DNA from: a virus
Direction: 5' to 3' (one strand)
DNA: 47,366 nucleotides
Virus record (IMG/VR): IMGVR_UViG_3300043429_000117
Span: 1 to 47,366 of that record
The translations under genes and the position numbers were made by a program. Within the stretch, counting starts at the first letter, position 1. The number at the start of each line of letters is the position of its first letter. Of the stretch, positions 1 to 47,366 are shown in pieces. Below the pieces are notes generated by a model. The model saw only the letters and a list, made by a program, of their open reading frames with translations, had not been told where the DNA came from and searched no databases.

Positions 1-1
1 C

Positions 2-622
2 AATCTAGCTTTTGATACCGCTAATAATGCTCTACCTAACGTTAGCAATGCAGTATTCAACGGCAATCTAAGAGTTACTGGTAATCTGCTAATCGGCACC
101 AATACAGTAACGATTAGAGACAATCATATCATATCGGCCGAATACTTCCGTATGAACACGTCCAACCACATGGTCGTGGTTCCTGACGGCAATAGAGTAA
201 ACACACTATACACACTGGTCAACACATCTTATGATTCCGCCAATAGTATTGCCAGCGGTTCAATAACCATCAATAACATTTCATTGTCCGGTAACATCAA
301 TCCAGGCACCGTTAGTGTTGTATCTCAGACCTTGACCGATTCTGCCAATATCTCATGGAACATGGCAACGGCCGCTGTGGCTTCTGTTACATTAGGTGGT
401 AACAGATATATGGATACACCAACCAATCTCAAAGTCGGGACTCTTGTTCTACATGTCAATCAAGATAGCACAGGTAACAGAACATTGAACTGGAGTCCTG
501 TGTTCAAGTGGCCAGCCGGTGTAGCACCTGTATTGACCACAACTGCCAACAGAAAAGATATATTCTCATTCATTTGTGACGGAACAAATCTGTATGGTTC
601 ATACTTACCAGATGTAAGATAA
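2..622 (+). CDS. tail fibre-like virion protein, C-terminal part
   Basis: The reading frame is open from the left edge, so this is the 3' part of a longer gene; the first internal Met codon is at 152 and is not needed as a start. The visible protein is rich in Asn, Thr, Ser and Val and begins with an Ala-Phe-Asp-Thr-Ala-Asn type repeat that recurs in the fibre-like gene at 3314. The last 70 or so residues carry a pattern common at the ends of phage fibre and appendage proteins (QDSTGNRTLNW, then FKWPAG, then TTTANRKDIFSFICDGTNLY). It precedes the neck genes, a usual place for whisker or fibre genes. The exact appendage cannot be told because the N-terminus lies outside the window. Confidence 0.7.
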   Translation, partial: NLAFDTANNALPNVSNAVFNGNLRVTGNLLIGTNTVTIRDNHIISAEYFRMNTSNHMVVVPDGNRVNTLYTLVNTSYDSANSIASGSITINNISLSGNINPGTVSVVSQTLTDSANISWNMATAAVASVTLGGNRYMDTPTNLKVGTLVLHVNQDSTGNRTLNWSPVFKWPAGVAPVLTTTANRKDIFSFICDGTNLYGSYLPDVR

Positions 623-625
623 ATA
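619..625 (+). promoter_or_regulatory. putative T4-type late promoter before gene 13
   Basis: ATAAATA overlaps the stop codon of the fibre gene. If its last A is position -6, as in T4 late promoters, transcription would begin near 631, just upstream of the AAGG ribosome site of gene 13. The motif is short, so the call rests on its recurrence at the same distance before other structural genes in this window. Confidence 0.45.
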
Positions 626-646
626 CTCAAAACATAAGGTAACGAA

Positions 647-1396
647 ATGTCACTTAACAAACCTGCTAATAAAGAAGAATTGAAAGAGTTTTGCCTAAGA
701 CAGTTGGGCTACCCTGTCATCCAGATTAACGTGGATGATGAGCAGGTCAATGACGCCGTTGAACTGGCATTTGAGTATTGGAACGAGTTTCACTTTAATG
801 GTACCGAGCGTACCTATGTCAAGCACCAGATTACCACACAAGATCAGGCTAACCGATATATTACCGTTTCAGAAAATCTAATCGGTGCTACCAGAGTATT
901 CAAGGTCGGTCAGAATAAGATGGCCATGAATATGTTCGATCTTCGTTATCAGCTACGTTTGAACGATCTATGGGATCTTTCATCAACCTCATATGTTAAC
1001 TACTCTCTAACAATGCAGCATTTGGCTACGTTGGATCTAATCTTTACTGGTGAGACACCAATCCGTTTCAATAGACTTACCGATAAACTATACATCGATT
1101 GGGACTGGAACACAGACGTTCAAGCCGATGAGTTTATTATTGTAGAAGGTTTCATTGTTACCGATCCTGACACATACACCAGAGTATGGAATGACCGTAT
1201 GCTTAAAAAGCTAACCACTGCCTATGTCAAAAAACAGTGGGGTACCAACATGTCCAAGTTTGACAAGATGCAGCTACCAGGCGGTGTAACCATGCGTGGT
1301 GTTGATATCTTCAATGAGGCGGTAAACGAGATTAATAGTATCGAACAAGAGATTAGGTCGACATACGAAGCACCTCCAGGATTCTTGGTGGGCTAA
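647..1396 (+). CDS. 13: neck protein gp13 (head completion)
   Basis: In T4, gp13 joins gp14 to close the filled head and form the neck to which the tail attaches. The 249-residue product matches the family in its N-terminal pattern (KEELKEFCLRQLG, then an acidic stretch with AFEYWNEFH) and its C-terminal LPGGVTMRG followed by an IFNEA helix. T4 gp13 is 309 residues, so this is a shorter version, similar to those of cyanophages. Gene order 13-14-15 supports the call. Its stop overlaps the start of gene 14 by one base, which suggests coupled translation. Confidence 0.88.
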   Translation: MSLNKPANKEELKEFCLRQLGYPVIQINVDDEQVNDAVELAFEYWNEFHFNGTERTYVKHQITTQDQANRYITVSENLIGATRVFKVGQNKMAMNMFDLRYQLRLNDLWDLSSTSYVNYSLTMQHLATLDLIFTGETPIRFNRLTDKLYIDWDWNTDVQADEFIIVEGFIVTDPDTYTRVWNDRMLKKLTTAYVKKQWGTNMSKFDKMQLPGGVTMRGVDIFNEAVNEINSIEQEIRSTYEAPPGFLVG

Positions 1397-2283
1397 TGGC
1401 AATCAATCGATACTTTAACAACTTTCCAGGTAAAAATCGCTTTAACAATGAGCATCACCTCATGGAAGATGTTATTGTCGAGTCCATTGAAATCATGGGT
1501 CATCAGGTCTATTATATTCCCAGAGAGTCCTTTGATGAAGGCGATATGATCTTTGGTGAGTATGCCAAGTCAAAATTTGAGAAGGCATATTCAATCGAGG
1601 CCTATCTAGCTAACGTCGAAGGCTTTGAAGGTGATGGTGACTTCTTCTCCAAGTTTGGTTTAGAGATTAGAGATACCTCAAACTTTGTTATCTCTCGCCG
1701 TTCATTTGCTCGTGGTCTTCCTACCACATTGCGTGTCAGACCACAAGAAGGTGATCTTGTATATGTGCCACTAATGCACCGTATGTTTGAAATCAAGTTC
1801 ATTGAAAAGAAGCTAATGTTCTACTCTCTTGGTAATAGAGAGCCATACATTTACGAAATGCGTTGCGAACTCTTCCGCTTTTCAGAAGATGCTATTGATA
1901 CTGGTGTTAAGGAGATCGATCAGATCGAGGAAGAAAACGGTTATACTCTAAGACTAAATCTTGAAACGTCAGGCGTTGGTAACTTTAAAGACGGTGAGAT
2001 TGTTTACCAGAGTCCTGATGGCACATGGGCAAACAATACTGCACACGCCGAACTTGGTGAGTGGTATAAGGCCAATGGCACTATGTTCGTCTATGGTATC
2101 AACGGTAGCTTTACTGCACACACACTATATGGTAACACCTCTCTCGCACAGTTCACAGTCAATAGTGTATCAGATGAAAGAAGTGATTATGTTAAGTTTG
2201 ATATCTTCGATAACAAAGACTTTGATACCGGCGCAGATTTGATCCTTGATCTATCTGAAACTAACCCATTTGGATCACCTTAA
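1396..2283 (+). CDS. 14: neck protein gp14 (head completion)
   Basis: This is the partner of gp13 in the neck ring. The 295-residue product starts with a typical gp14 region (HHLMEDVIVESIEIMGHQVYYIPRE) containing the family's Val-Tyr-Tyr-Ile-Pro-Arg core, followed by GDMIFGEY and KFGLEIRD blocks. It is longer than T4 gp14 (256 residues); the extra length is in the C-terminal half after about residue 180. The ATG overlaps the stop of gene 13 and the stop overlaps the start of gene 15, so the three neck and tail-completion genes form one translational unit. Confidence 0.88.
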   Translation: MAINRYFNNFPGKNRFNNEHHLMEDVIVESIEIMGHQVYYIPRESFDEGDMIFGEYAKSKFEKAYSIEAYLANVEGFEGDGDFFSKFGLEIRDTSNFVISRRSFARGLPTTLRVRPQEGDLVYVPLMHRMFEIKFIEKKLMFYSLGNREPYIYEMRCELFRFSEDAIDTGVKEIDQIEEENGYTLRLNLETSGVGNFKDGEIVYQSPDGTWANNTAHAELGEWYKANGTMFVYGINGSFTAHTLYGNTSLAQFTVNSVSDERSDYVKFDIFDNKDFDTGADLILDLSETNPFGSP

Positions 2284-3284
2284 TGTTAGGTAACGCACAT
2301 TACTATCATCAGCTAACCAAGAAAGCAGTCATCCTTTTCGGTAGACTGTTTGATGATATTTCCATTATCAGAAAGAATGATCAAACTGGTGCCGAGGTTA
2401 ACAGATTCCTTGTGCCTATCATCTACTCACCAAAAGAGAAGATGGTCACCCGTGTCTTTTCTGACCCAGACCTAACAAGACAGCTTCAAGCTATTCTACC
2501 ACGTATGGGATTTGAAATCTCTGGTATTAACTACGATGCATCCAGAAAACAGAATAGTTTGCTCAAGGCAACACAGGCTCTACCAGGCGGAACAACCGCT
2601 TCATCCGCCTACATGGGCGCACCGTATGATCTTAACTTTCAGCTAACCGTATATGCACGTAACATCGATGACGGCACACAGATTGTGGAGCAAATTCTTC
2701 CATTCTTCAATCCTGACTTTACCGTTTCTGCATCTATGGTACCTGACCTCGGATTCATCAAAGACATTCCAATCATTCTCAATAACGTATCAAACAACAT
2801 TGAGTATGAAGGTAACTATGACTCCGTAAGATATGTGTATTGGACTCTTAACTTTACAATGAAACTACATTACTATGGTCCGATCACTACACCTAAGATC
2901 ATTCGTACCGTTTACGCTAACATTCATAATGATAACAACTTGGCACCAACCTATATCACCAAGATGATGCTTGCCAATACAGCAGGCACATTCAAGCAGG
3001 AAGATGTGGTATTTCAAGGTGACAATCTAAGATGGGCCGATGCTCAAGGTATTGTCATACACTATAATGCCGTTGACGAGGTGCTAACACTCGGTGCCAC
3101 AAAAGGCACATTCATAGTTAACAATACCATTCATGCTGCATCAACCAATGGTACAGCACAGATTTACAGTCTAATAACAGAAGCCGCCAAGACGGTCGAG
3201 ATTAAGATCGAACCAGATCCGATCACGGCTCAGCCTGGCGATGATTATGGTTATACCACTACCATCACCGAATGGACGGACTAA
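2283..3284 (+). CDS. 15: proximal tail sheath stabilizer gp15
   Basis: In T4, gp15 forms the hexamer that caps the head-proximal end of the finished tail and contacts gp14. Family signatures are visible in the first 100 residues: YYHQLTKKAVILFGRLFDDI, PIIYSPKEKMVTRV, and DPDLTRQLQAILPRMGFEI. At 333 residues it is longer than T4 gp15 (272); the last 100 or so residues look like an added beta-rich domain of unknown role. It follows gene 14 with a one-base overlap. Confidence 0.88.
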   Translation: MLGNAHYYHQLTKKAVILFGRLFDDISIIRKNDQTGAEVNRFLVPIIYSPKEKMVTRVFSDPDLTRQLQAILPRMGFEISGINYDASRKQNSLLKATQALPGGTTASSAYMGAPYDLNFQLTVYARNIDDGTQIVEQILPFFNPDFTVSASMVPDLGFIKDIPIILNNVSNNIEYEGNYDSVRYVYWTLNFTMKLHYYGPITTPKIIRTVYANIHNDNNLAPTYITKMMLANTAGTFKQEDVVFQGDNLRWADAQGIVIHYNAVDEVLTLGATKGTFIVNNTIHAASTNGTAQIYSLITEAAKTVEIKIEPDPITAQPGDDYGYTTTITEWTD

Positions 3285-3287
3285 ATA
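3281..3287 (+). promoter_or_regulatory. putative late promoter before fibre-like gene
   Basis: CTAAATA overlaps the gene 15 stop codon. A transcript from it would start near 3293, upstream of the AAGG site of the gene at 3314. Same spacing logic as the other late boxes here; the leading C is seen in several of them. Confidence 0.4.
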
Positions 3288-3313
3288 AAAGAAATAGCTT
3301 AGGATAAGGCAAT

Positions 3314-4258
3314 ATGTCACAGAAGATTATCAATGTTGGAACAGTAGCTAACGACGGTACCGGCGATACGATTCGTGGCGCCTTTACTAATGTCAATGCC
3401 AACTTTACGGAAGTTTATTCTAACATAAGCACACTGGAAGCAACCGTTTCCAGCATTGATTCCGATCAGAATGCCGCTATCGCTGTTGTTTATACTACGG
3501 CAAACAATGCCTTTGATGCCGCTAATGCTGCTAACGTATTGGCTACTGACGTAGGCGTTAATGCTAATCTTTACTCCACAGCTATCGGTGCAGCTTCCAA
3601 CGCCTATGCGGTGGCCGTGGGTGCCGCTTCAAATGCATATATCAATTCCGTAGCAACATCGGAAAATAGCTATATCATTTCTGTGGCAACTGCTGGTAAT
3701 ACCTACGCATCTATCTTGGCTGCCAACAATGCCGTAGGCGCTAATGGCTGGACTAATACCGTTTCTGTTACCATCACCAACTGGGCAAACTCAAAGTTTG
3801 AGGTCGTAGCAAATACCACGGCACTAACTAATGCCGTCAATGCTGCCTTCACTAAAGCCAACACAGCCTTCCAGAACGCATCTGGTACCCTTATCGGTAA
3901 CTTTATCGCCACCGGTTCTATCTCAGACGGTGTTGGTGTTGTTAGAGAAAGATATACCAGATCAGCCGACACAGACATTCCAGTTTTGACCGCCGGTTCA
4001 GTTATCATTGCCAATAGCAGCAACAATATCACCGTCAATGTTCCTGATGATTATCAGTTCTTGATTTATCCAAATGTAGGAACAGCAATCGAAGTTATAC
4101 AGTATGGTTCAGGTCAGACATATATTAAAGCTAACAGTGTAAGCGTATCTGTTCTATCATCTAATAACTGGGCTAATATCGCTGGTCAGTATCTATCAGC
4201 AACCCTAACCAAAGTCCAGGCAAATACGTGGGTTCTAACAGGTAGTCTAAAAACGTAA
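3314..4258 (+). CDS. fibre or whisker-like virion protein
   Basis: The 314-residue product opens with IINVGTVANDGTGDTIRGAF, a motif found at the N-terminus of many phage virion proteins, where it commonly marks the virion-attached end. Residues 45-195 are low complexity, with Ala/Asn/Tyr repeats of the type AxxNAYxxAVGAASNAY and AFxxAN, which suggests a fibrous trimer or coiled segment. A beta-rich C-terminal domain follows. It shares the AFD-A-N repeat style with the truncated fibre gene at the left edge, so the two may come from an old duplication. It lies between gene 15 and terminase gene 16. Exact location on the particle is unknown. Confidence 0.6.
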   Translation: MSQKIINVGTVANDGTGDTIRGAFTNVNANFTEVYSNISTLEATVSSIDSDQNAAIAVVYTTANNAFDAANAANVLATDVGVNANLYSTAIGAASNAYAVAVGAASNAYINSVATSENSYIISVATAGNTYASILAANNAVGANGWTNTVSVTITNWANSKFEVVANTTALTNAVNAAFTKANTAFQNASGTLIGNFIATGSISDGVGVVRERYTRSADTDIPVLTAGSVIIANSSNNITVNVPDDYQFLIYPNVGTAIEVIQYGSGQTYIKANSVSVSVLSSNNWANIAGQYLSATLTKVQANTWVLTGSLKT

Positions 4259-4266
4259 GGTATATT

Positions 4267-4725
4267 ATGGGTGTTGAGAAAAACTTATCAGATGCTTTAG
4301 GCATCGAACACTTGCCTGTGACTAAAGAAGAAGTCAAACAGGAAGTCATTGAGTATGTTCCCGCTGATAGCAAAGACGATCAAGATGAAGATTATGCCCT
4401 TGTTCGTAATACCCTCCGAAACCTAATCGAGAAGGGTAATGATGCACTGGAAGATATCTCACATATTGCCAAGCAAAACGAATCCGCCCGTGGGTTCGAG
4501 GTCGTGGCCAATCTAATCAAGACTGTAGGCGAAACGTCAAAAGACCTGTATAACCTACAGAAGATGAAACGTGATCTTAAAGAGCCTAATCCTGAATCCG
4601 ATCCACGCAAGAAAAGCGCCGATGGTAATATCAACGTGGAGCAGGCCGTATTCGTGGGTTCTACAGCCGAACTATTAGCGGCTATTAAGAACAAGAAAGA
4701 GCAAGATGGCAAGGACGCCGTTTAG
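4267..4725 (+). CDS. 16: small terminase subunit gp16
   Basis: The small terminase recognises DNA and regulates the large subunit during packaging. The 152-residue product (T4 gp16 is 164) has the family layout: an acidic N-terminal part, a central helical region with YALVRNTLRNLIEKGNDALEDI and KQNESARGFEVVANLIKT, and a charged C-terminal tail. The run from RGFEVV to the LYNLQKMKRDL helix is typical of T4-like small terminases. It overlaps gene 17 by 20 bases, the arrangement also seen in T4. Confidence 0.88.
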   Translation: MGVEKNLSDALGIEHLPVTKEEVKQEVIEYVPADSKDDQDEDYALVRNTLRNLIEKGNDALEDISHIAKQNESARGFEVVANLIKTVGETSKDLYNLQKMKRDLKEPNPESDPRKKSADGNINVEQAVFVGSTAELLAAIKNKKEQDGKDAV

Positions 4726-6388
4726 TTATCAGAATAACCCTAACCTGCCTAATGAGCAGTATAGACATGCTTTTACCCAAGCGGAACTTGATGAATACCT
4801 CAAGTGCGCTGACGATCCTGTTTACTTTTCCAAGAAGTATATTAAGATTATTAACGTTGACCGTGGTCTTATGCCATTTGAAATGTGGGACTTTCAGGAG
4901 CGTATGCTTCAATCGTTCCATGATAATCGTTTCTCTATTTGTAAGCTACCTCGACAGGTTGGTAAGTCTACCACATCGGTAGCATATATTCTACATCAAG
5001 TATTGTTTAACGAAAACTTCGTGGTTGCTATTCTTGCTAACCGTGCTCCTACCGCTCGTGAATTGCTACAAAAGCTAAAGCTGGCTTTTGAATATCTGCC
5101 TATGTTCTTAAAGCAAGGCATCAAGGAGTGGAACAAGGGTTCTATCTATCTTGCTAATGGTTCGAGAGTTCTGGCAGACTCCACCTCAGGTTCATCTGTC
5201 CGTGGTTTCTCGTTCAACCTAATCTTTCTGGACGAGTTTGCGTTCGTTCCCAACAATATCGCCGAGGAGTTCTTTAACTCTACATATCCTACCATTTCAT
5301 CTGGTCAAAGTTCAAAGGTCGTTATAGTTTCTACACCAAACGGTATGAACTTATTCTATAAGATGTGGACTAAGGCGGTTGAAAAGACCAGCACCTATGT
5401 GCCTATTGAGATCCACTGGTCGATGGTGCCTGGTCGTGACGCCAAGTGGGCAGAAGAAACCATTCGAAACACCAGCCAGAGACAGTTCGACCAAGAGTTT
5501 GGTTGTGAGTTCTTAGGTTCATCTAACACCCTCATTAATGGTGCCAAACTGGCGGCGATGCATTGGAAAGAACCAATCGCCAAAAACGAGTGTATGGATA
5601 TCTTTGAGCATCCAGTTCCAAAGCACACATATGTCCTATGTGCTGACGTTGCCGAGGGTCAAGGTCTCGATTATTCCACCTTCTCTATCTTCGATGTTAG
5701 CGAGATTCCTTACCGACAGGTAGCTAAATATAGAAACAACGAAATTAGCCCTATGTTGCTGCCAGCGGTCATCTATGCTGCCGCTACCCGTTATAACGAG
5801 GCTTTCGTTCTAATCGAAATCAACTCTATCGGTCTACAGGTAGCAGATATCTTACACTATGAGTTGAACTATGAGAACCTGCTAAAATTCCAGCAAAAGG
5901 GTAAGCAGGGCACCCAGTGGTCAGGAGGCTTCGCTGCCGGTAAGAACAAGCTGGCCTTTGGTCTAAAGATCACAGCCCAGTCCAAGATGATTGGTTGTGC
6001 TAACCTCAAGACGCTGGTTGAAAGCGACAAGCTAATTCTAAATGATGAGGATACCATCACCGAGTTATTCTCATTCTCCGCAGACAAAAAGACCTTCAAG
6101 GCGGAAGAAGGTTCTAATGACGATTTGGCCATGACACTGGTTCACTTTGGCTGGTTGACCGCCCAAAAGCTATTCAAAGAGACCGTTTCTAACGATATTC
6201 GCTACGTTCTACAGAAAGAGTTGTCATATCTGGAAGATGTAGAAAATGTGCCTTTTGGATTCATCGATAACGGAATTGATAGTCCACATGACACTGAAAT
6301 TGATGCCGCTGGTGATAGATGGGTCCGTGAACGAGAACAGCTATATCCATTCGATGATCTAAATTATAAGTGGGATACTCGGCTATAG
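4706..6388 (+). CDS. 17: large terminase subunit gp17 (packaging ATPase and nuclease)
   Basis: This is the motor that pumps DNA into the prohead and cuts concatemers. In the 560-residue product, the ATPase domain has Walker A PRQVGKST at about 82-89, Walker B LIFLDE at 172-177 with the catalytic Glu, and the coupling motif STPNG at 209-213. The RNase H-like nuclease domain shows three acidic centres: Asp314 in ADVAEG, Glu371 in LIEINS, and Asp472/473 in NDDLAM. They match the T4 gp17 triad in order and spacing. T4 gp17 is 610 residues. Appears intact, with no intron or inserted homing endonuclease. Confidence 0.96.
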   Translation: MARTPFSYQNNPNLPNEQYRHAFTQAELDEYLKCADDPVYFSKKYIKIINVDRGLMPFEMWDFQERMLQSFHDNRFSICKLPRQVGKSTTSVAYILHQVLFNENFVVAILANRAPTARELLQKLKLAFEYLPMFLKQGIKEWNKGSIYLANGSRVLADSTSGSSVRGFSFNLIFLDEFAFVPNNIAEEFFNSTYPTISSGQSSKVVIVSTPNGMNLFYKMWTKAVEKTSTYVPIEIHWSMVPGRDAKWAEETIRNTSQRQFDQEFGCEFLGSSNTLINGAKLAAMHWKEPIAKNECMDIFEHPVPKHTYVLCADVAEGQGLDYSTFSIFDVSEIPYRQVAKYRNNEISPMLLPAVIYAAATRYNEAFVLIEINSIGLQVADILHYELNYENLLKFQQKGKQGTQWSGGFAAGKNKLAFGLKITAQSKMIGCANLKTLVESDKLILNDEDTITELFSFSADKKTFKAEEGSNDDLAMTLVHFGWLTAQKLFKETVSNDIRYVLQKELSYLEDVENVPFGFIDNGIDSPHDTEIDAAGDRWVREREQLYPFDDLNYKWDTRL

Positions 6389-6407
6389 TTCTGAAAAACA
6401 AGAAAAC

Positions 6408-6415
6408 GATAAATA
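6408..6415 (+). promoter_or_regulatory. putative late promoter before gene 18
   Basis: GATAAATA lies in the 75-base gap between genes 17 and 18. The inferred start near 6421 gives a leader of about 43 bases that contains the AAAGGAG ribosome site ahead of the 6464 ATG. Confidence 0.5.
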
Positions 6416-6463
6416 AGGTTTGAAATGGATTTTACACCATTCCAACCTATAAAGGAGTAAAAG

Positions 6464-8209
6464 ATGGCATATCAACTTTCCCCAGGCGTGGCTTGGTCAG
6501 AAATTGACCTTACGACCGTAGTTCCCGCCGTTTCGACTACAGAAGGGGCGTTTGCCGGAAACTTTGATTGGGGTCCTATCGACCAGGTTGTGACAATTGC
6601 TAATGAAGTAGAACTGGTTCGCTGGTTCGGTAAGCCTTCAGATAATACAGCAGTTTCATTCTTCACCGCTGCTAACTTCTTAGCATATGGTGATAACCTA
6701 CGAGTAGTTCGTTCAGCAAATACAGCCGGAGCTAAAAACGCTACATCTGGTAACACAGCAGCTATTATTAAGAACCGTGATGATTGGGACCTAAACTGGG
6801 ACGTATTCAGCACAAACAGCCCAACCTATGGTATGTTTGCTGGTCGTTACGCAGGTACATTAGGTAACGGTATTCGTGTTTGCGCCTTCGCTAACGCAGG
6901 TATCTCTACATCTCACGCAGACTGGACCCATTGGGAACAGGCTTCACAGTTCGATGGTCCTCCAGGTACTTCAAAGTATGTTGAGGATCGTGGTGGTGCA
7001 AACGACGAAATGCACATTATCGTTCTTGATACCTTTGGTCAGTTCACCGGTGGTATCGCTAACGCCGTCCTTGAAAAGTATTCAAACGTTTCTAAGGCCG
7101 TTGACGCTAAGAACGATGACGGTTCATCAAACTACTGGGTCAATGTTCTCGCTGATAATTCAGCTTACATTTGGCCAATCAATAACGCTATTGCCAATAA
7201 CACTGTTCCTGCCGTTCAGACAGCAACATGGGGCAATACTGCACAGGGAACATCATTCACACAGGGTAATGCTTCATTCAACATTACACTTGCTGGCGGT
7301 GTTCTATCTGCACCAACTGACGGTAATCTACAGAACTCATACGTTCTATTCTCAGATACCGACGCATATGATACCTCACTAATCATGACTGGTGGCGCTT
7401 CAAATACCGTATGTAAGTATGTTATCGATAACATTGCCGACCCTGTTGGCACATATGGTCGTGGCGACGTAGTTGTATTCGTTTCACCACAATACAGTGA
7501 CGTTGTTAACCAGCCTGGTTCAGAGGTTAATAATGCTATTGCAACCAGAGATTTCTATGGTTCAACCTCATATGCCTTCATGGATTCTGGTTGGAAGAAG
7601 CAGTTCGATAAGTATAACAATGTTTATCGTATGATTCCTCTAAACGGCGACATGGCTGGTCTATGTGCCCGTACCGATCAGACAAGAGACCCATGGTTCT
7701 CACCAGCAGGTCTAAATCGTGGTCAGGTCAAGAATGTCACCAAGCTATCATGGATGCCAACAAAGGCAGACAGAGATAATCTATATAAGAACGGCATTAA
7801 CCCTGTTGTAACATTCAAGGGTGAAGGTACAGTTCTATATGGTGATAAGACACTACTTGCTAAGCCATCAGCCTTCGACCGTATTAACGTTCGTCGTCTG
7901 TTCATTGTTCTTGAGAAGTCAATTGCAAAGGCTGCCAAGTATTCACTATTCGAGTTCAACGATGAGTTCACCAGAGCCCAGTTCGTTGCTCTTGTTGAGC
8001 CATTCCTACGTGATGTTAAAGGCCGTCGTGGTATCTATGACTTCAAGGTAGTTTGTGATGAAACAAACAATACCCAGCAGGTCATTGATAGCAACCAATT
8101 CGTCGGGGACATCTACATTAAGCCAGCACGTTCAATCAACTTCATCCAGTTGAACTTCGTTGCTGTCAGAACCGGTGTTGCCTTCTCCGAAATTGTTGGC
8201 AAGTTCTAA
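6464..8209 (+). CDS. 18: contractile tail sheath protein gp18
   Basis: The sheath subunit polymerises around the tail tube and contracts during infection. The 581-residue protein starts with the family N-terminus LSPGVAWSEIDLT (the PGV-E-D pattern) and VSTTEGAFAG, and ends with the conserved sheath C-terminal domain, including a phenylalanine-rich LRDVKGRRGIYDF segment and KPARSINFIQLNF. T4 gp18 is 659 residues; the shortfall is probably in the outer variable domains. A strong AAAGGAG site is 8 bases before the ATG. Serine is mostly encoded by TCA, as in the other highly expressed structural genes here. Confidence 0.95.
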   Translation: MAYQLSPGVAWSEIDLTTVVPAVSTTEGAFAGNFDWGPIDQVVTIANEVELVRWFGKPSDNTAVSFFTAANFLAYGDNLRVVRSANTAGAKNATSGNTAAIIKNRDDWDLNWDVFSTNSPTYGMFAGRYAGTLGNGIRVCAFANAGISTSHADWTHWEQASQFDGPPGTSKYVEDRGGANDEMHIIVLDTFGQFTGGIANAVLEKYSNVSKAVDAKNDDGSSNYWVNVLADNSAYIWPINNAIANNTVPAVQTATWGNTAQGTSFTQGNASFNITLAGGVLSAPTDGNLQNSYVLFSDTDAYDTSLIMTGGASNTVCKYVIDNIADPVGTYGRGDVVVFVSPQYSDVVNQPGSEVNNAIATRDFYGSTSYAFMDSGWKKQFDKYNNVYRMIPLNGDMAGLCARTDQTRDPWFSPAGLNRGQVKNVTKLSWMPTKADRDNLYKNGINPVVTFKGEGTVLYGDKTLLAKPSAFDRINVRRLFIVLEKSIAKAAKYSLFEFNDEFTRAQFVALVEPFLRDVKGRRGIYDFKVVCDETNNTQQVIDSNQFVGDIYIKPARSINFIQLNFVAVRTGVAFSEIVGKF

Positions 8210-8215
8210 TAAATA
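8208..8215 (+). promoter_or_regulatory. putative late promoter before gene 19
   Basis: AATAAATA overlaps the end of gene 18. Transcription would start near 8221, just ahead of the AAAGGAG site of gene 19. It would allow tube protein to be made at a higher level than its upstream neighbours. Confidence 0.5.
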
Positions 8216-8236
8216 AAGGAAAAGGAGAAAACACAA

Positions 8237-8794
8237 ATGGCTTTTAATGTCAATCAATTCAGAGCAACCCTGGTAAACGACGGCGCCCGCCCAAGTTTAT
8301 TCGAGGTTGTTATGAGCCTACCACCAATTCTTGGTGCAGCGCCATTGACAAACGACATCATCTTCCGTGTTAGAGCAACATCTCTACCAGGTGATGGCGT
8401 TTCTCAGATCGTTGTTCCATACTTTGGTCGTGAAGTTAAGATTGCAGGTACTCGTACCTTCCCAGACTGGTCATTCACAATCATCAATGATGAAAACTTT
8501 GTGGCTCGTCGCAATCTTGAGACATGGCTAAACGCTATTAACGGACACGTTAGTAACCTACGTAGCCCTGCCGCTCTATCTGCCGCTTCATATCAGGCCG
8601 ATGCTCTTATCACCCAGTTTGGTAAGGCCGGTAACGTCATTAAGATGTATAAGATGGTTGGTTGTTTCCCAACTGACGTTGCTGCTATCGACCTTGATTG
8701 GGCATCAGGTGACCAGATCGAAGAATTTGGTGTGACCCTCGCCTACCAGTGGTGGGAATCACTCGACGGTTCTACCGACGTTTCTGGTGCTTAA
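8237..8794 (+). CDS. 19: tail tube protein gp19
   Basis: This forms the stacked hexamer rings of the inner tail tube. The 185-residue product (T4 gp19 is 163) has the family N-terminus FNVNQFRATL, then RPSLFEV, a central VRATSLPGDGVSQIVVPYFGREVKIAGTR core, and TFTIINDE-like strand FTIINDENFVARRNLETWL. It directly follows the sheath gene, as in T4. A strong hairpin terminator lies 16 bases after the stop. Confidence 0.93.
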   Translation: MAFNVNQFRATLVNDGARPSLFEVVMSLPPILGAAPLTNDIIFRVRATSLPGDGVSQIVVPYFGREVKIAGTRTFPDWSFTIINDENFVARRNLETWLNAINGHVSNLRSPAALSAASYQADALITQFGKAGNVIKMYKMVGCFPTDVAAIDLDWASGDQIEEFGVTLAYQWWESLDGSTDVSGA

Positions 8795-8809
8795 TATATA
8801 CTAATAGAT

Positions 8810-8836
8810 CCATGGGGCTTCGGCCCCATGGTTTTC
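8810..8836 (+). terminator. rho-independent terminator after gene 19
   Basis: A perfect 9-bp stem, CCATGGGGC and GCCCCATGG, closes a TTCG tetraloop and is followed by TTTTC. It sits between the tube gene and the portal gene. No late box is visible in the short stretch between it and the portal start, so portal mRNA may depend on read-through. Confidence 0.85.
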
Positions 8837-8845
8837 ATCATGTTT

Positions 8846-8862
8846 AAGGAGTAGGGACCATT
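8846..8862 (+). promoter_or_regulatory. ribosome binding site and AUU start of the portal gene
   Basis: AAGGAG at 8846-8851 is 8 bases before ATT at 8860-8862, ideal spacing. There is no ATG, GTG or TTG in the portal frame between the stop at 8845 and the clearly portal-coding sequence downstream; the first in-frame ATG is at 9061, inside a conserved helix. AUU is a known rare start (E. coli infC). A sequencing error turning ATG into ATT is the alternative. Confidence 0.7.
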
Positions 8863-10722
8863 CGCTTTTTTGGCTTTCAAATCGGCACTGACGATCAGGA
8901 TAAAGTTGATCAGTTAGGCAGACCACTACAGAAAACATTTGCCATACCACAATCTGATGACGGTGCCGTTACGGTTGCCGGCGCAGGCTATTATGGTACA
9001 TATGTTGATCTTGATGGTACATTCCGCAACGAGACACAGCTTATCACCAAGTATCGTGAAATGGCGCTTCAACCAGAAATGGAAATTGCCATTGATGAAA
9101 TCGTAAACGAGGCCATCGTAGTTGAGGATTCTGGTACCTCGGTTGAAATCAACCTTGATGATGTTAAAGCTCCCGCCCAGATCAAACGTAAGATCGAAGA
9201 AGAATTTAACTACATTCTTAAACTCCTAAACTTTGGTAATATGGGTCATGATATCTTCCGTCGTTACTATATCGATGGTAGATTGTATTATCACCTTGTT
9301 ATTGATGAAACCAATCCTGCTCTTGGTCTACAAGAATTAAAGTATATCGACCCTCGCCGTATTCGTAAGATCCGTGAAATCCAAAAGATGCGTGATCCTA
9401 ATACAGGTGTAGAACTAATCAAAAAGACAATTGAATATTACCTATACAACGAAAGAGGAATGATTGGTGCTGGCACTAATCTTGGCGCAAAGATCGCAGT
9501 TGACTCTATCGTAAATGTTAACTCTGGCATCCTGGATCCTAAGCAGACCATGGTGCTTTCATATCTCCACAAAGCAATCAAGCCATTCAACAATCTAAGA
9601 ATGGTCGAAGATGCTACCGTTATCTATCGTCTATCTCGTGCGCCAGAGCGCCGTGTATTCTATATCGACGTTGGTAACATGCCTACAGTTAAAGCGGAAC
9701 AGTATGTCCGTGATATCATGGTCAAGTATCGTAACAAGTTGGTTTACGATTCCAATACTGGTGAAATCAAGGATGATCGTAAGCATCTATCGATGTTGGA
9801 AGACTTTTGGCTACCACGCCGTGAAGGTTCCAAAGGTACTGAAATCTCCACATTGGAAGGTGCACGTAACCTTGGTGAACTGGAAGATGTTAAGTATTTC
9901 CAGAGTAAGCTATACAAGTCACTAAACGTTCCAGTATCACGTATGGAACCAACTCAAGGCTTCTCACTCGGCCGCACCACAGAAATCAATCGTGACGAAA
10001 TCAAGTTCAATAAGTTCGTTACCCGTCTCCGTAATAAGTTCTCCACTCTATTCGATGATCTTCTAAGAGTCCAGTTGGTTCTTAAAAGAGTTTGTACCGA
10101 AGAAGAATGGAAAGAGTTCAAAGAAGATGTTTGGTACGACTACAAGAAAGATAACAACTTTGATGAAATCAAGGATGCCGAACTACTAAACATCCGTCTT
10201 GATACATTACAGAAGGTTGATCCTTTCGTCGGCAAGTATTATTCAGTTATGTGGGTTCGTAAGAATATCCTTCAACAGACTGACGATGACATTGAGGAAA
10301 TCAATGCTCAAATGCAGGAAGAAGGGCAGATACAAGCACAGGCCGATCAGGCTAATGCCGAAGCCATGGCTGTTCAACAGCAACAGGACATGCAGAACCA
10401 GATTGCGTTTGATGCTCAACAACAAATTGCACAAGCCCAAGTTAGCAAAGAAGTTGACAAGATTACTGGCCCAGATCAAGGACCATCTAAGTCAGAAACT
10501 CAAAGTCGTGATCATGAATCCAAGATGATGGATAAGAAGATCGCTCTTGAGAAAATGAAGCAAAAGAAATCTGCACCACCTGCCAAGAAAAAGACTGTAG
10601 CCGAACAAGCTAAAGACTTAGACCTAATCTACATTGGCAGCGGCAAGTATGCTAATAAAAGTGGTGTAGTAACACACTTAAATGAAAATGGTATTCTATT
10701 ACCTTACCTAAATAAGGATTAA
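8860..10722 (+). CDS. 20: portal vertex protein gp20, AUU start
   Basis: The portal dodecamer is the DNA entry channel and the start point of prohead assembly. From the ATT at 8860 the product is 620 residues (T4 524). The N-terminus reads RFFGFQIG, like other T4-like portals, and the region just before the first ATG (Y-G-T-Y, then LITKYREM) aligns with T4 gp20 residues before its EIVSDAIV helix, here EIVNEAIV. Later blocks match well: LKYIDPRRIRKIRE, TVIYRLSRAPERRVFYIDVGNMP, LEDFWLPRREG, and PVSRM. The C-terminal 120 residues are Gln-rich and longer than in T4. Starting at 9061 would delete a conserved segment. Confidence 0.92.
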   Translation: MRFFGFQIGTDDQDKVDQLGRPLQKTFAIPQSDDGAVTVAGAGYYGTYVDLDGTFRNETQLITKYREMALQPEMEIAIDEIVNEAIVVEDSGTSVEINLDDVKAPAQIKRKIEEEFNYILKLLNFGNMGHDIFRRYYIDGRLYYHLVIDETNPALGLQELKYIDPRRIRKIREIQKMRDPNTGVELIKKTIEYYLYNERGMIGAGTNLGAKIAVDSIVNVNSGILDPKQTMVLSYLHKAIKPFNNLRMVEDATVIYRLSRAPERRVFYIDVGNMPTVKAEQYVRDIMVKYRNKLVYDSNTGEIKDDRKHLSMLEDFWLPRREGSKGTEISTLEGARNLGELEDVKYFQSKLYKSLNVPVSRMEPTQGFSLGRTTEINRDEIKFNKFVTRLRNKFSTLFDDLLRVQLVLKRVCTEEEWKEFKEDVWYDYKKDNNFDEIKDAELLNIRLDTLQKVDPFVGKYYSVMWVRKNILQQTDDDIEEINAQMQEEGQIQAQADQANAEAMAVQQQQDMQNQIAFDAQQQIAQAQVSKEVDKITGPDQGPSKSETQSRDHESKMMDKKIALEKMKQKKSAPPAKKKTVAEQAKDLDLIYIGSGKYANKSGVVTHLNENGILLPYLNKD

Positions 10723-10726
10723 AGAT

Positions 10727-12481
10727 TTGGCAAAAGGTCTTTCAAGTGTTAAAACACTAACTGCCAAGCAAATTGCTGATAAGTGGAATCTACCACTATC
10801 TGTAGTTGCTAAGAAGATTGAAGCTGGTATCAAGGTGGAAAAAGAACACACCAAGAGTACCAGAGAAGCTAACGAGATTGCTCGTGATCATCTTGGTGAA
10901 AGACCAGACTATTATGAAAAACTCCACAAGATGGAGAAGCAGCCAATTGTCAAAGAAGAAACTATGACAAGTGGCATTGGCGGTTTAGGATTTAGAACAG
11001 GAACGCCTGCCGTAGATGATGACAACGGTTATGTTAGCACCAATGCACTTGCATATGATCCTTTCAATGGTGCTCGTTTGGACTTTATGACCAAGATACA
11101 TAACAAGCTACACAACAAGTTAGGTTTTAATAGCTATAGTCCTAAAGACACGGCTCATTCTAACAAAGAACTTGTTGAGAAGAAACTAAATGAACTTGGT
11201 GAATATGATAACAAAGGCGGAACAATAGGAGCAGAAGGCTTGACAGACGCACCACCAAAGAAAGACGTTAAAGAAGGCTGGGCATCAATCGGTCACCCAT
11301 ATGACCGCTTTGGTGATGTTAATCGTAAAGCAAAGTTTTACGGTAAGAAGCCTAAGGCAACAACCACCAAGAGCGATGAGAAGGATGACACCTACAAGGA
11401 TTCCAAGCAGGGTGGTTCTGACGTAAAGTTTGCCAAGACCGTTAAAGAAGCACAGATTGATGAGTTGGTAGCAACTGCTGTTCCACCATCAATTCAACCA
11501 ACACAGACACAAATTCAGAGACAAGCTCCACAGCAAGCCAGAGGTATTCAGGCCGGTCAGACCAAGATTAATGTTCGTAGCATTGCTCCAAGAACCACAA
11601 CCTCTGGTACAGGTTCAGCAAGACTATCACAGGGCGGAACAACTGGTGGTTATAACACCATGAAGCCAACCACCACCGATGTTAAGAGAAACATCTCCAA
11701 TAGATTCAATCCTAATTTCAGTCAGCAAGCCACAGGCTCAATGAAGGCATCTTCGGTTAAGACTGGTGCATCATTCTCACAGGGCGGTAGCCAAGTTGCA
11801 CAAAAGATGGCTAAGTCATCACCAAGTCAGGTTATCTCTAAGATGTCCGATGCTGGTCGTCAGGCAGCTTCCGTTGCTTCAAAGGCAGCACCAACAGCCG
11901 CTAAGGTTGCTGGTACTATTGCCAGAGTAGCCGCTGGTCCTGCTGCTACTGCCGCTGCGGCTGTTATGTCACCAACTCCAGCTGGTGAAAAGAAGTCAGA
12001 GTTTCAGCGCCAGGCAGATGTTGCCAAGGGTGTTTCATATAAGGCACAAGGTCGTTCCATTTCAGACTATGAAAAGCAGGTACTAACACCTAAGGCTTCT
12101 GAAACACCAAAGGCTCCTAATCCAAAGGTTGATGCACCAACACCTCCATCAAGACCAGAATACTTTTCTCGTGGTCAGGCATTCGGTGCCGCTCGTGGTG
12201 AAGCTGGTGGTGGTCAAGGTAAGTTCTCATATGATAACAAAGAATACCAGACAAATGTTTCTGGTGAACCATACAAGCCATCAACACAGCTAAAACAAAC
12301 CAGTGTAAAAGAGGAAACTAAAATGGATAACAAAGAACGCATTAACGAGGCTCTTGATTGTATTCTTGAGAACAACCTTTCAGAAATGAAAGATAACCTC
12401 CTTATCGCTCTACAAGAAAAGGCCATGGAAAAGTTGGAAGAGCGTAAGAAGGAAATTGCTGCTAACTACTTTGCCGAATAA
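10727..12481 (+). CDS. prohead core-region protein with DUF5661-like N-terminus
   Basis: Starts at TTG (10727) with AAGGA 8 bases upstream; the 584-residue product lies between genes 20 and 21, where T4 has core genes 67 and 68. Residues 10-70 (LTAKQIADKWNLP, VEKEHT, ARDHLGERPDYYEKL) resemble the DUF5661 domain found in many phages. The middle 400 residues are basic, rich in Ala, Ser, Thr, Gln and Lys, and probably disordered. The last 55 residues form a charged helix (RINEALDCIL to EERKKEIAANYF) typical of prohead core proteins. An INE-A tripeptide there fits a gp21 cleavage site. Role as an internal core or scaffold protein is inferred. Confidence 0.6.
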   Translation: MAKGLSSVKTLTAKQIADKWNLPLSVVAKKIEAGIKVEKEHTKSTREANEIARDHLGERPDYYEKLHKMEKQPIVKEETMTSGIGGLGFRTGTPAVDDDNGYVSTNALAYDPFNGARLDFMTKIHNKLHNKLGFNSYSPKDTAHSNKELVEKKLNELGEYDNKGGTIGAEGLTDAPPKKDVKEGWASIGHPYDRFGDVNRKAKFYGKKPKATTTKSDEKDDTYKDSKQGGSDVKFAKTVKEAQIDELVATAVPPSIQPTQTQIQRQAPQQARGIQAGQTKINVRSIAPRTTTSGTGSARLSQGGTTGGYNTMKPTTTDVKRNISNRFNPNFSQQATGSMKASSVKTGASFSQGGSQVAQKMAKSSPSQVISKMSDAGRQAASVASKAAPTAAKVAGTIARVAAGPAATAAAAVMSPTPAGEKKSEFQRQADVAKGVSYKAQGRSISDYEKQVLTPKASETPKAPNPKVDAPTPPSRPEYFSRGQAFGAARGEAGGGQGKFSYDNKEYQTNVSGEPYKPSTQLKQTSVKEETKMDNKERINEALDCILENNLSEMKDNLLIALQEKAMEKLEERKKEIAANYFAE

Positions 12482-12491
12482 GGATTAGACA

Positions 12492-13733
12492 ATGAAAACT
12501 CTCAAGCAGATTAAAGAAGATTATGACGATATCACTTTAAATCAGATGCCAGAAGCACCTGAGGATCTTGTGCTTGAGGGACGTGAAGCTACTGTAACCA
12601 AGTCAGCAAGGGTTGTTCCATCTTTTCATCAGATGCCAGCAATGCTTCTTTTCAGAAGGGTTGCATATAGACTTTATCCTAACAAACAAGTTGTGGCTCT
12701 ATACTATTCAAAGACAGTAGATAAGTATCTATCTGTTCCATTTGGTCCTGATGGCAATCTCAATCTAAGTGAGTCATCAGTTTATAACACAGAAGAAGAA
12801 ATGGAACTAAATGAAGGTGCCAAGTGGGAAGCCACTAAGGGTGCTATTAAAGGTGCATTACACGGTACTATTAGAGGCGGTGCTATTGGAGGTGCTATTG
12901 CACCAGGTCCAGGTACAGCCATTGGTGCTGTTGTTGGTGGTGTAAGAGGTGCTTATAAGGGCACCAAAGCAGGCTACGAAAAAGGTAAGAACATGGAAGA
13001 AGATTGGCAGTCCGTAAACCGTAAAGATAAGACTGATGGTCTATCACAAAAGGCAGTTGATGCCTATCGCCGTGAGAACCCAGGTTCTAAGCTAAAGACA
13101 GCCGTTACTGAAAAGAATCCATCAGGTAAAAGAGCGGCACGCCGTAAGTCATTCTGTTCACGTATGGGTGGAATGAAGAAGCGTTTGACCTCTGCCAAGA
13201 CAGCGAGAGATCCGGATTCAAGAATTAATAAGGCACTACGCCGTTGGAACTGTGAAGAAGATTTCAAAATGAAATTGGCACAGTTGCGTGAAGGTAGAGT
13301 TGATGAAGGTGTATGGGATACATTAAAGTCATTGGTGTCAACACCTCCTGATTTAGAGAAGGCCGCTGGCGGCGGTGAAGCCGTATCAAAGGCATCAAAA
13401 GCACCTTTGGAAAAGAAGGGTGTTAAGACATATAGTGGCTTCTCAAAAGCCCCACAAAAGCATGATGACATTGCAACTACACGCTATAAGCAAAAGCTAT
13501 TGCAGGTTAAAGAAAACAAGATTGATGATATCCGTAACATGATCAATGAAGGTAATGATAATATGAACCTTCACATTAACGGAAGATCAATTACACTAAA
13601 TACCAGTATGGCTAAAAGAATACTTGAAGTTTATGATTCGGTCAATACTAAGAACAAGAAGATTGTTGAAAGTATGCTAAACGAGGACCTTGAATCCTTC
13701 AAGAAACTACTTAACTTTTCGATAAAGGTATAA
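12492..13733 (+). CDS. predicted internal head protein with glycine zipper and DUF6321-like domain
   Basis: The 413-residue product has three visible parts. Residues 117-160 are a glycine zipper (GAIKGALHG, GGAIGGAIAPG, GAVVGGVRGA) of the kind that packs in membranes. Residues 170-254 (GLSQKAVDAYRRENPGSKLKT, then SGKRAARRKSFCSRMGG, ending RRWNC) resemble the DUF6321 phage domain, with conserved Cys222 and Cys254. The C-terminus is a short helical domain with SMLNEDLES. Tripeptides LNE-G (106-109), INE-G and LNE-D fit the (L/I)xE rule of T4 gp21 cleavage. It lies in the prohead-core segment. Function is unknown; packaging in the head and cleavage are inferred. Confidence 0.5.
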   Translation: MKTLKQIKEDYDDITLNQMPEAPEDLVLEGREATVTKSARVVPSFHQMPAMLLFRRVAYRLYPNKQVVALYYSKTVDKYLSVPFGPDGNLNLSESSVYNTEEEMELNEGAKWEATKGAIKGALHGTIRGGAIGGAIAPGPGTAIGAVVGGVRGAYKGTKAGYEKGKNMEEDWQSVNRKDKTDGLSQKAVDAYRRENPGSKLKTAVTEKNPSGKRAARRKSFCSRMGGMKKRLTSAKTARDPDSRINKALRRWNCEEDFKMKLAQLREGRVDEGVWDTLKSLVSTPPDLEKAAGGGEAVSKASKAPLEKKGVKTYSGFSKAPQKHDDIATTRYKQKLLQVKENKIDDIRNMINEGNDNMNLHINGRSITLNTSMAKRILEVYDSVNTKNKKIVESMLNEDLESFKKLLNFSIKV

Positions 13734-13736
13734 CAG

Positions 13737-14225
13737 ATGGCAACAGTTCTAACAACACAAACATTGGTTGATACCAATCGTCACACCGTCATCAAGGTTG
13801 TCGGTAAAGATGGTGGTGATGCCAATACTACATTGGTCGATGTATCTAATCTCGCCTTTGCTATCAATGCAACAGGTCAGGTTAGCAGCACAAATCCTAA
13901 GGCTCTCAATAGAGTTGCCATCAAGCGTATTTGGGGTCAAGGTCAAATCGCAAGTAACAAGTTTGTAACTCTACAGTGGGGTGGTGCCGCTAATAGCTCC
14001 ATCGTAACATTCGGCAATGGTTCATTCGATTACAACTTCGATTCAAGTTCAACACCAGGTACCATTGAGATTCCTGATTCCGCAAATTGTTCTGGTGATA
14101 TTGTATTCACTTCTACCGCAACTACAGGTGATGCATGGACTCTATTCATCGATCTTAAGAAAGATGGCAGAGACTTTGATCAGGGCGCTGCTCGTGATCC
14201 ACTTGCTTTCAATAGAGGCCTATAA
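13737..14225 (+). CDS. beta-rich virion protein of the core segment
   Basis: I do not recognise a named family. The 162-residue product is neutral, rich in Thr, Asn, Ser, Val and Gly, with short alternating hydrophobic strands (RVAIKRIWGQG, KFVTLQWGG, DIVFTSTATTGDAWTLFIDLKKDGRDFDQG). Such composition suggests a small beta-sandwich exposed on the particle. Its place between portal and prohead protease suggests a capsid or head-associated part, for example a decoration protein. It starts 3 bases after the previous stop and overlaps the next gene by one base. Confidence 0.5.
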   Translation: MATVLTTQTLVDTNRHTVIKVVGKDGGDANTTLVDVSNLAFAINATGQVSSTNPKALNRVAIKRIWGQGQIASNKFVTLQWGGAANSSIVTFGNGSFDYNFDSSSTPGTIEIPDSANCSGDIVFTSTATTGDAWTLFIDLKKDGRDFDQGAARDPLAFNRGL

Positions 14226-14857
14226 TGTCAAGAGAACTCGTAGAATCCATTCTATCTAAGAACATGCTTGAAGCTAATGATATCTTTGAGGCCAAACTCA
14301 AGGACATTAGAGAAAAGAAAATGTATGAGATGAAGCGTATGTTTCAGGCCGAGGTGTTTGGTGGTCTATCACCAGCCGAGATTGAAGCCCGTAAGAAAGC
14401 TGGCTATAAAAGAGCATCAGAAGTTCTTGGTGATCCAAGAGCAAAAAAGCCTGGTGAAAAGAGACTGAATCCTCAAGCTAAGATCATCAAGAAAAAAATT
14501 GCCGAAGATTCTTTAGATGAAGCTGGACTTGGTGCTGCCGCTAAGTTTGCCCACTCAATGTCTGCATCAGAAAAAGAACAGTTTAGAGCCGCTATGAAGG
14601 GTGGTATTGGCGCTGCATTTAAATTAAGAAAGTCAATGGCCGCAAAGAAAAAGTCAGATTATCAAAAGCCAGGCCTTGATCCAAAGGCTGCAAAGAACCG
14701 TGAAAACTTGGACAAATGGATTGCAAGTGGTGATCGTGCCCGTTCTGGTGGTAGAAACCTTGATGTAGCCAAATCAGTAGGCAAAACTGCCGCAGGTGTA
14801 GCAGGCGGCGCCGTTGGTGCATTAGCCAAAGAACTCGGTAGCATTAGCCGATTCTAA
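14225..14857 (+). CDS. prohead core protein, gp67/gp68-like
   Basis: The 210-residue product starts with SRELVESILSKNMLEANDIF followed by KLKDIREKKMYEMKRMFQAEVFGG, a helical pattern characteristic of T4-like prohead core proteins: an N-terminal helix, then E-x-x-L/I-x-x-I-x-E-K-K. It then becomes basic and rich in Lys, Ala and Gly. An LDE-A tripeptide near residue 99 would fit gp21 cleavage. It ends in a Gly/Ala-rich helix, possibly membrane-compatible. Position directly before gene 21 matches T4 gene 68. Whether it equals 67 or 68 cannot be decided. Confidence 0.6.
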   Translation: MSRELVESILSKNMLEANDIFEAKLKDIREKKMYEMKRMFQAEVFGGLSPAEIEARKKAGYKRASEVLGDPRAKKPGEKRLNPQAKIIKKKIAEDSLDEAGLGAAAKFAHSMSASEKEQFRAAMKGGIGAAFKLRKSMAAKKKSDYQKPGLDPKAAKNRENLDKWIASGDRARSGGRNLDVAKSVGKTAAGVAGGAVGALAKELGSISRF

Positions 14858-14869
14858 GGATTGGAATAA

Positions 14870-14877
14870 TATAAATA
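14870..14877 (+). promoter_or_regulatory. late promoter before gene 21
   Basis: A perfect T4 late consensus TATAAATA in the 38-base gap between the core gene and gene 21. The predicted start near 14883 lies at the beginning of the AAAGGG ribosome site, giving a leader of about 13 bases. It would drive the 21-22-23 protease, scaffold and capsid genes. Confidence 0.7.
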
Positions 14878-14895
14878 TACCTAAAGGGTAGATAA

Positions 14896-15543
14896 ATGAA
14901 ACTTATTAGAGAAGAAATTCAGGACGTAAAGTATCTTGTCGAGTCGGACGGTAAAGGTGGTAAGAACCACTTTATCACTGGCATCTTTATGCAGGCTGAT
15001 AGACAGAACCGTAACGGTCGTGTTTATCCAATGCACATTCTATCTAAAGAAGCCGACAGATATAATAAAGAATACGTTCAAAAGAATAGAGCGTTTGGTG
15101 AACTAGGTCACCCAGAGAATCCTCAAATCAACCTGGACAGAGTTTCGCATATGATCACCAAGTTATATGCTGATGGTACAAACTTTATTGGTAAAGCAAA
15201 GATTATGGATACTCCTAACGGTAAAATCGTTAAGAGCCTACTAGACGGTGGTGCAAGTCTTGGTGTGTCGACCAGAGGCGTAGGGTCTCTTCGTCCACAC
15301 AATGGATATCAACAAGTCCAAGACGATTTCAAGTTGGCTACAGCGGCAGACATTGTAGCAGATCCAAGCGCACCTGACGCTTTCGTGCAAGGCATCATGG
15401 AGGGTAAAGAATGGGTTTTTGAGAATGGTAAGTGGAAAGAGCAAGAATACTATCATGCTAAGAAACTTATCAGTGAAGCCTCTAAGAGCGAAATAGAGTC
15501 AGTGGCTCTAAAAATTTTTGAAAATTACATTTCAAAACTTTAA
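14896..15543 (+). CDS. 21: prohead core protease gp21
   Basis: This serine protease is incorporated into the prohead, activates itself and cleaves scaffold and capsid proteins after (L/I)xE. The 215-residue length matches T4 gp21 (212). The catalytic pair is visible: His72 in GELGHPENP and Ser125 in LGVSTRGVGSL; NRNGRVYP at 38-45 is another family block. The C-terminal helix after residue 150 is presumably removed on activation. Followed by scaffold gene 22. Confidence 0.93.
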   Translation: MKLIREEIQDVKYLVESDGKGGKNHFITGIFMQADRQNRNGRVYPMHILSKEADRYNKEYVQKNRAFGELGHPENPQINLDRVSHMITKLYADGTNFIGKAKIMDTPNGKIVKSLLDGGASLGVSTRGVGSLRPHNGYQQVQDDFKLATAADIVADPSAPDAFVQGIMEGKEWVFENGKWKEQEYYHAKKLISEASKSEIESVALKIFENYISKL

Positions 15544-15548
15544 GATTA

Positions 15549-15555
15549 CTAAATA
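15549..15555 (+). promoter_or_regulatory. putative late promoter before gene 22
   Basis: CTAAATA lies in the 38-base gap between genes 21 and 22; the predicted start near 15561 is immediately before the AAAGGAG site. Matches the C-TAAATA form also seen at 3281 and 18425. Confidence 0.45.
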
Positions 15556-15581
15556 GGAAACCATAAAGGAGTATCTATCAA

Positions 15582-16955
15582 ATGGCATCACTAACAGAAG
15601 CAGCCAAGGCTGTTTTAGAAGGTAAGTCTCTACAAGAGGGTGCTACACTACCAACCGTTGGTCCAATCAGCGGCGGTGTGTCAAATCCTAATCCTGTAGA
15701 TGGTTCTACCGCTTCTACAGCTAACGCTAAGACACTACGTCCAAAGTCTAAGTCATCAGAAGCCGATCCAAAGCATAACGAAGCCAAGGATCTTGGTGGT
15801 CAGACACCAACTTCACTTCCATCTGGCAACCTCGGTGCTGCCGCTGCTGGTGGTGAAAAGCGTGACACATCAATCAAGGGTTCAGGTTCAAATGCTGAAC
15901 CATCTAAGAAGCTATCAGAAGATGAGGAAACAGAAGGCGACGTAGTTGCCGAGACCTCACTTGCAGAGCGTGTTAAGGCCCTCAAGGAAGCCCGTAAAGC
16001 TAAGGTTGAAAAGGAAGATGAGGAAGAGAAGCACGAAGGCAAGATGGAAAAGTGCGACGAGGACGTTGCTATTTCCGAGGAACTAGAAGCCTTTATTGAA
16101 GAAGGTATCGAAGCTGGTCTTTCAGAAGAAGAAATTCTTGCTGCTATCGATGAGAACTTTGAGTTTGTCACCGAAGAAGAACAGGTTGAGGAAGAAACAG
16201 TAGCAGAAGCCCTTGAGACCTATCAGGTCGATATGGCCGAGCATGTTAGCGCCCTTCTTGAAGGCGAGGATCTATCAGAAGAATTCCAGGCTAAAGCAAC
16301 CACAATCTTCGAAGCTGCTGTTAAGGCAAAGTTGGAAGAAGAAGTTGCTCTACTTGAACAGGCTTACGCAGAGACACTAGAAGAACGAGTTGAAGAAATT
16401 ATGGAAGAACTCGCTTCTAATGTTGATGAGTATCTAAACTATGTTGTTGAACAGTGGATTGCTGAAAATGAAGTTGCTGTTGAGTCTGCACTACGTTCAG
16501 AACTAACAGAAGATTTCATTGGTGGTCTAAAGGCTCTATTTGCAGAACACTATATCGACATTCCAGAGGAATCAGTTCCAGTTGTGGAAGAACTATCTTC
16601 TACAGTTGAGGAACTTGAGGCAAAGCTAAACGAAGAAATTCAGCGTAACGTTGAACTAACATCAATGCTATCTGAATCTCGTAAGGGTGAATTGGTTGCC
16701 ACCGTTTGTGAAGGTCTAACCGATACACAGGCAGAGAAGCTAAAGGCTCTTGCTGAAAGTGTCGAGTATACCGACGATGACCAGTTCATTGAAAAGATTT
16801 CAACACTGAAGGAAAGCTATTTCCCAGTTGCCGTTGAGAATACAAACGTTCTCGACCGTGTTGAGTCAGCCGACCCACAGGCTCTAACAGAGTCCACACT
16901 AGAAGGTCCAATGGCAAAATACGTAAAGGCTCTTGGTAAGTCGCTCCCAAGGTAA
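15582..16955 (+). CDS. 22: prohead scaffold protein gp22
   Basis: The main internal scaffold is degraded by gp21 during head maturation. The 457-residue protein (T4 269) is very acidic: residues 100-370 are dominated by Glu with regular Leu/Val/Ala, predicting long coiled helices. The first 100 residues are a less structured Ser/Thr/Gly/Pro-rich linker, an expansion relative to T4. Candidate cleavage tripeptides include LQE-G near residue 18 and LSE near residue 365. The assignment rests on composition, on position between protease and capsid genes, and on the C-terminal segment starting LTDTQAEKLKALAE, which is typical of T4-like scaffolds. Confidence 0.9.
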   Translation: MASLTEAAKAVLEGKSLQEGATLPTVGPISGGVSNPNPVDGSTASTANAKTLRPKSKSSEADPKHNEAKDLGGQTPTSLPSGNLGAAAAGGEKRDTSIKGSGSNAEPSKKLSEDEETEGDVVAETSLAERVKALKEARKAKVEKEDEEEKHEGKMEKCDEDVAISEELEAFIEEGIEAGLSEEEILAAIDENFEFVTEEEQVEEETVAEALETYQVDMAEHVSALLEGEDLSEEFQAKATTIFEAAVKAKLEEEVALLEQAYAETLEERVEEIMEELASNVDEYLNYVVEQWIAENEVAVESALRSELTEDFIGGLKALFAEHYIDIPEESVPVVEELSSTVEELEAKLNEEIQRNVELTSMLSESRKGELVATVCEGLTDTQAEKLKALAESVEYTDDDQFIEKISTLKESYFPVAVENTNVLDRVESADPQALTESTLEGPMAKYVKALGKSLPR

Positions 16956-16957
16956 TT

Positions 16958-16973
16958 TTTAACTATAGTTAAA
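16958..16973 (+). repeat. 16-base perfect palindrome before the capsid gene
   Basis: TTTAACTATAGTTAAA is self-complementary over all 16 bases and fills much of the 39-base gap between genes 22 and 23. No late box is visible in this gap. It could be a protein binding site, a weak hairpin affecting the gp23 message, or a processing site. Nothing identifies a partner. Confidence 0.6.
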
Positions 16974-16994
16974 CATAGAAAGAAGGAAGTAAAA

Positions 16995-18362
16995 ATGTAT
17001 CTTACAGAATCCCTAGAGAAGAAGTGGTCACCAGTTCTTGACCACGAAGGTCTCTCATCAATTAAGGACTCATATCGTCGTGCTGTTACAGCCGTCGTTC
17101 TTGAGAACCAAGAAAAGGCAATGGCTGAGGAATCAAACGTCCTCAACGAAGCAGCCCCAACCAACTCAGGTGGCGGTCTTGGTGCAGGTACAAACATTGG
17201 TTCATACGATCCAATTCTTATCTCACTAGTTCGCCGTGCCCTACCAAACCTAATCGCTTATGACGTTTGTGGCGTTCAGCCAATGACCGGTCCAACCGGC
17301 CTTATCTTCGCTATGCGTTCACGTTATAAGTCAATGTCTGGTACAAATGCACCAGTAACCGGCTCAAACGAAGCCTTCTTCAATGAAGCCAATACTGCCT
17401 TCTCTGGTCAGAACAATGCTTTCGGTATCACCGAAGCTGGTTTCCACCCAGATGCCAACAATAACCCATTCGCTGACGCTACCCTATCTGGCGACTCATA
17501 CCTTGTTAACAAGGGCATGACCACCGCTCAGGCAGAAGCCCTTGGCGATGCCGCTGGCAACATGTTCAACGAAATGGCCTTCTCAATCGATAAGGTTACT
17601 GTTACTGCTCGTAGCCGTGCGCTAAAGGCAGAATACACCACCGAACTTGCTCAGGATCTTAAGGCAATTCACGGCCTTGATGCTGAAACAGAACTAGCAA
17701 ACATCCTATCAACTGAAATCCTAGCTGAAATCAATCGTGAGGTTATCCGCACAATTTACCGTTCAGCAACACTTGGTGCTCAGTATGGTGTTACAACTGC
17801 TGGTACTTTCGATCTTGACACCGACTCAAACGGTCGTTGGTCAGTTGAGAAGTTCAAGGGCCTAATCTTCCACATCGAAAGAGAAGCTAACGCTATCGCC
17901 AAGGCAACCCGTCGTGGCAAGGGTAACGTTCTGATCGTTTCTTCAGACGTTGCTTCAGCAATGGCAATGGCCGGTGTTCTTTCTTACACCCCAGCCCTTT
18001 CAGCCGATCTAACCGTTGACGACACTGGCAACACCTTCGTTGGTATGCTACATGGTCGTATCAAGGTTTACATCGACCCATACTTCGGTGGTTCAGAGAA
18101 CGGCGACGAACTCGTAACCGTTGGTTATCGTGGTCAGTCTCCATTCGACGCTGGTCTATTCTACTGCCCATACGTTCCACTACAGATGGTCCGTGCAATC
18201 GGTCAGGATACCTTCCAGCCAAAGATTGGCTTCAAGACTCGTTACGGCATGGTTGCAAACCCATTTGCTACCACAGCTGGTGACGGTGTTGTTGGTACCC
18301 GCCAGACAGCCACACAGGCTAACAGATACTATCGTATCTTCCGTGTTCGCAACCTAACCTAA
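16995..18362 (+). CDS. 23: major capsid protein gp23
   Basis: The 455-residue protein forms the hexamers of the head shell. The N-terminal arm contains VLNE-AAP, so gp21 cleavage after Glu52 ((L/I)xE rule) would remove the first 52 residues; T4 gp23 is cut after residue 65. Conserved HK97-fold blocks follow: ISLVRRALPNLIAYDVCGVQPMTGP, IFAMRSRY, KAEYTTELAQDLKAIHGLDAE, the E-loop-region TARSRALKA, and YCPYVPLQMVRA near the C-terminus. T4 gp23 is 521 residues. A GAAGG ribosome site precedes the ATG and a strong terminator follows. No gp24-like vertex gene is seen in this window. Confidence 0.96.
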   Translation: MYLTESLEKKWSPVLDHEGLSSIKDSYRRAVTAVVLENQEKAMAEESNVLNEAAPTNSGGGLGAGTNIGSYDPILISLVRRALPNLIAYDVCGVQPMTGPTGLIFAMRSRYKSMSGTNAPVTGSNEAFFNEANTAFSGQNNAFGITEAGFHPDANNNPFADATLSGDSYLVNKGMTTAQAEALGDAAGNMFNEMAFSIDKVTVTARSRALKAEYTTELAQDLKAIHGLDAETELANILSTEILAEINREVIRTIYRSATLGAQYGVTTAGTFDLDTDSNGRWSVEKFKGLIFHIEREANAIAKATRRGKGNVLIVSSDVASAMAMAGVLSYTPALSADLTVDDTGNTFVGMLHGRIKVYIDPYFGGSENGDELVTVGYRGQSPFDAGLFYCPYVPLQMVRAIGQDTFQPKIGFKTRYGMVANPFATTAGDGVVGTRQTATQANRYYRIFRVRNLT

Positions 18363-18391
18363 TAAGATTAGGAAACGAATATCAAACTTAG

Positions 18392-18419
18392 AGAGAGGGC
18401 TCCGGCCCTCTCTTTTTTT
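18392..18419 (+). terminator. rho-independent terminator after gene 23
   Basis: A perfect 9-bp stem, AGAGAGGGC and GCCCTCTCT, closes a TCCG loop and runs into seven T residues. It ends the abundant late transcript of the capsid gene. Confidence 0.9.
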
Positions 18420-18424
18420 GTGCG

Positions 18425-18431
18425 CTAAATA
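18425..18431 (+). promoter_or_regulatory. putative late promoter before the gp3-like gene
   Basis: CTAAATA directly follows the gene 23 terminator. A start near 18437 would give a 12-base leader containing GGAGG. The placement just after a terminator makes a promoter here necessary, which strengthens the call. Confidence 0.55.
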
Positions 18432-18448
18432 TAGTATGGAGGACTATT

Positions 18449-18970
18449 ATGGCACTCGAATCATTTGCTTCTAATGTACCACAAAACTCAAGTATTCTAC
18501 AGCTAACACGATTTACGTTTATCATTCCTGATAAGCCATACCTAAAGTATTTCTGTCAGACTGTAGCATTACCAAGTGTGTCAACAGGCGAGGTGGCGGT
18601 TGCTACTCCATTCTCTAATACATACCGTCATGGTGATAAGCTAAACTATGAAGCATTGACCATTACCGCTATGGTCGATGAGGATCTAAAGGTGTGGCAG
18701 GAAACATATGACTGGCTAAGCAGTCTTACCAGACCATCATCATTTGATCAGTATCCAAGAAAGAGTTTAGGTGATAGAACTCCGCTTTACTTTGACGGCT
18801 ATCTAACTGTCAATACCAATGCCAACAATCCTAACATTCGTTTCAAGTTCCATAACTGTCACCCAGTCAGTCTTGGTTCCATACAGTTCGACACCAAAAC
18901 GGATGCGGATAACATTCCCACCTGCGACTTCACATTCCGTTACGATCTATTTGAAATAGAAAGGTTTTGA
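18449..18970 (+). CDS. 3: tail tube terminator gp3-like protein
   Basis: The 173-residue product has about the size of T4 gp3 (176), which caps the head-proximal end of the tail tube, and gp3 follows gene 23 in several T4-like cyanophages. Its sequence shows the tube-protein style of fold: RFTFIIPDKPYLKYFCQTVALPSV in the N-terminal half, then the block LTITAMVDEDLKVWQETYDWL, comparable to T4 gp3's FLVDEEL-like strand-helix. A relationship to gp19 or other tube-fold proteins (gp48/gp54) is possible, so the family is firmer than the exact equivalent. Confidence 0.65.
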   Translation: MALESFASNVPQNSSILQLTRFTFIIPDKPYLKYFCQTVALPSVSTGEVAVATPFSNTYRHGDKLNYEALTITAMVDEDLKVWQETYDWLSSLTRPSSFDQYPRKSLGDRTPLYFDGYLTVNTNANNPNIRFKFHNCHPVSLGSIQFDTKTDADNIPTCDFTFRYDLFEIERF

Positions 18971-18995
18971 CTTTTCAAAATCCATATGATATAAT
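18967..18995 (+). promoter_or_regulatory. sigma-70-type promoter for uvsY-uvsW
   Basis: TTGACT at 18967-18972 and TATAAT at 18990-18995 are separated by 17 bases; a TG two bases upstream of the -10 box adds an extended -10. It overlaps the stop of the gp3-like gene and precedes uvsY, marking the change from late structural to replication/recombination genes. Confidence 0.8.
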
Positions 18996-19020
18996 GAGAC
19001 ATAACTGAAAGGACTATATT

Positions 19021-19467
19021 ATGTTAAAGGCTCCGGTAACACTTAATGACCTTATGAAAGAATGGTCACAAGATAAGATTGTTGACGGAACGGAACTTGA
19101 AAAAGAGATATTGAAGATTTCCTATTTGCATGGTAAGTATCTCAATATCATGTCTCACCATCGTGTTCTATTTCATAAAATGGAAGCGGACTATAAGATG
19201 ATGAAAGGCCTGCGTGAGGACTACTATCAAGGTCACCTAACGAAGGAAGAGATGGAGGAGCGAGGATGGGAGCCTATCCAGCATGTTCTGACCAACCCTC
19301 AGGTAGCACGAAAGTTAGACACCGACAGCGAACTAAATAAACTGTTACTTAAACGTGTTGCTCACGGTGAGATTGTAGAATACTGTCAAGATGTTCTAAA
19401 GTCTCTAAACTCAAGGACATGGGACTTAGGTAACGTTATCAAGTATAGGCAACTGACGAAACAATAA
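19021..19467 (+). CDS. uvsY: recombination mediator UvsY
   Basis: In T4, UvsY loads the UvsX recombinase onto gp32-covered single-stranded DNA. The 148-residue protein (T4 137) matches the family in size, charge and helical pattern: LMKEWSQDKIVDGTELEKEIL near the N-terminus, a basic central helix HHRVLFHKMEADYKMMKGLREDYYQGHLT resembling the T4 L-x-x-RLDYYSG segment, then a C-terminal helix ending with SRTWDLGNVIKYRQL. A sigma-70-like promoter lies upstream, and the stop overlaps the uvsW start by one base, as expected for this gene pair. Confidence 0.85.
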   Translation: MLKAPVTLNDLMKEWSQDKIVDGTELEKEILKISYLHGKYLNIMSHHRVLFHKMEADYKMMKGLREDYYQGHLTKEEMEERGWEPIQHVLTNPQVARKLDTDSELNKLLLKRVAHGEIVEYCQDVLKSLNSRTWDLGNVIKYRQLTKQ

Positions 19468-20936
19468 TGCATTTTGTTATTACCAATGCGAATGAATCCT
19501 ATATCAAGGTTCAATGTGATGAAAGTGTAGCATGGGAACTCCGTGACGCCTTCTCATTTAGACCTCCAGGTTTTCAGTTTGTTCCTTCCTATAAGCAAAA
19601 GTTATGGGACGGATACTTGCGTCTATTTAACCCGCTATCACGGCAAATGTATCGTGGTCTCGCTCCGCAAGTCATGGAGTGGGCCAAGAAACGAGGCTAT
19701 ACATATGAGTATGCCGATGAAGATTATGACACATCATTCTCCGTAGAGGAAGCAAATGAGTATATCGAAAAACTCAACCCTAAACATATGCCGAGAGATT
19801 ATCAGGTTAACTCTTTCGTCCATGCAATACGGTCTAAGCGTCGTATTGTGTTGTCTCCTACTGGTTCAGGCAAGTCTTTGCTTCTTTACCTGGTCTCTAT
19901 GCGCCTGCTTACCAAAGGGAAGAGAGGTCTTATCATCGTTCCTCGGTCGGCCCTTGTAGAACAGTTATACTCTGACTTTGAGGACTATTCTACTAAGAAT
20001 GGTAAAGACATGGAGAAGTATTGTCACCGTGTCTATTCAGGTAAAGATAAGGTATCTAACAAACCAATCATGATATCTACATGGCAGTCACTACAAAGAA
20101 TGCCTAAAGAATACTTTGAACAGTTTGACTATGTTATATGTGACGAGGTGCACCAAGCGCAAGCCAAGTCACTAACAGAGATCGTGGGTAAATGCACCAA
20201 GGCAGAGTATCGTCTTGGTGTTACTGGTACACTTTCCGGTGCCAAAGCCCATGAATGGCAGTTGATAGGTCTTTTTGGTCAAATCTATAAGGCCACATCA
20301 TCTGCCGAACTCATGGCTAAAAAGCAATTGGCAGAGTTAACCATTAAATGCCTATTGCTCAAGTATAGCGATGAGGAATGTCGGTATATGAAGTCTGCAT
20401 CCTACAAAGATGAGATTGATTATATTGTCAGTAACAAGGAAAGAAACAACTTTATTTGTAACCTGGCATTATCATTAGAAGGCAATACGCTATTGATGTT
20501 CAACTTTGTTGAAAAGCATGGTAAAGTCTTGTATGAAATGCTGCAACAGAAGGTAAAGAATGGCCGAAAGGTGTTCTTTATACACGGAGGAACTGATGTC
20601 GAAGATAGAGAATCAATTCGTAAAATCATTGAAAGCGAGCAATCTGCCATTATTGTTGGGTCCGTTGGTGTTCTTAGCACTGGCACTAACATCGTGGCCT
20701 TGGATAACGTCATATTTGGATCTCCTTCCAAGTCCAAGATTCGTAACTTACAATCAATCGGTAGAGGCCTTCGGGTTAGTGAAACAAAAAAATCCGCCAC
20801 CCTCTATGACATTGCCGACGACTTTAGCTGGAAGTCCAAAGAAAACTTTACCCTTAAACATTTCTTTGAACGAATCAAAACCTACAGCGAAGAACAGTTC
20901 AAGTTCAAAATCTACAAGATAAGCATGAAAGGTTAG
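19467..20936 (+). CDS. uvsW: recombination helicase UvsW
   Basis: UvsW is an SF2 helicase that migrates branched DNA, unwinds R-loops and helps the switch to recombination-dependent replication. The 489-residue protein (T4 about 503) has the UvsW N-terminal domain (residues 1-105, including RPPGFQFVPSYKQKLWDG), then Walker A SPTGSGKS at 130-137, IIVPRSALVEQ (motif Ia), DEVH at 226-229, LGVTGTL (motif III), and QSIGRGLR with conserved arginines (motif VI). Appears complete. Confidence 0.94.
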   Translation: MHFVITNANESYIKVQCDESVAWELRDAFSFRPPGFQFVPSYKQKLWDGYLRLFNPLSRQMYRGLAPQVMEWAKKRGYTYEYADEDYDTSFSVEEANEYIEKLNPKHMPRDYQVNSFVHAIRSKRRIVLSPTGSGKSLLLYLVSMRLLTKGKRGLIIVPRSALVEQLYSDFEDYSTKNGKDMEKYCHRVYSGKDKVSNKPIMISTWQSLQRMPKEYFEQFDYVICDEVHQAQAKSLTEIVGKCTKAEYRLGVTGTLSGAKAHEWQLIGLFGQIYKATSSAELMAKKQLAELTIKCLLLKYSDEECRYMKSASYKDEIDYIVSNKERNNFICNLALSLEGNTLLMFNFVEKHGKVLYEMLQQKVKNGRKVFFIHGGTDVEDRESIRKIIESEQSAIIVGSVGVLSTGTNIVALDNVIFGSPSKSKIRNLQSIGRGLRVSETKKSATLYDIADDFSWKSKENFTLKHFFERIKTYSEEQFKFKIYKISMKG

Positions 20937-20939
20937 ATT

Positions 20940-21338
20940 ATGGAAGATGTGCAACCATTAGCAAAGTTCATTCGTCTGACGAATGGTGATGACCTGATTG
21001 CTGATGTGGTGGAAACAGAGGATGAAGATGGAATACTATATACTATTTTCAATCCTCTGAGAGTTGTATATATAGATTCAGAGAGAGAAGGTTATACTGC
21101 TATAGCTTTTTCTCACTGGGTCTTTAGTGGACTATGTGAGCAACAGGAGTTTGTTATTCATGCGGAAGATGTCATGTTAATTGCCGACCTTTCCGAGAAG
21201 ATGAACAAACACTATTGGGATTATCTTGAACGGGATAATGATATTAAAGAAAAGTCCCGAATGGATAAGATCAAAGAGGCTGCTGAATTAGGATATGATG
21301 AAGATTTGGATATGATTACGAAGAAAGTGTATCACTAA
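20940..21338 (+). CDS. conserved phage protein, possible Sm-like fold
   Basis: No named family is recognised with certainty. The first 80 residues (FIRLTNGDDLIADVVE, then TIFNPLRVVY, then IAFSHWVF, and EFVIHAEDVMLIADL) show the strand pattern of small Sm/LSm-like barrels, with an LTNGD turn and an NP-L-V strand. A charged helical tail follows. It lies 3 bases after uvsW with AAAGG upstream, so it is probably co-expressed with recombination genes. RNA or protein binding is a guess. Confidence 0.5.
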   Translation: MEDVQPLAKFIRLTNGDDLIADVVETEDEDGILYTIFNPLRVVYIDSEREGYTAIAFSHWVFSGLCEQQEFVIHAEDVMLIADLSEKMNKHYWDYLERDNDIKEKSRMDKIKEAAELGYDEDLDMITKKVYH

Positions 21339-21616
21339 TGGTTGACAAGAACAAGTATCTTGACCTTGACGGTGGTGATGACTTTGGATTCACATTTGAT
21401 GATGAAAAGGATATCACACCGATTACCGACGAGGTAGCCGACCTCAAAGAACGGTTACAGGCTATCAGGAGAATATATCTTCCTTTACTACAGAACCTAT
21501 CAAAGAATGCCGACCAACCTATCATCAAGTGGCCGGATCGTGGTCCTGTGCTTAAGAAGCAGATTGATAAACTGGTGATGCTAACGGAACCAGGATTTGA
21601 TATTCCAGTTAAGTAG
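21338..21616 (+). CDS. conserved T4-like hypothetical protein
   Basis: The 92-residue protein has an acidic N-terminus and a helical C-terminal part with LKERLQAIRRIYLPLLQNL followed by IKWPDRGPVLKKQIDKL. I recall similar short proteins with a P-x-IKWP motif in T4-like phages, but no function is known to me. The ATG overlaps the previous stop by one base, so it is probably translated together with its neighbour. Confidence 0.6.
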   Translation: MVDKNKYLDLDGGDDFGFTFDDEKDITPITDEVADLKERLQAIRRIYLPLLQNLSKNADQPIIKWPDRGPVLKKQIDKLVMLTEPGFDIPVK

Positions 21617-21652
21617 TTGCTTCGCAACTGTCTCGCTTCGCTCGACGGTTGC
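21615..21652 (+). promoter_or_regulatory. two mutually exclusive hairpins upstream of gene 55
   Basis: AGTTGC-TTC-GCAACT (21615-21629) is a 6-bp hairpin. The segment 21624-21632 can instead pair with 21644-21652 (GCAACTGTC with GACGGTTGC, 9 bp with one wobble, 11-base loop). Both use 21624-21629, so only one can form. There is no T run, so it is not a standard terminator. The remaining 100 bases up to the gene 55 promoter hold no other gene that I can see. Confidence 0.45.
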
Positions 21653-21739
21653 ATTTGGTAGGCAGTTTACTTGGCTGGGGTGGTTACTGCAAAGCAGATT
21701 ATACACAGATTCCGGAACCTGTCAAGCCATAAAATGCAT

Positions 21740-21768
21740 TTGACAAAACTTTTTTTATGGTGTATAAT
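21740..21768 (+). promoter_or_regulatory. consensus sigma-70 promoter for gene 55
   Basis: TTGACA at 21740-21745, 17 bases, TATAAT at 21763-21768: a perfect consensus match. Transcription would begin near 21775, which excludes the ATG at 21757 as the start of gene 55. The spacer contains TTTTTATGGT, also found in the gene 47 promoter. Confidence 0.88.
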
Positions 21769-21795
21769 GTGCAAAATCACAAAAGGGTGTATAGT

Positions 21796-22368
21796 ATGGC
21801 CAAGAAGAAAAATCACTACGTAGATAACGAACGGTTTCTGGCAGAGATCAAAGAGTATAAGACTAAATGTAAAGAAGCCGAAGCTGCTGGCCGTGAGAAG
21901 CCCAGAGTATCGGAATACATCGGTAAGTGTATCTACCTTATTGCCGAGAACTTGGCACATAAGCCTCGTTTCATGAACTATTCCTATGTTGATGAGATGA
22001 AATCAGATGCTATCGAAAACTGCCTAATGTATTTTGATAACTTTGACTCTGACAAGTATAGCAACCCATTTGCCTATTTCACCCAGATCATCTATTATGC
22101 CTTCCATCGCCGTATCAACAAGGAAGAAAAGAATAGATATGTAATGTATAAGAAGTTCCAAGAAAGCGTTTTGGACTCCGTTGATGCAGGTCTCATGCTT
22201 GACAATGACGGCAATCATATGATACCGACCACTATGTATGATAACATTAATGACTTCATAGATAGGTTTGAGAAACGAGAAGAAGATAAGAAAGCCAAGC
22301 GCAAAGAGAAAAAAGAAGGACTTGAAAAGTTTGTAGGAGAGGATGATGAAGGAAGAGAATCAGTTTGA
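21796..22368 (+). CDS. 55: late-transcription sigma factor gp55
   Basis: gp55 replaces the host sigma factor on RNA polymerase and reads TATAAATA late promoters, working with the gp45 clamp. The 190-residue product (T4 185) has a sigma-region-2-like core: YIGKCIYLIAENLAHKPRFMNYSYVDEMKSDAIENCLMYFDNFD, then NPFAYFTQIIYYAFHRRINKE, the part that contacts the -10-like late box. The start at 21796 is chosen because the promoter places the mRNA start near 21775 and AAAGGG precedes this ATG. Its tail is acidic and basic by turns and overlaps the next small gene. Confidence 0.93.
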   Translation: MAKKKNHYVDNERFLAEIKEYKTKCKEAEAAGREKPRVSEYIGKCIYLIAENLAHKPRFMNYSYVDEMKSDAIENCLMYFDNFDSDKYSNPFAYFTQIIYYAFHRRINKEEKNRYVMYKKFQESVLDSVDAGLMLDNDGNHMIPTTMYDNINDFIDRFEKREEDKKAKRKEKKEGLEKFVGEDDEGRESV

Positions 22369-22549
22369 TGTGCCATTTCAGGTGCAGACACTAATCACAA
22401 CATTGAAAGACAAGAAGGAACGAGTCCATATTCGTGGCAACTATCGTATGCGATTAGACGGCATTCGTAAGGCCATTGATAAGGCTATTACTGATTATGA
22501 TGTTGAGATGGGTACGGTTCCTTCCAAAACAAAGAAGGTACCGAGATAA
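22346..22549 (+). CDS. small hypothetical protein after gene 55
   Basis: A 67-residue basic product (MKEENQFDVPFQVQ at the start, then KDKKERVHIRGNYRMRLDGIRKAIDKAITDY). AGGAG lies 6 bases before this ATG; an ATG at 22343 is an alternative but too close to the ribosome site. It overlaps the end of gene 55 by 23 bases in another frame and overlaps the next gene by one base. In T4, gene 33 (another late-transcription factor) lies near 55, but I see no convincing gp33 match. Confidence 0.5.
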   Translation: MKEENQFDVPFQVQTLITTLKDKKERVHIRGNYRMRLDGIRKAIDKAITDYDVEMGTVPSKTKKVPR

Positions 22550-22731
22550 TGGATATAGATGATTTTGTCCAAGAGGTAGATCAGAATATAGAATGGTTCT
22601 GTGATAAGGTAGTTGAACCAGTTCCGCTTGATAAGCAAAGCAAGGAAAAGGTCATGAAGCGAATGATCAACCTTGGCTGGCTAAGGCAATCGGAATACGA
22701 GACTTACTTTGAAGCTACCAAAGAAGATTGA
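22549..22731 (+). CDS. small acidic hypothetical protein
   Basis: A 60-residue product with an acidic N-terminus (MDIDDFVQEVDQNIEWFCDKV) and a short basic helix (KQSKEKVMKRMINLGWL). The ATG overlaps the previous stop by one base. No family recognised. Placed between late sigma gene 55 and nuclease gene 47, before a new promoter. Confidence 0.5.
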   Translation: MDIDDFVQEVDQNIEWFCDKVVEPVPLDKQSKEKVMKRMINLGWLRQSEYETYFEATKED

Positions 22732-22756
22732 CGAAATCATTTTTATGGTATATACT
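22728..22756 (+). promoter_or_regulatory. sigma-70-type promoter for genes 47-ftsH-46
   Basis: TTGACG at 22728-22733, 17 bases, TATACT at 22751-22756. The spacer shares TTTTTATGGT at the same position with the gene 55 promoter, so the two look like copies of one design. It is the only evident promoter ahead of 47, ftsH and 46. Confidence 0.78.
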
Positions 22757-22794
22757 ATATCATTGAACTTGATGATTGACTTTAAGGAATGGAT

Positions 22795-23871
22795 ATGGCA
22801 AAGATTGCGATGGTAACTGATACACATGCCGGGGTCAGAAATGACAACCCGGCATTTCAGTTGTATCAAAAGCGTTGTTGGAAATGGTTCTTTGATTATA
22901 TTGACGAACATGATATCAAGAATATCATTCATCTTGGTGATATGTATGACCGCCGTAAGTATGTTAACTTCATGTCTGCCAAGCGCCTGCGTGAGGACTT
23001 CTTTGAGCCTTTAGCCGAACGAAACATTGAAACTCATATCATCGTCGGCAATCATGACATGTATTATAAAGATACTCACGAGGTCAATGCCCTTGAGGAA
23101 GTGGTGCGTGGTAAGTATGAGAATGTTCATATTCATTCTGTTCCACAAGTAATCAATCTTGGTGGTATCGACATTCAAGTTATCCCCTGGATTACAGAAA
23201 GTAACAAGGCGGCGGCTATCGAGGCCATCACAAAGCCTAAGACCTCTATTCTTATGGGTCACCTTGAGTTGCAAGGTTTCACCATGCATAAAGGACAAAT
23301 CTCTGACCACGGAATGGATCGTAATGTATTTGATAAGTTTGATAAGGTTTTCTCAGGTCACTATCATCACCGTAGCACTATTGGTAATGTATCCTATATT
23401 GGCGCTTTTGGCGAATACACTTGGGCTGATTATAACGATCCCCGAGGTTTTTCGGTCCTTGACACGGAAACTTCCGTTTTAGAGTTCATTCAAAGTCCTT
23501 ATCGTATGTTTAGGATTGTTAAGTATGATGATGTTGCTGATGAGAACATTGTAGAGAAGATTCAGAAAACAGATTTTAGCAAGTTTAAAGACTGTTACAT
23601 CAAGTTGGTTGTCGTCAATAAGTCTAATCCTTATGCGTTTGATTTGTTGTTTGACTCCATGTATAAAGCAGGACCTCTGGACATTCAGATTGTAGAGGAT
23701 GCTTCCGTTCTTATTGAAAGTGAAGAGGATTTGGAGGTAGATGAAGCCGAAGATACTGCCACTATCCTTCGCAAGTATGTTTCAGGACTTACTTTGCCTG
23801 TTGATAGTGATAGGATGAAAGATTTTATGATAGATATATATAATGAGGCCCTACAAGTTGAAACTGTATAG
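22795..23871 (+). CDS. 47: recombination nuclease subunit gp47 (Mre11/SbcD-like)
   Basis: With gp46 it forms the T4 Mre11-Rad50-type nuclease that resects DNA ends for recombination and degrades host DNA. The 358-residue product (T4 339) has the phosphoesterase metal motifs in order: VTDTHAG (Asp9, His11), [23 protein letters not shown] and FSGHYHHRS. The ATG at 22795 is preferred over 22789 because AAGGA lies 6 bases ahead of it. The C-terminal third is acidic and presumably docks on gp46. Confidence 0.94.
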
Positions 23872-23882
23872 AGAGGTTTGAT

Positions 23883-25670
23883 ATGATTAAAAAACATGCG
23901 CCTTGGTTACTGTTCATTCTCGTTGCCATTGGTTTGGTAGGAATGATTTGGAGTGAACCAAGGAAAAATGCGATTAGTGAAATCGGTTACTCTGACTTTA
24001 TTGCTCAGGTAGATGCCGGTAGAGTTCATGATGTTACTATCATGGGTTCCGAAATTCACGGTCACTATATGGATAACAGAACGTTTACGACGACTGTTAC
24101 AGGTGTTGGTGGTCTACTACCAAGACTTGAAGCCCATAAGGTTAACATTACAGTTAAAGAAGAAGGACAGAATGGCTTTTGGCTAAGTCTGTTTATCAAT
24201 CTTCTTCCTGTCTTCCTGTTCTTTGGTCTATGGCTTATGCTATCACGCCGTGCTGGTGGTGCTGGCGGTGGTGTCATGGGTCTTGGTAAGTCAAAGGCAA
24301 AACTACTTACAGAAAGTCAGACAAAGATTACTTTTGATGATGTTGCTGGTGTAGATCATGCCAAGGAAGATTTAGAAGAGGTTGTGGAGTTTCTACAGGA
24401 CCCACATAAGTTTGAACGCCTTGGTGGTAAAATTCCAAAGGGTGTATTGCTCGTTGGTCCTCCTGGTACTGGTAAGACATTGCTTGCTCGTGCCGTTGCA
24501 GGTGAAGCAAATGTTCCCTTTTTCTCTATCTCTGGTTCAGACTTCGTTGAGATGTTTGTTGGTGTTGGTGCCAGCCGTGTCCGTGATATGTTTGAACAGG
24601 CAAAGAAGAACGCACCATGCATTATCTTCATTGACGAAATCGATGCCGTTGGTCGTTCAAGAGCAAATGGTATTTCAGGTAACGATGAAAGAGACCAGAC
24701 ACTAAACGCTATGCTCGTTGAAATGGATGGCTTTGAATCAAACGAAGGCATCATTATCATTGCAGCAACTAACCGTGCTGATGTCCTTGATAAAGCATTG
24801 CTACGTCCTGGTCGTTTCGATAGACAGGTTCAGGTACCTAATCCTGACTTTGTTGGTCGTGAAAAGATTTTGAAAGTTCACACTCGCAAGGTGCCAATCG
24901 GTCCTGATGTTGATCTAAAAACAGTTGCAAAGGGAACACCTGGTTTCTCTGGTGCTGACCTTGCCAATCTTGTTAATGAAGCGGCTCTATTGGCAGCAAG
25001 ACGTTCGAAGCGTATTGTTACTAAGACAGAGTTCGAAGATGCTCGTGATAAGATCCTAATGGGTCCAGAGCGCCGTTCATTGATGATGACTGATGAAGAA
25101 AAGTCAATGACAGCCTATCATGAAGCTGGTCATGCCCTTGTATCTCTTAACATGCCTGGTTCTGTTCCAATCCATAAGGCTACAATCATTCCACGTGGTC
25201 GTGCCCTTGGTATGGTTCAGTCTCTACCAGAGCGAGATAAAATCTCCATGCACTATGATGAGATGATTGCCCAGCTTGCAATGGCTATGGGTGGTCGTGT
25301 TGCCGAAGAAGTGATTTTTGGTGATGACAAGGTATCATCTGGTGCGTCTGGTGATATCCAACAGGCCACATCACTTGCTCGTGCAATGGTTACCGAATAC
25401 GGTTTCTCTCCTGTTCTTGGTAGAATGGCATATACAACTCCTAATGCTGATATGTTCCATGCACCTAAGGTCGCAGAAGAAACACAAAAGGTAGTTGATA
25501 TGGAAATCAAGCGTCTTGTTGAGGAAGGATATCAGACTGCAAAGAAAATCCTCACCGATAAGAAAAATGATCTTGACACATTAGCTAAAGGTCTGATAGA
25601 ATATGAAACTCTATCAGGTGACGAAATCAAGGATCTGTTAGAAGGTAAAGTTCCAACAAGAGATTATTGA
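23883..25670 (+). CDS. ftsH: FtsH membrane-bound AAA+ zinc protease
   Basis: FtsH is an ATP-driven inner-membrane protease; a full phage copy is unusual. All parts are present in 595 residues (E. coli about 645): transmembrane helix 1 (about 7-23), a short periplasmic domain, transmembrane helix 2 (about 100-120), Walker A GPPGTGKT (192-199), pore loop FVG (225-227), DEID (251-254), arginine fingers in RPGRFDR (308-314), zinc site HEAGH (413-417) and a downstream Asp in [10 protein letters not shown] (about 491) as third ligand. The periplasmic pattern GSEIHG resembles alphaproteobacterial FtsH. It starts 11 bases after gene 47 and its stop overlaps gene 46, so it is built into the nuclease operon. 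The C-terminus is shorter than host forms. Confidence 0.96.
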
Positions 25671-27391
25671 TGCTAACTTTTCATTATGTCAAGTGGAAGA
25701 ACTTTCTGTCCGCCGGTAATCAGTGGACAGAAATCTCTTTAGATACTCACAAGAATACCCTTATTATGGGACACAATGGGTCGGGGAAGTCAACCTTCCT
25801 CGACGCATTGACTTTTGCTTTGTTCGGCAAGCCGTTTCGTAAGGTGAGCAAGGGTAATGTGGTCAACTCTATCAACAATAAGAACTGTGCGGTAGAGATT
25901 GAGTTTACTATAAACAACAAAAAGTATAAAGTCATCCGTGGTGTCAAACCTAATGTGTTTGAAATCTACTGTGAAGGTGCAATGGTCAATCAAGATGCAT
26001 CTGTTAAAGACTATCAAGATCACCTTGAAAAGTTCATTCTTAAGATGAACTATAAGTCCTTTACACAGATTGTTATTCTTGGTTCGGCCTCATTCACTCC
26101 GTTCATGCAGTTATCACCTAACGACCGTCGTGCCGTTATTGAGGAGTTGCTGGACATTCAAATCTTTTCTGCTATGTCAACGGTAGCCAAGAACCGCCTT
26201 CAATTGAACAAAGAAGGTTTGGAGAAGAACCGCATTGTATTGACAAGCAAGGAAGAGAATAAGACTTACATTGAACAGACATTAGAATCCTTACGTGCTA
26301 ACAGTGAGGAGAAGCTAAAAGAACTTGAAGCAAAGCGCCGGCAGTTGGAAGAAGATGAAGTAGCAGGTGCCCAAGAGGTTCAGCGTCATCAGCATTTCCT
26401 TGATAAGACGTTAGAAAAAGATATAGACCTCACACCACTAAAGTCTAAGCATTCCAAACTCATTGGTTTCAAGGCCAAGATGGAGAACAATGTTGAACGT
26501 TTACGCAAAGATAATTCGTTCTTTGAGGAGAATGATACTTGTCCTACTTGCCGGCAAACTATTGGAGAATCATTCAAGAGTGAGACGGTATCAACTAACA
26601 CTAAAAAGATTACAGAGATCGAGGACGGACTAAATAAAGTTACCGACCAGATAGACTTGGTTCTATCAGACATAGAGAAAATTGATGAAGTTCTCACAAA
26701 GATCAACGAACTTAAAATGGGTCTTTCATCTGCTAAGTCTTCCTATAACCATATTGCTAATAATCTGCGTCAAGTTGTTGAGCAGATTGAATCCTTCATG
26801 GGCTCAGATAAAACCACCCAAGAGTCAGAACGACAACTCGAAACAGTTCAACATGATATTTCCACCCTCCAAGCGGAGAAGGAGGCCCTTTTAGATGAGC
26901 GACAATATATTGATCTCGCCACGACCTTACTTAAGGATGGTGGTATCAAAACGAAAATCATCAAGCAGTATCTTCCAATTATCAACAAGCACATCAACAA
27001 GTATCTTGCCAAACTGGGTTTCTTTGTCAACTTTAATATCAATGAGTCCTTCGAAGAATCCATCAAGTCAAGATACAGGGACGAGTTTTCATACCATAAC
27101 TTTTCAGAGGGAGAGAAACTTCGAATCGATCTAGCAATCCTTCTAACATGGAGACAGATTGCTAAACTCAAGAATAGTGTGAATGTTAATATCTTGGTGT
27201 TCGATGAAATCCTAGATCGTGCTATGGACACCAGCGGTATTGATGAGTTCATTCGTATCATGTGGGATCTTGGTCATGAAGGCACCAATGTCTTTGTTAT
27301 CTCTCATAAAGATACAATGGTTGATAAGTTCCAAAGAACACTACAGTTCCAGAAAGTTAAAAACTTTAGTATCATGACAAAGGATGAATAG
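25670..27391 (+). CDS. 46: recombination nuclease subunit gp46 (Rad50/SbcC-like ATPase)
   Basis: The 573-residue product (T4 560) is the ATPase arm of the gp46/47 nuclease. Walker A GHNGSGKST is at 34-42, the coiled coil runs from about 170 to 440 with the zinc hook CPTC at 291-294, and the ABC signature FSEGEKLRIDLAI and Walker B ILVFDEILDRAMD follow in the C-terminal head. The ATG at 25670 shares its A with the ftsH stop; the TTG at 25667 is a poorer start. Separated from gene 47 by ftsH, whereas in T4 only small genes lie between them. Confidence 0.94.
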   Translation: MLTFHYVKWKNFLSAGNQWTEISLDTHKNTLIMGHNGSGKSTFLDALTFALFGKPFRKVSKGNVVNSINNKNCAVEIEFTINNKKYKVIRGVKPNVFEIYCEGAMVNQDASVKDYQDHLEKFILKMNYKSFTQIVILGSASFTPFMQLSPNDRRAVIEELLDIQIFSAMSTVAKNRLQLNKEGLEKNRIVLTSKEENKTYIEQTLESLRANSEEKLKELEAKRRQLEEDEVAGAQEVQRHQHFLDKTLEKDIDLTPLKSKHSKLIGFKAKMENNVERLRKDNSFFEENDTCPTCRQTIGESFKSETVSTNTKKITEIEDGLNKVTDQIDLVLSDIEKIDEVLTKINELKMGLSSAKSSYNHIANNLRQVVEQIESFMGSDKTTQESERQLETVQHDISTLQAEKEALLDERQYIDLATTLLKDGGIKTKIIKQYLPIINKHINKYLAKLGFFVNFNINESFEESIKSRYRDEFSYHNFSEGEKLRIDLAILLTWRQIAKLKNSVNVNILVFDEILDRAMDTSGIDEFIRIMWDLGHEGTNVFVISHKDTMVDKFQRTLQFQKVKNFSIMTKDE

Positions 27392-27392
27392 T

Positions 27393-27482
27393 ATGATTAC
27401 CTACGTTTATAACACACAGTATGGTTACCAGTCATATAACGTTGATAGCCTATGGCAGGGACTATCACAAATGGGTTGGTAA
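27393..27482 (+). CDS. possible 29-residue peptide
   Basis: An ATG one base after the gene 46 stop opens a 29-codon frame rich in Tyr, Gln and Trp (MITYVYNTQYGYQSYN at the start, ending QMGW). Its stop TAA overlaps the ATG of the methyltransferase by one base, which would fit a leader peptide giving translational coupling. The ribosome site is weak and no homology is known to me, so this is tentative. Confidence 0.3.
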   Translation: MITYVYNTQYGYQSYNVDSLWQGLSQMGW

Positions 27483-28138
27483 TGAACTTCCTTTTCTATC
27501 AAGCATGGACTAACAAAAGAGTCAATAGAATTGTTGATATCTTTGGTGCAAGTTGGTTCAATGACAAAACTGTTCTTGAGTTAGGAGCGGCACACGGTGA
27601 TATCGGTATTGAGTTGTTAAAACTTGGTGCCGATGTTACCTTTTCCGATGTTCGCTATGAACACCTGAATAGTATTGGTGATAAGTTAAACGAGTTTGCT
27701 TTTATGCCAAAGGCCCAACTTATCGACCAAAACAAGCCATATGAAATGGGTAAAAAGTTTGATTTGGTTCTACACCTTGGTGTCTTGTATCATATCGAAA
27801 ACTGGAAACAGGACTTAGAATGTGCCCTCAATCATACCAACACCATGATACTTGAAACAATGGTATCTCCATCAAAAGTAACAGATCATCCGATATACGG
27901 CACCTATAAGTGTAAGAGTCCTAACTTAACGCAAGAGTTAATAGAAGGTCATCTTACCGATCTTGGTTGTAAGTTCATTCGTTATGATACGGCAGAACTT
28001 GATTCGGTCGGACAATGGTTGCAGCCTGATATCAAAAACAACCACTTCTATAGTTGGAATGAAAACTGGATTCCGATAAAACATCCAAATCCAAAGGACA
28101 TGAACCACTATAGAAGATTTTGGCTTGTTCTAAGATGA
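27482..28138 (+). CDS. class I SAM-dependent methyltransferase
   Basis: The 218-residue product has motif I VLELGAAHGDIG (31-42), an acidic end of strand 2 (FSDVRYE), and the post-motif pattern FDLVLHLGVLYHIENW, as in small-molecule or sugar methyltransferases. The YHIENW block resembles tRNA-wobble CmoB and related enzymes, but the substrate cannot be read from the sequence. The start at 27482 is chosen because it overlaps the preceding stop; an upstream ATG at 27452 would add ten residues. It is followed, with a 4-base overlap, by an oxygenase gene; a second methyltransferase/oxygenase combination occurs in the glycan cluster at the right end. Confidence 0.8.
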   Translation: MNFLFYQAWTNKRVNRIVDIFGASWFNDKTVLELGAAHGDIGIELLKLGADVTFSDVRYEHLNSIGDKLNEFAFMPKAQLIDQNKPYEMGKKFDLVLHLGVLYHIENWKQDLECALNHTNTMILETMVSPSKVTDHPIYGTYKCKSPNLTQELIEGHLTDLGCKFIRYDTAELDSVGQWLQPDIKNNHFYSWNENWIPIKHPNPKDMNHYRRFWLVLR

Positions 28139-28722
28139 TACTTGAAATAGGTACAACCAAAATACTTAAGACAAGTTATCCTACCAATGAGTTATATGAA
28201 ACTGTAATAGACAAGATCAAAGGCATAACAAGTCAGCCCAATAACTTTCCTGGCTTCATTGCTAATGGTAGTTGCTCGTTTCATAACAAAGACGGTGATG
28301 GTAGAAAGCTATATGAATGGGAAGAGTTTAAAGACTTTATACCGTTTCTTAAACAGAATGTTAGAGATTACCTTGAAAGTATCTCTATACAGGAACAGGA
28401 TGCTCCGATAGCAGGCATGTGGGCCAACAGATACCCACCTGGAACATTTGTAGCAAGGCATAATCACAATGACCTGAATAGGCATAAGTCTTTAATCATT
28501 GGCGCTCTCTTTTACCTAAAGACACAAAGGAACGCTGGTGAATTAGTCATTGACATTCCGAACTATGGCGAGTATAATGTCAGTATGAATGAAGGTGACA
28601 TTGTGATATTCCAATCCTCATTAGACCACTGGACTACACCAAACAACAGTGACAATGATAAGTATGTTATCGGATTGGAACTTGTCGTTGGTATGGAAGG
28701 AAAGAAGTTAGATGAAATTTAG
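28135..28722 (+). CDS. 2OG-Fe(II) oxygenase
   Basis: The 195-residue product has the family pattern for an iron- and 2-oxoglutarate-dependent hydroxylase: a metal site HNHNDLN near residues 112-118, a strand GALFYLKT, GDIVIFQSSLDHWTTPN with the distal His, and a following basic/hydrophobic strand. It resembles the phage group often filed as putative 2OG-Fe(II) oxygenase. ATG overlaps the methyltransferase stop by 4 bases. Substrate unknown; hydroxylation of a protein, nucleotide or sugar all remain possible. Confidence 0.75.
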   Translation: MILEIGTTKILKTSYPTNELYETVIDKIKGITSQPNNFPGFIANGSCSFHNKDGDGRKLYEWEEFKDFIPFLKQNVRDYLESISIQEQDAPIAGMWANRYPPGTFVARHNHNDLNRHKSLIIGALFYLKTQRNAGELVIDIPNYGEYNVSMNEGDIVIFQSSLDHWTTPNNSDNDKYVIGLELVVGMEGKKLDEI

Positions 28723-28945
28723 TTATGAGTTTGTCCTTGAATGGTTATCGACAGCACTCGTTATCATTGGTGCCTGTCTAACCGCATGGAATATCTACCC
28801 AACCAACATCATGTTCCAGTTTGTAGGTAACGTTGGTTGGTTTGTTGTTGGTTATATGTGGCGCAAGTGGTCTCTAATGACCATTCAAGCGGTGATCAGT
28901 GTAATCTATATTGTCGGTCTAATCTCGAAAGGATACATTCTATGA
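28712..28945 (+). CDS. small three-helix membrane protein (DUF6552-like)
   Basis: The 77-residue product is almost entirely hydrophobic with about three predicted membrane helices (residues 8-27, 35-50, 56-74) separated by YPTN and WRKWS turns. The first two helices with an intervening YPTNI turn recall the DUF6552 group of small phage and bacterial membrane proteins; I am not certain. AAGGAAAG precedes the ATG and the gene overlaps the oxygenase by 11 bases. Confidence 0.6.
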   Translation: MKFSYEFVLEWLSTALVIIGACLTAWNIYPTNIMFQFVGNVGWFVVGYMWRKWSLMTIQAVISVIYIVGLISKGYIL

Positions 28946-29049
28946 GGTACAATCACTGGTTTTGGAACTCCTCGTTTATGAATTGTGTGGCTCGTTTTAT
29001 TGTTAATGCCAACAACTTCATCTGGAGTAAGCAGTATGGAAAAAATTGA
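28942..29049 (+). CDS. 35-residue hypothetical protein
   Basis: A good GAAAGGA ribosome site lies 8 bases before the ATG. The product is aromatic and Asn-rich (MRYNHWFWNSSFMNCV at the start) with one weak hydrophobic stretch. It overlaps the previous stop by 4 bases and the next start by 14 bases, as other genes in this run do. Below the usual annotation size; function unknown. Confidence 0.4.
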   Translation: MRYNHWFWNSSFMNCVARFIVNANNFIWSKQYGKN

Positions 29050-29209
29050 TCCTCATAAGACACACAACTACTCACATGAGCAGATTATAAAGTTTGCTTA
29101 CACACAGGAACTATATCATATCAAGAACCCAAAGTATGATAACGTCCGTGAGATACTTGAACAGTTTATGCAGGAACGAGTAAAAGAAATCACACAACGA
29201 TGGAAATAA
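29036..29209 (+). CDS. 57-residue hypothetical protein
   Basis: ATG at 29036 with GGAG about 9 bases upstream. The product is hydrophilic and helical (YSHEQIIKFAYTQELYHIK, then VREILEQFMQERVKEI). No family recognised. It overlaps the next gene by 10 bases. Confidence 0.5.
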   Translation: MEKIDPHKTHNYSHEQIIKFAYTQELYHIKNPKYDNVREILEQFMQERVKEITQRWK

Positions 29210-29430
29210 GAAAGAACTTCGAAACATTCAAGTCTGGTGATGTTGTAAGACTCAAACCAGGCTTTCCTTATGTCAGTCGTGACCTTCTTACAGACGAGAT
29301 ATATATTATAGAGAAGATGATAGCCGATGCTGGTGTTGTGACGTTGAAAGGTATGCCTTACAACAAAACATTCCCTGATGACGCATTTGAACTAATACAT
29401 AATGGAGATATGAGTGGCAAAGAGCAATGA
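29200..29430 (+). CDS. small SH3/KOW-like hypothetical protein
   Basis: The 76-residue product (FKSGDVVRLKPGFPYV, then EIYIIEKMIADAGVVTLKG, then DDAFELI) follows the strand pattern of small SH3-like barrels that start with G-D-V-V-x-L. Such proteins are common in T4-like phages without known role. It overlaps the DruA-like gene by 17 bases. Confidence 0.5.
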   Translation: MEIRKNFETFKSGDVVRLKPGFPYVSRDLLTDEIYIIEKMIADAGVVTLKGMPYNKTFPDDAFELIHNGDMSGKEQ

Positions 29431-30679
29431 AGAACTTGAATCCGTTGAACGCCAGTGGGATCAGTTTAAAGAAACATTTGAGGCACCGGATGCCTTAACC
29501 GATGACGAACTAAAAGCTGCCGTCATCGAGGACCTTACCAATGTGTCCAAGATGACGGTAGAAGAATATACACTTTATCAAAAGTGGCTTGAGGTTCATA
29601 TCAAGTATCCTACCGAATACAACGCCATGTATGATGAGTATGTCCTCAGTGATGGCTATCAAGAAACTGAAATCAATGCTATCAAGAATAACATCTGGAT
29701 TCCAGAACAGCCTGACGATTATCTAAATCTAAAGCCAGAGTTGATCTATGCTCCTGAAAAGAATCAGCAGAGCACCTGGAACACCATCCGTGACTTCACT
29801 TCCACAATGAAGAATAACTCCAACATCGGACGTAATCTATCTTACATTGTGGCTGATTCGGTTTCAGGTAAGTACCTGGGTGTTATCTGTATCTCCTCTG
29901 ACTTCCTCGATCTAACGCCACGAGATAAGTATATCGGCTGGGATCGTGATGTTAAGACCAATCAAGGCATGATCAATCATACCGCTATTGGTTCTACGAT
30001 TGTTCCATTACAGCCGCTTGGCTTCAACTATGTTGGTGGTAAACTACTGGCATTGATGTGCCTCACTGATAAGGTGCAGGAAGATTGGAAGAAGCAGTAT
30101 GGTGACACTCTCGTTGGTGTTACTACCACTTCTCTATATGGCCAGAAGAAGGCTGGCGGACTTTCACAGTATGATAATCTGAAACATTGGAAGAAGATGG
30201 GTTACACCAGCGGCTCCGTGTCATACGAAACGAGAAAGCCAACTGTAAAGTTAATGCTTGATTGGTTGAAGAAGAACCATACAAGAAAGTATTTTGAATG
30301 GTACATTGCCAAGAACCTTGATGGCATGCCTTACAAGCGTGATCATAAGAACCGTTCTTATACTTTCATCTATTCTACACTGGACATTCCAAAGGACCTT
30401 ATTCGTTCCGAACATGCTCGTGGTATCTATTTCAGTCCTTTGTATAACAACACCAATGAGTTTCTTCGTAAGGAAATCACCGAAGATAAACTTGACAAGT
30501 CTTTCGATACCAGCTATGATTACCTGGTAAATCTGTGGAAGGAAAAGTATGTAGCAAGACGGATTCGTTCCTTGAATGAACGAGGTTCCTTCTCTACCGA
30601 AACTCTATTCTACGATGACCTAATCTACATGGATTGGGAAGAAACGAAAGACAAATATCTATCTCAAGTTGGAAGATAA
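29414..30679 (+). CDS. DUF4338 / DruA-like protein
   Basis: Starts at GTG (29414) with GGAG 6 bases upstream; no in-frame ATG is near. In the 421-residue product, residues 140-250 carry the pattern YLGVICISSDFLDLTPRDKYIGWD, then HTAIGSTIVP, NYVGGKLLALM and VGVTTTSLYG. That is how I recognise the DUF4338 (PF14236) family, which includes DruA of the Druantia anti-phage defence system: the RD-x-x-IGW block, a central GGKL-A-L and a TTSL block. Biochemical activity of the family is not settled. A phage copy could be a replication or DNA-binding factor, or could interfere with host Druantia. It lies in an accessory run without other defence genes. Confidence 0.55.
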   Translation: MAKSNEELESVERQWDQFKETFEAPDALTDDELKAAVIEDLTNVSKMTVEEYTLYQKWLEVHIKYPTEYNAMYDEYVLSDGYQETEINAIKNNIWIPEQPDDYLNLKPELIYAPEKNQQSTWNTIRDFTSTMKNNSNIGRNLSYIVADSVSGKYLGVICISSDFLDLTPRDKYIGWDRDVKTNQGMINHTAIGSTIVPLQPLGFNYVGGKLLALMCLTDKVQEDWKKQYGDTLVGVTTTSLYGQKKAGGLSQYDNLKHWKKMGYTSGSVSYETRKPTVKLMLDWLKKNHTRKYFEWYIAKNLDGMPYKRDHKNRSYTFIYSTLDIPKDLIRSEHARGIYFSPLYNNTNEFLRKEITEDKLDKSFDTSYDYLVNLWKEKYVARRIRSLNERGSFSTETLFYDDLIYMDWEETKDKYLSQVGR

Positions 30680-30680
30680 A

Positions 30681-31178
30681 ATGGCACACTATGATTTGAC
30701 AAGTGGTAATGTGGTGTTAACGGAACATGATGTTGCTGAAAAAATCTTTGATCGTCTCGATGAAAAGGAGTTTGTTGAGGTTGTCAGTGATACTACTGAA
30801 ACTGGTGTAACACTTGATATTCCAATGACAGAACTTCCTGATACACCAGGTCTTTATCTTATCTATCATAAAGGTGACTTTAACCAGTATGAATGTATGT
30901 ATGCTGGTGAAGGTAACATCCGATATAGAGTGTATAGATTTGAGAAAGAACTTGCTGATAAGTCCAGAGAAGATGAAGGTCATTCTGCTGCAAAGAAAGT
31001 TAGACGCACTGGATTCATTCGTCATGGTGATCCTGTTTATGTAAAGTATATCACAAAAGCAGAACGTGATTCGGTCGTGGTTGATACACTTTGTAAATAT
31101 CTACGATTGAAAAACATTGATGAACATATCGCCCATATCGCAGGCGCCAAGTTTAACAAGAGGGTGAAAAAGGCATGA
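30681..31178 (+). CDS. GIY-YIG-like protein
   Basis: The 165-residue product carries PGLYLIYHKG (GLY at 57-59) and CMYAGEGNIRYRVYRF (YAG at 74-76, with Arg81/Arg83), spaced as in GIY-YIG nuclease domains. The catalytic Glu later in the domain is not obvious; an ERDS segment near residues 130-135 is the nearest candidate. It may be a small restriction- or repair-type nuclease, or an inactive relative. The ATG at 30681 is one base after the previous stop, with GGAAG upstream. Confidence 0.5.
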   Translation: MAHYDLTSGNVVLTEHDVAEKIFDRLDEKEFVEVVSDTTETGVTLDIPMTELPDTPGLYLIYHKGDFNQYECMYAGEGNIRYRVYRFEKELADKSREDEGHSAAKKVRRTGFIRHGDPVYVKYITKAERDSVVVDTLCKYLRLKNIDEHIAHIAGAKFNKRVKKA

Positions 31179-31318
31179 AATATACTCCGACATACTTTGA
31201 CTTTGATACGTTAAAGCACCACGAGTCCATTGCGGAAATATTCCTTTTAGTGGCTGGTGTTTACATTATCATCTATTCCGTAGCGTGGATCTTGAGTAAA
31301 CTACCCGTAAGTGATTGA
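31175..31318 (+). CDS. 47-residue single-span membrane protein
   Basis: ATG overlaps the previous stop by 4 bases. The product has a hydrophilic first half and one clear membrane helix (about residues 23-42, IFLLVAGVYIIIYSVAWIL). Similar one-span microproteins occur at 37339 and 37793. Function unknown. Confidence 0.5.
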   Translation: MKYTPTYFDFDTLKHHESIAEIFLLVAGVYIIIYSVAWILSKLPVSD

Positions 31319-31325
31319 TCCTAAA

Positions 31326-31346
31326 CGGACTTGACAAAACGGTCCG
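31326..31346 (+). repeat. inverted repeat flanking the -35 box of the cobT-like gene
   Basis: CGGAC (31326-31330) and GTCCG (31342-31346) flank TTGACAAAACG, so the -35 box is in the loop. A larger repeat sits at the same place in the cobS-like promoter at 33581. It could be an operator or a weak hairpin at the end of the upstream transcript. Confidence 0.5.
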
Positions 31347-31359
31347 GATTTGCTATACT
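31331..31359 (+). promoter_or_regulatory. sigma-70 promoter of the cobT-like gene
   Basis: TTGACA at 31331-31336, 17 bases, TATACT at 31354-31359, preceded by TGC (extended -10). It shares TTGACAAA, CCGG and TGCTATACT at identical spacing with the promoter at 33589. The inferred mRNA start near 31366 excludes upstream in-frame starts and supports the ATG at 31384. Confidence 0.85.
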
Positions 31360-31383
31360 TATGAAAATCGTGAAAGGATTCAT

Positions 31384-33567
31384 ATGTCTGACAAGTCTCT
31401 CCTGGCAAAACTTCTCGCCACTGAAAACATTACCATCCAGCGTAACCCGTCTCTTAAGACTGCCATGTTTGATCTTAAGAACCGTGTCCTTATGCTTCCC
31501 GTGTGGCAGGGTATCTCTAATGACCTGGAAGATTTGCTTCTGGTTCATGAGACTGGTCATGCCCTTGATACTCCCGAAGCGGAAGTATATAAGCAAACGG
31601 CTGACGATATTGCCGCTAAAGTTTTCCCTGGTGAAAAAGTTACCGAGGCTCTCCGTCGTACCGTTCAAGGCTTCTTGAATGTTATTGAGGATGCCCGTAT
31701 CGATAAGCGTCAAAAGCGCCGTTATCCTGGCTGCCGTCGTAACTATCTTATTGGTTACAAGGAACTTGCCGAACGTGACTTCTTCGGCACGGCTAAACGT
31801 GATATCAATACTATGAACTTTATTGACCGCTTGAATATGTATTTCAAGGGTGGTAGCGTTCATATGAACTTGACTTTCTCTCCCGAAGAAAAGGTTATGC
31901 TTCGCAAGGTTGAACTTGCTGAAACTTGGGCAGAGGTTGTTTCTATTACAGAAGAAATCTATACCTACTGTAAGAAGAAACTCGAAGAACAAAATGAAAT
32001 GGCTCTTACCTTAACCGCAGGAGAAGATGAAGATGCTGACATTGATGGTGATGGTGACGGTGATGAATATGACGATGAAGGTGATGGTGACGAATATGGT
32101 GAAAGCCAAGGTCTAAATCCTGGTGAAGGTGATATCAACGGCTCGGCTCATGCTGGCAAAGGTGCTGGCCCTGCCGACCGTCCGATCAATGCACCTCGTT
32201 CTGAAACGGACGATAACTGGCAGCGTAAGTCGGAAGAGATTGTTAAGAACGAAAACTCCACTTTCGTTTATGTAACAATGCCGACTGTCAATTGGGACAA
32301 AGCAATCAATGACTTTAAGGTTGTCCTTAAAGATTGGCGTGAGGAACTTGCTGGCCTTCGCCGTGATGCTTATGGTCGTGGCCTTAATCAAGAGTATTAT
32401 GCTCTTGCTCGTAAAGATATGATGGAATGGAAAACGAAAGAAAAAGATTCCATCTCCTTCATGGTCAAGGAGTTTGAACAGCGTAAGGCTGCCGAACTTT
32501 ATGCTCGTATCAATGTGGCTAAAACTGGTGTTATCGATACCAATAAACTACATTCTTACAAGTATAATGACGATATCTTCCGCCGTTTGTCGGTTATCCC
32601 GAAAGGTAAGAACCACGGCTTTGTGATGTTCATTGACTGGTCTGGTTCAATGCATTACACTCTGAAAGAAACCATGAAACAGTTGTTCTCCCTTTGCTTG
32701 TTCTGCAAACAAATCGGAGTGCCTTTCGAGGTGTATGGCTTCAAAGATTGTGGTGGTGACAATCCTTTTAGCTATATCGGTAAACAGAATGTCATCAAAG
32801 GTGACCGTGTGGTTCTTCGCAACTTCCTTTCTTCTCGTATGAACACGGAAGAAATGAACTTTGCAATGTCCTTCCTTTGGGCTGCTGGTTGTGGTATTTA
32901 CCTACAGTCTGATGGTATGGGTGGTACGCCTCTTAATGATGCTATCATGATTGCACCTAAAGTTGTTCGTGACTTTACGGAACGCCATAAGTTGGAAATC
33001 ACCAATGTCGTTTGGCTGACTGACGGTGATTCCAATGGTGCGAACGGTATTGAACATTCGACCGAACCTCGCAACTATACCAAAGGTCATAACACTCGGT
33101 ACTTTTATGTGGATCCCAATACTAACAAAACGTATGATTGGTATCCTCATCTTTGGTATCATACCCGTGACAACACCAATACGTTGCTCCGTATCCTGAA
33201 AGATAGCACTGGTTGTAACCTTGTCGGTTTCTTCCTGTATGAGTATAACAACTTTAAACGTATCGATAATGACTTTAATGTTGCTAACGGTAACCCAGAG
33301 GCATTCCTCAAAGCCCGCAAGTTCTGGTCAGATAACAAGTTCTATCCTGTCAAGAGTGCCGGCTATGATGAATATTACATTATCAATACGACGGCTATGC
33401 GTGATACGGATAACGATTTGGAAATCGACAATAGCGGTACCAAAAAGATGACCACTAAAAAGATGGCAGCGGCCTTCTCCAAGTTTGCCGCTAAAAAGAC
33501 TGTCAACCGTGTCCTTCTCCGCAACTTTGTGGAACGGATCGCTGGTCATTCTAAGAAAGTAGCGTAA
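31384..33567 (+). CDS. CobT-like protein: HExxH metallopeptidase-like plus von Willebrand A domain
   Basis: The 727-residue product starts with a domain holding HETGH (55-59), a zinc-protease-type motif, and VIEDARID (100-107), which could supply a further ligand. An acidic Asp/Gly/Glu linker (about 213-245) follows, then a helical region and a von Willebrand A domain with the metal site DWSGS (418-422) and a Thr/Asp pair further on (TDGDS near 567). VWA proteins of this kind act with MoxR/CobS-type ATPases, and such a gene is next. Cobalt-chelatase is the namesake, but chelatase function is unlikely to be the phage role; a remodelling chaperone is more plausible. Serine is mostly TCT/TCC/TCG, unlike the TCA-rich structural genes. 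Confidence 0.75.
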   Translation: MSDKSLLAKLLATENITIQRNPSLKTAMFDLKNRVLMLPVWQGISNDLEDLLLVHETGHALDTPEAEVYKQTADDIAAKVFPGEKVTEALRRTVQGFLNVIEDARIDKRQKRRYPGCRRNYLIGYKELAERDFFGTAKRDINTMNFIDRLNMYFKGGSVHMNLTFSPEEKVMLRKVELAETWAEVVSITEEIYTYCKKKLEEQNEMALTLTAGEDEDADIDGDGDGDEYDDEGDGDEYGESQGLNPGEGDINGSAHAGKGAGPADRPINAPRSETDDNWQRKSEEIVKNENSTFVYVTMPTVNWDKAINDFKVVLKDWREELAGLRRDAYGRGLNQEYYALARKDMMEWKTKEKDSISFMVKEFEQRKAAELYARINVAKTGVIDTNKLHSYKYNDDIFRRLSVIPKGKNHGFVMFIDWSGSMHYTLKETMKQLFSLCLFCKQIGVPFEVYGFKDCGGDNPFSYIGKQNVIKGDRVVLRNFLSSRMNTEEMNFAMSFLWAAGCGIYLQSDGMGGTPLNDAIMIAPKVVRDFTERHKLEITNVVWLTDGDSNGANGIEHSTEPRNYTKGHNTRYFYVDPNTNKTYDWYPHLWYHTRDNTNTLLRILKDSTGCNLVGFFLYEYNNFKRIDNDFNVANGNPEAFLKARKFWSDNKFYPVKSAGYDEYYIINTTAMRDTDNDLEIDNSGTKKMTTKKMAAAFSKFAAKKTVNRVLLRNFVERIAGHSKKVA

Positions 33568-33580
33568 AAACAATGACTTA

Positions 33581-33605
33581 CCGGGTGGTTGACAAAGCCA
33601 CCCGG
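33581..33605 (+). repeat. inverted repeat around the -35 box of the cobS-like gene
   Basis: CCGGGTGG (33581-33588) and CCACCCGG (33598-33605) are perfect complements with a 9-base loop TTGACAAAG that carries the -35 hexamer. No T run follows, so it is not a typical terminator for the upstream gene. It resembles an operator or a cruciform-type element. Confidence 0.6.
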
Positions 33606-33617
33606 TTATGCTATACT
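33589..33617 (+). promoter_or_regulatory. sigma-70 promoter of the cobS-like gene
   Basis: TTGACA at 33589-33594, 17 bases, TATACT at 33612-33617 with TGC before it. Its layout is nearly the same as the promoter at 31331. Start of transcription near 33624 supports the ATG at 33653, which has GAAAGGA upstream. Confidence 0.85.
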
Positions 33618-33652
33618 CCGTATATAATGATGATTCAGTGAAAGGAAACATT

Positions 33653-34840
33653 ATGGCTAAGCGTATTGATCGTACCGAGTTCCTCGATAAGGTTCGTTTC
33701 GAGTTCGGTGCTATTCGTGAAATCACCCGTCCGCAAGTCCTTGACATTTGCGAAAAGTATAATCTTGACCGTCCTAACTGGCTGCTAAATGATACGACCC
33801 GTCGTATTGGTCGTGGCGTTTATGCTATGTTTGAAAATGGCACTAACCCTAAGGCAACTGCCAAACCTGTTGCTAAGGCTCCGAAACTGGCTCCCGTTGA
33901 GTCGGCTGTTACTGTGGCAATGGTTGCTCCGTCTGTTCTTTCGCATAATGCGGAACTTTCTCTTGTACCTGAAAAGGCTACTGGTTATGTGCCGTTCGGT
34001 AACTTTGCAGACGTTCGTTCTATTATCAAGTCTCGTAAGTTTTATCCCGCTTATATCACTGGTCTTTCTGGTAACGGTAAAACTATGATGATTGAGCAGG
34101 TTTGCGCTCAAGAAAAGCGTGAACTGGTTCGTGTTAATATCACGATTGAAACCGACGAAGATGACTTGATCGGTGGTTTCCGCCTTGTTAATGGTGAAAC
34201 TGTGTGGCAGGATGGTCCTGTTATCACTGCCATGAACCGTGGTGCCGTTCTTCTTCTTGATGAAGTAGATCTTGGTTCTAATAAGATGATGTGTCTACAG
34301 CCTGTCCTTGAAGGCAAGGCTGTCTATCTTAAAAAGACTAATCGTGTGGTTCATCCTGCCGCTGGCTTCAATGTCATTGCTACTGCTAACACTAAAGGCA
34401 AAGGCTCTGATGATGGTCGTTTCATCGGTACCAATGTTATGAATGAAGCGTTCCTCGAACGTTTCTCCATTACAATGGAACAGGAATATCCGTCTGCTAA
34501 GATCGAGTCAAAGATCCTTAACAATGTCCTTGGTTCTTCTGGTATTGAAGCCACTGACTTTGTTGACAAGTTGGTTACTTGGGCAGATGTTATTCGCAAG
34601 TCCTTCTATGAAGGCGCTTTGTCTGAAATCATCTCCACTCGCCGTCTTGTCCACATTTGTGAGGCATATGGCATCTTTGGCCAGAATAAGGTCAAGGCTA
34701 TCGAACTTTGTCTAAACCGTTTTGATGTGGATACAAAAAATGCCTTCATGGAACTTTACAAGAAAGTGGACGAAACGGTTGATCCGGCTCCTGTGGCTGA
34801 ACAGGCGAGTGCCGAAGATACTGTTGAGGTAGCTTTCTAA
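33653..34840 (+). CDS. MoxR/CobS-type AAA+ ATPase
   Basis: The 395-residue product has a small helical N-terminal domain (residues 1-60, DRTEFLDKVRFEFGAIREITR), a Pro/Ala/Val-rich linker, and a AAA+ core with Walker A GLSGNGKT (137-144), the IETDEDDLIGGF block characteristic of the MoxR/CobS group, Walker B LLLDEVD (200-206), and sensor 1 VIATANT. It probably works with the VWA protein encoded just upstream; phage CobS/CobT-like pairs are known from alphaproteobacterial T4-like phages, role unclear. The C-terminus is acidic. Serine and proline codons (TCT, CCG) differ from those of structural genes. Confidence 0.85.
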   Translation: MAKRIDRTEFLDKVRFEFGAIREITRPQVLDICEKYNLDRPNWLLNDTTRRIGRGVYAMFENGTNPKATAKPVAKAPKLAPVESAVTVAMVAPSVLSHNAELSLVPEKATGYVPFGNFADVRSIIKSRKFYPAYITGLSGNGKTMMIEQVCAQEKRELVRVNITIETDEDDLIGGFRLVNGETVWQDGPVITAMNRGAVLLLDEVDLGSNKMMCLQPVLEGKAVYLKKTNRVVHPAAGFNVIATANTKGKGSDDGRFIGTNVMNEAFLERFSITMEQEYPSAKIESKILNNVLGSSGIEATDFVDKLVTWADVIRKSFYEGALSEIISTRRLVHICEAYGIFGQNKVKAIELCLNRFDVDTKNAFMELYKKVDETVDPAPVAEQASAEDTVEVAF

Positions 34841-34853
34841 GTAACACAAGAAT

Positions 34854-34920
34854 ACCCGTGTATAATAAAATGATGCTGGTGGTTATACACGGGTCCTTTC
34901 CTTTCACGACCACCAGCATC
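34854..34920 (+). repeat. two interleaved 12-base inverted repeats
   Basis: Arm A ACCCGTGTATAA (34854-34865) pairs with TTATACACGGGT (34883-34894). Arm B GATGCTGGTGGT (34872-34883) pairs with ACCACCAGCATC (34909-34920). The order is A, B, A', B', so both can form only as a pseudoknot, with loops of 6, 0 and 14 bases; otherwise they compete. No T run follows. It fills the 108-base gap between the cobS-like gene and the winged-helix gene. It may be a small structured RNA, a switch for the downstream gene, or a DNA binding site. Confidence 0.7.
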
Positions 34921-34948
34921 AACAACCTTGAAATGGAGTTAATATATT

Positions 34949-35173
34949 ATGGCTACACCACGTAAGACCCAGATGGAAAAGATTGAAAACGTTCTACGCC
35001 GCTACAATGCTGGCGCCGGCGTTACTGCTGACAAGATTGCTAACATTGCCCGTGTTCCACGTGCCAACGTTTCAAAGCGTGTTGCGGATCTACGTAGCTG
35101 GGGCTATACCATTTACACCAACTACCGTGATGTTGATGGTAAGCGTACCGCTTTCTATCGCTTTGCTGGTTAA
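34949..35173 (+). CDS. small winged helix-turn-helix protein
   Basis: The 74-residue product has a helix (QMEKIENVLRRYNAG), a helix-turn-helix (ADKIANIARVPRANVSKRVADLRSWG) and a beta-wing (TIYTNYRDVDGKRTAFYRF), the standard layout of a winged-helix DNA-binding domain. It is rich in Arg and Lys. Lying directly after the interleaved repeat, it is a candidate to bind that repeat, although this is inference. TGGAGT precedes the ATG and a hairpin terminator follows. Confidence 0.75.
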   Translation: MATPRKTQMEKIENVLRRYNAGAGVTADKIANIARVPRANVSKRVADLRSWGYTIYTNYRDVDGKRTAFYRFAG

Positions 35174-35194
35174 TAGGTAAAAAGTAAGCTATAT

Positions 35195-35228
35195 AAAAGC
35201 GTAGGGGCAGTTTTGCTCCTGCGCTTTT
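35195..35228 (+). terminator. hairpin terminator after the winged-helix gene
   Basis: AAAAGCGTAGGGGC (35195-35208) pairs with GCTCCTGCGCTTTT (35215-35228) over 14 positions with two wobbles, loop AGTTTT. The A-rich left arm and T-rich right arm would let it act in both directions. The next gene starts 17 bases downstream. Confidence 0.65.
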
Positions 35229-35245
35229 CGTGTATGGAGAATAAT

Positions 35246-36076
35246 ATGGAAATCAAAATCTCTACGGATGATTTGAGAAAGAAAAAGTTATTTGTTGCTA
35301 CACCATGCTACGGTGGCCAGTGCCTTGGACTTTATGCCAAAGCATGTCTTGACCTTCAAGCTATTTGTATCCAGTATGGCATTGAATGCCGCTTTTCATT
35401 CATCTTTAATGAGTCACTAATCACAAGAGCCAGAAACTATCTTGTTGATGAGTTTCTACGTTCAGGCTGCACCCATCTTCTATTCATCGACGCCGATATC
35501 AACTTCAATCCACAGGATGTTCTCGCACTCCTCGCTCTTGATAAAGATATCATAGGCGGCCCTTATCCAAAGAAGTCAATCAACTGGTCAAACATCGTCA
35601 ATGCTATCCAGAAAAATAGCACGATTGATGGTGATAAGATCAAGCTACGTGATGGCTTTAATCCAGGCGAACTTGACCAGATTACTGGTGACTTCGTTTT
35701 CAATCCTGTTCCTGGCACAACATCATTCAAAGTAACCGAACCAGTTGAGGTTATGGAGATTGGTACCGGTTACATGATGGTCAAGCGTGAAGTTTTCGAG
35801 AAGTTCAAGGAAGCATATCCTGAATTGAACTATAAGCCAGATCATGTTGGTCAGGCTAACTTTGATGGCTCACGTTACATTCATGCTTACTTTGATACTG
35901 TCATTGATCCTGAATCCCATCGTTATCTTTCAGAGGATTATATGTTCTGTCAGTGGTCAAGAAAGATCGGTATTAAGATTTGGCTATGCCCATGGATGAA
36001 AACAACTCACGTTGGAACATACGGCTTCCAAGGTGATCTTCCTGCCGTTGCCGCTTTGAGTGGAAATCTACGATGA
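35246..36076 (+). CDS. GT-A fold glycosyltransferase
   Basis: The 276-residue product opens with a nucleotide-sugar binding strand (KLFVATPCYGG) and has a DxD metal site in HLLFIDADINF (82-84), then GGPYPKKS, a pattern of GT2-like enzymes with a long central insertion, and a late acceptor-side block LSEDYMFCQW. ATG at 35246 is chosen for the GGAG 6 bases upstream; an ATG at 35234 is inside the ribosome site. It is separated by 5 kb from the main glycan cluster but probably serves related chemistry. Overlaps the kinase gene by 4 bases. Confidence 0.75.
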   Translation: MEIKISTDDLRKKKLFVATPCYGGQCLGLYAKACLDLQAICIQYGIECRFSFIFNESLITRARNYLVDEFLRSGCTHLLFIDADINFNPQDVLALLALDKDIIGGPYPKKSINWSNIVNAIQKNSTIDGDKIKLRDGFNPGELDQITGDFVFNPVPGTTSFKVTEPVEVMEIGTGYMMVKREVFEKFKEAYPELNYKPDHVGQANFDGSRYIHAYFDTVIDPESHRYLSEDYMFCQWSRKIGIKIWLCPWMKTTHVGTYGFQGDLPAVAALSGNLR

Positions 36077-36669
36077 TTATAGGCCTTGTCGGGTACATTG
36101 GATCCGGCAAGGGCACCGTTGGTGACATATTGGTGAGAGATCACCAATACACCAAGTTTGCTTTTGCTGATGCTCTTAAAGATGCTGTGTCACAAATCTT
36201 TTTGTGGCCACGTGGCCTTTTAGAAGGTGATAGTAATGCCTCACGGACATTCCGTGAGAAGATTGATCCTTGGTGGTCACACAAGTTTGGTTATGAGGTT
36301 ACACCTCGTCTCATTCTGCAAAGGATGGGCACCGAAGCCTGTCGGCATGGAATTGCGGATAACATCTGGATCGCCGCCTTAGAAAAGCGCATACAAGGAT
36401 ATGAGAATGTGGTTATATCCGATGTGCGTTTTCCAAACGAAATCGATTTTGTTCGAAGTGCCGGCGGTGTCATCATTCGAGTGAAACGTGGTGAAGATCC
36501 AACTCCTGAAAAGTTGACCACTCTACATGTTTCAGAAACGGCTTGGAACTCATATGAGCCAGATTATACCGTAACTAACGATGGAACAATAGATGAGTTA
36601 AAAGAAAAGATAAAACTTACATTGACAAACGCTGAAAAACCTCGTACCATCTTTCATCATCCAGTTTGA
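36073..36669 (+). CDS. 1: deoxynucleoside monophosphate kinase (gp1)
   Basis: It phosphorylates dNMPs for phage DNA synthesis. The 198-residue product (T4 241) has the P-loop GYIGSGKGT (7-15), FADALKDAV after it, a central LQRMGTEACRHGIADNIW segment typical of T4 gp1, and the VVISDVRFPNEIDFV strand-helix with a catalytic-site Arg. Shorter than T4 gp1, mainly at the C-terminus. It precedes the clamp gene. Confidence 0.88.
   Translation: MIIGLVGYIGSGKGTVGDILVRDHQYTKFAFADALKDAVSQIFLWPRGLLEGDSNASRTFREKIDPWWSHKFGYEVTPRLILQRMGTEACRHGIADNIWIAALEKRIQGYENVVISDVRFPNEIDFVRSAGGVIIRVKRGEDPTPEKLTTLHVSETAWNSYEPDYTVTNDGTIDELKEKIKLTLTNAEKPRTIFHHPV
36622..36650 (+). promoter_or_regulatory. possible sigma-70 promoter for gene 45
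   Basis: TTGACA at 36622-36627 and TACCAT (4 of 6 consensus) at 36645-36650 with a 17-base spacer, within the end of gene 1. It would start RNA near 36657, before the AAGGAG of gene 45. The -10 is poor, so this is weaker than the other promoters. Confidence 0.35.
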
Positions 36670-36685
36670 TAACAAGGAGTATATA

Positions 36686-37339
36686 ATGAAACTAAGTGAG
36701 AATACCTTGACAGTCCTTAAGAACTTTGCCTCGATTAACAGTGGTGTTGTTCTTAATCCAGGAAAAACGCAAAAGACAATCTCTCCTGAAAAGTCCATCC
36801 TCGTTGAGGCAACTCTTGAGGACAACATCCCAACCGAGTTTGGTATCTATGATCTAAACCAGTTTCTCGGCATCTTTACCTTTTTAAAGAATCCGGAAAT
36901 CACCTTCAATGATAACATGGTTGTTCTTGATGATGGTGAATTGAAGTTCACCTTCCGTGGCTGTTCAACAAACCTAATCATCAAGCCACCAGAGAAGCAG
37001 CTTGTTCTAAAAGATATCACGACCAAGTTCTCTCTTGCTAATGCCACTTCACAGAAGCTAATCCGCATTGCTACACTAAGCAGCCTTCCAAACCTATCAG
37101 TCGTTGGTAAGGACGGTGACTTGCTTCTCAAGATCCATGAGAAGGCAAACGATACATCTAACGATGGTGTTCAGAAGATTGGCGACTATGCTGGTAAGGA
37201 CTTTATTGCCACATTCAAGACTGAAAACCTCAAGCTACTTCCTGATGATTACAATGTTGAGATTCAGGCTGGCGCATTTGCCAAGTTTGTCAATGTCAAT
37301 AACAACCTAACATACTTCATTGCTTTGGAGACCAAATAA
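36686..37339 (+). CDS. 45: DNA polymerase sliding clamp gp45
   Basis: The trimeric clamp holds the polymerase on DNA and, with gp55, activates late transcription. The 217-residue product (T4 228) shows the family pattern: KLSENTLTVLKNFASINSG at the start, FGIYDLNQFLGIFTFL, and the C-terminal FAKFVNVNNNLTYFIALE strand pair. Followed by a microprotein gene, dsbA, 44 and 62 in one tightly overlapping unit. Confidence 0.94.
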   Translation: MKLSENTLTVLKNFASINSGVVLNPGKTQKTISPEKSILVEATLEDNIPTEFGIYDLNQFLGIFTFLKNPEITFNDNMVVLDDGELKFTFRGCSTNLIIKPPEKQLVLKDITTKFSLANATSQKLIRIATLSSLPNLSVVGKDGDLLLKIHEKANDTSNDGVQKIGDYAGKDFIATFKTENLKLLPDDYNVEIQAGAFAKFVNVNNNLTYFIALETK

Positions 37340-37500
37340 TGGATAAAGTCATGATTGGTTTGTTGACTTTGTTGTTTGTTCTTATTGGAGCAGACATTTA
37401 CAACAAAGTATATCATTGGAACAAGTGTAAAGATGCTGGCGGTGTTTATGTAACAAACACAGTCTGTATTAATCCTTCAGCAGTTATCGAGGTGAACTAA
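37339..37500 (+). CDS. 53-residue membrane microprotein
   Basis: ATG shares an A with the gene 45 stop, and its stop overlaps the dsbA start. The N-terminus is a membrane helix (about residues 4-19, VMIGLLTLLFVLIGADI), and the C-terminal half contains KCKDAGGVYVTNTVCINP with two cysteines, an arrangement seen in many small phage membrane proteins with an exported tail. Function unknown. Confidence 0.55.
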   Translation: MDKVMIGLLTLLFVLIGADIYNKVYHWNKCKDAGGVYVTNTVCINPSAVIEVN

Positions 37501-37796
37501 TGAGTATGATTGGACATAACCAGCAGCAGCGTTCGGTTCAGGGTCTTACCGAAGAAGATCGTAAGACACTACGCAAGGCAGTTATGGAGATGAATGACTC
37601 CATGACCCGTGTTGGCGCCGAGCGTGAACTACAGAAAGAAACTACCAATGAGGTATGCGATAAGTTAGGCATCGATAAGAAGCTATTCCGTCGCATGTCT
37701 CGTGCCTACTTTAAGGCTAACTTCAAGGACGAGGTTCAGGAGAACACCGACTTTGAGGAGTTCTATTCAACCGTAATGGAAAAGACCGCTCTATGA
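37500..37796 (+). CDS. dsbA: late-transcription DNA-binding protein DsbA
   Basis: T4 DsbA is a small double-stranded DNA-binding protein that helps late promoters. The 98-residue product (T4 89) has the family C-terminus: a helix TNEVCDKLGIDKKLFRRMSRAYFK comparable to T4 LGVDGKMFNRLLALYHK, followed by the acidic EVQENTDFEEFYSTV segment. GAGGTG precedes the ATG. Being in the clamp operon fits the gp45-dependent late transcription pathway. Confidence 0.82.
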   Translation: MSMIGHNQQQRSVQGLTEEDRKTLRKAVMEMNDSMTRVGAERELQKETTNEVCDKLGIDKKLFRRMSRAYFKANFKDEVQENTDFEEFYSTVMEKTAL

Positions 37797-37909
37797 GTGA
37801 TCTCGGCGATATGCTTGCCTACCACATTGGAAAGACTATAATAGCACTGGTACTTACCGCTGCTATTGTCTGTGGTGGTATCGGATTCTTGATAGGGAAG
37901 TTTTTATGA
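37793..37909 (+). CDS. 38-residue single-span membrane microprotein
   Basis: ATG overlaps the dsbA stop by 4 bases and the stop overlaps the gene 44 start by 4 bases. Residues 12-35 form one membrane helix with a GGIGFLIG motif. Its fit between two tightly coupled genes suggests it is real. Function unknown. Confidence 0.5.
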   Translation: MSDLGDMLAYHIGKTIIALVLTAAIVCGGIGFLIGKFL

Positions 37910-38841
37910 GTGAATTTTTATATGTTGAGAAATACCGTCCTCACAAGATTGAGGACTGTATTCTACCTGATCGACTCAAAAAGGTCTTTCAGGAGTATGT
38001 GACAGAGGGTAACATCCCTAATCTGATGTTAACTGGTACGGCAGGCTGTGGCAAAACCACAGTCGCCAAAGCCATGTGTGAAGAAATCGGTTGTAACTTT
38101 CTATTCATCAATAGTTCTGATGAAAGAGGTATCGATATGCTTCGCACCAAGATCAAAGGCTATGCTTCTACAGTTTCATTGACTGGTGGTCGTAAGGTTA
38201 TCATCCTTGATGAGGCTGACTATCTTACACCAGAAGCACAGGCGGGGTTGCGTGGTGCAATCGAGGAGTTTTCTGAAAACTGTTCTTTCATTTTCACCTG
38301 CAACTTTAAGGCTCGTCTGATTGACGCCCTGCACTCTCGCTGTTCCGTTGTTGACTTCGCACTAAAAGGTGATGAGAAGGCCAAGATGGCAGCGCAGATG
38401 TTTAAACGCCTGTCACACATTCTAACCGAAGAAGGCATTACATATGACAAAGATGTATTGGGTAAGATCGTTCAACGCTATTTCCCAGACTATCGTAGGA
38501 CTCTTAACGAGTTACAAAGGTATTCTACTTCTGGAAACATTGATGCTGGTGTTCTTAGTCAAGTTGAATCAGTAAGAAAACTTGATGACCTAATCAAGTC
38601 TCTTAAAGATAAAGACTTTTCAACCATGCGTAAGTGGGTTGTTAATAACTCTGACATTGACCAGAGCCGTATCTTTAGATCAATCTATGATAATCTTTGT
38701 GTGTATCTAAAGCCCGAGAGTGTGCCAATGGCTGTGGTTACTCTCGCCAAGTATCAGTATCAAGCGGCCTTCGTGGCTGATCAAGAGTTGAACTTGGTTG
38801 CCTGTCTAACTGAATTGATGGTAGAATGTGAGGTGAAGTAA
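37906..38841 (+). CDS. 44: clamp loader ATPase subunit gp44
   Basis: With gp62 it opens gp45 and loads it onto DNA. The 311-residue product (T4 319) is a AAA+ protein with Walker A GTAGCGKT (44-51), Walker B VIILDEADYL, sensor 1 FIFTCNFK, and the SRC motif in ALHSRCSVVDF. The YVEKYRP N-terminus is shared with T4 gp44 and RFC-type proteins. Stop overlaps gene 62 by one base. Confidence 0.95.
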   Translation: MSEFLYVEKYRPHKIEDCILPDRLKKVFQEYVTEGNIPNLMLTGTAGCGKTTVAKAMCEEIGCNFLFINSSDERGIDMLRTKIKGYASTVSLTGGRKVIILDEADYLTPEAQAGLRGAIEEFSENCSFIFTCNFKARLIDALHSRCSVVDFALKGDEKAKMAAQMFKRLSHILTEEGITYDKDVLGKIVQRYFPDYRRTLNELQRYSTSGNIDAGVLSQVESVRKLDDLIKSLKDKDFSTMRKWVVNNSDIDQSRIFRSIYDNLCVYLKPESVPMAVVTLAKYQYQAAFVADQELNLVACLTELMVECEVK

Positions 38842-39245
38842 TGGATGTGTTTCGTGATTTGATTCCATCCATTCTTCAAACAAAGAAGAACGTTCTTGAA
38901 AACGACAAGGACTATCCAGCTTTCGTGGTGAACCGGGCTCTCTCGTTTCACTACGATTGCGTTCTTCAAGCAAACGAGATGAATAAGAATCCTGGTTTGC
39001 CTGCTACCCTTCAATACCAGTATTTGCTAAATACCGTCAGAGGCTATAAAAGGCCTTTTCGTAAATGGGAGAAGCGTGAGACCATTGATGACTTAGATGC
39101 CATTAAAGAGTATTATAACTACTCTGATGAAAAGGCAAGAGAAGCATTGGTTTTACTGAACGCTGCCCAGATCGAAACAATAAGAAAAGCAATCGATAAA
39201 GGTGGCACAAATGACAGTAAACCTAGACGAGTTCGTGGAAGTTAA
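38841..39245 (+). CDS. 62: clamp loader small subunit gp62
   Basis: The single gp62 completes the gp44/62 loader. The 134-residue product (T4 187) starts with the known family block DVFRDLIPSIL followed by YPAFVVNRALSFHYDCVLQANEMN, and has the PATLQYQYLLNTVRGYKRPF-K-W block. It is clearly shorter than T4 gp62 at the C-terminus, like cyanophage versions. It overlaps regA by 35 bases in a different frame. Confidence 0.9.
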   Translation: MDVFRDLIPSILQTKKNVLENDKDYPAFVVNRALSFHYDCVLQANEMNKNPGLPATLQYQYLLNTVRGYKRPFRKWEKRETIDDLDAIKEYYNYSDEKAREALVLLNAAQIETIRKAIDKGGTNDSKPRRVRGS

Positions 39246-39624
39246 ACTTCCGGACCCTCAGGCCTTCTTAAAAGTGAAAGAGACTCTAACCCGTATTGGT
39301 GTGGCGTCCAAGAAAGACAAGACTCTTTATCAGTCATGTCATATCCTTCATAAGCAAGGCCACTATTACCTTGTTCATTTCAAAGAAATGTTCATGCTTG
39401 ACGGTAAGCCAACTGACTTCTCCGAAGAAGATCGTGGTCGTAGAAACACCATCGCCAATCTGTTAGCAGAATGGGGACTGGTAACTCTCGTTAACCCTGG
39501 CAAATCAGAAGAACCACTAACACCACTTAACCGTATTAAGATTATCTCTTATGGTGAAAAGAGTGAATGGAATCTGGTTGCTAAGTATTCTTTAGGTAAG
39601 AAGCGTTTTTCAGATACAGAATAA
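39211..39624 (+). CDS. regA: translational repressor RegA
   Basis: RegA binds the start region of several early phage mRNAs and blocks translation. The 137-residue product (T4 122) carries the highly conserved stretches FLKVKETLTRIGVASKKDKT, LYQSCHILHKQGHYY and LVHFKEMFMLDG. The ATG at 39211 with AAAGG 8 bases upstream is preferred to the GTG at 39202. It sits right after 62, as in T4, and the clamp and loader mRNAs are known RegA targets there. Confidence 0.94.
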   Translation: MTVNLDEFVEVKLPDPQAFLKVKETLTRIGVASKKDKTLYQSCHILHKQGHYYLVHFKEMFMLDGKPTDFSEEDRGRRNTIANLLAEWGLVTLVNPGKSEEPLTPLNRIKIISYGEKSEWNLVAKYSLGKKRFSDTE

Positions 39625-39639
39625 GAAAGTGAGTTCGTT

Positions 39640-40248
39640 ATGACAGTATTGAAGATATGGAAAACCCACCGTGATGTTAAGATTCCTAAACATCAAACGG
39701 CCCAGTCCGCTTGTTTTGACTTAGCCTTTCAGTCCGCAGGAAAGAATAGCTATAAGGGTTATTCTCATATGAATAAGCCCTTCTCCAGAGAGTTAAAGGA
39801 TCGACTTACCATCGCTCCAGGTGAGAGGGCGCTCATTCCAACGGGGTGTATCATGGATATACCAGAAGGCTTCTCCGTGCGTCTCCATGCTCGTTCCGGA
39901 ACGTCTCTAAAACAGGGCCTCGTCCTTGCTAATGCCGAGGGTGTGATTGATTCCGACTATGTTGAGGAAGTCTTTGTCATTCTACACAATATCTCCGGCA
40001 ACGCTGTAACGATTGAGAACGGTGACCGTATCGCCCAGGCGGAACTGGTTGTCAATATCATCTACAATGTGGAAGAAACTCCCGCACGACCATTGCCCAA
40101 GACCAACCGAGCAGGTGGATTTGGCTCAACTGGTATCAAGAATGAACATAACATGGTCGTTATAAATATTCCAGAAACAACAGAGGTCAAGGTTGAAGAA
40201 CCTGCACCTGTTAAACGTGGTAGAGGTAGACCAAGAAAGAATGCCTAA
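39640..40248 (+). CDS. dut: dUTPase with AT-hook tail
   Basis: dUTPase splits dUTP to dUMP and PPi, keeping uracil out of DNA. The 202-residue product has all five trimeric-dUTPase motifs: ACFDLAF (24-30), HARSGTSL (83-90), the GVIDSDY loop with Asp104 (101-107), GDRIAQAEL (128-136) and RAGGFGSTG (157-165). Two additions are unusual: an insert of about 25 residues after motif 1 and a C-terminal tail of about 35 residues ending in an AT-hook (KRGRGRPRK, 192-200). A late box lies inside its 3' end, and it overlaps the PAAR gene by 8 bases. Confidence 0.92.
   Translation: MTVLKIWKTHRDVKIPKHQTAQSACFDLAFQSAGKNSYKGYSHMNKPFSRELKDRLTIAPGERALIPTGCIMDIPEGFSVRLHARSGTSLKQGLVLANAEGVIDSDYVEEVFVILHNISGNAVTIENGDRIAQAELVVNIIYNVEETPARPLPKTNRAGGFGSTGIKNEHNMVVINIPETTEVKVEEPAPVKRGRGRPRKNA
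40161..40168 (+). promoter_or_regulatory. late promoter inside dut, upstream of the PAAR gene
   Basis: A perfect TATAAATA within the dUTPase coding sequence, with inferred start near 40174 and a leader of about 67 bases to the PAAR ATG. It is one of only two exact T4-type late octamers I noted in the window, and it precedes the only evident structural gene in this early region. Confidence 0.6.
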
Positions 40249-40786
40249 AGCCCATAGAGTTGGTGATCAAAGAATGTGTGGTGCCGTTACGACAAGTGCT
40301 GGCACCAACACAAACGTTTTTGTTAACGGTCAACTGGCATCCGTTGTTGGTGACCTTGACAGTCACAATAATCTTGGTGCTTTGATATCACAATCTCCTG
40401 GTACTATTTTGATTAACGGCATTCCTATGATCGCTGCTATCATGGATCAAGGTTCGCCAGATCAAGAAGGTATTGTTACACACGTTACAGGACTACCAAC
40501 TCCAGGCACAGGATCGCCTAACGTCAATATGTATGGTGGTCAAGGCACATTCGGCGGTGGATTAGGAAACTTTGGTCTATCTGGTGTTCCCGGTATCGGT
40601 GAGGTCATGCAGATCGGATCTCAGATTGTCGGACAGGTATATCGTACCGCAGTCCAGAGTGGTAGTTCAGGAATGATGGCTATGAATAACATGAATCCGG
40701 CCGTAACACCACCAACCACAGGTAGCACAGTCACCAGTGCCAATACAGGCAAAACTTTTACCTTTACAAGTTATTATTCATCTTGA
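40241..40786 (+). CDS. PAAR-motif spike-tip protein
   Basis: PAAR proteins form the sharp metal-bound tip of the membrane-piercing spike in contractile tails (gp5.4 in T4). The 181-residue product has PAAR-type repeats in residues 1-90: HRVGDQRMCGAV, an NVFVNGQLASVVGD strand-turn, LISQSPGTILINGIPMIAAIMD. A Gly/Thr/Ser/Pro-rich C-terminal extension of about 90 residues makes it nearly twice the size of T4 gp5.4. The start is taken at the ATG at 40241; the upstream TTG at 40193 lies deep in dut. Late expression is expected from the box at 40161. Confidence 0.82.
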   Translation: MPKAHRVGDQRMCGAVTTSAGTNTNVFVNGQLASVVGDLDSHNNLGALISQSPGTILINGIPMIAAIMDQGSPDQEGIVTHVTGLPTPGTGSPNVNMYGGQGTFGGGLGNFGLSGVPGIGEVMQIGSQIVGQVYRTAVQSGSSGMMAMNNMNPAVTPPTTGSTVTSANTGKTFTFTSYYSS

Positions 40787-40812
40787 CAAGTTTGTGACAA
40801 TTACTATATAAT
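40783..40812 (+). promoter_or_regulatory. sigma-70 promoter of the Hsp20 gene
   Basis: TTGACA at 40783-40788, 18 bases, TATAAT at 40807-40812, overlapping the PAAR stop. The predicted RNA start near 40819 rules out the ATG at 40816 and supports the ATG at 40870. Confidence 0.8.
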
Positions 40813-40869
40813 GATATGACGGTAGCCGAAAGGTATCGTCCTTACACTCTCGCTGAAAAGGAGAAACAC

Positions 40870-41397
40870 ATGACAAATCACGACCCCTTTACTTTTGCTT
40901 CCAACATCTATAAGAACGCCATCGGATTCGATACTATCTTTGATCGACTACGTGAGGCTTCGGAAGCCCTACCTAAGATTCCTTCTTACCCACCATATAA
41001 CATCAAGAAGGTTGATGACGAACATTTTGTTATTGAGATGGCCGTTGCTGGCTTCGGCAAGGCTGACCTTGATATTGAATTGAAGGACGACACGCTAACG
41101 ATTTCTGGTAGTCATGAAGCTGATGACAAGAACTATATCTACCAAGGTATCGCTAATCGTGCCTTTACTCGCAAGTTTACTCTTGCTGACACTGTTGTTG
41201 TAAAAAATGCGGAGTTGGTCAATGGTCTACTTAAAATCGCTCTTGAACGTTATGTACCAGAGGAAAAGAAGTCGAAGAAAATCGACATCATGGATCCATT
41301 CGGTGTTGGCGAGGCGACGAAACAGTTGCTTAACGAAAGCACCAAAGTATGGGCCGATATGGCACAAAAGACCATGGATGCCGTGACACCTAAGTAA
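40870..41397 (+). CDS. small heat-shock protein (Hsp20)
   Basis: A holdase chaperone of the alpha-crystallin family. In the 175-residue product the alpha-crystallin domain spans about 40-135, with VIEMAVAGFGKADLDIELKDDTL near its start and the A-x-x-x-NGLLKIAL motif at its end. Hsp20 genes recur in T4-like phages of cyanobacteria and alphaproteobacteria. The start is fixed by the promoter and AAAAGGAG 7 bases upstream. A hairpin follows the stop. Confidence 0.92.
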   Translation: MTNHDPFTFASNIYKNAIGFDTIFDRLREASEALPKIPSYPPYNIKKVDDEHFVIEMAVAGFGKADLDIELKDDTLTISGSHEADDKNYIYQGIANRAFTRKFTLADTVVVKNAELVNGLLKIALERYVPEEKKSKKIDIMDPFGVGEATKQLLNESTKVWADMAQKTMDAVTPK

Positions 41398-41407
41398 GAA
41401 TAACAAG

Positions 41408-41446
41408 ACCCCTCCACGCCTCTCGTAGAAGCGCACCCGGAGGGGT
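41408..41446 (+). terminator. two-tier hairpin after the Hsp20 gene
   Basis: ACCCCTCC (41408-41415) pairs with GGAGGGGT (41439-41446); inside, CGC/GCG and TCT/AGA make a second short stem with loop CGT. It probably ends the Hsp20 transcript, but only two T residues follow, so it may also be an RNA-processing or stability element ahead of the glycan cluster. Confidence 0.45.
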
Positions 41447-41467
41447 TACTCTATATGAGGTTATACT

Positions 41468-42223
41468 ATGAAACTTGTGATTGAAGAATCCCCAAAGACT
41501 GTAACAGTTATCACACCTACAATTGGTTCTCCTAAACTTTGGGATGCTGTTGAAAGTGTCAAAGCACAAACTTATCCTTGTAAACATCTAATCGTCCTTG
41601 ATGGACAGGATGTTAAAGCAGACCGCTTGCCATGGCCACATGATGGTTATGAGAACTGTCATATTGTAAAGACACCAGAGAACACAGGCAAGACAGGTGG
41701 CAACTTTTATGGTCACCGCATCTATGCTGCCTATCCGCATCTAATCAATTCAGATTACATTCTATTCCTCGATGAAGATAACTGGTATGAACCTAATCAT
41801 GTTGCTACATTGATTGAAACCATTGAGAAGAAGAACCTTGACTTTGCCTATTCTCTCCGTCAGATTTATGATAATGGTAGGCATTTCCGTTGCAATGACA
41901 ATTGTGAAAGTCTTGGTAAGTGGCCAATCTTCATGTCACGCAGTTCTCGTCATGGTGAACAGTTTCTAATTGACACATCATCATTCTGTTTCAAGAGAGA
42001 GTTTATCCAAAAGACTTGTCATCTATGGCATTCTGGTTGGGGTGGTGATCGACGTTATCTCTCTGCTGTTAGAGAACATGCCAAGTATGATACAAACGGC
42101 AAACATACACTATGCTATCGTTTAGATGGCAATCCTAATTCAGTAACAGAACAATTCTTTGTTGAAGGTAACAAGACACAAGAAGCATATTATGAAGGGA
42201 AGTTTCCATGGCTAAAGACTTAA
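41468..42223 (+). CDS. family 2-like glycosyltransferase
   Basis: The 251-residue product has the GT2 N-terminal fold: VTVITPTIGSPKLWDAVESVKAQTYP, LIVLDGQD, and the DxD metal site DED at 102-104 in ILFLDEDNWYEPNHV. NTGKTGGNFYGHR at about 72-84 is the usual donor loop. The acceptor and the sugar cannot be deduced. First gene of a cluster where each gene overlaps the next by 1 to 16 bases. Confidence 0.85.
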   Translation: MKLVIEESPKTVTVITPTIGSPKLWDAVESVKAQTYPCKHLIVLDGQDVKADRLPWPHDGYENCHIVKTPENTGKTGGNFYGHRIYAAYPHLINSDYILFLDEDNWYEPNHVATLIETIEKKNLDFAYSLRQIYDNGRHFRCNDNCESLGKWPIFMSRSSRHGEQFLIDTSSFCFKREFIQKTCHLWHSGWGGDRRYLSAVREHAKYDTNGKHTLCYRLDGNPNSVTEQFFVEGNKTQEAYYEGKFPWLKT

Positions 42224-43101
42224 TCATTGGCGGAGCCAGTGGCTATAATTGGGATCAGTTGAAATACTGGGTCAATTCTATTAAGAAAACTGGTTTCAAG
42301 GGTGATGTTGTTATCGTTGCCACTAACATGCCAGGTGATACAGTTAAGAAGCTGGTAGAGAATGATGTTAAAGTCTATGCCTATGGTCAGAGAACGGAAG
42401 ATGGTGGTATCGGTAAGACCGAGAATAACATTCCTCCACACGTTGAACGTTTTCTATTCATTTGGGATTACCTGCGCCGGAACAAGGACACCTATCGTTA
42501 CATTACTGTTACAGATACCCGTGACGTTATCTTTCAGAAGGATCCAACCGAGTATCTTAGTTCTAATCTATTTGCACAGTCCATTGTGTGTGCCTCCGAA
42601 GGATTGTCATACAAAGATGAACCGTGGGGAAACAAGAACCTACTTGACACCTTCGGTCCTTTAGTGTATGATGAACTTAAAGATGGGTTGATCTACAATG
42701 TAGGAACGATTGCCGGTTTCTATGAAGAAGTCCGTGATCTACTATTACAGATTTTCTTTCAGTCTGTCAATCGTCCTATTCCTATTGTGGATCAGGCAGT
42801 GTTTAACTTTTTGGTTAACCAGCATCCTCTACGTGGTGAAACTTTATTCACTAACAATGTAAGTGGTTGGGCTGTCCAGTTAGGTACGACACAGGCTGCT
42901 ATTGAAGCTGGCGCCGGTGATATCGGCATGGCTGTTAAGCAAGATCCATCCAAGATGGACGAATATATAAAAGTATATCAAGATGAACAACCGCACGTAA
43001 ACGGCGATATGGTATATAATGATCATGTGGCTTTCACCATCGTTCACCAGTGGGACCGTGTTCCTGCTATCAAAGAATTGGTTATGAAGAAATATGGATA
43101 A
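42208..43101 (+). CDS. probable glycosyltransferase with DTRD motif
   Basis: The 297-residue product begins with KDLIIGGASGYNWDQLKYWVNSI, typical of GT-A enzymes that start from a Rossmann-like strand and a W-V-N-S helix. It has a metal-site-type segment YITVTDTRDVIFQKDP (DxRD at 103-106) and a later VDQAVFNFLV helix common in GT8- and DUF-type transferases. Overlaps its neighbours by 16 and 8 bases. Substrate unknown. Confidence 0.65.
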   Translation: MAKDLIIGGASGYNWDQLKYWVNSIKKTGFKGDVVIVATNMPGDTVKKLVENDVKVYAYGQRTEDGGIGKTENNIPPHVERFLFIWDYLRRNKDTYRYITVTDTRDVIFQKDPTEYLSSNLFAQSIVCASEGLSYKDEPWGNKNLLDTFGPLVYDELKDGLIYNVGTIAGFYEEVRDLLLQIFFQSVNRPIPIVDQAVFNFLVNQHPLRGETLFTNNVSGWAVQLGTTQAAIEAGAGDIGMAVKQDPSKMDEYIKVYQDEQPHVNGDMVYNDHVAFTIVHQWDRVPAIKELVMKKYG

Positions 43102-43954
43102 GTTGAGATTAGGCTTTGCTGACACCTTCGATGGTGCCAAAGAGTATTTCACACACATATTATCTAAGCGTTACGAGTTAGTTCGGGATGATGTTCGTCC
43201 CGACTATCTTATATTTGGCGATAGAAACTTTGGCGAAACAAACGTTAGATATGAGAACTGTGTCCGTATCTTCTATACTGGTGAGAACCAGCGTCCATCA
43301 GATTATCGACATGATTTTGCTATCTCGTTTGATCATCCACAAGATCATACGAAAATGTTTCGTTTGCCTTTATATCTAATCTATGAATACGATCACAAGA
43401 TTTGTTTGAACAAAGAACAAAGACATGAGGATGATTTTGATAGTAAGAAGTTCTGCTCCTTTGTTGTCAAGAATCCATCATGTCAGTATCGCAATTCCTG
43501 GTACAATGCTCTTAACACATTCACCACGGTAGATTCTGCTGGTCCTTTGTTTAACAATATGTATAATGGATGGCGTCCAGAAACGGTTGCCGATAAAGTA
43601 AAGTTCATGGGCGATTACAAGTTCAATCTATGTTTTGAGAATAGTTCATATCCTGGCTACTGCACCGAGAAACTATTTGAGGCTCTTTGTGCAAAGACTA
43701 TTCCAATCTATTGGGGTTCATCAACGGCTGCATTAGACTTCAATCCAAAAGCATTTCTAAATCGACATGACTATGCCAACGATCAGGAGTTCTTTAATCA
43801 GATCGTTCGTTTAAGTCAGAGCAAAAACGCATATAACGATATGTATATGGAAAGCATGTTTCGTATGGAAGATTGTAAGTTGTATTCCCAATATACAGAA
43901 TTTTTCTTATACTGGTTCCATTCTAATGTATATCAAGGTGTGATCAACAAATGA
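43094..43954 (+). CDS. GT10 alpha-1,3-fucosyltransferase-like protein
   Basis: The GT10 signature is clear at 176-209: KFNLCFENS followed by a glycine-Tyr-Cys turn, TEKLFEAL, and KTIPIYWGS. Family members transfer fucose from GDP-fucose to a sugar acceptor. A conserved upstream part (DYLIFGDRNFG, then IFYTGENQRPSDYRHDFAISFD) also matches GT10. At 286 residues the enzyme is compact, as are bacterial members. GDP-fucose would have to come from the host, since no GMD/FX genes are seen here. Confidence 0.88.
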   Translation: MDKLRLGFADTFDGAKEYFTHILSKRYELVRDDVRPDYLIFGDRNFGETNVRYENCVRIFYTGENQRPSDYRHDFAISFDHPQDHTKMFRLPLYLIYEYDHKICLNKEQRHEDDFDSKKFCSFVVKNPSCQYRNSWYNALNTFTTVDSAGPLFNNMYNGWRPETVADKVKFMGDYKFNLCFENSSYPGYCTEKLFEALCAKTIPIYWGSSTAALDFNPKAFLNRHDYANDQEFFNQIVRLSQSKNAYNDMYMESMFRMEDCKLYSQYTEFFLYWFHSNVYQGVINK

Positions 43955-44679
43955 ACAAAGCACTAATCATTACTCCAACAGGTCGTCCAATCTATCACCA
44001 CGAAGATTATGATAAGGACAATCATTGGCGCTTTACAAAGCCAGAACGCACATATGAAACTTGTGTGGTGGTTTATAATGACTTTCAGCCAGAGCCAGGA
44101 ACATATGACTACATCATCCGTCGCAAGGGTCTAAAGTGGAATCTTGCACCAGAGGTTTCTAAGATCATCAACTGGCAGGACTATGATTACATCGGAGTGT
44201 GGGATGATGACTATGCTACCGATATTAAGTCTGTCAATCTTGCTTTGTCATATGCTCGACGATATGATTTTAGATTGTTCCAGCAAGCAACTACATCGTT
44301 TCAGACATATGATTGTTTGAAGCATAATCCAGAGTTTGCTTTTACAGAGACGAACTTTATCGAACTAGGTGTTCCATTCTTTCGTAATGATATCTATCGT
44401 AAGGTCCTTCGTTTCTTGGATGCATATAAGTATGAAGCCTCTGATTGGGGCATTGATAAGGTTCTTTGTTTTTATCTACAGGCATCGGCTCATGTGGTTC
44501 ATGATTGCACGGTTCGACATATGCTACCAGATGAAAGCACCTATAATAAAGAAGATGGCTTTAGAGAAATGGAGTATCTAATGCGTGACTTCTTTCCAAA
44601 GTATATGAAAGAGAACTTTGGTTTAGACTATCAGTATTCGGATGTCCAGCAAACAATAAGGGCTTATAAGCATGGATAA
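43951..44679 (+). CDS. probable glycosyltransferase (DUF707-like)
   Basis: The 242-residue product has a DxD site in YIGVWDDDYATD (84-90) and follows the DUF707 layout of small transferase-like proteins: CVVVYNDF, YIIRRKGLKWN near the N-terminus, then FRNDIYRKVLRFLDAY. The first residues ALIITPTGRP mark a Rossmann-type strand. Overlaps the GT10 gene by 4 bases and the oxygenase gene by 8. Confidence 0.6.
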   Translation: MNKALIITPTGRPIYHHEDYDKDNHWRFTKPERTYETCVVVYNDFQPEPGTYDYIIRRKGLKWNLAPEVSKIINWQDYDYIGVWDDDYATDIKSVNLALSYARRYDFRLFQQATTSFQTYDCLKHNPEFAFTETNFIELGVPFFRNDIYRKVLRFLDAYKYEASDWGIDKVLCFYLQASAHVVHDCTVRHMLPDESTYNKEDGFREMEYLMRDFFPKYMKENFGLDYQYSDVQQTIRAYKHG

Positions 44680-45463
44680 ATTGACAAGATACATTAACTG
44701 GATTGACGTTAAGCGACAGTATCAAAACTCCCTTCCTTTCAATCATGTTATCATTGATGACTTCTTCCTACCACATGTAGCTGAACAACTCGCCACAGAG
44801 TTTCCATCATATAACAATCCTGGTCTCGGCTTCTATAACAATGCTATTGAGAACAAGAAAGTTCTTAACAAGTGGGACAAGTTTCCAAAGCTGACATATC
44901 AGGTCTTTACATATCTTGCCCGTAGTGAGTTTCTTTCTAACATGAGAGAACTTATTGACGAACGAAATCTAAACATGGATATTGGTTTGAATGGTGGCGG
45001 CTGGCATATGCATGGTCGTTCTGGAAAGAACAATGTCCATCTTGATTATAACATTCATCCTAAGTTGGGAGAACAGCGCAAACTCAACATCATCATCTAT
45101 ATGACACCAAACTGGAAGAAAGAATGGGAAGGTGGACTTGAAATCTGGTCGCATGATCCTGTGAACTTTGCTCCTAAGGATCTTGTCAAGACTGTGGAGA
45201 ATAAGTTCAATCGTGCGGTCATCTTTGATACTACACAGAATAGCTGGCATGGTCTTCCTAATGAACTAAAGTGTCCAGAAGGAACTGTTAGACAGTCTCT
45301 TGCTGCATACTATGTTCGTCCTGCTCCAGAAGGTGCTGATCCTCGTGGTAAGGCTCTATTCGCTCCTACGGCAGAACAGAAGGGTAACCCAGAGATTGAA
45401 CAGCTAATCCGTGAACGTTCAAGCGTAGCAACAGCGGATAAGTTCCACGCAGGAGACAAGTAA
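44672..45463 (+). CDS. 2OG-Fe(II) oxygenase (prolyl hydroxylase-like)
   Basis: The 263-residue product contains the metal triad of this superfamily: His123 and Asp125 in NVHLDYN and His193 in NSWHGLP, plus the 2-oxoglutarate-binding Arg207 in VRQSLAAYY. The N-terminus FNHVIIDDFFLPHVAEQL is typical of 2OG hydroxylases that accompany sugar pathways. Its place between glycosyltransferases suggests hydroxylation of a sugar or of a lipid or peptide acceptor. The C-terminal 50 residues are an added helical tail. Confidence 0.88.
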   Translation: MDKLTRYINWIDVKRQYQNSLPFNHVIIDDFFLPHVAEQLATEFPSYNNPGLGFYNNAIENKKVLNKWDKFPKLTYQVFTYLARSEFLSNMRELIDERNLNMDIGLNGGGWHMHGRSGKNNVHLDYNIHPKLGEQRKLNIIIYMTPNWKKEWEGGLEIWSHDPVNFAPKDLVKTVENKFNRAVIFDTTQNSWHGLPNELKCPEGTVRQSLAAYYVRPAPEGADPRGKALFAPTAEQKGNPEIEQLIRERSSVATADKFHAGDK

Positions 45464-46173
45464 TGGAAGAGACTGACGTTGTATTCTTTATCAATAGTGC
45501 AATGAATGTGACTGGACGTTCCCTTTATTCTAATGATGAAAGATGGGAACAGACTAAGGAAACAATCGAGTCTATTGACAAGTATGTACCAAATAATGTA
45601 AAATACATTATTGATGGTTCGTTTCTACCTATTGAGGAATACAAACTCCATTGGTTGAATGAACATGGTGTTAGGATAATTCTAACAGGCCAGATTCCTG
45701 GAATCAAAGAGATATCTCAACACATCGCTCAATATGGTATTGGTAACAGTATAGCAGAAACACAATCTATGCTTGTTTTCACTCGTTGGTTCAAGGAACA
45801 TCAGAAGGATAAAATCAAAGCAAAGCGTATCTGCAAACTATCTGGTAGATATAAGATTAATGAGAACTTCAAGTGGGATGATCCTGCTTATGAAGGTAAG
45901 TATGTCTTTGTGAAGCACCATGAGTCAAATAGTCCTCGTAAGGCAGAACTAGACCTTAAAGGCTTGTTCGTCGTTCGTTGCTGGCACATGGATTATGCCA
46001 TACTAGATAGATATGAAGAAGTTATCAGAAACATCGCTAACGATTGTGCCAATCTCGGTATCGATGCTGAAAACTCTTACTACAAAAACATTCCTAAAGA
46101 TTTACTTTATGAAGTGGAAAAGATTGGCGTAGAAGGTTATGTCTCACCCGTGGGAGTCTATGAAAATGAGTAA
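45463..46173 (+). CDS. probable glycosyltransferase-like protein of the glycan cluster
   Basis: The 236-residue product starts with DVVFFINSAMNV and contains KLSGRYKINENF (about 125-136), a segment typical of several sugar-transferase groups, where K-x-SGRY contacts the donor. HWLNEHGVRIILTG and WHMDYAIL lie on either side. I cannot assign a CAZy family. It overlaps the neighbours by 1 and 8 bases and is surely part of the glycan operon. Confidence 0.5.
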   Translation: MEETDVVFFINSAMNVTGRSLYSNDERWEQTKETIESIDKYVPNNVKYIIDGSFLPIEEYKLHWLNEHGVRIILTGQIPGIKEISQHIAQYGIGNSIAETQSMLVFTRWFKEHQKDKIKAKRICKLSGRYKINENFKWDDPAYEGKYVFVKHHESNSPRKAELDLKGLFVVRCWHMDYAILDRYEEVIRNIANDCANLGIDAENSYYKNIPKDLLYEVEKIGVEGYVSPVGVYENE

Positions 46174-47212
46174 AACACTATTGATTACAGGTGGTGCCGG
46201 GTTTATCGGTCACCACGTTATTGACCTGTTCCTCCAGAAAACTGATTGGAACATTGTGTCACTAGATCGCCTAGATTACTCTGGCAATCTAAATCGCCTC
46301 GATGACGTTGTTCGTCGCTATCCTGCCGAAACTCGTAAGAGAGTTAAGGTTGTGTATGGTGATCTTCGTGCAGAGGTTACATCACTACAAGGAAACTTTA
46401 TTGGTGATGTTGATTACATCCTTCACATGGCTGCGTCGTCACACGTTGACCGCTCTATTGAAGATCCAATGTCATTCGTTATGGACAATGTTGTCGGCAC
46501 AGTCAACATTCTAAACTTTGCCCGCAAGTGTAAGAACCTCAAGCGGTTCATCTATTTCAGCACCGACGAAGTTTTCGGTCCTGCTCCAGGCACCATTACA
46601 TATGGTGAGCGTGATCGTTATAACTCAACAAATCCTTATTCAGCTTCTAAGGCTGCTGGTGAGGAAATGTGCGTTTCATTCGAGAACACATACAAGCTAC
46701 CAATCTTCATTACTCACACAATGAACGTCTTTGGTCAGCGTCAGCATCCGGAGAAGTTTCTACCAATGTGTATTCGCAAGGTTCGTAATGAAGAAACTGT
46801 AACCATTCACTCTGATCCATCTAAGACAGTTCCTGGTTCACGTTTCTACATTCATGCTGCCGACGTTGCTGATGCAATGTATTTCCTACTGCATCTAACA
46901 CCAGAGCAGGAAGCTAAGGTTCATGAGCCTGATTATGGTGGAGCCAAGTGTCCAAAGTTCAACGTTGTTGGTAAAGAAGAAATCAACAATCTTGAATTGG
47001 CTAAGTATGTTGCAGGTGCAGAAGGCAAAGAACTCAATTATGAGATGGTAGACTTCCATTCATCTCGTCCAGGCCATGATCTTCGTTATGGTCTATCTGG
47101 TGAATATATGAAGTCACTTGGTTGGGAGCCTCGCTTTACTCTCCGTGAACGTATCAAGGAAGTGGTCGATTGGTCACTTGCTAACCCAGAATGGATTGAG
47201 GTGACAGAATGA
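46166..47212 (+). CDS. dTDP-glucose 4,6-dehydratase-like enzyme (extended SDR)
   Basis: The 348-residue product has the NAD-binding GGAGFIGHH (9-17), the acidic SLDRLDYSGNL segment that binds NAD ribose, SSHVDRSI (91-98), the catalytic Thr-Asp-Glu in FSTDEVFG (131-138), and Tyr158/Lys162 in YSASK. The Asp-Glu pair is the mark of nucleotide-sugar 4,6-dehydratases such as RmlB. It would make a 4-keto-6-deoxy sugar. ATG at 46166 is preferred because GGGAG lies 9 bases before; 46160 would add two residues. Whether the substrate is dTDP-, CDP- or UDP-glucose is not visible. Confidence 0.85.
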   Translation: MSKTLLITGGAGFIGHHVIDLFLQKTDWNIVSLDRLDYSGNLNRLDDVVRRYPAETRKRVKVVYGDLRAEVTSLQGNFIGDVDYILHMAASSHVDRSIEDPMSFVMDNVVGTVNILNFARKCKNLKRFIYFSTDEVFGPAPGTITYGERDRYNSTNPYSASKAAGEEMCVSFENTYKLPIFITHTMNVFGQRQHPEKFLPMCIRKVRNEETVTIHSDPSKTVPGSRFYIHAADVADAMYFLLHLTPEQEAKVHEPDYGGAKCPKFNVVGKEEINNLELAKYVAGAEGKELNYEMVDFHSSRPGHDLRYGLSGEYMKSLGWEPRFTLRERIKEVVDWSLANPEWIEVTE

Positions 47213-47366
47213 GCGTAACATATACAATTATCGATCCTATGCCAGACCCACAGTGGGTATCTGGCAAGGATATTCTACCACTACTAAAAGACTTTAAGAA
47301 TCCTGTTGGTATTGAAATTGGTGTTGATGAAGCACCAACAAGCTGGTTCTTTCTAAAGAATAGACC
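47209..47366 (+). CDS. methyltransferase-like gene, N-terminal part
   Basis: Opens at ATG 47209 (4-base overlap with the dehydratase) and is cut by the right edge after 52 residues. The visible end GIEIGVDEAPTSWFFLKN resembles motif I of class I SAM methyltransferases that often accompany sugar pathways. The assignment is tentative because only one motif is present. Confidence 0.55.
   Translation, partial: MSVTYTIIDPMPDPQWVSGKDILPLLKDFKNPVGIEIGVDEAPTSWFFLKNR

Follow-up and report, generated by a model that had tools for sequence, protein, structure and literature searches.

The 47,366 nt stretch analysed here (an IMG/VR virus record, referred to as the window) carries a T4-like structural cluster, and its portal gene raises the question of where translation begins. 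The first canonical in-frame start is the ATG at 9061, and the ORF listing gave the gene as 9061-10722 (553 aa), which is 67 residues shorter than the frame given in Table 1. The identity of the gene was not in question. In addition to the Pfam match, the phrog_213 portal profile matched the product with an E value of 5e-199, and the portal gene followed the tail sheath and tail tube genes, which is the gene order of T4-type gp20. The gene on its 3' side (10727-12481) starts with TTG and encodes an N-terminal DUF5661 domain.

Table 1. Features of the portal region in the window
Feature	Position	Strand	Details
Terminase	4706-6388		
Tail sheath, gp18-type	6464-8209		
Tail tube gene, gp19 type	8237-8794	+	phrog_45 tail tube, E 2e-52; ATG start and strong Shine-Dalgarno (SD) sequence
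Terminator-like hairpin, then TTTT	8810-8831	+	Between tube and portal genes
Out-of-frame mini-ORF, ATG TTT AAG GAG TAG	8840-8854	+	Overlaps SD; leader resembles HNH 3' ends
In-frame TAA closing portal frame upstream	8845-8847	+	
SD sequence, AAGGAG	8846-8851	+	8 nt before AUU; duplex energy -8.7 kcal/mol
AUU initiation codon (ATT), probable	8860-8862	+	Same codon ATT/ATA in 14 alleles, GTG/TTG in 30 sisters
Portal gene (gp20, T4 type), from AUU	8860-10722	+	620 codons plus stop; PF07230 Portal_T4, E 1.1e-172

A first-pass annotation had proposed that the gene starts at the ATT at 8860, citing the 8-base distance from AAGGAG and the absence of any in-frame ATG, GTG or TTG ahead of the conserved region. 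Both observations held. The eight spacer bases (8852-8859) were read directly, and with the in-frame TAA at 8845-8847 no canonical in-frame start is possible upstream of the conserved region. Between this TAA and the ATG at 9061, the ATT was the sole codon preceded by a textbook SD, whose pairing energy equalled that of the tube gene and was among the strongest in the window. The ATT is followed by CGC TTT TTT GGC, and codons 2-67 exhibited a protein-coding pattern: first, second and third codon positions had 5, 1 and 17 substitutions relative to the closest relative, and 6, 5 and 26 relative to locus L107. Position 4 of the PHROG portal profile aligned with residue 2 of the AUU-started frame. 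Three marks of AUU/AUA-initiated genes, namely no canonical start, a strong and normally spaced SD and a codon conserved in relatives, were present. Judged by its position, the SD spacing, its conservation and the GTG/TTG starts that sister phages have at the aligned codon, ATT 8860 is very probably the true portal start codon, and AUU would be the initiator in vivo.

Two other placements were considered, each very unlikely. A non-canonical codon might be used within the 12 nt that separate the ATT from the stop, such as GTA 8851, and L087 indeed has a GTG at this position, in frame three codons (-9) upstream of its AUU. It is a possible start, but it overlaps the SD, as does the GTA, and the codon is variously GTT, GTA, GTG or absent in relatives. 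The ATG at 9061 is the choice to be expected of gene finders; however, it would drop conserved coding region. The GTG or TTG of sister phages lies exactly at the AUU codon. A frameshift from the ATG at 8840 into the portal frame was rejected, as the frame is not constant from relative to relative and a stop lies in between. An AUG-bearing exon further upstream, set off by a group I intron, was also rejected, with no Rfam hit and no room for the intron.

The codon was then compared in related phages, a check that had been suggested with the original proposal. The portal start could be read at 309 loci recovered in scans of IMG/VR, 181 of which differed from one another over the first ~250 nt. 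For the window's subfamily, taken as loci of at least 69% identity, 44 distinct alleles were sorted by start codon, and the start fell at the same codon throughout: GTG in 26, TTG in 4, ATT in 12, ATA in 2 and ATG in none. In the same loci, gp19 started with ATG in 41/41 scored cases. Sequencing error had been put forward as the main alternative to the AUU start, a view that does not survive this comparison. The window is known from a single contig, but the same codon is found in 14 distinct alleles (the window and IMG/VR contigs) from many metagenomes and the reading frame of 620 codons is intact, leaving an error of sequencing or assembly, or a decayed gene, with negligible probability. What the earlier reading did not see is that the AUU is clade-wide, has AUA variants, appears to move horizontally and, in relatives, appears linked to an HNH endonuclease gene.

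The AUU codon itself was constant in ten AUU alleles (those without an HNH gene seen adjoining the portal; L096 among them has long upstream sequence), whereas just 4 of the 46 degenerate codons conserved in these alleles kept their third base, and the two conserved Ile codons were among those that varied at it. The codon is therefore selected for something besides coding Ile. It never turned into AUG in this sample, though AUG is one step away. The AUU/AUA-start phages are uncultured; the portals of the cultured relatives checked (Mosig, HTVC008M and C48C1) start with ATG or GTG, and a scan of bacterial and archaeal genomes returned distant portals only, with no clue to the host. An insertion suspected in the portal of L033 was really a longer, divergent C-terminal part.

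The SD differed between the two kinds of start. Pairing energies were -6.8 to -9.3 kcal/mol for AUU/AUA alleles versus -5.3 to -5.6 kcal/mol for GUG/UUG alleles, without overlap, although the rank-test p value of 6e-8 is overstated because the alleles are related. A strong SD went with AUU/AUA in 3/3 well-supported independent pairs, which are too few for significance. A GC-rich hairpin was also seen by eye at the tube/portal gap of most relatives in the window's subfamily, with its sequence differing and its pairing kept.

In T4-type virions, portal subunits are about ten times fewer than tube subunits. Expression of the portal gene could be adjusted to this need in several steps. The terminator-like hairpin would cut read-through from gp19, and the strong SD, 8 nt from the AUU, would hold 30S subunits over a codon that the initiator tRNA accepts slowly and inefficiently, so that the portal yield would be well below that of the tube protein encoded directly upstream. 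Low translation would plausibly match the stoichiometry of this 12-copy protein. In ribosome profiling of Staphylococcus aureus, AUU/AUA starts were paired with strong conserved SDs and gave ~10% of AUG expression (PMC13009471). The virion tube:portal ratio is near this S. aureus AUU:AUG ratio, a match that is suggestive only.

In three distinct alleles of the relatives (L007/L087, which is one contig, L205 and L109), an HNH homing-endonuclease-like gene was found directly 5' of the portal gene, and all three have AUU or AUA portal starts. In two scans for relatives of the HNH gene, just these three alleles had it directly before a portal. The gene encodes an HNH domain with a DNA-binding tail: HNH_3 was matched with an E value of 2e-11 in L205 and L007, and NUMOD3 was matched in the read part of L109; homing endonuclease PHROGs matched the gene as well. 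It is free-standing, sitting between gp19 and gp20 with no Rfam intron found, and from these matches its product is a putative homing endonuclease. The stop codon of the HNH gene overlaps the portal AUU/AUA, and its last codons hold the portal SD.

Further features of the HNH gene were noted. In L109:13959-14643 (also L418) it is frameshifted near the HNH motif, apparently a stage of decay. A small hairpin, which follows a second structured element, takes up the SD of the HNH gene itself (L205:4395-4500, minus strand; L007:1330-1425, plus strand), with z values of -4.5 and -3.4. The SD hairpin resembles the hairpins that sequester the ribosome-binding site in T4 homing endonuclease genes. A gene of the same HNH family was also found in L429:39-3022, ~1 kb downstream of a distant portal gene.

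The history of the start region was examined using a tree of the portal core, with the first 50 residues left out. On this tree a single clade of AUU/AUA alleles was rejected (AU test p 1.3e-4), with five changes needed, yet the leader GGAGTNRSGRCM-ATW was common to nearly all of these alleles, indicating exchange of a 5' module. The closest core relatives of both L087 (ATT) and L205 (ATA) have GTG and no HNH gene. L087 is sister to L142 (GTG) and L205 to L190 (GTG), with similar cores; the leaders of L087 and L205 are unlike those of their sisters and like each other's, apparently because of the HNH gene that lies upstream in both. Between L087 and L142, gp19 is 90% identical up to the HNH insertion, and within the portal gene identity is ~69% over the initial ~150 nt compared to ~94% for the remainder, a tract like those left by co-conversion. 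Between L205 and L190, the first ~30 nt are divergent. A gene-less allele with a flanking co-conversion tract is thus clear for L087 and short for L205. Codons 2-6 were rejected as a mark of AUU alleles, since their identity to the HNH alleles was the same for AUU and GTG alleles; the exchange signal therefore lies only in the leader and, for L087, in the first ~150 nt.

T4 phage homing endonucleases carry flanking sequence by co-conversion (PMC2988022). By the same route, entry of the HNH gene into a GUG-start phage would bring AUU/AUA with it when the neighbouring stretch of the portal gene is co-converted, the HNH gene contributing the portal SD from its 3' end with its stop overlapping the AUU/AUA. 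The strong SD with AUU/AUA at 8 nt has the look of an allele that passes horizontally between phages in association with a mobile gene, the other allele being a weaker SD with GUG/UUG. A link between the AUU/AUA module and the HNH homing gene is likely, although only three HNH-carrying alleles were found. The explanation as a whole, in which a real AUU start with a strong SD would give reduced yield and belong to a mobile allele spread by HNH co-conversion, was given a probability of roughly 75%.

It could be argued that AUU was selected solely as a tuned weak start for portal dosage and that the HNH gene is a bystander inserted into AUU phages. Such an origin falls a little short of an even chance. 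It would agree with the non-AUG portal starts in 44/44 alleles of the clade against AUG throughout in gp19, with the AUA/AUC starts of a distant lineage and with a portal need about an order of magnitude below that for tube subunits. However, AUU/AUA apparently entered two GUG lineages along with the HNH gene, so the codon change there tracks the mobile gene and not dosage.

The window allele has the module and lacks the HNH gene, and apart from a brief resemblance in the leader no HNH remnant was found in the window. The HNH-free AUU/AUA leaders matched the HNH-carrying leaders, which are HNH 3' ends, at 9-14 of the last 15 positions (except L096, at 5-6), compared to a mean of ~4 positions for GTG/TTG leaders. 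L109, with the HNH gene, and L098, without it, are identical over AAGGAGTAACGACCATT. A one-base gap brings the HNH gene tails of L205 and L109 into alignment at the DNA level, but their proteins do not align there; it is therefore the initiation signal that is conserved, not the endonuclease C-terminus.

From its resemblance to an HNH 3' end, the window leader is the scar of a lost HNH gene or else a pre-insertion allele. In the first case it would be the last ~25 nt of a lost HNH gene, a direction of change that we regard as tentative; in the alternative history the HNH gene was inserted before a pre-existing AUU module. A broader proposal, held with similar reserve, is that the HNH gene rewrites the start of its neighbour by supplying the SD and imposing AUU/AUA, spreads by co-conversion and leaves a conserved scar. 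It is even conceivable that the openness of a phage to invasion depends in part on the portal start region.

The four-codon mini-ORF that overlaps the SD (Table 1) is possibly a by-product of a homing-gene remnant, or regulatory. ATG mini-ORFs ending beside the start were present in 14/15 AUU/AUA/AUC alleles versus 8/47 GUG/UUG alleles, with 0.19 expected from shuffles. This excess would fit translation from ATG 8840 to TAG 8854 with the terminating ribosome re-initiating at the AUU, making the mini-ORF a control element. Such a role is nevertheless unlikely: the independent lineages are few because the alleles are related, the frame and length of the mini-ORF vary among alleles, its ATG has no SD, and a remnant would also account for it, with the ATG at the place of a Cys codon and its adjoining bases in the HNH gene 3' end.

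To our knowledge, well-documented AUU starts are few. T4 gene 26 has an internal AUU start; it is likewise in a T4-type virion gene, but there the AUU yields a shorter product and is not the sole start. AUU starts have been described for E. coli infC (PMC5472188) and S. aureus cvfC1, and AUA starts for S. aureus ccpN and citZ (PMC13009471). Like the portal gene, these genes and E. coli pcnB (AUU) combine AUU/AUA with a strong, well-spaced SD, are conserved and have starts that are weak compared to AUG. Unlike all of these, the portal gene is a phage virion gene with a horizontally exchanged allele, GUG/UUG alternatives and an apparent homing endonuclease link, and nothing suggests an IF3 feedback role for it. 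In Streptomyces, the GTC start of sigR sets the ratio of two products and is repressed by IF3 (PMC5472188); this start is also non-canonical, but the codon differs and the gene is a cellular regulator.

The HNH gene compares most closely with the free-standing HNH and GIY-YIG endonucleases of T-even phages (Mob and Seg; PMC2988022) and with I-TevIII-like genes, sharing the intergenic position, the SD hairpin and the co-conversion-like tract. At the N-terminus, its product resembled intron-like endonucleases of T-even phages. Unlike Mob and Seg genes, it ends in an overlap with the start of an essential gene, on which it apparently imposes a non-canonical start codon. T4 mobA and the gene 60 bypass region have been viewed as a mobile cassette. 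There too a homing endonuclease is linked to an odd translation event in the neighbouring gene (PMC3014915), although that event is a 50 nt bypass as opposed to the non-canonical initiation codon of the portal gene. From the HNH link it would seem that a selfish gene is able to reset the start codon used by its neighbour.

Here an essential structural gene has kept an AUU start across a phage clade, with a natural series of AUU, AUA, GUG and UUG alleles and matching SD strengths, so that the effect of the start codon on virion gene dosage is directly testable. Gene finders restricted to ATG, GTG and TTG would cut these portals by 67 residues.

Two other loci, L299 and L223, belong to a separate portal lineage (57-62% identity) and have AUA or AUC where their sisters have ATG-GCN, six bases upstream of the codon aligned with window position 8860. 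Both have a mini-ORF, ATG AGA GGY ACC TAA, just ahead of the AUA/AUC and no HNH gene; the endonuclease is therefore not the sole route to such starts. In L107, a 172 kb AUU-start phage, there is no HNH gene at the portal, and HNH-like relatives of the same endonuclease were found elsewhere in it, at G001:C1:39559-39795 and 56489-56665.
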